From IMG/VR virus record IMGVR_UViG_3300048813_000093, positions 1 through 20,779 of that record: a DNA stretch of 20,779 nucleotides; one strand, given 5' to 3'. Below, piece by piece: positions 1 through 20,779 of this stretch. Made by a program: the position numbers and the translations under genes. Position 1 is the stretch's first letter. The number at the start of each line of letters is the position of its first letter. The DNA is from a virus. Below the pieces are notes generated by a model that had not been told where the DNA came from, did no database searches, and saw only the letters and a list, made by a program, of their open reading frames with translations.

Positions 1-73
1 CGGCGTCGACCGGCTCGTTCTCGATCTTCGGCGACTTGCCGTAGAGCTTCGAAGCGCCTTTCTTCTCGGCCAT
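1..73 (-). CDS. Small phage virion-region protein, N-terminal part only
   Basis: An ATG at 73 opens a frame that runs off the left edge after 24 codons. The visible protein begins MAEKKGASKLYGKSPKIENE, is rich in lysine, and has no recognisable catalytic motif. Its ATG shares one base with the TGA of the gene before it (TGATG), the coupling seen all through this minus-strand operon, which supports it being a real gene. Short KLYGKSP-type proteins are, from general knowledge of phage genomes, common near capsid and tail genes but have no assigned function. Product unknown. Confidence 0.55.
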   Translation of the reverse strand, partial: MAEKKGASKLYGKSPKIENEPVDA

Positions 74-336
74 CAGGCCCTCCGTACGGATTTCTGGCGG
101 TACATCTTCGCGGCTCGGCCACCGCCATGATGCCACTTCTTCATGGTCTCGGCGCGGATGGCATCACGCTTGATCTCCGGGTTTTCGGAGTGCGCCGCAG
201 TTTCCAGTTTCTTCTCCGGAATCTTCTCGCCCTCGGGGACGCCGATCTCGCGATGCAGCTTTCCCTTTTCACCGCCGGGGTGGAAGTCGTGCGTCTTCTT
301 CTTGATGATGGTGCTCAGTTTGCGCTTCTCAGCCAT
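73..336 (-). CDS. Small basic conserved phage protein (87 aa), function unknown
   Basis: The start ATG at 336 overlaps the end of the upstream gene by 8 bases (ATGGCTGA), so it is preferred over the in-frame ATG at 411, which would lie deep inside that gene. The product is highly basic. It carries the pattern KGKLHREIGVPEGEKIP followed by KLETAAHS and an alanine/lysine helix ending KKWHH, the layout of a small protein family often found beside phage structural genes (LHRELGIP..IP..KL..A..S.NP). No enzyme motif is visible. By position it may be a minor virion or DNA-packaging-associated protein, but that is inference. Confidence 0.7.
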   Translation of the reverse strand: MAEKRKLSTIIKKKTHDFHPGGEKGKLHREIGVPEGEKIPEKKLETAAHSENPEIKRDAIRAETMKKWHHGGGRAAKMYRQKSVRRA

Positions 337-592
337 TTTGCACTCCAGGCGGCATCTGCGCCGGCATCGGCGGCGGCGCCTTGGCGGCTGCAGCTTTATT
401 GCGCGCGGCAATGCCTTTGTTCTTGTAGAGGCGCTTCGCGTGCGACTTCTCTGGCTTTTTCTTGGCCGGCAGTTTTCCGCCTTCGTCGGCGTTCATAAAT
501 TCCTGGCCGACCTTCTTCGGGATTCCAATCGTGGAGTTCCCGCCGGCCGCAGCCGCCATGGCACCACGCTGAGCTTGCGAAACCGGGGGCAT
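329..592 (-). CDS. Small Lys/Ala-rich conserved phage protein (87 aa)
   Basis: An 87-residue protein whose ATG lies 7 bases after the stop of the preceding virion gene, with no clear Shine-Dalgarno sequence, so it is probably translated by coupling. The N-terminal half has the pattern SQAQRGAMAAAAGGNSTIGI followed by PKKVGQEF.NADEGGKLP, which resembles a short family common in tailed phages (SKAQ..MYAAA.G...GIPKKV..EF..A..G.KLP). The C-terminal half is low-complexity Lys/Ala/Pro and probably disordered. Function is not known; a nucleic-acid or capsid-associated role would fit the charge but is unproven. Confidence 0.7.
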   Translation of the reverse strand: MPPVSQAQRGAMAAAAGGNSTIGIPKKVGQEFMNADEGGKLPAKKKPEKSHAKRLYKNKGIAARNKAAAAKAPPPMPAQMPPGVQNG

Positions 593-599
593 CTTGGTC

Positions 600-1436
600 T
601 CAGTTCAAACCCTCGACGACCAGCAAGCTGAAGGTGCTGGATAGCGTCGAGGCAGTGTTGTTGCAGGTCACCGAGATGTAGAGGGATGTCGATTCCAGGC
701 CGGTCGTCAGGGACGGCGCCACCAGAGTGCCGTCAATAGCAGCGCCGCCAGCGCCGGAAGCCATCGAGCCATTCGAAGTGACAAGCTGGGTGTTGCTGTT
801 CGCCACGCCGTATTTCGTCACGTTGCCGGACACCCACCAGCCACCACCATCCGAGGTAGTTGCCAGGGTGTCGGCCATCAGCGTGCCGCCGGAAACGGTG
901 TTGCCGGCGGCCTGCGCGTTCGGCGAGAACCACATCTTGATGCGCTTCACCGTCACGTCGGCTGAAAAGCCGCCCCAAGCATCTGCACGCACCATGCGGT
1001 TGGTGCCGGCGACGCCATCGAACGAATTGGCCGGGATGGTGTAGACGGCCACGACCACATCGGAGCCGATGAAGGCCGGGTTGATACCCGCAGACGACAC
1101 CGTCTTGCTGATCGGACCGGCGCTGCTCTCGACCCCAGTACCGGAACCGAACTCCGAACCGGCTCCGGCTGGTGCCGAACCGCCATTGGTCGAGTCGGTG
1201 CCCATGAACGCCCACTTGGCGGCACCAGCCGTATTGTCGTGGCATTCCCAGTAGCGCAGCGTGGTCGGATTAAAAATGACCGACCCGACCTCGTAGCCCT
1301 GGGTTGAGTCCGTGGTAACGCCTGGATCGGCCACCGCATTGAAGTTGTCGAACACCCGCTTGAGCGCGGCGCTCGGCGCACCGCCTGGCGTCTGCGGATA
1401 GACGCTGCGGATCTGACCGAGAAGGTTCTGGGCCAT
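600..1436 (-). CDS. Putative jelly-roll virion (decoration or fibre-like) protein, 278 aa
   Basis: The ATG at 1436 follows GGAGG with a 5-base spacer, a good ribosome binding site. The N-terminal third has a short segment of the type VGSVIFNPTTLRYWECHDN found in phage tail and fibre proteins. The rest is Gly/Ser/Thr-rich beta sequence. Around residues 125-210 it has the pattern YTIPANSF...G.NR.VRADAWG.F.A..TVKRIKMWF, which matches beta-jelly-roll proteins of phage virions (YTVPAN.L..G..LRIRAWG...N...K.L.LYFG). It lies downstream of the capsid genes in the same direction, so a surface decoration, fibre or tail-assembly role is likely. The family assignment is from the pattern only; no catalytic residues are seen. 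Confidence 0.6.
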   Translation of the reverse strand: MAQNLLGQIRSVYPQTPGGAPSAALKRVFDNFNAVADPGVTTDSTQGYEVGSVIFNPTTLRYWECHDNTAGAAKWAFMGTDSTNGGSAPAGAGSEFGSGTGVESSAGPISKTVSSAGINPAFIGSDVVVAVYTIPANSFDGVAGTNRMVRADAWGGFSADVTVKRIKMWFSPNAQAAGNTVSGGTLMADTLATTSDGGGWWVSGNVTKYGVANSNTQLVTSNGSMASGAGGAAIDGTLVAPSLTTGLESTSLYISVTCNNTASTLSSTFSLLVVEGLN

Positions 1437-1448
1437 TCAAGCCTCCGT

Positions 1449-2081
1449 TCAGGCAACCCGACGGCCGACGATGGCCGGCGGCAGATCACCAGTCTCCATC
1501 GGACGCGGCGCGGCCATCGGCCGATTGGATTCCGGTCCCTGCTGCGCAGGCTGGGCAACCGCCATCGCTTTGCGTGGGCGACCGGGTCCGCGGCGCGCGG
1601 CGGCCTGCGCTTCCGGCAGATGCGGCATCGCCGGAATCTGGCCGTGCTGCACCGGCATCTTGATCTCCGGCACCGGCACGGTATCGGCCTTGGCGTCGGC
1701 CATGGCAGTGTCGATCAGCGTGTTCCGATCGGTCACCAGGCCATAGAAATGCCGGCCGCGGCGTGCCGCCATTTCCCGGGCGCCGTCGGTCTGAAGGTCG
1801 ATCTCCACCTGCAGGCGCCGACGCGCGGCGTCGTTCTGCGGCACCATCGTCAGGTTCGGCGGGTCCGTGTAGTCGATGATCGAACCGCGCTCGAAGTAGG
1901 TGTCGTCGTAGTAGCCCGGCTCGTTGAGCAGGTAGCGGGGCACCTCGCCGCGGAACTGGCCCTCGACCACATTGGCCTGAAGCGCCGCCAGCGCCCGCCG
2001 GAGTTCCGCGTTCTCGCGGACCAACGTCGAGTTGCCGTCGTGCTGCATCGCGACTGCGGATGCGCTGTTTTCGTCGGACAT
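1449..2081 (-). CDS. Conserved phage structural-region protein with coiled coil and AT-hook-like motif, 210 aa
   Basis: The ATG at 2081 has AAGGAG (2090-2095) 8 bases upstream. Residues about 20-38 (RENAELRRALAALQANV) form a short coiled coil. The middle holds a YLLNEPGYYDDTYFERGSII block and a GLVTDRNTLIDTA block that look like a conserved phage family of unknown function. Near residues 160-171 is RRGPGRPRKA, with the GRP core of an AT hook, then a Pro/Gln-rich tail that is probably disordered. It lies between the cement protein and the jelly-roll protein, so it is probably a virion or assembly protein. The AT-hook-like stretch suggests contact with DNA, but this is inference. Confidence 0.6.
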   Translation of the reverse strand: MSDENSASAVAMQHDGNSTLVRENAELRRALAALQANVVEGQFRGEVPRYLLNEPGYYDDTYFERGSIIDYTDPPNLTMVPQNDAARRRLQVEIDLQTDGAREMAARRGRHFYGLVTDRNTLIDTAMADAKADTVPVPEIKMPVQHGQIPAMPHLPEAQAAARRGPGRPRKAMAVAQPAQQGPESNRPMAAPRPMETGDLPPAIVGRRVA

Positions 2082-2093
2082 TCAGCAAACTCC

Positions 2094-2122
2094 TTGCTGG
2101 GACAATACCAAACCTGTATACT
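2094..2122 (+). promoter_or_regulatory. Promoter for the plus-strand HNH gene, predicting a leaderless mRNA
   Basis: TTGCTG at 2094-2099 and TATACT at 2117-2122 are separated by exactly 17 bases, close to the sigma-70 consensus. The expected transcription start (6-8 bases after the -10 box) coincides with the ATG at 2130, and there is no Shine-Dalgarno sequence before that ATG. A leaderless transcript is therefore expected. The promoter lies upstream of, and points away from, the minus-strand gene that starts at 2081. Confidence 0.6.
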
Positions 2123-2129
2123 GGCCCAC

Positions 2130-2642
2130 ATGAGAAAGAGAGAAAAACGGCTGCTGACACACGCCCGTCTGGTCGAAGTCCTCGACTACGATCCCGTCAC
2201 AGGTTTCTTCACCTGGAAGCATCGCGCCGACGCGCTGCCGCGCTGGAACACCCGCTATGCCGGCAAGCGAGCCGGGCAGCTTATGGCGAAGGGCTATCGG
2301 CTCATCGCCATCGACAGAGGTATTCCCCAGTACGCCCACCGCCTCGCATGGTTCTACGTGCACGGCGAGTGGCCGCCCAGCGATCTCGACCACGAGAACC
2401 GGCGACGCGACGACAACTGGATCGACAACCTGCGGCCGGCGACCAATTCCCAAAACGGGATGAACAAGAGTGGCGTTCGCGGCGTCAGCTTCTACCCGCC
2501 CACCGGGAAATGGCGAGCGCGTATCAGCGTAGACAAACGCGAAGTCTATCTCGGTTACTTCCTGACGGAAGCCGAAGCGATGGCAGCTAGACGGGAGGCC
2601 GCCGAGAGACTTCATGGTGAGTTTGCCGGCCACCTTCGTTAA
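2130..2642 (+). CDS. HNH homing endonuclease with AP2-type DNA-binding domain, 170 aa
   Basis: A free-standing phage HNH-AP2 nuclease. Residues about 69-105 form the HNH core: AHRLAWFYVHGEWP, then DLDHENRRRDDNWIDNLR and the ATNSQN tail. Residues 114-145 are an AP2 domain (SGVRGVSFYPPTGKWRARI, then YLGYF). The N-terminal section (LVEVLDYDPVTGFFTWK) is the usual leader of this family. It is the only plus-strand gene inside the minus-strand virion operon. It has its own promoter at 2094-2122 with the ATG at the predicted transcript start. Its stop codon overlaps the cement-protein stop by 3 bases. The orientation, promoter and lack of overlap with neighbours mark it as a mobile insertion. Longer upstream starts in the frame run antisense through the 210-aa gene and are rejected. 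Confidence 0.9.
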   Translation: MRKREKRLLTHARLVEVLDYDPVTGFFTWKHRADALPRWNTRYAGKRAGQLMAKGYRLIAIDRGIPQYAHRLAWFYVHGEWPPSDLDHENRRRDDNWIDNLRPATNSQNGMNKSGVRGVSFYPPTGKWRARISVDKREVYLGYFLTEAEAMAARREAAERLHGEFAGHLR

Positions 2643-3175
2643 GCTACTGAGAATCCAGCCGGGTAAGCGCCGAGAGTGCTCGCGCTCTGCGGAGCCGCCA
2701 GGACGATGCCGGCCAGGATGGTGCCGGTCGAAATGGTTGCCGCGCCGCCGCCGGTCAGGTTCAGGTTCAGGTCGTAGTAGAGCGGCAGCGCCACCAACTG
2801 CGACGCCAGCAGAGGATCGGTCGGTCGCGATGGCACGTCGAACACATACTGCGTGCCGGCCTGCCAGCTTGCGGTCGATGCCGGCGTGGTCTCGTAGTAG
2901 ACGGTCCAGTTCACCGAGTCCGTCGAACCGCGAAACTGCAGGTTGATCAACTGGCTCGACGACGCCGAGGTGAACGCCGTGCCGACGATCGCCACCACCT
3001 GCGGAATTTCCGCGCCCGGGCCGATACCGAGGTCTCGCGGATTGCCGAGGTTGATCGCCGTGCTCACCGATGAGGACGTGCCGACGATGCCGGCGACGCT
3101 GACGAACTCGCCAGCCGTCAGATTGTAGACGTTGCCGGTGTGATAGAACAATAAAGTAGAATCGAACAGCGCCAT
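2639..3175 (-). CDS. Bbp16-like capsid cement (decoration) protein, 178 aa
   Basis: The start ATG at 3175 follows AGGAG by 8 bases. The pattern INLGNPRDLGIGPGAEIPQV, then VGTAFTSA..SQL.NLQFRGSTDSVNWTVYYE, matches the Bbp16 capsid cement family of BPP-1-type phages (DLG..RDIGVGEPL.....V..AFT.....T..LQ.SDD...W). These proteins bind outside the capsid and hold subunits together. Length and position next to the major capsid protein fit; in the BPP-1 group the cement gene directly follows the capsid gene, whereas here an HNH gene (3194-3874) lies between them. It is convergent with the plus-strand HNH gene, and the two stop codons overlap. Identification is from motif pattern and gene order. Confidence 0.75.
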   Translation of the reverse strand: MALFDSTLLFYHTGNVYNLTAGEFVSVAGIVGTSSSVSTAINLGNPRDLGIGPGAEIPQVVAIVGTAFTSASSSQLINLQFRGSTDSVNWTVYYETTPASTASWQAGTQYVFDVPSRPTDPLLASQLVALPLYYDLNLNLTGGGAATISTGTILAGIVLAAPQSASTLGAYPAGFSVA

Positions 3176-3193
3176 GAGACGGCTCCTATTTGT

Positions 3194-3874
3194 TCACCAG
3201 CAGAGTAGGCCATTTCGGCGCCCGAATTCGATCGGGTCCGATGCGTGCTTCTCCATATTGCACTTGCGGTGCAGCAGACGGATGTTAGACACGCTATTTG
3301 AGCCACCAAGCGATAGCGGCATGTAGTGATCGATGTGCGGGGTGGCATTCCCGAGAGACTTCAGGCACCAAGCGCAGTTGCCATGCTGCTTCTGGAAGAG
3401 CGCAGCGATGTCGGCTGGGGTGAATTCGCCGCCAGCAGCGAGTTTGCGAGCCCGTCGATTCCCAGCATAGGCGACGCCAGCAGCGCGAGCTTTTACTGGG
3501 TCCGCCCAATAGCGTTCGCGAAGCACCTGGCGGTGTTTCTCCGGATTTTCCTTACGCCGTTCGCGTGCACGAGCGTTCGTCACCGTTTTATAATGATCGA
3601 GGCGACGTAGCCTGCGAGCCTTCTGCGCAGCAGTTTCGCGTTCCAGGAACGTCGGATCGGCGGCGATATCCGCCAACCGCTTCGCTTTCTCTTTTGCGAG
3701 AATCTCTTCCTTCTTCGCGTTGTAGCGTGCAGTCGCAGCGGCCTTCTTCGCCTCGCGGTTGGCCTCGTAATGAGCCTTGGCCTTCGCGATCGCCTTCTCG
3801 CGAATTTCAGGATAGCGGGCGATATCATACGCGCGTTTCGCGGCACGCCGCTGCTCAGTCATCACACGCGGCAT
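3194..3874 (-). CDS. HNH endonuclease with long basic helical N-terminal region, 226 aa
   Basis: Residues about 150-215 are a classical zinc-type HNH domain: NCAWC, then HIDHYMPLSLGG, then SNIRLLHRKCN.EK. The first 140 residues are Ala/Arg/Lys/Glu-rich and mostly helical, as in phage HNH proteins that use charged helices to scan DNA. The ATG at 3874 is chosen because AGGAG lies 8 bases upstream; the longer in-frame start at 3955 lies upstream of the predicted promoter. It separates the major capsid gene from the cement gene, which are adjacent in related phages, so it is a homing-type insertion in the same orientation as the operon, with its own promoter at 3909-3936. Confidence 0.88.
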   Translation of the reverse strand: MPRVMTEQRRAAKRAYDIARYPEIREKAIAKAKAHYEANREAKKAAATARYNAKKEEILAKEKAKRLADIAADPTFLERETAAQKARRLRRLDHYKTVTNARARERRKENPEKHRQVLRERYWADPVKARAAGVAYAGNRRARKLAAGGEFTPADIAALFQKQHGNCAWCLKSLGNATPHIDHYMPLSLGGSNSVSNIRLLHRKCNMEKHASDPIEFGRRNGLLCW

Positions 3875-3908
3875 TTCTGGCACTCCTGCGGACAGAATTC
3901 CTGCCGCA

Positions 3909-3936
3909 ATCATACCGGAAAAGTCACGAACTGCAA
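3909..3936 (-). promoter_or_regulatory. Promoter for the minus-strand HNH gene
   Basis: On the minus strand TTGCAG (3936-3931) and TATGAT (3914-3909) are spaced by 16 bases, close to sigma-70 consensus. Transcription would start about 3902, giving a leader of roughly 28 bases that contains the AGGAG site for the ATG at 3874. This would let the HNH gene be expressed apart from the capsid operon. Confidence 0.5.
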
Positions 3937-3987
3937 TGGTAGAATAGCAGCGCATCGCGATTTACTTACTCACCTTTTCAGTGCGTT

Positions 3988-3999
3988 ACTTACGTAAGT
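3988..3999. repeat. 12-bp perfect palindrome at the end of the capsid gene
   Basis: ACTTACGTAAGT is a perfect palindrome that contains the TAA stop of the major capsid gene. The 8-mer TTACTTAC occurs here (3986-3993) and again 24 bases away (3962-3969). The pair lies between the capsid stop and the HNH gene, so it may be an insertion-site footprint, a protein-binding site or chance. Confidence 0.4.
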
Positions 4000-5033
4000 G
4001 CCGATTCCGTATTCAAAAGTGCATCCACCACACGGATGGGAATCCCGCGGAATTCGACGACGGGCTGGCCGGCGTATTCGGTTGGGCGTAGGAGAACATT
4101 CTTGTCACGAATCGCCTGGATATCAAGGCTTTCCCGGATTGTCCTGTTGCAGTAGAACGCCGGGTTGATGCCGGGCGCCGGCTCGTCGGGCGCGTCGGTC
4201 TCGGTGATGCCGGACGCGCGCTTGGTCAGCGTCGGGAAGCGAACCACGGCCTTGCTCATCAGCAAGAACAGGTCCGGCGGGGTGGTGCCGAACAGGCCGA
4301 CGGCAGCGGTGGTGGTGTCGAGGTTGCAGATGCGGACGGCGTAGCGCCAGTCCTTCGTCACCAGGCCGGCGTTCCACTCGAAGTAGGAGGTGTACGCCGG
4401 GAACGGGTTGTTGCTGGCGTCATAACCCGGCACGATGTCGCCGCGATCCTCAAAGACAAGGCCGGCCTTGGTGCCCTTCGGGTAGATGCCGAAGTTGGTC
4501 ATGTCGCCCCAGCCGACCATCCACAGGCTGGCGTTGCTGGAGGCGGTGCCGCCACCGTTGATGCAGTTCTGGGCGTTCGCCGCATTGGCGGTGGTGATGG
4601 TGTTGTAGCGCGGGGCAAAGCCGGTGAACTGGCTCGGCGCCGTCGCGCTGTTCCCATACCAGAAGGTGGTCGCCATCTGCTGGCTCATGCCTTCCAGGAA
4701 GGCCGAATCTTCGGTGAGCCGGATCTGCGCCACCTTGCCGCCGAGTTCGGCGACGCGCTTGTCGATCTGGCTGTAGGCGGCCAGGAACCCGAGGGTGTCC
4801 ACGACCTGCGCGGTGGTCGACCGGGCGTAGGGCACACCAGCGTAAGCAAGGCGCCAGGTGCCGCTCGGCAGGCCGGTGCGGACCGTGCTCTTGTGGCCGG
4901 TATCCAGGTTCGACTCCGCCCAGGTCATGTCCTGGAAGAACTCGTTGGCCTGGCTCAGAAGCTCGGCGATGGTGTCGATCTCGCCTTCCGGGTCCATACG
5001 GCGGGCGGCGTCCATCAGGGACAGGAATGCCAT
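3990..5033 (-). CDS. Major capsid protein, BPP-1 (Bbp17) type, 347 aa
   Basis: This is the coat protein that forms the icosahedral head. The ATG at 5033 has AAGGAG 7 bases upstream and shares its A with the TGA of the scaffold gene, so the two are coupled. Family blocks in order: DTIAELLSQANEFFQDM.W.E.NL.TGH..TVRTGLP near the N-terminus, then STTAQVVDTLG, ED.AFLEGM.Q..ATTFWYGN, PSQFTGFAPRY, W.VGWGDMTNFGIYPKGTKAGL, KDWRYAVRICN, PAFYCNRTIRESLDIQAI and EFRGIPIRVVDALLNTE at the end. This series is characteristic of the capsid family shared by BPP-1-like podophages, and the length is normal. Starts further upstream only extend antisense-like sequence through the scaffold gene. Confidence 0.92.
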   Translation of the reverse strand: MAFLSLMDAARRMDPEGEIDTIAELLSQANEFFQDMTWAESNLDTGHKSTVRTGLPSGTWRLAYAGVPYARSTTAQVVDTLGFLAAYSQIDKRVAELGGKVAQIRLTEDSAFLEGMSQQMATTFWYGNSATAPSQFTGFAPRYNTITTANAANAQNCINGGGTASSNASLWMVGWGDMTNFGIYPKGTKAGLVFEDRGDIVPGYDASNNPFPAYTSYFEWNAGLVTKDWRYAVRICNLDTTTAAVGLFGTTPPDLFLLMSKAVVRFPTLTKRASGITETDAPDEPAPGINPAFYCNRTIRESLDIQAIRDKNVLLRPTEYAGQPVVEFRGIPIRVVDALLNTESALT

Positions 5034-5902
5034 CAGGCGGCTCCTTGGTTCGGAATCGAGTTGCGGTACATGCGGGTGGCCCTGGAGCCGGCCTGCACGG
5101 GAGTGCGCGGCATCATCGGAGTGACGACGCGGGCGGTTTCGGTGAGGCGGCCGGCGGCCCAGTTGACGAACCGGAGCACCTCGATGTGATTGCCGGCGCC
5201 CGTCATGGTGAAGATGTCGCGCAGCGCAGCGAGCCGTTCCGGGCCGGCGCTGGAGCCGTACAGGTCCATCAGGCCGCCCATGCGGGCCAGCGTGGTCTCC
5301 TGGCGGTTCTTGCCAAGCTGCGGGTCGTTCCGAAATGCGGACTGCCAGTCTTCCTGGGTGCGCTCCCACATCTCTTTCTGGAGCCGGGCGGAGCGCTCGT
5401 TGGCCGCCTGCATCTCGGACACATAGAGGTCCATCGCCTTCTGGCCGAACTCCTGCATGGCTTCGTGAGCCTTGGCAGGGTCGGCGGCGATCTTGGCTTC
5501 GGTCTCGCCGAGGATACCGGTGAAGGCGCCGAGCTTGCTGTCGTCCAGCTTCACGCCGTCGGGCAGTTTGATCTCGTAGACGGGTGGTTTCGGCGGCTCC
5601 GCCGCCTTTTCCGCTTCGGCTGCTTCAGCGGGCTTGGCGTCGGCGGTCTCGGCTGGTGCTTCCGCCGCAGGGGCCTCGGCGGCGGGAACGGGTGCTTCCT
5701 CGGGCTTCGCGGCACTGAGGATGCTGTCATTCGCGACCGGGGACTCTACCGACGGTTCAGAAGAAGCTGCCGGTACCGCTTCCGCGGCCACCGGCAGAGT
5801 TGCGCCCGGAGCGGGTCCCGACGGAGGGGCAACGGACGGGGAAGGGGCGGCGGGTGCAGCAGCAGGAGCGGCGGCGACGGCCGGGGCGATTTCGTCAGCC
5901 AT
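5033..5902 (-). CDS. Capsid scaffolding protein (Bbp18-like), 289 aa
   Basis: Scaffolds guide capsid assembly and then leave the head. The first ~110 residues are Ala/Pro/Glu-rich and disordered. The core begins at YEIKLPDGVKLDDSKLGAFT and continues with helical charged sequence (MDLYVSEMQAANERSARLQK, then EMWERTQEDWQSAFRNDPQLG), then a globular C-terminal part with FTMTGAGNHIEVLRFVNWAA. This layout, with the TGAGN.PE..RF block near the end, is that of the scaffold upstream of the capsid gene in BPP-1-like phages. It overlaps the Bbp19-like gene by 8 bases at its start and the capsid gene by one base at its stop, which indicates strict operon coupling. Confidence 0.82.
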   Translation of the reverse strand: MADEIAPAVAAAPAAAPAAPSPSVAPPSGPAPGATLPVAAEAVPAASSEPSVESPVANDSILSAAKPEEAPVPAAEAPAAEAPAETADAKPAEAAEAEKAAEPPKPPVYEIKLPDGVKLDDSKLGAFTGILGETEAKIAADPAKAHEAMQEFGQKAMDLYVSEMQAANERSARLQKEMWERTQEDWQSAFRNDPQLGKNRQETTLARMGGLMDLYGSSAGPERLAALRDIFTMTGAGNHIEVLRFVNWAAGRLTETARVVTPMMPRTPVQAGSRATRMYRNSIPNQGAA

Positions 5903-6230
5903 CGTTTTCGGCCACCATCAAGCCGAAGTTCGTCGGGCTGACCTTGGCGAAGCGGCGCATGGCCCCAAGCCCTGCTTCGCGCTCGCCAGCCATAAATCCG
6001 TTCTCGTACTCAGACTGCGACATTGCGATACGCATTTCCCAAACATGCAGGCGCGTCAGGAAAGCCCAGAGCCATTCACGGCCTTCGCGGGTTCCGATCA
6101 GCGCGGCCTCAACGGCACGCAGACGGTCTTCACGAAGGCTGGCTTCCGCTTTCCGCTTCCGCTCGCCTTCCTGGTCGGGACTGTCGTAATCACCCGGCAT
6201 GGGGTCGGTCGGCAGCATGGGCTCAGCCAT
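5895..6230 (-). CDS. Bbp19-family phage protein, 111 aa
   Basis: First gene of the minus-strand capsid operon. After an acidic, charged start it carries LIGTREGREWLWAFLTRLHV, then FMAGEREAGLGAMRRFAKVSP, the two helical blocks of the Bbp19 family (L...GR.F...LL..AGV.........F.EG.R..G..L...I...P). The function is not established; its fixed place before the scaffold suggests head assembly. No strong ribosome binding site precedes the ATG at 6230. In the related phages the portal gene lies just upstream, but here the next gene is divergent and belongs to another module. Confidence 0.7.
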   Translation of the reverse strand: MAEPMLPTDPMPGDYDSPDQEGERKRKAEASLREDRLRAVEAALIGTREGREWLWAFLTRLHVWEMRIAMSQSEYENGFMAGEREAGLGAMRRFAKVSPTNFGLMVAENDG

Positions 6231-6301
6231 GCGGCGGAAAATGCCGGGAATTTCGTTTAATTACAGGGAAATTCGGACCAAATCTCTGGAGCGTATGACG
6301 C
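6231..6301. other. Divergent spacer between the capsid operon and the plus-strand operon
   Basis: This short AT-richer gap (the ATTTCGTTTAATTACAGGG region) must hold the minus-strand promoter for the capsid operon if transcription starts here. A weak minus-strand -10-like TAATTA is visible near 6257-6262, without a convincing -35 box. No gene is seen. Confidence 0.35.
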
Positions 6302-6330
6302 TTGCTTAGAATCGGCGGCGTTGTTATGTC
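6302..6330 (+). promoter_or_regulatory. Candidate promoter of the plus-strand operon, also predicting a leaderless start
   Basis: TTGCTT (6302-6307) and TATGTC (6325-6330) are separated by 17 bases. The ATG of the ribbon-helix-helix gene at 6337 lies where the transcript should begin, and no Shine-Dalgarno sequence precedes it. The geometry repeats that of the HNH promoter at 2094-2122. The -10 box is only moderately good. Confidence 0.4.
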
Positions 6331-6336
6331 GCTCGT

Positions 6337-6522
6337 ATGAGCAGCACAGCGTCGCTAAACCTGAACCGGCTTACGATCTGCATCACGAACCGGCAGCGGG
6401 AATTCCTGCTGACGCAAATGCGGCATCACCAAATCGGGCTTTCAGATTTTGCCCGCCGGGTTTTTGACTGGGTTTTGGTCCAAATGGACGAATCGGGATC
6501 AGATAAATGGCCCCCTCGGTAA
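6337..6522 (+). CDS. Small ribbon-helix-helix DNA-binding protein, 61 aa
   Basis: The segment LNRLTICITNRQREFLLTQM, then HHQIGLSDFARRVFDWVL, has the ribbon-helix-helix pattern: a short beta strand with alternating polar residues (LTICIT), helix A (NRQREFLLTQMRHHQ), the GLS turn, and helix B (DFARRVFDWVLVQ). Such small CopG/Arc-like proteins bind operator DNA as dimers. It is the first gene of the plus-strand operon and next to the divergent control region, so it may regulate this operon and/or the capsid operon. Its last 16 bases overlap the start of the GIY-YIG gene. The domain call is from pattern only. Confidence 0.6.
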   Translation: MSSTASLNLNRLTICITNRQREFLLTQMRHHQIGLSDFARRVFDWVLVQMDESGSDKWPPR

Positions 6523-6956
6523 TCCCTCACGATGGACCGGGGATTTATTCGATAGCCTGCACAGCCCGTCCTCCTGGACCCTACGCTGGGTGGAAGTATT
6601 TCGGCGGTGCGGTTAACGTGATGGTCCGAACTTACGGACATTTCTGCCAACTTAAGGGAGGTTGGCACACAAATGGGCGCCTGAAAGCCGCCCTGCGTAT
6701 CCATGGTATTGCAGCATTTCAATTCATGCTGCTTGAGACGCTTCCGCTCATGGCAACAGCCGAAGAGATGGCGAAAGCCCTCAACGCCGCCGAACAGCGG
6801 TACATCACCGCTCATTTTGGCAGCCGCTGTTTCAACAGCATGCCACGAGCATGTACGACACTCGGTCTAGGCCGATATGCCGGGAAACCCTGGCCGCCAC
6901 CGCTTTCGCTACGAATAGCTAACGCTACGCCGAATCCGCCACAGGAACTTACTTGA
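6507..6956 (+). CDS. GIY-YIG family homing-type endonuclease, 149 aa
   Basis: Residues 11-34 hold the signature: GPGIYSI followed by a beta strand and KYFGG, equivalent to GIY and YIG. Next come R41 and H45 of the first catalytic helix (MVRTYGHFCQLKGGWHTNGR, then LKAALRIHGIAAFQFMLLET) and the acidic residue in AEQRYI (E96), all in the order and spacing of the GIY-YIG nuclease fold. The family cuts one DNA strand at a time through a metal-bound Glu. Only a short C-terminal tail follows, so a separate DNA-recognition domain is missing; the overlapping ribbon-helix-helix protein at 6337 might supply binding, which is inference. The ATG at 6507 lies within the end of that gene. Confidence 0.8.
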   Translation: MAPSVIPHDGPGIYSIACTARPPGPYAGWKYFGGAVNVMVRTYGHFCQLKGGWHTNGRLKAALRIHGIAAFQFMLLETLPLMATAEEMAKALNAAEQRYITAHFGSRCFNSMPRACTTLGLGRYAGKPWPPPLSLRIANATPNPPQELT

Positions 6957-6981
6957 CGACTCGGGTGTTTCTACCGATAGC
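6953..6981 (+). promoter_or_regulatory. Weak candidate promoter before the LAGLIDADG-like gene
   Basis: TTGACG (6953-6958) overlaps the stop of the GIY-YIG gene and is followed after 17 bases by GATAGC (6976-6981). The -35 box is good and the -10 box is poor (3 of 6). It could drive the operon that starts at 7014. Confidence 0.3.
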
Positions 6982-7013
6982 GGGAGCGGAACATTGCGGC
7001 TTGGGGGCGTGAG

Positions 7014-7493
7014 ATGAGTGATTTGGCGGTAGACACGCACGAACTCGCGTGGGCAGCCGGTTTCTTCGACGGTGAGGGCTGCGTCACATTTCGCCGCACC
7101 GGAATCTGGACATCTATCTGCATGTCTGTCTCGCAGGCCGATCGCGGGCCGCTCGACCGCTTTCGGACTGCTGCGACCATCCAGACGGCAATCGTCTGTC
7201 ACCTGATGGCTGGCCGGGACGAGGTTCTGCCGAAATTCAGCGCGTTCGCCTCGCTGGACCGGGACAACATGCCGCCGAGTATCTGGTCGCTGGCGAAGCA
7301 GTTGCTGGACGGCGCCGCCGGCACTCGATACGACGCATGGGACGTGGTCTGCCGCGCTTGGCGGGCGTTTGACCCGAAGAACTGGGAGCAGCAGCGGTTG
7401 CAACTCAAGGGGACCGAAGCCCCATTGTCGGAAATGGCCCGGGTCGCCGACGCCTACCAGCGGGCGGCGACGAGCAAAACCTTTCGCCGGTGA
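7014..7493 (+). CDS. LAGLIDADG homing-endonuclease N-terminal fragment joined to an unknown C-terminal region, 159 aa
   Basis: Residues 9-50 read ELAWAAGFFDGEGCVTFRRT, then SICMSVSQADRGPLDRFRTA, which is the first helix, strand and catalytic acidic residue (the D or E of FFDGEG) of a LAGLIDADG endonuclease with the usual S.SQ.D..PL..F continuation. After residue ~50 the homology stops: the family's G.I..........W........A......L.PYL section is absent. It is replaced by about 105 residues of another protein (SIWSLAKQLLDGAAGTRYDA and a basic tail) that is not recognised. The gene therefore looks like a deletion chimera, and nuclease activity is unlikely without the missing half unless it works as a dimer. 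The stop overlaps the next gene as GTGA. Confidence 0.6.
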   Translation: MSDLAVDTHELAWAAGFFDGEGCVTFRRTGIWTSICMSVSQADRGPLDRFRTAATIQTAIVCHLMAGRDEVLPKFSAFASLDRDNMPPSIWSLAKQLLDGAAGTRYDAWDVVCRAWRAFDPKNWEQQRLQLKGTEAPLSEMARVADAYQRAATSKTFRR

Positions 7494-7720
7494 AAGGCAT
7501 TCCGAAGCCCTGCAAGCGCACGGCGAAGCGCCGGCCTCACTACGAGCCGCGCGGCAAGTGCAACTGCGCCGTCTGCGGGGAATACGAGCAGCTTCATGAT
7601 GTCGTCGAGTTCCACCAGGAGCAGGGGTGCCGCAATGTCGCGATGAACTTCCTGGCTATCATGGAGGACATCCGACTCGGGCGGCGACCGCCTTACGATC
7701 TGAGTGTGTGTTTCGATTGA
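7490..7720 (+). CDS. Small basic Cys-containing phage protein, 76 aa
   Basis: It starts at GTG 7490, which overlaps the previous TGA (GTGA). The N-terminal 20 residues are very basic (MKGIPKPCKRTAKRRPHYEP) and are followed by GKCNCAVCGEYEQLHDVVEF, a CxCxxC cluster that might bind a metal but lacks a second Cys pair. The rest is helical, with MNFLAIMEDIRLGRRPPYD. It is not recognised. Tight coupling to its neighbours says it belongs to the same operon. Confidence 0.55.
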   Translation: MKGIPKPCKRTAKRRPHYEPRGKCNCAVCGEYEQLHDVVEFHQEQGCRNVAMNFLAIMEDIRLGRRPPYDLSVCFD

Positions 7721-7731
7721 GAGGGACAGCT

Positions 7732-7977
7732 ATGGAAGTCAAAGAGTTGCTTGAGCGTTCTCTGCATGAAATCACAGCCCTGCGCCATGCAAACGAAATC
7801 CTCCAGGCGAAGGTCGAGGTTTTCGAAGCCTGCGCCGCCATGGTGCAGGCAGAGCCGTCGCGTCGGGGTTATGGTGCGATGCACCCGGATATCGCATTCG
7901 AACTTCGCCAAAAACTGGACGCCGACGCCAGCCAACCTGACGACAAGAAAGTTACGACCACGAAGCGGACGCGCTGA
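7732..7977 (+). CDS. Small coiled-coil phage protein, 81 aa
   Basis: The ATG at 7732 follows GAGGGAC. The first 40 residues (MEVKELLERSLHEITALRHA, then NEILQAKVEVFEACAAMV) form an amphipathic coiled coil, followed by a GYGAMHPDIAFELRQKL segment and a charged tail. Short proteins with this layout are common in tailed phages of GC-rich hosts; no role is established. The upstream in-frame start at 7627 would overlap the previous gene by about 90 bases and is rejected. The TGA shares its A with the ATG of the next gene. Confidence 0.6.
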   Translation: MEVKELLERSLHEITALRHANEILQAKVEVFEACAAMVQAEPSRRGYGAMHPDIAFELRQKLDADASQPDDKKVTTTKRTR

Positions 7978-8510
7978 TGGCTGGCAAAGTCCGCGCAGTT
8001 CGCACGCCGCCTGCCTCACTGGTGCAGACGGGGGAGATGAACAAGGGTTACCGGTTCATGTCCGGCTCGATGGGAGCAGCTACGCCGCCGCCGCCGCAGG
8101 ATGCTGCCTTCGAGGCGGCCATCGAACTGACGCCAGAAGAAATCCGCCAACGCGAGGAAGCTGTAGGGTTGCCGCTGGAGCCGGAGAGCGTGCCGCCAGC
8201 GTCCGCTATCAACTATGGAATTCTGGCAAATCAGCTTGATGCCGCCGAGTGGAACCGAGGAGCATCCAGTATCCCTATGCGTCCACGCGGTTGGCAGTCA
8301 CCTGATATCAACCTGTCATCTCTTCCAGATCGCTTCACCATCGAGGTTGAGCGCAAGGGCAACGTCTGGGTGGTGCGAGCGCCGGCGGTGCACCAAGCTT
8401 TGTTCGTCGCCGATGGCGACCTTGTGGAAGCCCTGTCGCAGGCACCTGGCCGACTGGCGGAGATCGTCAATGTGGACGGCATCGTGCCGGCCAAGGGGAG
8501 GAAAAAATGA
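7977..8510 (+). CDS. Conserved phage protein of unknown function, 177 aa
   Basis: The ATG at 7977 overlaps the preceding TGA by one base. The N-terminal 110 residues are Pro/Ala/Glu-rich and likely flexible, including a run of five prolines. The C-terminal ~55 residues (DRFTIEVERKGNVWVVRAPA, then HQALFVADGDLVEALSQAPG) have the strand-strand-strand-helix order of HicB-like or DUF1902-like folds, but the match is weak and no antitoxin partner is present. The function is unknown. It ends in an ATGA overlap with the small membrane protein, whose ribosome binding site GGGGAGG lies inside its last codons. Confidence 0.55.
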   Translation: MAGKVRAVRTPPASLVQTGEMNKGYRFMSGSMGAATPPPPQDAAFEAAIELTPEEIRQREEAVGLPLEPESVPPASAINYGILANQLDAAEWNRGASSIPMRPRGWQSPDINLSSLPDRFTIEVERKGNVWVVRAPAVHQALFVADGDLVEALSQAPGRLAEIVNVDGIVPAKGRKK

Positions 8511-8683
8511 TTACTGCCGCCGTCTTTGCTGCGGTCATCTGTGGCGCAGCGATGGTGAACGCCGTATGGGCTGCCGTCCTGGCGACAGAAAAGCGTTCAG
8601 AAGGAATGGGAGCGCTTGCCATACTCAGCGCGCTTGCGTTCGCTGCTTTCGGAATCGTCGTTTTGACGTGCTTGACGCACTAA
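8507..8683 (+). CDS. Small two-segment membrane protein, 58 aa
   Basis: The ATG at 8507 is preceded by GGGGAGG with a 5-base A-rich spacer, a very strong site, and overlaps the previous stop as ATGA. Translation gives a first hydrophobic segment at residues about 2-25 (AAVFAAVICGAAMVNAVWAA), a short charged loop (TEKRSEG) and a second segment at about 35-55 (LAILSALAFAAFGIVVLTCL). Two membrane spans with a short positive loop is the topology of small holins, but it also fits other small phage membrane proteins. It sits directly before the sulfotransferase (TAATG overlap), not next to the lysozyme at 14393, so the holin idea is only a guess. Confidence 0.65.
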   Translation: MITAAVFAAVICGAAMVNAVWAAVLATEKRSEGMGALAILSALAFAAFGIVVLTCLTH

Positions 8684-9441
8684 TGGCTGGACACGTCGTT
8701 CTGGTACTCGGCTGCCATCGGAGCGGCACCTCTCTGGTCGCCAACGCGCTGCCATGCCTCGGCGCCAGCCTGGGGCCACGGGCAGCATGGGGTGGCCGGG
8801 ACAATCCCAACTTCGGCGAGGACCTTGATGTCCTGGGGCTGGACGAGCGGCTTATGATGGCGTTCGGTGCGCGATGGGATGATCCAACGCCGCTGCCGGC
8901 CGGGTTCGAGCAATCCATGATAATCGAGTGGGGGTTCGGCTCCGAGGCGATCTGCCTGCTTGCCGATCGGCTAACGGCGCATCCGCTGCTGGCCATCAAA
9001 GAACCGCGGATGTGCCGGCTGTTGCCGTTCTGGCGGAAGATGTTCGCCCAGGTCGGCTGTCGCGTCTCGGTTGTCTTCGTGGTCCGGCATCCCTTGGCAG
9101 TGGCGGCGTCGCTGACGAAGCGGAACGGCATCCCGAAGGAGCAGGGATTGGCGCTTTGGCTGGAATACGTCACCAGGGCGCGGGCGGAAGTCGATCCGGC
9201 ATGGCCCTCCACGACCGTTCAGTACGACCAGATGGCAGTCCTCCCGAGGGTGACGATCCAGGAGATCGGCTACGCCCTTGAGTTGGTGCCGGACGAAGCG
9301 GTGGTCGAGAAATTCGCCGACGAGTTCGTTGACCGCTCCCTGTGGCACCAGGACGAGGGGGACGATGGTGCGCTCCCGGCCGAGGTGCTGGCGGCATGGA
9401 AACTGGAACAGGCGCGAGCAGCGCGAGGGATGGCAGCGTGA
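8683..9441 (+). CDS. Sulfotransferase-family protein, 252 aa
   Basis: It carries the two nucleotide-binding signatures of PAPS-dependent sulfotransferases. The 5'-phosphosulfate loop is VLGCHRSGTSLVANAL (residues 7-22), a P-loop variant with R13, S14, G15, T16 and S17. The 3'-phosphate site is VFVVRHPLAVAASL, with R135 and a following Ser. These enzymes move a sulfate from PAPS to a sugar, protein or small-molecule hydroxyl. The length is typical of short bacterial forms. The ATG at 8683 overlaps the TAA of the membrane protein, and the stop overlaps the next gene as GTGA. With the glycosyltransferase at 10114 and the methyltransferase at 11212 it forms a probable glycan-modifying cassette; the acceptor cannot be read from sequence. 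Confidence 0.78.
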   Translation: MAGHVVLVLGCHRSGTSLVANALPCLGASLGPRAAWGGRDNPNFGEDLDVLGLDERLMMAFGARWDDPTPLPAGFEQSMIIEWGFGSEAICLLADRLTAHPLLAIKEPRMCRLLPFWRKMFAQVGCRVSVVFVVRHPLAVAASLTKRNGIPKEQGLALWLEYVTRARAEVDPAWPSTTVQYDQMAVLPRVTIQEIGYALELVPDEAVVEKFADEFVDRSLWHQDEGDDGALPAEVLAAWKLEQARAARGMAA

Positions 9442-10127
9442 GGTTCAAAGATATCACGGGACAACGGTTCGGTCGCCTCACCGTCATTCAGCCTGCGGGG
9501 CGCAACGTATCCGGAAATGTCCTCTGGATGTGTCGCTGCGAGTGTGGGAGCAATCCCAAGATCGTCAACAGCGGCAATCTCGGTCGGAGTGTAAATTCGT
9601 GCGGTTGCCTTCGGTCCGAACTTCAGTCCGCATTCATGCGGGAAAATGCGGCTTCGTGGGGGACTACCCACGGGGCAAAATCTCGGACCCACTCGATTCC
9701 CCAAAGCTATCGATCTTGGCAGAGCATGCGCACCCGCTGTCTGAACCCAAAAAGTAAATCCTGGGCTTATTACGGCGGCCGAGGGATTTCGATCTGTGAG
9801 CGATGGTGCTCTTACGAAGCATTCCTCGCCGACATGGGCGAAACCACATGTGGAATGGAAATCGAGCGGCTGGACAGCAATGGGAACTACGAACCTGCCA
9901 ATTGCGTGTGGGCAACCCGCACCGATCAGAACAGAAACACGAGTCGCAATCCTCGGATAACACTCTGCGGAGAAACGACCACTATTTTAGCCGCGTGTGA
10001 GCGGTATGGAGTAAAGCCGCATCAGGTTCATCATCGCGTCTGGCGCACTGGCGAAACGCATACGGAAGCGTTCCTGACGATGCTCGGAAACAAGATTGAG
10101 AAGGATGGACGCTATGCCTCGGCTTGA
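9438..10127 (+). CDS. HNH-like phage endonuclease with zinc N-terminus and helix-turn-helix C-terminus, 229 aa
   Basis: It starts at GTG 9438 in a GTGA overlap. Three modules are seen. Residues 1-60 hold DITGQRFGRLTVI, then LWMCRCECG and SCGCL, a cysteine-rich binding region found in phage homing-type proteins. Residues about 95-165 hold YRSWQSMRTRCLNP, YYGGRGISICERW, FLADMG and RLDSNGNYEPANCVWATRT, a divergent HNH-type core in which the usual N..G.Y.P.NC.WAT block is kept. Residues about 180-225 (ITLCGETTTILAACERYGVK, then PHQVHHRVWRTG) are a helix-turn-helix of the NUMOD kind. It splits the sulfotransferase from the glycosyltransferase and is probably a mobile insertion. Catalytic competence is uncertain. 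Confidence 0.7.
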   Translation: MRFKDITGQRFGRLTVIQPAGRNVSGNVLWMCRCECGSNPKIVNSGNLGRSVNSCGCLRSELQSAFMRENAASWGTTHGAKSRTHSIPQSYRSWQSMRTRCLNPKSKSWAYYGGRGISICERWCSYEAFLADMGETTCGMEIERLDSNGNYEPANCVWATRTDQNRNTSRNPRITLCGETTTILAACERYGVKPHQVHHRVWRTGETHTEAFLTMLGNKIEKDGRYASA

Positions 10128-11055
10128 ATTGCGGGTGCCGCTTTCTCCTACGCCGGCATTTTTGAATCGGCTACGAATCCTGGCCGGCAGCATTCGATCA
10201 TTTTATCCCGACACGACTGTGCGCGCCTATATTGGATCGAGCGACTTTCCTGCCGACATGGGGGTCACAGTCGGGCTTCTTCGTGCGGACAACATCGATG
10301 TCACATGGTTAAGCGGTGCTATTTTCGATAGCTGGAGCGGCACGCGCTCGCCGTACATCGAGACGATGAACCGCCGCTGGTCGCTTCCAGTCGATGCCGA
10401 TTTTGTCATGATCGCTGACTGCGACATAATCGCCGTTCGACCATTCCCGGAATTGTTCGATGTCGATGCCGTGCAAGGAGTTCAGGCCCACGTGCCCCCG
10501 ATGAATAATATTGATTGGGTGCGGCTGTTCGGTCTGTCCGGGTTGCCTGACATACCTCGCGTCAATCACATCTACAGCGGCGCAGGGATCATGTGTCCAC
10601 CCGGCACGACGGGTCCCTTCTATGCGAACAGCGGCATGATTTTCGCTCCACGAATCATGTTCGAACAGATGATCGCCCCCTATCACGACGCCATCGATTT
10701 CTTGCGGCGCACGATCAAGGATACCTACTGGTTCGATCAGGTTGCCGTCGCTCTGGCCGTGGGATGCGCCGACGTCCCCGTGAAATCGCTCTCCCTCCGC
10801 TACAACTTCCCCAACCAGGCCGCGTTCGACCAGGCGCACCCGGAGGAGTTGGCCGACTGCCGGTTCCTCCATTATCTGCGGACAGACACGGTGGACCGCG
10901 ACAAGGACTTCGCCGATCTGGGTGCGATCGGCCGCTTCATCTGCCGCCCCGGTCTGATGGGCAGCAATCTCTTGCTCCAGAAGCGGGTGGCTGAACTTTA
11001 CGAGAAGGTCTGGCCGGCGCCGACCTATACAGCGGAGGATGCGCCATATGCGTGA
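10114..11055 (+). CDS. Putative glycosyltransferase (GT-A type), 313 aa
   Basis: The ATG at 10114 has AGAAGGA 8 bases upstream and lies 14 bases inside the end of the HNH-like gene; an ATG at 10105 is too close to that site. A MIADCDIIAVRPF block carries the DxD motif at D102-C103-D104 that binds the metal and nucleotide-sugar. Further on, FYANSGMIFAPR and DTYWFDQVAVALAV resemble the acceptor and catalytic regions of GT-A hexosyltransferases (NSG...., DQ.A). The N-terminus (LRVPLSPTPAFLNRLRILAG) fits the first Rossmann-like unit. The donor and acceptor are unknown. Context with sulfotransferase and methyltransferase genes suggests glycan building on the virion, DNA or host surface. Confidence 0.7.
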   Translation: MPRLELRVPLSPTPAFLNRLRILAGSIRSFYPDTTVRAYIGSSDFPADMGVTVGLLRADNIDVTWLSGAIFDSWSGTRSPYIETMNRRWSLPVDADFVMIADCDIIAVRPFPELFDVDAVQGVQAHVPPMNNIDWVRLFGLSGLPDIPRVNHIYSGAGIMCPPGTTGPFYANSGMIFAPRIMFEQMIAPYHDAIDFLRRTIKDTYWFDQVAVALAVGCADVPVKSLSLRYNFPNQAAFDQAHPEELADCRFLHYLRTDTVDRDKDFADLGAIGRFICRPGLMGSNLLLQKRVAELYEKVWPAPTYTAEDAPYA

Positions 11056-11215
11056 TGACATCGAACTACCTGAGTGGAGCGAAATCTTCGTAAAACGTGA
11101 CGCTGGCGAAGAATTGACAGCGGTGGAGCAATTCATCTTCAACAACGAACCCGCTGGGAAAAAGAGCGCTGAAGAATGGCGCGCGCAACTGAAGGCCGTA
11201 CTGGAGCACCAATGA
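11048..11215 (+). CDS. Small acidic phage protein, 55 aa
   Basis: The ATG at 11048 overlaps the glycosyltransferase stop by 8 bases, and its own TGA overlaps the methyltransferase ATG (ATGA), so it is translated within the coupled operon. The product begins MRDDIELPEWSEIFVKRDAG and ends with a helical AEEWRAQLKAVLEHQ. It is acidic, with no recognisable domain. Confidence 0.6.
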   Translation: MRDDIELPEWSEIFVKRDAGEELTAVEQFIFNNEPAGKKSAEEWRAQLKAVLEHQ

Positions 11216-11802
11216 ACGACCCCTGGGTAGCACTCGCCCGCAACCATGGCCGCAAGTCCGTCATGTCGCTCAGCATCGACGACGCGACGCTCGATGCCGA
11301 GACCCAGCGGCAGATCGCCGCCGTCTTCCCGAGGTTCGCCCCCCTGCTGAAGGGTGAATTCACCGCCCTCGATTACGGCTGCGGTGCCGGCCGGTTCACC
11401 CATGCGTTGGCGCAAGCCACTGACGCCTTCACCACGGGTTACGACCCTTGTGCGGAGTTTTCCGAACACTGGAAGACGACGGAGACGATCAAGTTCACCT
11501 CGGATCGAAGCACCCTGCTGGATGGCTCCTACGAGCTCGTCCTGGCCTGGGTGGTGTTCTGCGTTCCTGACGTCAATCAAGAGGCTGCGGCGGCGGATAT
11601 CGCCAAACTGCTGGCGCCTGATGGCCTACTGGTACTGGTGGATCACATGACCCCAGACGGCCAGGATCGGTGGGCGCGCTTCCTGCCGGCGACGCATTAC
11701 CTGGATCTGTTCATCAGGAACGGGGTCTCCCTGCAGGTACTCGGTCACGACAAGCAAATGGACAACCACATCACCATCTTGGGCGGGAGGAAAGTGACGT
11801 GA
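11212..11802 (+). CDS. Class I SAM-dependent methyltransferase, 196 aa
   Basis: The ATG at 11212 is chosen for the ATGA overlap with the previous gene; the in-frame start at 11176 would lie inside it. Motif I is ALDYGCGAGRFTHAL (residues 52-66; the acidic D54 and the GCGAG loop bind AdoMet). A strand-IV region ELVLAWVVFCVPDVN follows, then LLAPDGLLVLVDHM, a normal post-motif strand. This is the small-molecule or sugar type of methyltransferase, not the DNA type: there is no DPPY. In this operon it may methylate a sugar added by the glycosyltransferase, but the substrate is not known. It ends in a GTGA overlap. Confidence 0.8.
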   Translation: MNDPWVALARNHGRKSVMSLSIDDATLDAETQRQIAAVFPRFAPLLKGEFTALDYGCGAGRFTHALAQATDAFTTGYDPCAEFSEHWKTTETIKFTSDRSTLLDGSYELVLAWVVFCVPDVNQEAAAADIAKLLAPDGLLVLVDHMTPDGQDRWARFLPATHYLDLFIRNGVSLQVLGHDKQMDNHITILGGRKVT

Positions 11803-12071
11803 CCCTCTCCGCCGAGAAGCGCCGCACCATCGATGCCATCCTCGAGCCGGCGATACGCGAGGTGGAGAGGAAACTGGTCGCCGCCGGCTTCTACGTCGAG
11901 GCTGGCATACTCCTGACAGTAATCGTCCCGAAGGACGAAGCTGAATTCATCACCGTCGAGTGGCGACTTTGGCCGGAGGGGATGCCGGACATTCTCGACC
12001 GGGCGGTCCACGATGCGCTGACGATCGCACCGACAAGTTGGTTCGACGCCGTCAAACGCGGTGTTTCCTGA
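11799..12071 (+). CDS. Unknown small protein at the end of the glycan cassette, 90 aa
   Basis: It starts at GTG 11799, with GGGAGG 8 bases upstream and a GTGA overlap with the methyltransferase stop. The sequence has a helix (AEKRRTIDAILEPAIREVER), a beta section (AGILLTVIVPKDEAEFITVE) and a WRLWPEGMPD turn. No family is recognised. It is the last gene before the transposase region and is followed by a hairpin at 12090-12109. Confidence 0.55.
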   Translation: MTLSAEKRRTIDAILEPAIREVERKLVAAGFYVEAGILLTVIVPKDEAEFITVEWRLWPEGMPDILDRAVHDALTIAPTSWFDAVKRGVS

Positions 12072-12089
12072 CAGCTACCGGAAGCCAAG

Positions 12090-12109
12090 GTCTGCGCTCT
12101 TGCGCAGAC
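12090..12109 (+). terminator. Perfect 8-bp hairpin downstream of the glycan operon
   Basis: GTCTGCGC-TCTT-GCGCAGAC is a perfect 8-bp GC-rich stem with a 4-base loop, 19 bases after the stop at 12071. No run of T follows, so it is not a standard intrinsic terminator. It may end or attenuate the operon, protect the transcript, or mark the insertion site of the neighbouring transposon. Confidence 0.45.
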
Positions 12110-12147
12110 GTCACCTGTCGAGCCACCATCCAGGGGCGAAGTTACAC

Positions 12148-12176
12148 TTGACAAACCCAACCTCCATATATAGATT
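12148..12176 (+). promoter_or_regulatory. Transposase promoter
   Basis: A consensus -35 TTGACA (12148-12153) is followed after 17 bases by TAGATT (12171-12176). The AAGGAG ribosome binding site (12184-12189) and the ATG at 12199 follow. The spacing and boxes make this the strongest promoter seen in the window, and it belongs to the insertion element rather than the phage operon. Confidence 0.65.
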
Positions 12177-12198
12177 GGCGGTCAAGGAGTTAGCCGCC

Positions 12199-13146
12199 AT
12201 GAAGACCACCGCACTTTCCGCCCCGCATCTTCAACATGAGGACGCCGCCTTCGCATATGTCGAGGCGAAGCTGTGGCCCGATGGTCCAGTTTGCTCGCAC
12301 TGCGGCGTGATCGGGCAAGCTGGCAAGCTCCAGGGCAAGAGCGTCCGGCCCGGCTTGTGGAAGTGCTACGCCTGCCGCAAGCAGTTCACCGTCAAGATCG
12401 GGACCATCTTCGAGGCCAGCCATGTGCCCCTGCACATCTGGTTGCAGGTCATCTATCTGATGTGCAGCAGCAAGAAGGGCTTCAGCACCCGCCAGATACA
12501 CCGGACTCTCGGCGGCAGCATGAAGACCGCTTGGTTCCTCGGCCATCGCGTGCGGGAAGCCATGAAGGAAGTCCGCGATCTCTACACCCCACCGCTTGGC
12601 GGCGCTGGCGAAGTCATTGAGGCGGATGAGACTTTCATCGGCCGGAAAAGCAAAAGCAAAGCCTTCAAGCCGCCTGGCGTGAAGCAAGCCGTCATGTCGC
12701 TGGTGGAGCGCGGCGGCAAGGTGCGGAGCTTCCACGTCCCGAACGTGACCGCCAACAACCTGCGTCCGATCATCGGCCGCCACGCGCACCCGGATTCCCG
12801 CTTCATGACCGATGAGTCGCTCATCTACACCGGGATAGGCTGGAATTTCGCCGATCACGGCACCGTGAACCATAGCATCGACGAATACGTGCGAGGCGAT
12901 GTCTATACCAACACCGCCGAAGGCTACTTCTCCATCCTCAAGCGCGGTATTTACGGGGTTTATCAGCACGTTAGCGAGGCCCACCTGAAGCGGTATCTGG
13001 CCGAGTTTGATTTCCGCTACTCCAACCGGATCAAGCTCGGCATCGACGACGCACAGCGCGCCGATCTCGCCCTGGTCGGTGCCAAAGGCAAGCGGCTGAC
13101 CTATCGAACAATTAGTGGAAGCCGGACAGCGCCGCCTGCCGCCTAA
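12199..13146 (+). CDS. IS1595-family transposase, 315 aa
   Basis: The ATG at 12199 follows AAGGAG by 9 bases. The N-terminal zinc ribbon has C32, C35, C56 and C59 (VCSHCG and KCYACRKQF). The catalytic DDE/N core (ISXO2-like) shows VIEADETFIGRK (D143), SRFMTDESLIY (D204) and NTAEGYFSILKRGIYGVY (N238/E241), with the family's HxxxYLAEFDFRYSNR ending. The full length is kept and no frameshift is seen, so the enzyme could be active. It sits between the glycan operon and two bacterial-looking genes in the same direction. A longer in-frame start at 12061 is rejected because it precedes the promoter. Confidence 0.92.
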   Translation: MKTTALSAPHLQHEDAAFAYVEAKLWPDGPVCSHCGVIGQAGKLQGKSVRPGLWKCYACRKQFTVKIGTIFEASHVPLHIWLQVIYLMCSSKKGFSTRQIHRTLGGSMKTAWFLGHRVREAMKEVRDLYTPPLGGAGEVIEADETFIGRKSKSKAFKPPGVKQAVMSLVERGGKVRSFHVPNVTANNLRPIIGRHAHPDSRFMTDESLIYTGIGWNFADHGTVNHSIDEYVRGDVYTNTAEGYFSILKRGIYGVYQHVSEAHLKRYLAEFDFRYSNRIKLGIDDAQRADLALVGAKGKRLTYRTISGSRTAPPAA

Positions 13147-13482
13147 GCCGGGGCAGGATCATCCGTGGCGGCGGGGATCGCATAACGCTGATCCTCGGCA
13201 GGGGGAACTGGCATTGCTGTCCCCGAAGAATACCGTGCGATAAACTTTTCGTAGGACTCCCTTCCCATGGGAGGACGGCTCCCTATATTGAAGGAGCGCG
13301 CCGCCATAGTTACGCGTCGCCCGGCTGGACAGAGTTGCAGCGATGCAGCATGTTGCTGCCGGCGACGCTGGCGGCTCGCGTCGCGCGCCGTCATTCCGCG
13401 TCGAAACTTCGGCGGAATTGACGCATTGCTAACCGATGTGTCTTACTTTGTCGCGCAGGAATGCCTGCGCGGGAGGAGAACC
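13147..13482. other. Non-coding stretch between the transposase and the next gene
   Basis: No gene with a good start is seen in these 336 bases; short frames on both strands have no ribosome binding site or family motif. It contains a 10-bp palindrome TCCCATGGGA (near 13263-13272) and an AAGGAG..GCCGCCAT stretch (about 13290-13306) that echoes the transposase start region. A candidate promoter for the next gene is TTGACG (13418-13423), 17 bases, TCTTAC (13441-13446), with a weak -10. The right end of the insertion element may lie here. Confidence 0.4.
13453..13470 (+). promoter_or_regulatory. Perfect 7-bp hairpin next to a ribosome binding site
   Basis: GCGCAGG-AATG-CCTGCGC is a perfect 7-bp stem with a 4-base loop. 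It ends one base before the GGGAGGAG ribosome binding site (13471-13477) of the gene at 13483. In the mRNA it could control ribosome access or stabilise the 5' end. Confidence 0.4.
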
Positions 13483-13803
13483 GTGACAACCATCAACATC
13501 CGTGTGATCGTCTTCCAAGAGGGGGACGCGTGGCTAGCTCAAGCCCTTGAGCACGACATCGGCGCCCAGGCGCCGACTCTGGACGCCCTGCAACACCGCC
13601 TCGCCCTCACGCTCGAAGCCGAGTTAGAGGAGAGCCTTCGCCGTACTGGAAAACCGTTTGGGGGGATCGCTCCTGCACCGGAACACTTTCAGAAGCAGTG
13701 GGTCACCGACGGAAAAAGCGAGCAGTTCCAGGCTTCTGGGTCAATCATCCCAAAAGCTAGCGGCTCGCCTCCAGTCCGGTACGAAATGCGTGTTGCTGCT
13801 TAA
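13483..13803 (+). CDS. HicB-like small bacterial protein, 106 aa
   Basis: It starts at GTG 13483 with GGGAGG 6-8 bases upstream; in-frame ATG starts further up lack a binding site. The N-terminal part (INIRVIVFQEGDAWLAQALE, then HDIGAQAPTLDALQHRLALT) has the strand-strand-helix layout of HicB-like or UPF0150-like proteins, followed by ELEESLRRTGKPFGGIAPAP, a block I associate with chromosomal genes of alphaproteobacteria. No HicA toxin is next to it, and there is no DNA-binding C-terminal domain. It looks bacterial rather than phage and may be cargo of the insertion element or of an earlier integration. Function unknown. Confidence 0.6.
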   Translation: MTTINIRVIVFQEGDAWLAQALEHDIGAQAPTLDALQHRLALTLEAELEESLRRTGKPFGGIAPAPEHFQKQWVTDGKSEQFQASGSIIPKASGSPPVRYEMRVAA

Positions 13804-13806
13804 TCG

Positions 13807-14100
13807 ATGAGCACCCCGTTTGGTGGTCACCCGACGTTTCTCCAATATCTGAATTGGACGATTTTGGTCGGGTGCACCACCAAACACGGGGTAGCTTACA
13901 CGGACGACGGCGGAGCAACCCGGCTACTCTTGATCGAAGCCCCCAATGGAAATTGGATGGCAGTGGTGGGTATGGCGGACAGCGAGAGGTTGCTTCCAAC
14001 AACGATCGCTCGCTTCGACCGCCGGCTCGGGATCGCATCTCCATTTTTCAAAATCGATGGAGATGACCCTCCCCAATTACGTTATATAATCATGAATTAG
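13807..14100 (+). CDS. Unknown protein paired with the HicB-like gene, 97 aa
   Basis: The ATG lies 3 bases after the previous stop, with no clear Shine-Dalgarno site, so coupling is likely. The sequence is alpha/beta: HPTFLQYLNWTILVGCTTKH, then DDGGATRLLLIEAPNGNWMA, ending LLPTTIARFDRRLGIASPFF. I do not recognise the family; the PTTI.R.DRRLG block looks conserved rather than random. It forms a two-gene unit with the HicB-like gene. Its TAG overlaps the stop of the convergent gene at 14097, which marks the boundary with the minus-strand cluster. Confidence 0.5.
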   Translation: MSTPFGGHPTFLQYLNWTILVGCTTKHGVAYTDDGGATRLLLIEAPNGNWMAVVGMADSERLLPTTIARFDRRLGIASPFFKIDGDDPPQLRYIIMN

Positions 14101-14321
14101 GCGGAGCGGCGCGGACCTATCCACGATAGGATGACGCCAACGCCGGAGCAGCGCCGGCATTCCGGATCCCAGTCCAGCCAACGATCGTGCCAACGCGGGA
14201 ATGGATTGTGCTCCCATCCCCTACCGCCGCAGCGCCGGCATTTCTCCAGGACGTGCTCGTCGGTCTCGATCGAGGTCGGCGCACGTTGCTCGGGGAGTGA
14301 GCCGAAGAGGCTGGCGTTCAT
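14097..14321 (-). CDS. Small zinc-finger protein with two DnaJ-type CxxCxGxG motifs, 74 aa
   Basis: CRRCGGRG and CRRCSGVG, about 25 residues apart, give four cysteines in the CxxCxGxG arrangement of one zinc site of the DnaJ central domain. No J domain is present, so this is not a chaperone in the usual sense. Such short stand-alone forms occur in phages and are of unknown role. It is the last gene of the minus-strand cluster and converges on the plus-strand gene with overlapping stops. Its start follows the 23-residue membrane peptide after 3 bases. Confidence 0.6.
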   Translation of the reverse strand: MNASLFGSLPEQRAPTSIETDEHVLEKCRRCGGRGWEHNPFPRWHDRWLDWDPECRRCSGVGVILSWIGPRRSA

Positions 14322-14324
14322 GGC

Positions 14325-14396
14325 TTATCCGACCCCCCGATCAGTCCAGCGCCCCCAGATCAGGACGCCGAGAAGAAAAACCGCCGCTATCGTCAT
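14325..14396 (-). CDS. 23-residue single-span membrane peptide next to the lysozyme
   Basis: The ATG at 14396 overlaps the lysozyme stop as ATGA. The peptide is MTIAAVFLLGVLIWGRWTDR plus GVG: one hydrophobic segment followed by a positive cap. The TAA lies 3 bases before the next gene. Position, coupling and hydrophobicity argue for a real lysis-associated peptide, but it is very short and could also be only a coupling leader. Confidence 0.4.
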   Translation of the reverse strand: MTIAAVFLLGVLIWGRWTDRGVG

Positions 14397-14887
14397 GGCG
14401 CAGCACCGAGAAACACGGCCTGCTCCTTCAGCCGCCGGTTCCGCAATCCCTCAACCTCGACAAGCTGATGCGTCACCGGGTCGTGGTCGTAGATCCAGTC
14501 CATGAAGTGTTCGGCGGCACCAGCATCGTCGCCTTGGTGGATAAGGTACAGGATGGTCGACCCTCGGAATGCCCCAAGGCCTTCATTGTAGCTGAAGCTG
14601 GCACAGGCGGCGATCTGCGCTTCTGTGACGGACCACGGTCCGGCACCAGGGCACAGCAGGCCGCGCACGCTTTTCACCACCGGCTGCAACTCGGACTCCA
14701 TCAGAGTCCGCGCCGTTGGCTCGTCGATCGGTGGCGTGTTGGCGGTCACCGGCTGGCCGTTGATGCGGATGGTGCCATAGCCGATGGTCCAGATGCCGGC
14801 GCTGTCCAGATACGGAGCACTGCGAAACCCTTCGCAGCCGCAGACCAGAGAGGTTGCCAGGGAATCTGCGGTCGGTGCGTCACTCAT
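14393..14887 (-). CDS. Endolysin, T4-type lysozyme (glycoside hydrolase family 24), 164 aa
   Basis: It hydrolyses the glycan strands of peptidoglycan to release phage. Catalytic residues E19, D28 and T34 in CEGFRSAPYLDSAGIWTIGY have exactly the spacing of the T4 lysozyme triad (E11, D20, T26). The rest fits the family: a central helix with ALxSFSYNEGLGAFRGST (as ACASFSYNEGLGAF) and a C-terminal GLRNRR motif. There is no signal peptide or anchor, so it needs a holin. The ATG at 14887 overlaps the stop of the zinc protein gene (ATGA). The length is normal for phage lysozymes. Confidence 0.93.
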   Translation of the reverse strand: MSDAPTADSLATSLVCGCEGFRSAPYLDSAGIWTIGYGTIRINGQPVTANTPPIDEPTARTLMESELQPVVKSVRGLLCPGAGPWSVTEAQIAACASFSYNEGLGAFRGSTILYLIHQGDDAGAAEHFMDWIYDHDPVTHQLVEVEGLRNRRLKEQAVFLGAAP

Positions 14888-15093
14888 GAATCAAGCCTTT
14901 CGCGCTTTGCTGCCGCGCCGCCGGCCAGCGGCTTCGGTCCCTTCGGTGGCTCGACGGCTACGCCTTCTGCTGAAGGGCGGCGCTTGCCGCCGCGACCTAG
15001 GCTTACTCTCGGCCCGGCCACCCACGGCTTCTTCCTCCCGCATTCAAAGCAGATCGGCTCGGCGATGAGTTGCGGGCAGCGGGTGCAGGTCAA
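14884..15093 (-). CDS. Small zinc-binding protein upstream of the lysozyme, 69 aa, TTG start
   Basis: The best start is TTG at 15093, overlapping the TGA of the preceding gene; its own TGA overlaps the lysozyme ATG, so both ends show the coupling used in this cluster. CTRCPQLIAEPICFECG gives two Cys pairs (CxxC..CxxC), a compact zinc ribbon. The remainder is Lys/Arg/Pro/Gly-rich and disordered. There is no family match. The TTG start is inferred from overlaps rather than from a binding site. Confidence 0.5.
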   Translation of the reverse strand: MTCTRCPQLIAEPICFECGRKKPWVAGPRVSLGRGGKRRPSAEGVAVEPPKGPKPLAGGAAAKRERLDS

Positions 15094-15290
15094 TCTTTTG
15101 CGTCCATCGCCATCTTCTTCGGGTCGATGTGACCCTTCATGGCAGCCCAATATCTCCGCATGTTTGCACCAGCGCAAGGATCGCAGCAATCGCAGCGGTA
15201 GCCCTTCGGCGGCGTGTGAAAGTCGGCCTTCGGTCTGAAAGCCTTGCAGACTGAGCACCACTTGGTTCCGGCAGGGGGTTCCTTCTTCAT
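15090..15290 (-). CDS. Small zinc-binding phage protein, 66 aa
   Basis: It starts at ATG 15290, overlapping the HNH gene stop (ATGA); an ATG at 15302 is also in frame. WCSVCKAFRPKADFHTPPKG, then YRCDCCDPCAG, is the pattern of small phage zinc-finger proteins in which two CxxC pairs sit about 20 residues apart (CxxC....F.........CxxCxxC). The C-terminus is short and basic. It is probably a nucleic-acid or HNH-type relic binding module; no catalytic His is present. Confidence 0.6.
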   Translation of the reverse strand: MKKEPPAGTKWCSVCKAFRPKADFHTPPKGYRCDCCDPCAGANMRRYWAAMKGHIDPKKMAMDAKD

Positions 15291-15736
15291 GAGCGCGGCC
15301 ATACATCAGCCAGCGTGGCGAAGCCAGTGCGCGGCGGCCCATACTTAGCTGGCTCGCCAGCGGGGATGAACTTCGGTGGCGGTTCTGCTTTTACCTGTAA
15401 TGAGTGCAGCCCCCATTTTGAGGCGATGCCAATTTCAGACATCGCTGATTTTGGTTTTGCAACGGCCCTGACGCAAGCGACCGCCCCCCAGCAGTGACCA
15501 CACATCCCACGAAGAGCATTGCAATGGGCGCACATGATCTTGTGCATGATCGTCCCATCTGGATAGGTGTAACGGCGCGTCCTGGGCAGGATGTGGTCGC
15601 GCGTCGCCGATCGCTTGGTGTTGCCGGCCGGCTCCATTGGATCGCCGCACTGCGGGCATAGGACTTGCTCCCCGCTCGCTTTGGCGAGGTCGAAGAGAAG
15701 CTCCTTAGACTTCCGGAAGCCAGTCGTTGCGCTCAT
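15287..15736 (-). CDS. HNH endonuclease-like protein, 149 aa
   Basis: An HNH fold with zinc pairs: LCPQCGDPM (C27/C30), the catalytic strand SATRDHILPRTR in which DH is the metal-binding pair, then KIMCAHCNALRGMC (second pair plus the HNH Asn). A basic N-terminus precedes it. About 60 residues after the domain are of unknown fold. It may be a homing or packaging-related nuclease; HNH proteins near terminase assist packaging, but no terminase is in view. It lies 34 bases downstream of the 156-aa gene. Confidence 0.7.
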   Translation of the reverse strand: MSATTGFRKSKELLFDLAKASGEQVLCPQCGDPMEPAGNTKRSATRDHILPRTRRYTYPDGTIMHKIMCAHCNALRGMCGHCWGAVACVRAVAKPKSAMSEIGIASKWGLHSLQVKAEPPPKFIPAGEPAKYGPPRTGFATLADVWPRS

Positions 15737-15770
15737 GGGCTGCCTTCATGAAGAGGCGGACGATTCCGCG

Positions 15771-16241
15771 TCAAGCGGTTCCCGGCCAACCTTTCCAGAA
15801 CGGGTTAGGGCAGATACGGCCCTTCTGATATCCATCAGGACCGCAGTTGCAATAGTCAGGACCGCAGTGCGTATAATTCTCGTCTCTAGAGGTCAACGCC
15901 ACCAGATCATCGATCGAATGACCGTCCACGAACGCCTTGAGCCGCCGCCCTTCCGCCGTCAGCCATGCGTAGCGGGGCGACGTGCCGTATTCCAGGACAT
16001 CGACCGGGAACCGGCACAGGGCGTTGATGAGCAGCCACGCCACCGTCGGCGTTAGACCAGCCTCTAGCACCTGATAATCATAGCCGCCTTCCGCCGGAAC
16101 GAGGGCGAAGAACTCCTTCAGGGCCGTCAGCGTGTGTGGCTCGCCTGTGCCGTAGCCGAAGCCGAACGCCCAACTTTCCCAGTCGGTGAAGTGCTCGTCC
16201 TCGGTTTTGCGGTAACTGCCGTCTGCCAGTCGCTCGGACAT
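15771..16241 (-). CDS. Unknown phage protein with Cys-rich C-terminus, 156 aa
   Basis: The ATG at 16241 overlaps the previous TGA by one base (TGATG). The sequence shows an acidic start with DWESWAFGFGYGTGEPHTLT, a helical middle (VAWLLINALCRFPVDVLEYG) and a C-terminal THCGPDYCNCGPDGYQKGRI with three cysteines. I do not recognise it. It could be a small regulatory or nuclease-inhibitor type protein, but nothing in the sequence shows this. Confidence 0.5.
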   Translation of the reverse strand: MSERLADGSYRKTEDEHFTDWESWAFGFGYGTGEPHTLTALKEFFALVPAEGGYDYQVLEAGLTPTVAWLLINALCRFPVDVLEYGTSPRYAWLTAEGRRLKAFVDGHSIDDLVALTSRDENYTHCGPDYCNCGPDGYQKGRICPNPFWKGWPGTA

Positions 16242-16423
16242 CAGCCGTCCCCGAATAGCGCTGGAAGGGCGAAGCGCACGAAACCTTCGGCAGAATCCCA
16301 GAAAACGCCGAACTCGCCATCGGTGCCACTCATCAGGTCGGCAACCATGTGCCGGTCGATGTGCGGCGGGATGACTTTGCCGGGGCGGTTCTTCAGCCGT
16401 TCGGCCCGCACTTCCTCTGCCAC
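16241..16423 (-). CDS. Small unknown phage protein, about 60 aa, start uncertain
   Basis: The frame ends in a TGATG overlap with the next gene, which supports it. I placed the start at GTG 16423; GTGs at 16447 and 16489 are also possible, and none has a strong ribosome binding site. The product has a basic front (AERLKNRPGKVIPPHIDRHM) and a compact end (GEFGVFWDSAEGFVRFALPA). It overlaps the end of the shortened phosphatase gene by about 30 bases. No family is recognised. Confidence 0.4.
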   Translation of the reverse strand: MAEEVRAERLKNRPGKVIPPHIDRHMVADLMSGTDGEFGVFWDSAEGFVRFALPALFGDG

Positions 16424-16668
16424 ACTGCACAGTGCTTCTTCAGCCACTCCACTGTGGTCGGCCGCTCCTGCTCGCCGCGGCCACTGCACAAGATGATCCG
16501 GTGCGCGAGCATTGGGAGCGACCGCACCAGCACAGCGACCGGCTCGACCACCTTATCTAGATGGGCAAGCTTCTGGAATGCCGGCCAATTCTTTGGTTTA
16601 GAGGCGACGAGGTGCCGACGGTGGCTGATGTCGGCCAATGTGCCATCGAGATCGACCACGATATCCAT
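16393..16668 (-). CDS. Shortened HAD-family phosphatase (polynucleotide kinase 3'-phosphatase type), 91 aa
   Basis: The ATG at 16668 has AGGAG 7 bases upstream. Motif I is VVDLDGTLAD (nucleophile D6, D8), followed by the cap-like HRRHLV...KPKNWPAF seen in phage polynucleotide 3'-phosphatase domains. Motif II is ILCSGRGE (S62, G63, R64). Family members are about 140-160 residues and continue to a Lys and a final DD that bind magnesium. Here the frame ends after EWLKKHCAVWQRK, so motifs III and IV are missing. The other frames downstream do not restore them. It is either decayed or a half-domain. Confidence 0.6.
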   Translation of the reverse strand: MDIVVDLDGTLADISHRRHLVASKPKNWPAFQKLAHLDKVVEPVAVLVRSLPMLAHRIILCSGRGEQERPTTVEWLKKHCAVWQRKCGPNG

Positions 16669-16724
16669 TGCGATTCTCCTGCCAGTTTATTGCGGCAGCG
16701 GCAGTGGATGTCAACGGGGGAGGG

Positions 16725-16801
16725 TGGTTGCGGAAGTCCGATTCGAACGGACGGCCTCCAGCTTATGAGGCTGGCGAGCTACCGGGCTGCTCCATTCCGC
16801 A
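16725..16801 (-). tRNA. tRNA-Met (CAT), initiator-like body, CCA encoded
   Basis: All four arms fold perfectly. The acceptor TGCGGAA pairs with TTCCGCA, with A73 and encoded CCA. The D stem is GAGC/GCTC with loop AGCCCGGTA, the anticodon stem CCAGC/GCTGG with loop CTCATAA (anticodon CAT, 16767-16765), the variable loop AGGCC, and the T arm GTCCG-TTCGAAT-CGGAC. Length is 77. The D arm and variable loop are those of bacterial initiator tRNA (A11:U24), and the 1:72 pair is a weak U:A, but the three G:C pairs of the anticodon stem needed for P-site entry are absent. A lysidine-modified tRNA-Ile is an alternative reading of CAT. Confidence 0.93.
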
Positions 16802-16812
16802 CCAGTGCTGTC

Positions 16813-17025
16813 CTATGAAGGCGTCGCCTCTGGCTTGTCAAGCGCCGCGTTCGCCTCGGCTTTGCCGATCAATTCGAGAATCCGCATAGCCTGATCGCGA
16901 CGGATCGCGAACCCGCCGCCCTCACAGACCGGGATGCTGCGGATCACGAGACCCCTGAGCATCACCCAGTCCGGCATCGCCGAATGATAGCGCGGCTCAA
17001 CGCCGGCAAGCGGATCGTCGGTCAT
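16813..17025 (-). CDS. Small phage protein of unknown function, 70 aa
   Basis: It starts at ATG 17025, which overlaps the Dam-family methylase stop (ATGA); the longer frame starting at 17151 would lie inside that gene. The sequence is an acidic start, then MPDWVMLRGLVIRSIPVCEG, then a C-terminal helix with RRDQAMRILELIGKAEANAA. No domain is recognised. It is likely co-translated with the methylase and lies just upstream of the tRNA. Confidence 0.55.
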   Translation of the reverse strand: MTDDPLAGVEPRYHSAMPDWVMLRGLVIRSIPVCEGGGFAIRRDQAMRILELIGKAEANAALDKPEATPS

Positions 17026-17546
17026 CGTTCGCCCTCCGCCTGGGCGAACAGCGGGGCGTCTCGACGCAGGTGGACGAAGAAGCCGGACAAGCCGCAGTTC
17101 TCCAGAAGTTCGGCATCCTCGCGGCCATAAGCAATGAGCGCGATCGGGCAACCGCTGTTCGCCTTGGCGCGCGAGCCATCCTGATAATGGAAGTGTGGCC
17201 GTCCTTGCAGGAACAGGACCGCCGCAGCATGCCGCCAGACCCAGTTGAACCAGATTGCCGTTTCTGTCCTAGCGGCTAGAAGCGCGGTGCCGTGGTTGTG
17301 GCTGGCCATCATCGCCATAAAGCCATTCAGCAACGGAAGCGGACCGAAGGGCGGGTTGAGCCAGACACGGCCGTACCAGGATCGGATCAGCCCGTAAGGC
17401 TCAACGATATGGCTGGCAGCAGTCGACCACGGTCTCGGCAGCGGACAGGCACACGGATCGAGGTCGAACGGGCCTAACGCATCGATGATCGCTGGCGGTG
17501 TCAGCCAAACGACCGACTTCGCCGCCGCCGACTGATGCGATCCCAT
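17022..17546 (-). CDS. Phage Dam-family adenine methyltransferase-like protein, 174 aa
   Basis: Motifs typical of the phage N6-adenine methyltransferase family are present: the GSHQSAAAKSVVWLTPPAII start (W14-TPP), FDLDPCA near residues 27-33, WLNPPFG with the catalytic N64-P65-P66-F67, and HGTALLAARTET. The family methylates adenine in DNA, often to protect phage DNA from host restriction. The ATG at 17546 is chosen because family members begin just before this GSH; it has no good ribosome binding site, and a GTG at 17558 is an alternative. The gene follows the large methylase by 16 bases, so two adenine methylases are neighbours. Confidence 0.8.
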   Translation of the reverse strand: MGSHQSAAAKSVVWLTPPAIIDALGPFDLDPCACPLPRPWSTAASHIVEPYGLIRSWYGRVWLNPPFGPLPLLNGFMAMMASHNHGTALLAARTETAIWFNWVWRHAAAVLFLQGRPHFHYQDGSRAKANSGCPIALIAYGREDAELLENCGLSGFFVHLRRDAPLFAQAEGER

Positions 17547-17562
17547 CGACCGTGTCACTGGC

Positions 17563-18534
17563 TCACCCTGGTGCTGCAGCGAATAGCGGTGCGTCCGCTC
17601 CAGACACATGCGCAATCCGCCGGCGGCAATCCTCGGCTGACTGCGGATCCCGCTCGATCATGGTGCAGTTGAAGCCCTCCGCCATCGCGGCCATGCCGGT
17701 CGTGCCACTGCCGGCGAAGGGGTCGAGGATGTGGCAGCCCGGCGAACCGACCAGCCGCGCCAGATACCGAATAAGGTCGACCGGCTTGACGGTCGGGTGT
17801 TTCGAGCCGAGCCGGTCTGCAGCGTCAGCTTTGCTCGTGTAATGAAACCGCTTCGGCTCGCAATCCGATCCCCCAAGACCCGCGCTCGGAAGCGTGATGT
17901 CGAATGTGACAGCGACGGCAGAGCCACCGAATTTCGAGAGGCTTGCTGTAATCGTCGTGATGTCGGTCTGCTTTGGGGTTGCTGCACACTCCACAAGGTC
18001 GCTTTTCAGGGTAAGCCTTTGCGGCTGCAGCCCGCGCGAGAACCTTTGCGCGATATTGAGGGTCAGCCCTATAACGCTGTCGCATAGCGTCCTTAATTCG
18101 ACCGCCGATACGCTCGTAGAGGGTGCCCGGTAGCTTTGCCAGATCGCCGCCAATCCGGCTGTTGTTTGCTCCACTGCACTGCATAGAGCAGAAGCGGCGA
18201 GTTCGCTTTGCAGGTCGATAGCTGACCCCGCACCGCTCACATTGATAAATGCGTTCCATTCGTCCTCGCTGTAGGGGCATGATTTAAAGAAACGTGCTGC
18301 CGAACCGGCGTCGCCGCGGGGATCAGCGCCGCCAATTCGGGCGCGCATCCCGGAGAACGACACAGCGCCGCTAAAACCGTTCGCTGTCGGTTCGTTGCCT
18401 GTCACGCGGGCTTGCTGGCCCGGCGCATTCGGGAACGCCGCCAGGACTTCATCGCTGCCGGGATTCGGGAGTTTTGCGAACAGCGCCTTGAGATGCGGCG
18501 GCAACTTCGCCCATTCTTTTTCACCGATCTGCAT
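17563..18534 (-). CDS. C-terminal (AdoMet-binding) half of a split phage DNA adenine methyltransferase, 323 aa
   Basis: The half begins with the phage-methylase segment EWAKLPPHLKALFAKLPNPG, then SDEVLAAFPNA, and reaches DAGSAARFF at residues 75-83. A run of 146 extra residues follows, then FHYTSKADAADRLGSKHPTV and KPVDLIRYLARLV, then LDPFAGSGTTG (residues about 271-281), the AdoMet-binding FxGxG motif of beta-class methylases. In ordinary members ARFF and HYTSKAD are adjacent. The extra residues are the alternative-frame reading of the HNH gene 17825-18259. The ATG at 18534 has GGGAGGA 6 bases upstream, inside the end of the HNH gene 18521-19126. The DPPY half is separate (19113-20510). Confidence 0.75.
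   Translation of the reverse strand: MQIGEKEWAKLPPHLKALFAKLPNPGSDEVLAAFPNAPGQQARVTGNEPTANGFSGAVSFSGMRARIGGADPRGDAGSAARFFKSCPYSEDEWNAFINVSGAGSAIDLQSELAASALCSAVEQTTAGLAAIWQSYRAPSTSVSAVELRTLCDSVIGLTLNIAQRFSRGLQPQRLTLKSDLVECAATPKQTDITTITASLSKFGGSAVAVTFDITLPSAGLGGSDCEPKRFHYTSKADAADRLGSKHPTVKPVDLIRYLARLVGSPGCHILDPFAGSGTTGMAAMAEGFNCTMIERDPQSAEDCRRRIAHVSGADAPLFAAAPG
17825..18259 (-). CDS. HNH endonuclease nested in the C-terminal half of the methyltransferase, 144 aa
   Basis: Residues 7-28 are a zinc finger (YQCERCGVSYRPA, then RRFCSMQC), then a basic helical linker, then PCGVCSNPKADRHHDDYSKP and LEIRWLCRRCHIRHH at 88-122: two Cys pairs with the HH catalytic pair of phage HNH proteins. The ATG at 18259 has GAGGA just upstream; an ATG at 18280 is possible. 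It lies in the +2 frame relative to the methylase, and its last codons cover the methylase YTSKAD codons. The insert is about 438 bases, almost exactly the HNH gene, so there is no room for a self-splicing intron. Confidence 0.85.
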   Translation of the reverse strand: MERIYQCERCGVSYRPAKRTRRFCSMQCSGANNSRIGGDLAKLPGTLYERIGGRIKDAMRQRYRADPQYRAKVLARAAAAKAYPEKRPCGVCSNPKADRHHDDYSKPLEIRWLCRRCHIRHHASERGSWGIGLRAEAVSLHEQS

Positions 18535-19126
18535 GGAACGTCCTCCCGTGTTCTGTGTAATGGCACGGCTGGCAGAGCGCGGTGCCGCCATCAAGGCACC
18601 ACAGAACGTCGGCATGTCGGCGCGCATCCTCGCGGGACCGGATGCCAAGCCGCTCAATCAGTTCGGCCAGCGGCGGCGCATGGTGGCTTTCGAGGGCTTC
18701 GGTCGCCCCGCACCCTTGGCAAACGCCGTCACGCTGACGCACCGCTTCCATCCACCGCCGGTTCTCCGTCATCTGCCGGATGGATGTGTTCAGGCGCGAG
18801 ACGCCGCCCTTCCAGTTGTAGGCGTTCTCGCCCCGGTGACTTTCGCCGCGCGCCACCGCTCGATCTGGATGCGCTGCCCAGAATGCCTTGCCTGTCTCGC
18901 CAATCTTTCGCTTCGAGTCATCTCGATGCCGATATCCAGCGCGGTGATTTGTGCCTTTCGGCCTGCCGAGCCGAAGCCCAGCCTGCTGCGCGTCTGTGAC
19001 GCCGACGATTCTCTGTGCTTCGCTACGGCAGTTCATGCAGGCTGCAAAACGTGATCGCGCCGCATCCGATGGCCGCCGATAAAGCGGCTTCTCACATAGA
19101 ATGCATTTTGTATTAGGCGTTCTCAC
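18521..19126 (-). CDS. HNH endonuclease that splits the methyltransferase, 201 aa
   Basis: I placed the start at GTG 19126 (AGGTGG upstream) because the protein then begins like the third HNH: VRTPNTKCILCEKPLYRRPS; an ATG at 19189 is possible but its binding site is too close. Modules in order are a zinc pair region (C8, C11, then CMNC), a NUMOD3-like GRPKGTNHRAGYRHRDDSKR stretch, a YNWKGGVSR patch, and the HNH core VCQGCGATEALESHH, then WCLDGGTALCQPCH. The upstream methylase frame stops at 19113, just inside this gene. Its last codons contain the GGGAGG site for the second methylase half. Confidence 0.85.
   Translation of the reverse strand: MRTPNTKCILCEKPLYRRPSDAARSRFAACMNCRSEAQRIVGVTDAQQAGLRLGRPKGTNHRAGYRHRDDSKRKIGETGKAFWAAHPDRAVARGESHRGENAYNWKGGVSRLNTSIRQMTENRRWMEAVRQRDGVCQGCGATEALESHHAPPLAELIERLGIRSREDARRHADVLWCLDGGTALCQPCHYTEHGRTFHADR
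18541..18547 (-). promoter_or_regulatory. Strong ribosome binding site for the second methylase half, inside an HNH gene
   Basis: On the minus strand GGGAGGA lies 6 bases before the ATG at 18534. It sits within the HNH codons for HGR, 18 bases before the HNH stop. It allows ribosomes to start the AdoMet-binding half independently, which is what a split enzyme would need. Confidence 0.6.
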
Positions 19127-20510
19127 TGAGCCACCTGAATAGTTCTTGCCGTTGCTCGGCTGTAGTGTCGGGTCGCAGTATATACTCATCCTCTGGATAT
19201 GAAAGGATCACGTTCGCGGGCCAGCGGCCGAGCGGCGCCGGCTCAAACGTCCTACGCTCCCGCCGCACTTCGTAGGACGTTTGAGCCGTGTTGACGCCCT
19301 GCGTTACCGCATTCTCCGCATAGCCGTCGGCAGTCGGCACCCGGCACCCATCAATGTTCAGCGCCCCGCACCCATGCGCCAGAACGTTCGCCGCAACCGT
19401 GCCGATTAGCGGCTTGCGGGCGACGCAGATAATCTCGGTGGCAGGCTTTAGCGCAGTGCCTAAACCGTCAGGAAGACGCGGTTTGCCGCACCTTCGGCAA
19501 TGCGGCCATGCTCCCACATCTTGTGCGATCGGTTGTCCGGCCACAGTTCCAAGTTGGTCCGGTCCGCGTTGTTCAGCGGCTTGTGGTCTATGTGGTGAAC
19601 GCATTCCACTCTCGTCAACGGGCGACCGATCCAGCGGGCCATCACCAGCCGGTGCTCCATCACGTAGCCATCCTTCCTCGCCATCGCCAACAATTCCAGC
19701 GGGCAACGGACGTATCGAACCTGCACGTAGTTTCCCCGCCGATGGCGGTAGGTCACACCGCCCTTCCATGCTGGGTTCGCTGGTCCGCGCTTCACCGGCC
19801 AGTTCGATCCCTTTACCGGATGCGCTCGATTGCGGCAGCGGCGGGAACAGAACTTGCCCTTGTTCAAGATCAGAGACGAGCGACGCCGATACATCGGCGC
19901 CCCGCACAGGTCGCACGTCACGTTGGGCTTTCGGCCGATTTGCGTCTTCACCACAGCAGCAGATTGTATCACCTAATGCCTTGTTTACGCTATGACTTTT
20001 AGGAAAGCCCGTGGAATAATGCCACATGATCGAGTCCCGGATTTCGAAGCCGGCGTCTTCTATGGCGCACACCAGCCGGTGATAAGTCCGCGTGCCGCCA
20101 AACGCGAGTAGGTGGCCGCCCGGCTTGATTACGCGGAAGCACTCGCGCGCCCAAGCCTCGCACCACTCCTGAAACTTCGCCATGTCGGACAGTTTGTGAT
20201 CCATGTCGTCGAACTGCGGCGTGGCGCATGAACAGGCGACGTGATTCTTGCTCCCCCGTTTATGCTTGTGGCAGGTTTTGCACATCGGATTGCGCGAGGA
20301 AGTAAATGTCGGTCCGGCAGCGCGGCCCTTCGTGTCCTTCATGCCGTAGGCCTGCATTCCGTATTTCCACGGCGCATCCCATTCCTTGCCCATGAACTCC
20401 AAGCCATAGGGCGGATCGGTCACGATGGCGTGGAAGCTGTCAGCCTCCAGCGTCGGCAGCACCGCCAAGCAGTCGCCTTCAATCAGCTTCACTCGATCTG
20501 TCGTTCTCAT
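19113..20510 (-). CDS. N-terminal (catalytic DPPY) half of a split phage DNA adenine methyltransferase, 465 aa
   Basis: After MRTTDRVKLIEGDCLAVLPT comes IVTDPPYGLEFMGKEWD, with the catalytic DPPY at residues 32-35, then a Cys/His cluster (CKTCHKHKRGS..HVACSC), FRVIKPGGHLLAFGGTRTYH and IRDSIMWHYSTGFPKS. About 168 extra residues then follow NKALGD, before GLGTALKPATEIICVARKPL, GTVAANVLAHGCGALNIDGC and GRWPANVI. The extra part is the alternative-frame reading of the HNH gene 19460-19972. The stop at 19113 falls where the HNH gene 18521-19126 was inserted, so the AdoMet half is lost from this polypeptide. A GGGAGG lies about 12 bases before the ATG at 20510; earlier in-frame starts lie in the upstream gene. 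Confidence 0.75.
   Translation of the reverse strand: MRTTDRVKLIEGDCLAVLPTLEADSFHAIVTDPPYGLEFMGKEWDAPWKYGMQAYGMKDTKGRAAGPTFTSSRNPMCKTCHKHKRGSKNHVACSCATPQFDDMDHKLSDMAKFQEWCEAWARECFRVIKPGGHLLAFGGTRTYHRLVCAIEDAGFEIRDSIMWHYSTGFPKSHSVNKALGDTICCCGEDANRPKAQRDVRPVRGADVSASLVSDLEQGQVLFPPLPQSSASGKGIELAGEARTSEPSMEGRCDLPPSAGKLRAGSIRPLPAGIVGDGEEGWLRDGAPAGDGPLDRSPVDESGMRSPHRPQAAEQRGPDQLGTVAGQPIAQDVGAWPHCRRCGKPRLPDGLGTALKPATEIICVARKPLIGTVAANVLAHGCGALNIDGCRVPTADGYAENAVTQGVNTAQTSYEVRRERRTFEPAPLGRWPANVILSYPEDEYILRPDTTAEQRQELFRWLSENA
19460..19972 (-). CDS. HNH endonuclease nested in the N-terminal half of the methyltransferase, 170 aa
   Basis: It starts at GTG 19972 with AAGG 6 bases upstream. A zinc-finger start (VTCDLCGAPMYRRRS, then FCSRRCRNRA) is followed by the phage HNH patch NPAWKGGVTYRHRRGNYVQV and the catalytic core YVMEHRLVMARWIGRPLTR, then VHHIDHKPLNNADRTNLELW, with the H-N-H residues in place. 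It occupies the +1 frame relative to the methylase, between its GFPKSHSVNKALGD and GLGTALKPA blocks, which are near each other in uninterrupted members. The methylase frame stays open for the whole length. Its zinc start resembles that of the HNH at 18521, suggesting related recognition modules. Confidence 0.88.
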   Translation of the reverse strand: MIQSAAVVKTQIGRKPNVTCDLCGAPMYRRRSSLILNKGKFCSRRCRNRAHPVKGSNWPVKRGPANPAWKGGVTYRHRRGNYVQVRYVRCPLELLAMARKDGYVMEHRLVMARWIGRPLTRVECVHHIDHKPLNNADRTNLELWPDNRSHKMWEHGRIAEGAANRVFLTV

Positions 20511-20548
20511 GCTTAGCTTATGCCTCCCACCCAATGGAGGCGCAACGG

Positions 20549-20779
20549 TTAATCGGCTGACAACTCCATCTGTCGAGCGTCGGTGCGTCCTTTCTTGGCC
20601 GACGCATCGTAATACTCGAAGGGGACGGCCCGGTACAGGCCGGTGACCACCCATCGCTGAAACCGCTTCAGGCTACGATACCGCTCTGGGTCAGTGGTCC
20701 GGCAATCGAACACCATCGGGAACGGCTCGATGCCCCGCGCCACCATCGCGTTGAACCGCTCCCATATCGCCGGCCATGT
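20549..20779 (-). CDS. C-terminal end of a phage protein, possibly radical SAM type
   Basis: The frame is open to the right edge, so only the last 76 residues are seen. They read TWPAIWERFNAMVARGIEPF, then PMVFDCR, ERYRSLKRFQRWVVTGLYRA and VPFEYYD. The pattern IEP.PMV.D......LK.FQRW...GLYR..P is what I associate with the C-terminus of phage radical SAM-like proteins (late beta strand and capping helix of the barrel). The CxxxCxxC cluster that would prove it is outside the window, so the function is tentative. A 38-base gap separates it from the methylase start. Confidence 0.45.
   Translation of the reverse strand, partial: TWPAIWERFNAMVARGIEPFPMVFDCRTTDPERYRSLKRFQRWVVTGLYRAVPFEYYDASAKKGRTDARQMELSAD

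Follow-up and report, generated by a model that had tools for sequence, protein, structure and literature searches.

The window, a 20,779-base virus record, carries on its minus strand (20510-17563) two ORFs that are the two halves of a single beta-class DNA methyltransferase (MTase), as the family models match them in order (Table 1). The PHROGs profile phrog_67 is matched collinearly, with its positions 120-257 in 19113-20510 and then 268-348 in 17563-18657, and Pfam N6_N4_Mtase is covered from 2 to 91 in the first half and from 147 to 216 in the second. PADLOC assigns both halves to type II MTase models. The DPPY motif precedes the AdoMet-binding motif, as in beta-class DNA N6-adenine/N4-cytosine MTases, the model of a relative displays the MTase fold, and both halves retain intact catalytic motifs. 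An unsplit relative (L068) is predicted to fold like CcrM, M.RsrI and similar enzymes, and the three insertion sites discussed below would map in or beside low-confidence loop regions of that model; confidence in the fold models is modest, with mean pLDDT values of 65 and 57.

Between the conserved blocks of the MTase, and on the same strand, lie three ORFs that PHROGs assigns to HNH endonucleases (best E=6e-19 for HNH1, 2e-5 to an HNH family for HNH2 and 3e-10 for HNH3) and that are unrelated to each other. This bears out the initial annotation, which had proposed one phage MTase gene with HNH genes between its conserved blocks. Neither of the two alternatives it had named applies: the segments are not native domains of the enzyme, as about 80 related viral MTases lack all three, and the halves do not stem from two enzymes, as both belong to one family. 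A search with Rfam gave no matches in 17000-20779, and intein splice blocks are absent from the window, in agreement with the further proposal that three sites of the gene were taken by different homing-type nucleases without intron or intein.

Table 1. Features of the MTase locus in the window (all on the minus strand)
Feature	Position	Strand	Remarks
MTase half A	20510-19113	-	DPPY motif
MTase half A, block A1	19968..20510	-	codons 1-181, DPPY motif, last residues GFPKSHSVNKALGD
HNH1 nuclease ORF	19460..19972	-	+1 frame relative to MTase; stop overlaps resumed MTase sequence GLGTALKP
Site-1 insertion, MTase frame	19467..19967	-	167 codons, no stops, predicted disordered, CxC near start, CxxC near end
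MTase block A2	19182..19466	-	from GLGTALKP to GRWPANVILSYPEDEY
C-terminal tail of half A, HNH2-borne	19113..19181	-	ILRPDTTAEQRQELFRWLSENA and stop
HNH2 nuclease gene	18521..19126	-	GTG start overlaps stop of half A; end overlaps start of half B
MTase half B	18534-17563	-	AdoMet-binding motif
N-terminal head of half B, largely HNH2-borne	18460..18534	-	MQIGEKEWAKLPPHLKALFAKLPNP
MTase block B1	18286..18459	-	from GSDEV to GSAARFF
HNH3 nuclease ORF	17825..18280	-	+2 frame relative to MTase
Site-3 insertion, MTase frame	17842..18285	-	148 codons, no stops
MTase block B2, to stop	17563..17841	-	begins YTSKADAADRLGSKHPTVKP, includes LDPFAGSGTTG (AdoMet-binding motif)

The gene had been described as interrupted by all three HNH genes. 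This is correct for HNH2, but HNH1 and HNH3 are overprinted, and the MTase ORF runs through them. Using HNH1 alone as query, we retrieved 80 viral loci; in almost all of them, as in the window, the nuclease lies within the MTase gene, in the same phase, and the MTase frame is free of stops, against 3 to 22 in the third frame. The number of stops to be expected was estimated by shuffling synonymous codons within each gene. The 74 distinct HNH1 loci harbor 34 MTase-frame stops versus 535 expected, and all 34 fall in two loci (L098 and L111) whose HNH1 has no such MTase flanks and where stops occur at chance level (19 versus 21.3 and 15 versus 12.7 expected). The 72 distinct nested loci thus have none, versus about 500 expected. 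For the window HNH1, zero stops compare with 4.1 expected (p=0.007). The open MTase frame through HNH1 is under selection.

The site-1 insert has an AlphaFold pLDDT below 50. In the MTase frame, a CxxC motif directly precedes the end of the insert in 20 of the 25 distinct loci in which HNH1 lies in the MTase itself, often paired with a CxC near the insert start. Such a cysteine pair was found in 19 of 39 long linkers versus 1 of 133 short ones. We considered that the pairs might be a native MTase feature and rejected this, since the sole short-linker case (L160) proved to be a partly deleted HNH1 insert. Judging from these motifs, the element-borne cysteines could possibly form a zinc clamp at the base of the site-1 loop.

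HNH3 also leaves the MTase frame open. Every strong match among its relatives lies at site 3, in a single phase and with an open MTase frame. Not one MTase-frame stop occurs in the 33 distinct HNH3 loci versus 28 expected by synonymous shuffling, and the frame stays open even at 39% G+C, a composition at which 22 stops interrupt the unused frame. The case for HNH3 rests on these relatives, because the absence of stops in the window HNH3 alone has a probability of 0.58 and carries no weight. Openness by chance as a result of high G+C is ruled out for sites 1 and 3 by the shuffling and by the relatives of low G+C. The same counts bear on the idea of a dead methylase, wrecked by repeated insertions and still decaying, whose open frames would merely reflect base composition. 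The gene is indeed split in the window, but the lack of stops at both read-through sites, which extends to loci of 33-45% G+C, and the intact catalytic motifs of both halves argue against such decay.

The sole frame breaker among the three is HNH2, which divides the gene into A-HNH2-B, and stop and start codons overlap at the junctions. Half A runs into the opening codons of HNH2 and stops there (with GTGAGAACGCCTAA in the window and ATGAGAACGCCTAA in most relatives), and half B begins inside the end of HNH2; the nuclease itself most likely starts at GTG 19126, not at ATG 19189. A single-sequence query with HNH2 gave no matches in viral contigs or phage records, but an alignment query found the viral relatives that it had missed; run against named bacterial and archaeal genomes, the alignment gave one weak match. 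PDB searches with the HNH2 and HNH3 profiles gave no strong match. The A-HNH2-B layout is common to roughly 18 contigs, always with the frames A, HNH2 (+1) and B (+2), and unlike at sites 1 and 3, the unused frames are interrupted by many stops. In the HNH2 contigs, half A ends in a tail with the consensus xLxxxITPEQxxELxxWLxENA and half B begins with a head of the consensus MxIDExTYxxMPxxLxALF; among the fetched loci, matches to the corresponding regular expressions are confined to those with HNH2.

Two relatives carry an uninterrupted, empty site 2 (GRWPANLILSYPEDEYDDAGNLLPNPGKDEV in L281 and GRWPANLILTYPNDAHDADGNLLPNPEKDEV in L283). We had at first taken all of SYPEDEY...ENA to be element-borne, which had to be corrected, as SYPEDEY occurs in these unsplit alleles. 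The initial annotation had counted about 297 + 177 codons after removal of the inserts; the native remainder is somewhat shorter, since about 20 codons of each half come with the HNH2 insertion. In four further loci (L259-L262), HNH2 has been internally deleted down to its two ends, yet the gene is still split and tail and head are intact; L273 resembles them, with the nuclease deleted and the split, tail and head kept. Site 2 is therefore found in empty, occupied and nuclease-less states, and loss of the nuclease leaves the tails in place. Retention of tail and head in split alleles without a nuclease also speaks against a decaying gene, and we regard a dead methylase as unlikely. By analogy with known split enzymes, the MTase halves are probably held together by docking of tail and head, although the tails could instead serve translational coupling.

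In the nuclease frames, about half of the substitutions fall on third codon positions, a purifying pattern. In the MTase codons they correspond to first positions for HNH1 and to second positions for HNH3. On this substitution pattern, the inserted MTase stretch seems largely unconstrained so long as no stop arises.

As to how the overprinted nucleases might be translated, most HNH3 loci have a start codon directly upstream of the first zinc-finger cysteines. In 16 of 39 loci, the HNH3 start follows a Shine-Dalgarno-like site, defined by a duplex energy of -6 or lower; among control ATG/GTG codons the share is 12% (p=6e-6). L148, L203 and L232 have textbook ribosome-binding sites, and for HNH1 such a site precedes 6 of 17 starts (p=0.01). 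These counts use the best of a few candidate starts per locus, which slightly favors the HNHs; with the nearest start only, the values are 38% and 35%. In the window, HNH3 may start at ATG 18280 or at ATG 18259, the latter preceded by a weak Shine-Dalgarno-like site, while HNH1, which most likely starts at GTG 19954 or 19951, has no clear ribosome-binding site. Initiation of the window nucleases could therefore also involve coupling or leaderless starts. Alternatively, programmed frameshifting might yield the nucleases as MTase-HNH fusions, with no use of internal starts. The constant phase within each HNH family would fit such fusions, as would the several HNH1 starts that lack a clear ribosome-binding site. 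However, they would not account for the start codons placed just upstream of the zinc-finger cysteines at most HNH3 loci, nor for the enriched and sometimes textbook ribosome-binding sites there, and we consider frameshift fusions highly improbable. No slippery motif caught our attention. Initiation at internal start codons is the reading that we follow below.

The annotation had regarded the gene as a hot spot and suggested a search for loci with varying numbers of HNH genes. Both suggestions held up, in that related loci carry other combinations: the fetched loci include MTases with none of the sites occupied, with site 1, 2 or 3, with 1+2, 1+3, or with an intein plus site 2, and the combination 1+2+3 was found in the window only. 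The occupancy counts do not represent population frequencies, because the relatives are metagenomic contigs fetched by similarity, with duplicates included. Sporadic presence at a fixed site, together with empty alleles at sites 1, 2 and 3, is the behavior of homing endonucleases, and we infer that the three HNHs are active nucleases that spread by homing. Identity between HNHs is weakly correlated with identity between the MTase flanks (rho 0.01 to 0.37, 10-12 loci each), as would be expected if HNHs and MTase were inherited separately.

It is very unlikely that the locus is a compact restriction-modification unit in which the HNHs are restriction enzymes nested in the gene of the protecting MTase. 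The relatives of HNH1, HNH2 and HNH3 do reside almost exclusively inside this MTase family, as one would expect from such an arrangement. However, a single MTase here holds three unrelated HNHs, most relatives lack each given HNH, and inserts have been lost by deletion with the MTase kept (L160, L259). The HNHs have no restriction-enzyme match in PADLOC, and the HNH1 family is also present in the endonuclease region of inteins, which is a homing context.

These inteins occur in the MTase of 46 HNH1 loci, at YG/C...GN/SGFPKS, the published site of the ShiLan/Dorothy methylase intein. They were not recognised by NCBIfam and Pfam and were identified by their splice blocks, by similarity to ShiLan gp65 (up to 90% identity over the C-terminal 29 residues; N-terminal profile E=1.7e-11) and by a match to a PDB intein (E=2.7e-8). 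In these loci, the HNH1 relative lies out of frame within the intein and the intein frame is open. In the same intein of ShiLan gp65, the middle region is in frame and may be a LAGLIDADG domain. The site of the gp65-type methylase intein (PMC9957025) is near site 1 in the same MTase, but the window HNH1 is inserted in the MTase itself, about 14 codons past GFPKS.

The ShiLan domain, described in 2025 (PMC11855218), is a read-through HNH within a phage methylase, and one further phage was named in a genome announcement of the same year (PMC12613952). Like that domain, HNH1 and HNH3 are HNHs in another frame of a stop-free MTase insertion, lack an intron or other splicing signature, have a conserved insertion site and a zinc-finger-flanked HNH, and reside in the same MTase family. 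The ShiLan domain has its own site after GWGTALKPS, in the third frame, whereas all three window sites lie elsewhere: HNH1 is found before GLGTALKP and in the second frame, and HNH3 after GSAARFF. As far as sequence comparison can tell, HNH1 and HNH3 work like the ShiLan domain, yet are distinct elements. Further differences are that HNH2 splits the gene, that three HNHs occur together and that the relatives are metagenomic phages of 33-67% G+C.

The arrangement at site 2, two ORFs with a nuclease between them and coupled frames, resembles T4-type genes in which a homing-type nuclease divides an enzyme into two overlapping or coupled ORFs (Aeh1 nrdA/mobE, T4 gene 60-39/mobA and phage 25 gene 43; PMC2988022). 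The Aeh1 NrdA works as two chains (PMC2988022). Unlike in these systems, the host gene here is an MTase, the HNH belongs to a different family, and conserved tails and heads occur across many phages together with empty and nuclease-less alleles. Element-derived tails have reportedly been described for Aeh1 NrdA too.

Taken together, we think it likely that unrelated mobile HNHs have colonised a phage beta-class MTase gene at three sites, each in a way that still allows synthesis of the host enzyme. Translation through sites 1 and 3 would yield a full-length MTase with an extended and probably disordered loop insert, and initiation at an internal start codon would yield the nuclease. At site 2, the gene is split by the nuclease into three ORFs coupled by overlapping stop and start codons, and the insertion supplies half A with a short tail and half B with a head, probably joining the halves into an enzyme that would still methylate, as would the insert-bearing one. 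More tentatively, the HNHs may be host-sparing cassettes, each with its own non-splicing device, namely read-through with a cysteine clamp at site 1, read-through at site 3 and a tail-supplying splitter at site 2. We found no prior description of the triple occupancy, the three sites, the frame phase of HNH1 or the tail-carrying splitter, and these appear to be new.

Homing nucleases are usually thought to require an intron, an intein or an intergenic site in order to spare the host gene. Overprinting with an open host frame would be a further host-sparing solution, and one that is widely used in this locus and its relatives. Our data go beyond the ShiLan report in giving statistical support for a selected open frame, candidate internal ribosome-binding sites and a splitter life cycle reconstructed from alleles. 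For the translation of the hidden nuclease, left open by the 2025 ShiLan paper, internal starts with enriched ribosome-binding sites in many relatives offer a candidate answer. If the HNHs are indeed host-sparing cassettes, the HNH1 family, which occurs both in inteins and directly in the same MTase gene, would link the splicing and non-splicing lifestyles.

The phage represented by the window is unusually rich in homing-type nuclease genes, since its 20.8 kb contain five likely additional ones and two weak candidates (listed together in the table). The window also carries a second methyltransferase gene, of the Dam type; its ORF shares 53 bases with the end of half B, the downstream part of the beta-class methyltransferase gene (MTase). 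An IS1595-family transposase gene lies within the phage fragment.

Coordinates of nuclease genes, inserts and other features in the window and in related viral loci
Sequence	Position	Strand	Feature
Window	1620-2642	+	Homing-type nuclease candidate
Window	3194-3955	-	Homing-type nuclease candidate
Window	6507-6956	+	Homing-type nuclease candidate
Window	7014-7493	+	Homing-type nuclease candidate
Window	9342-10127	+	Homing-type nuclease candidate
Window	15287-15736	-	Homing-type nuclease candidate
Window	15090-15302	-	Homing-type nuclease candidate
Window	17022-17615	-	Dam-type DNA adenine methyltransferase
Window	12061-13146	+	IS1595-family transposase
L066	4436-5275		In-frame MTase insert
L160, L161	3001-3198		Partly deleted HNH1 insert
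L148	4243-4728		Second HNH1-like gene in MTase
L150	3778-4248		Second HNH1-like gene in MTase
L088	3890-4042		Second HNH1-like gene in MTase
L088, L103, L104, L107-L109, L112, L113, L115-L121, L123-L129, L131-L135, L137, L140-L155, L157, L159			MTase intein

Among the related viral loci, the MTase linker before GWGTALKP measures 115–140 aa in L007, L013, L019, L030, L032, L042, L076 and L081, and by eye these linkers look as if they contain an in-frame XRE-type helix-turn-helix domain. The same linker in L066 holds an A+T-rich in-frame insert of 280 codons.

At site 1, the insert carrying the HNH1 nuclease gene is partly deleted in two loci (L160, L161) but retains the MTase frame and the terminal cysteine pairs (CxC...CxxC); this is site 1 in a decaying state. 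In L120, the MTase frame is closed after position 3492, 3' of HNH1 and close to where the ShiLan domain, a published read-through HNH, is inserted; the element there is either frame-breaking or decayed.

Second HNH1-like genes at other positions of the MTase in three loci suggest that it has insertion sites in addition to sites 1 to 3. In 46 loci, the MTase contains an intein at YG|C...GN|SGFPKS that houses the out-of-frame gene of an HNH1-type nuclease and whose own frame stays open. This out-of-frame nuclease within an intein is possibly the most novel of these features.

Follow-up and report, generated by a model that had tools for sequence, protein, structure and literature searches.

To our knowledge, there is one studied case in which a selfish endonuclease splits an enzyme and tails rebuild that enzyme, the NrdA protein of phage Aeh1. 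In the work of Friedrich in 2007 and of Crona in 2011, the Aeh1 nrdA/mobE arrangement is said to involve neither an intron nor an intein, and the unique tails at the break are said to be interaction domains; this mechanism has reportedly been proposed as possibly general. The accessible portions of two papers describe how nrdA of Aeromonas phage Aeh1 is split by the HNH endonuclease gene mobE (PMC2988022, PMC3267527), and those of the first list T4 gene 60/mobA and Aeromonas phage 25 gene 43A/43B among endonuclease-associated splits of phage enzymes (PMC2988022). DNA methylases made of two polypeptides are represented by M.AquI and M.EcoHK31I, according to the available part of the source (PMC3404938). 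In this study we consider it fairly probable that an HNH gene of a viral contig, HNH2, represents the fission of a phage methylase by a free-standing endonuclease that comes with a tail and a head, leaving a two-subunit enzyme. We regard this split as one of the Aeh1 NrdA kind in another host gene, a DNA methylase. Aeh1 nrdA/mobE is its closest precedent, since in both an HNH endonuclease gene, homing in Aeh1 and putatively so here, splits an enzyme gene into two polypeptides. However, the present case differs from Aeh1 in its host gene, in its recurrence at many distinct loci, in the transfer of tail, HNH2 and head as a block, and in splits that persist without HNH2 or with another HNH gene, while no enzymology is available here. 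The T4 and phage 25 splits differ from it in concerning other genes and in being single cases. M.AquI and M.EcoHK31I also consist of two polypeptides, but they are C5 methylases with another break, and no endonuclease between their halves is mentioned in the accessible part of that source. Our search of the open-access literature, which returned reviews of T4-type mobile elements and papers on the ShiLan domain, found no report of an endonuclease-split methylase with tails; subscription papers were mostly outside this search. Neither is a split methylase described in the available portions of the ShiLan papers (PMC11855218, PMC9957025).

The stretch of DNA analysed here, referred to as the window, covers positions 1 to 20,779 of IMGVR_UViG_3300048813_000093, a virus record of 20,779 bases, and its phage-type genes include matches to major head protein and phage lysozyme profiles. 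Both methylase halves match Pfam N6_N4_Mtase, with DPPY in the N half and DPFAGSGT in the C half, in agreement with a preliminary description of this DNA that had assigned them as a catalytic and an AdoMet half. With PF01555 and with DPPY ahead of FxGxG, the gene meets the criteria of a beta-type N6/N4 DNA methylase, this motif order being the one named the 'beta' class. The same description had the upstream methylase frame ending 14 bases into the HNH gene and the downstream half restarting in another frame at ATG 18534, 6 bases past GGGAGGA. Both placements are exact: the N-half stop TAA lies at 19115-19113, and GGGAGGA is followed by CGTTCC and then by the ATG, which is in a frame different from that of HNH2 and 14 nt upstream of the end of the HNH2 stop. 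The features of the locus are listed in Table 1. Elsewhere in the window, a Dam-like N6-adenine methylase (PF05869; 17615-17022, minus strand) lies directly downstream of the split methylase, a tRNA gene (Rfam RF00005) occupies 16801-16728 on the minus strand, and an IS1595/ISXO2-type transposase gene is found within the phage record at 12106-13146 on the plus strand. There are at least five HNH genes in the window, including further ones at 3955-3194 (minus strand) and about 2037-2642 (plus strand), with matches to HNH/HNH_5 and to HNH_3 with weak AP2.

Table 1. Features of the split methylase locus (window positions)
Feature	Coordinates	Strand	Remarks
Methylase N half (catalytic half)	20510-19113	-	ORF; ATG 20510, TAA 19113; Pfam PF01555 E 1.6e-14
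DPPY motif of N half	20417-20406	-	
HNH1, out-of-frame in N half	19972-19460	-	GTG start; methylase frame open through HNH1
C-terminal tail region of N half, LSYPEDEYILRPDTTAEQRQELFRWLSENA	19205-19116	-	Conserved in 22 distinct carriers
Split-specific tail part of LSYPEDEYILRPDTTAEQRQELFRWLSENA	19181-19116	-	
N-half end/HNH2 start overlap	19126-19113	-	14 nt
HNH2 endonuclease gene	19126-18521	-	GTG 19126, TGA ending 18521; 201 aa
GGGAGGA, ribosome-binding-site-like	18547-18541	-	Within HNH2 His-Gly-Arg codons
HNH2 end/C-half start overlap	18534-18521	-	14 nt
N-terminal head of C half, MQIGEKEWAKLPPHLKALFAKLPNP	18534-18460	-	
Methylase C half (AdoMet half)	18534-17563	-	ORF; ATG 18534; Pfam PF01555 E 2.7e-13
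HNH3, out-of-frame in C half	18259-17825	-	Methylase frame open through HNH3
DPFAGSGTT of C half	17724-17698	-	

The HNH2 protein of the window has no match in a Pfam scan. It does match PHROG HNH profiles (E 1.7e-5 and weaker), and relatives exceed the Pfam cut-offs for HNH (L092 and L101) or HNH_2 (L090 and L101), on which grounds we treat HNH2 as an HNH endonuclease. A first scan of viral contigs, using HNH2 of the window and of locus L006 as queries, found 19 loci, all flanked by methylase pieces, and a wider scan placed 26 of 27 loci in a methylase, the 27th (L243) being an unrelated HNH. With near-duplicates left out (L087, L091, L098, L240 and L242), the HNH2 family comprises 22 distinct loci including the window, always at the same site of a beta-type N6/N4 methylase. 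All HNH2 proteins compared begin with [M/V]RTPN. Between the N-half stop and the HNH2 start, the overlap is 14 nt in 19 of the 22 loci, 20 nt in L096 and L238 and 77 nt in L239. A C-half start, whose codon was chosen by us at each locus, was located in 21 loci, and its overlap with the end of HNH2 measures 10-14 nt in 16 of them and 4-41 nt in the rest; no head was detected in L102 despite the presence of HNH2. Because the arrangement recurs in 22 distinct loci with conserved overlaps, it goes beyond chance. A genome scan with the HNH2 alignment returned no relatives, so HNH2 was seen in viral contigs only; in phage records, a tblastn search gave two weak partial matches and a search with the L089 cassette gave none, and a scan with the window C half as a lone protein query also found no match. 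The proposal of the preliminary description that GGGAGGA in the last HNH codons acts as a second ribosome binding site gains comparative support from the Arg codon of the HGR triplet, which makes a Shine-Dalgarno-like AGG. This codon is AGG or AGA in 18 of 21 HNH2 genes, compared with 144 of the 483 Arg codons found elsewhere in these genes (Fisher p 3.4e-7, with related genes treated as independent; L102, which has Lys at that position, was left out). Tandem copies, two or three, of this methylase type were also observed in L034, L036, L037, L039, L049, L052 and L080.

Our alignments further reveal matching ends at the break. A conserved tail (consensus RWPAN.ILSYPEDEY.LR.D.T.EQ..EL..WL.ENA) ends every N half, and a conserved head (M.IDE..Y..MP..L..LF.KLPNPGSDEV) opens every C half found. 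Both are missing from uninterrupted methylase relatives, which have RWPANVIHDGSDEV at the break site, and in the first methylase scan a tail match was present only in L006 among the 82 loci examined. Three more uninterrupted methylases, L273, L274 and L276, came from a tail-only scan that gave 33 loci; L273 reads RWPANLILSYPEDEYDDAGNLLPNPGKDEV at the break site and the other two are similar. As DNA identity among these three is about 65% in the vicinity of the site (260-264 of 401), we take the L273-type sequence as the native empty site of the subtype. It follows that LSYPEDEY, in the tail region, and LPNP, in the head, probably represent native methylase sequence, and that about 22 residues of the tail and about 20 of the head are additions specific to the split. 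AlphaFold models of the L006 and L100 halves, each folded as a single chain and with modest confidence (pLDDT 69.8 and 72.2), predict that the tail ends in a helix (residues 353-366; block means of 81 and 62) and that the head forms two short helices (block means of 74 and 80). The nearest solved relatives of the halves by sequence or fold are CcrM, M.RsrI and M.BceJIV, which are single-chain enzymes, whereas the HNH2-split methylase has two chains. Foldseek TM-scores of the half models to the query are low, mostly 0.15-0.3; with single chains, modest confidence and such scores, the models support the methylase assignment only. That the matching tail and head hold the two halves together appears probable, but this is an inference without binding data.

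These features suggest the following mechanism. HNH2 would be a free-standing HNH homing endonuclease residing in the gene of an orphan phage N6/N4-type DNA methylase, at an insertion site, GRWPAN...(G)SDEV, that separates the target-recognition region from the AdoMet-binding part. It is inferred to cut uninvaded methylase genes and to be copied into them by homing. The methylase would be broken into two polypeptides whose start and stop codons overlap, one catalytic (DPPY) and one AdoMet-binding (DPFxGSG), all parts presumably lying on one transcript, and the C half would be initiated from the Shine-Dalgarno-like site encoded in the HNH2 His-Gly-Arg codons. The element would supply a C-terminal tail to the N half and an N-terminal head to the C half, as short helices docking the halves into an active two-subunit methylase; in the absence of biochemical data, both methylation activity and tail-to-head binding are inferred. 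By its sequence the locus satisfies what characterizes Aeh1 NrdA, namely two ORFs, uninterrupted relatives, retained motifs and extra tails, with activity and a need for the tails again inferred.

The cassette has left traces of movement. Between L086 and L089, which come from different contigs, tail, HNH2 and head share about 97% identity, whereas synonymous sites of the methylase flanks are at or near saturation: synonymous differences are 0.75 in the N core and 0.69 in the C core, compared with 0.05 in the tail, 0.08 in HNH2 and 0.07 in the head. The near-identical block extends from the GRWPAN codons to just past DEVL, and identity drops to about 45% beyond it; L090 shows a similar but less clean step against L093 and L099. 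Given a near-identical block between saturated flanks, tail, HNH2 and head must have been transferred together at least once. On a tree of 136 methylases, the 13 HNH2 carriers kept require 11 changes, at least five of them forced by well supported branches, and since 31 of 500 shuffles were as low as this, the carriers are barely clustered. The distribution of HNH2 among methylases, as far as this tree reflects it, is patchy. Together, these comparisons support the view that the insertion of the cassette is old and mobile rather than a local event, although of homing itself only the expected trace, block transfer and patchiness, has been tested.

Splits without HNH2 bear on whether the endonuclease made the split or only settled in it. 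In L266 and L268 HNH2 is nearly all gone, with few start and end codons left (MR.. and ..KCHYK), but there are still two ORFs with tail, head and both methylase motifs (L269-L271 do not differ from L268 in the 2,700 bases compared). In L250 the split is retained around an HNH2 without its first part, and the DPPY pattern was not found in its N ORF. In L277, tail, head and overlapping ORFs surround a different endonuclease (HNH_3 + NUMOD3) that has no meaningful BLASTP similarity to HNH2. The survival of the split and its tails after the loss or replacement of HNH2 is the best evidence that it is the two-part methylase, rather than the endonuclease, to which the tails are of use. The same loci could also be read as a methylase that first existed as two genes with tails, into which HNH2, like the L277 enzyme, moved later as a tenant of a permissive junction. 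A similar doubt has been raised for gene 43 of phage 25, as the accessible text of that paper indicates (PMC2988022). This later arrival would gain further support from mycobacteriophage methylases that are split elsewhere, such as Jebeks gp54 (L245), which end in KLRLRADLTPEQVDHVVARLREAGVEID at another gene position, with the C part as a separate ORF. The Jebeks/Malithi-type tail matches the profile of HNH2 tails (p 2e-4 in comparison with shuffles), and 10 of 1,223 ORF ends reach its score; we interpret the four that exceed it as HNH2 tails and the six that equal it as copies of the Jebeks-type tail, the ends themselves not being listed. Nevertheless, L266 and L268 retain the first and last HNH2 codons, from which we infer that they lost HNH2, and tail, HNH2 and head move together with tight overlaps. 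We consider a later arrival unlikely, though it cannot be dismissed, and favor an endonuclease-borne split, the first occurrence of which may have been due to HNH2 itself.

The mycobacteriophage splits have features of their own. Jebeks-type tails occur in 84 phage records, with ShiLan (gp65) among the matches listed. In Malithi (L244, 1860-3100), but not in Jebeks, the methylase parts are separated by an ORF on the opposite strand that shows DUF559 and weak Vsr similarity, and the similarity between the Malithi-type head and the HNH2 head is not significant (p 0.15). The C part in these phages is further disrupted, with HPT, a stop and then VKP in another frame, and for this reason we do not claim that the Jebeks-type split methylase works. 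Since HNH2 and the unrelated HNH_3 + NUMOD3 enzyme share tail and head, and a related tail occurs at a second split site, we tentatively raise the possibility, which we would not yet back over its negation, that tail and head form a portable split-and-dock module moving between phage genes with, and partly independently of, the endonuclease.

The comparison of synonymous and nonsynonymous changes, which had been put forward as a check on the two halves, was carried out for both. Pooled over six close pairs, dN/dS is 0.26 in the N core, 0.15 in the tail (156 codons), 0.12 in HNH2, 0.15 in the head (104 codons) and 0.41 in the C core. The flanks are partly saturated, the C-core value is not strong constraint, and two short C-core comparisons of 22 codons each gave dN/dS above 1. 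On these rates N half, C half, tail and head are all under purifying selection. The preliminary description had supposed that a two-subunit methylase was created by insertion and kept by selection; retention of the split by selection is supported by conservation across divergent phages and dN/dS below 1, while two-subunit function is still an inference without activity data. One could argue instead that the methylase is dead or dying, a non-essential gene in which the HNH genes merely hitchhike. The DPPY motif occurs in 20 of the 22 N halves and FxGSG in 17 of the 21 C halves; the N-half ORFs of L096 and L099 are without the DPPY pattern, in L099 through a frame break, and of the C halves lacking FxGSG, that of L093 ends at the contig end, those of L084 and L085 retain HPTVKP and that of L097 has neither. 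In addition, a related actinophage methylase has been argued to be dispensable (PMC11855218). However, pN is well below pS in the halves, tail and head, including among HNH2-free splits and from these towards the carriers. Moreover, none of the 65 HNH1 loci counted has a stop in the methylase frame, where a total of 465.3 would be expected (third frame 636 against 582.9), indicating selection for a translated methylase. We regard a dead methylase as quite improbable. With the same arrangement and matching ends in many phages, the split looks like a working, inherited state rather than damage.

HNH1 and HNH3, which did not figure in the finding of the preliminary description, add about 167 and 126 out-of-frame residues to the window halves. 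At HNH3, methylase-frame stops are likewise absent from 30 of 30 loci against 22.4 expected. These counts cover HNH1 loci L156-L235, with 13 of 80 dropped by length, flank or identity filters and L172 and L185 excluded for another frame offset, and HNH3 loci L103-L135, with 3 of 33 dropped by the same filters. Because their methylase frame is stop-free, we assign both to the read-through ShiLan kind, the ShiLan domain being a hidden out-of-frame HNH in actinophage methylases, as far as the portions of the papers available indicate (PMC11855218, PMC9957025). Like HNH1 and HNH3 of the window, it is an HNH in the same kind of phage methylase and neither an intron nor an intein; it keeps the methylase frame open, whereas HNH2 breaks the frame and brings tails. 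Judged by the stop counts, HNH1 and HNH3 are under strong dual-coding constraint at two fixed methylase sites, and selection for an open methylase frame at insertions of the ShiLan kind is now measured. HNH2, in contrast, fails this criterion: over the 22 loci, methylase-frame stops number 266 in the N-half frame against 289.0 in synonymous-codon shuffles and 182 against 173.3 in the other. As stops are at chance level, HNH2 really splits the methylase and, by the same counts, represents another life style, at a third position in this gene. No group I or II intron was found at HNH2, only the tRNA passing Rfam gathering scores in the window, and Pfam scans detected no intein domain in the halves, whose split-specific ends are only about 20 aa each; intron, intein and read-through were rejected for HNH2 on these scans and stop counts. 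That RNA splicing, protein splicing, bypass or frameshifting still yields a single methylase across HNH2, as the read-through indicated by the sequences at HNH1 and HNH3 of the same gene might suggest, is hardly tenable against these results and against a tail and a head that are conserved as protein termini, the one with a stop and the other with a start of its own. A further HNH insertion, bordered by a duplicate of the GTALKPxxE codons, was seen within the GTALKP region in L097, L121, L135, L162, L207, L238 and L273, and possibly represents the ShiLan site itself.

In summary, on sequence evidence alone, HNH2 is a real, conserved and mobile gene-fission element in a phage methylase. Comparison of the loci establishes the two-ORF arrangement, selection on all its parts, the persistence of split and tails without HNH2 and, in one phage pair, the transfer of tail, HNH2 and head as one block. 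Empty sites, carriers, endonuclease-free remnants and an endonuclease swap make the generality of the Aeh1-type mechanism directly testable, and they bear on how selfish genes stay harmless without splicing and on the origin of two-subunit enzymes. The short tail and head may serve as a natural split-protein pair. If the module is indeed portable, selfish genes would spread with their own protein-reassembly kit, turning single enzymes into lasting two-subunit enzymes.
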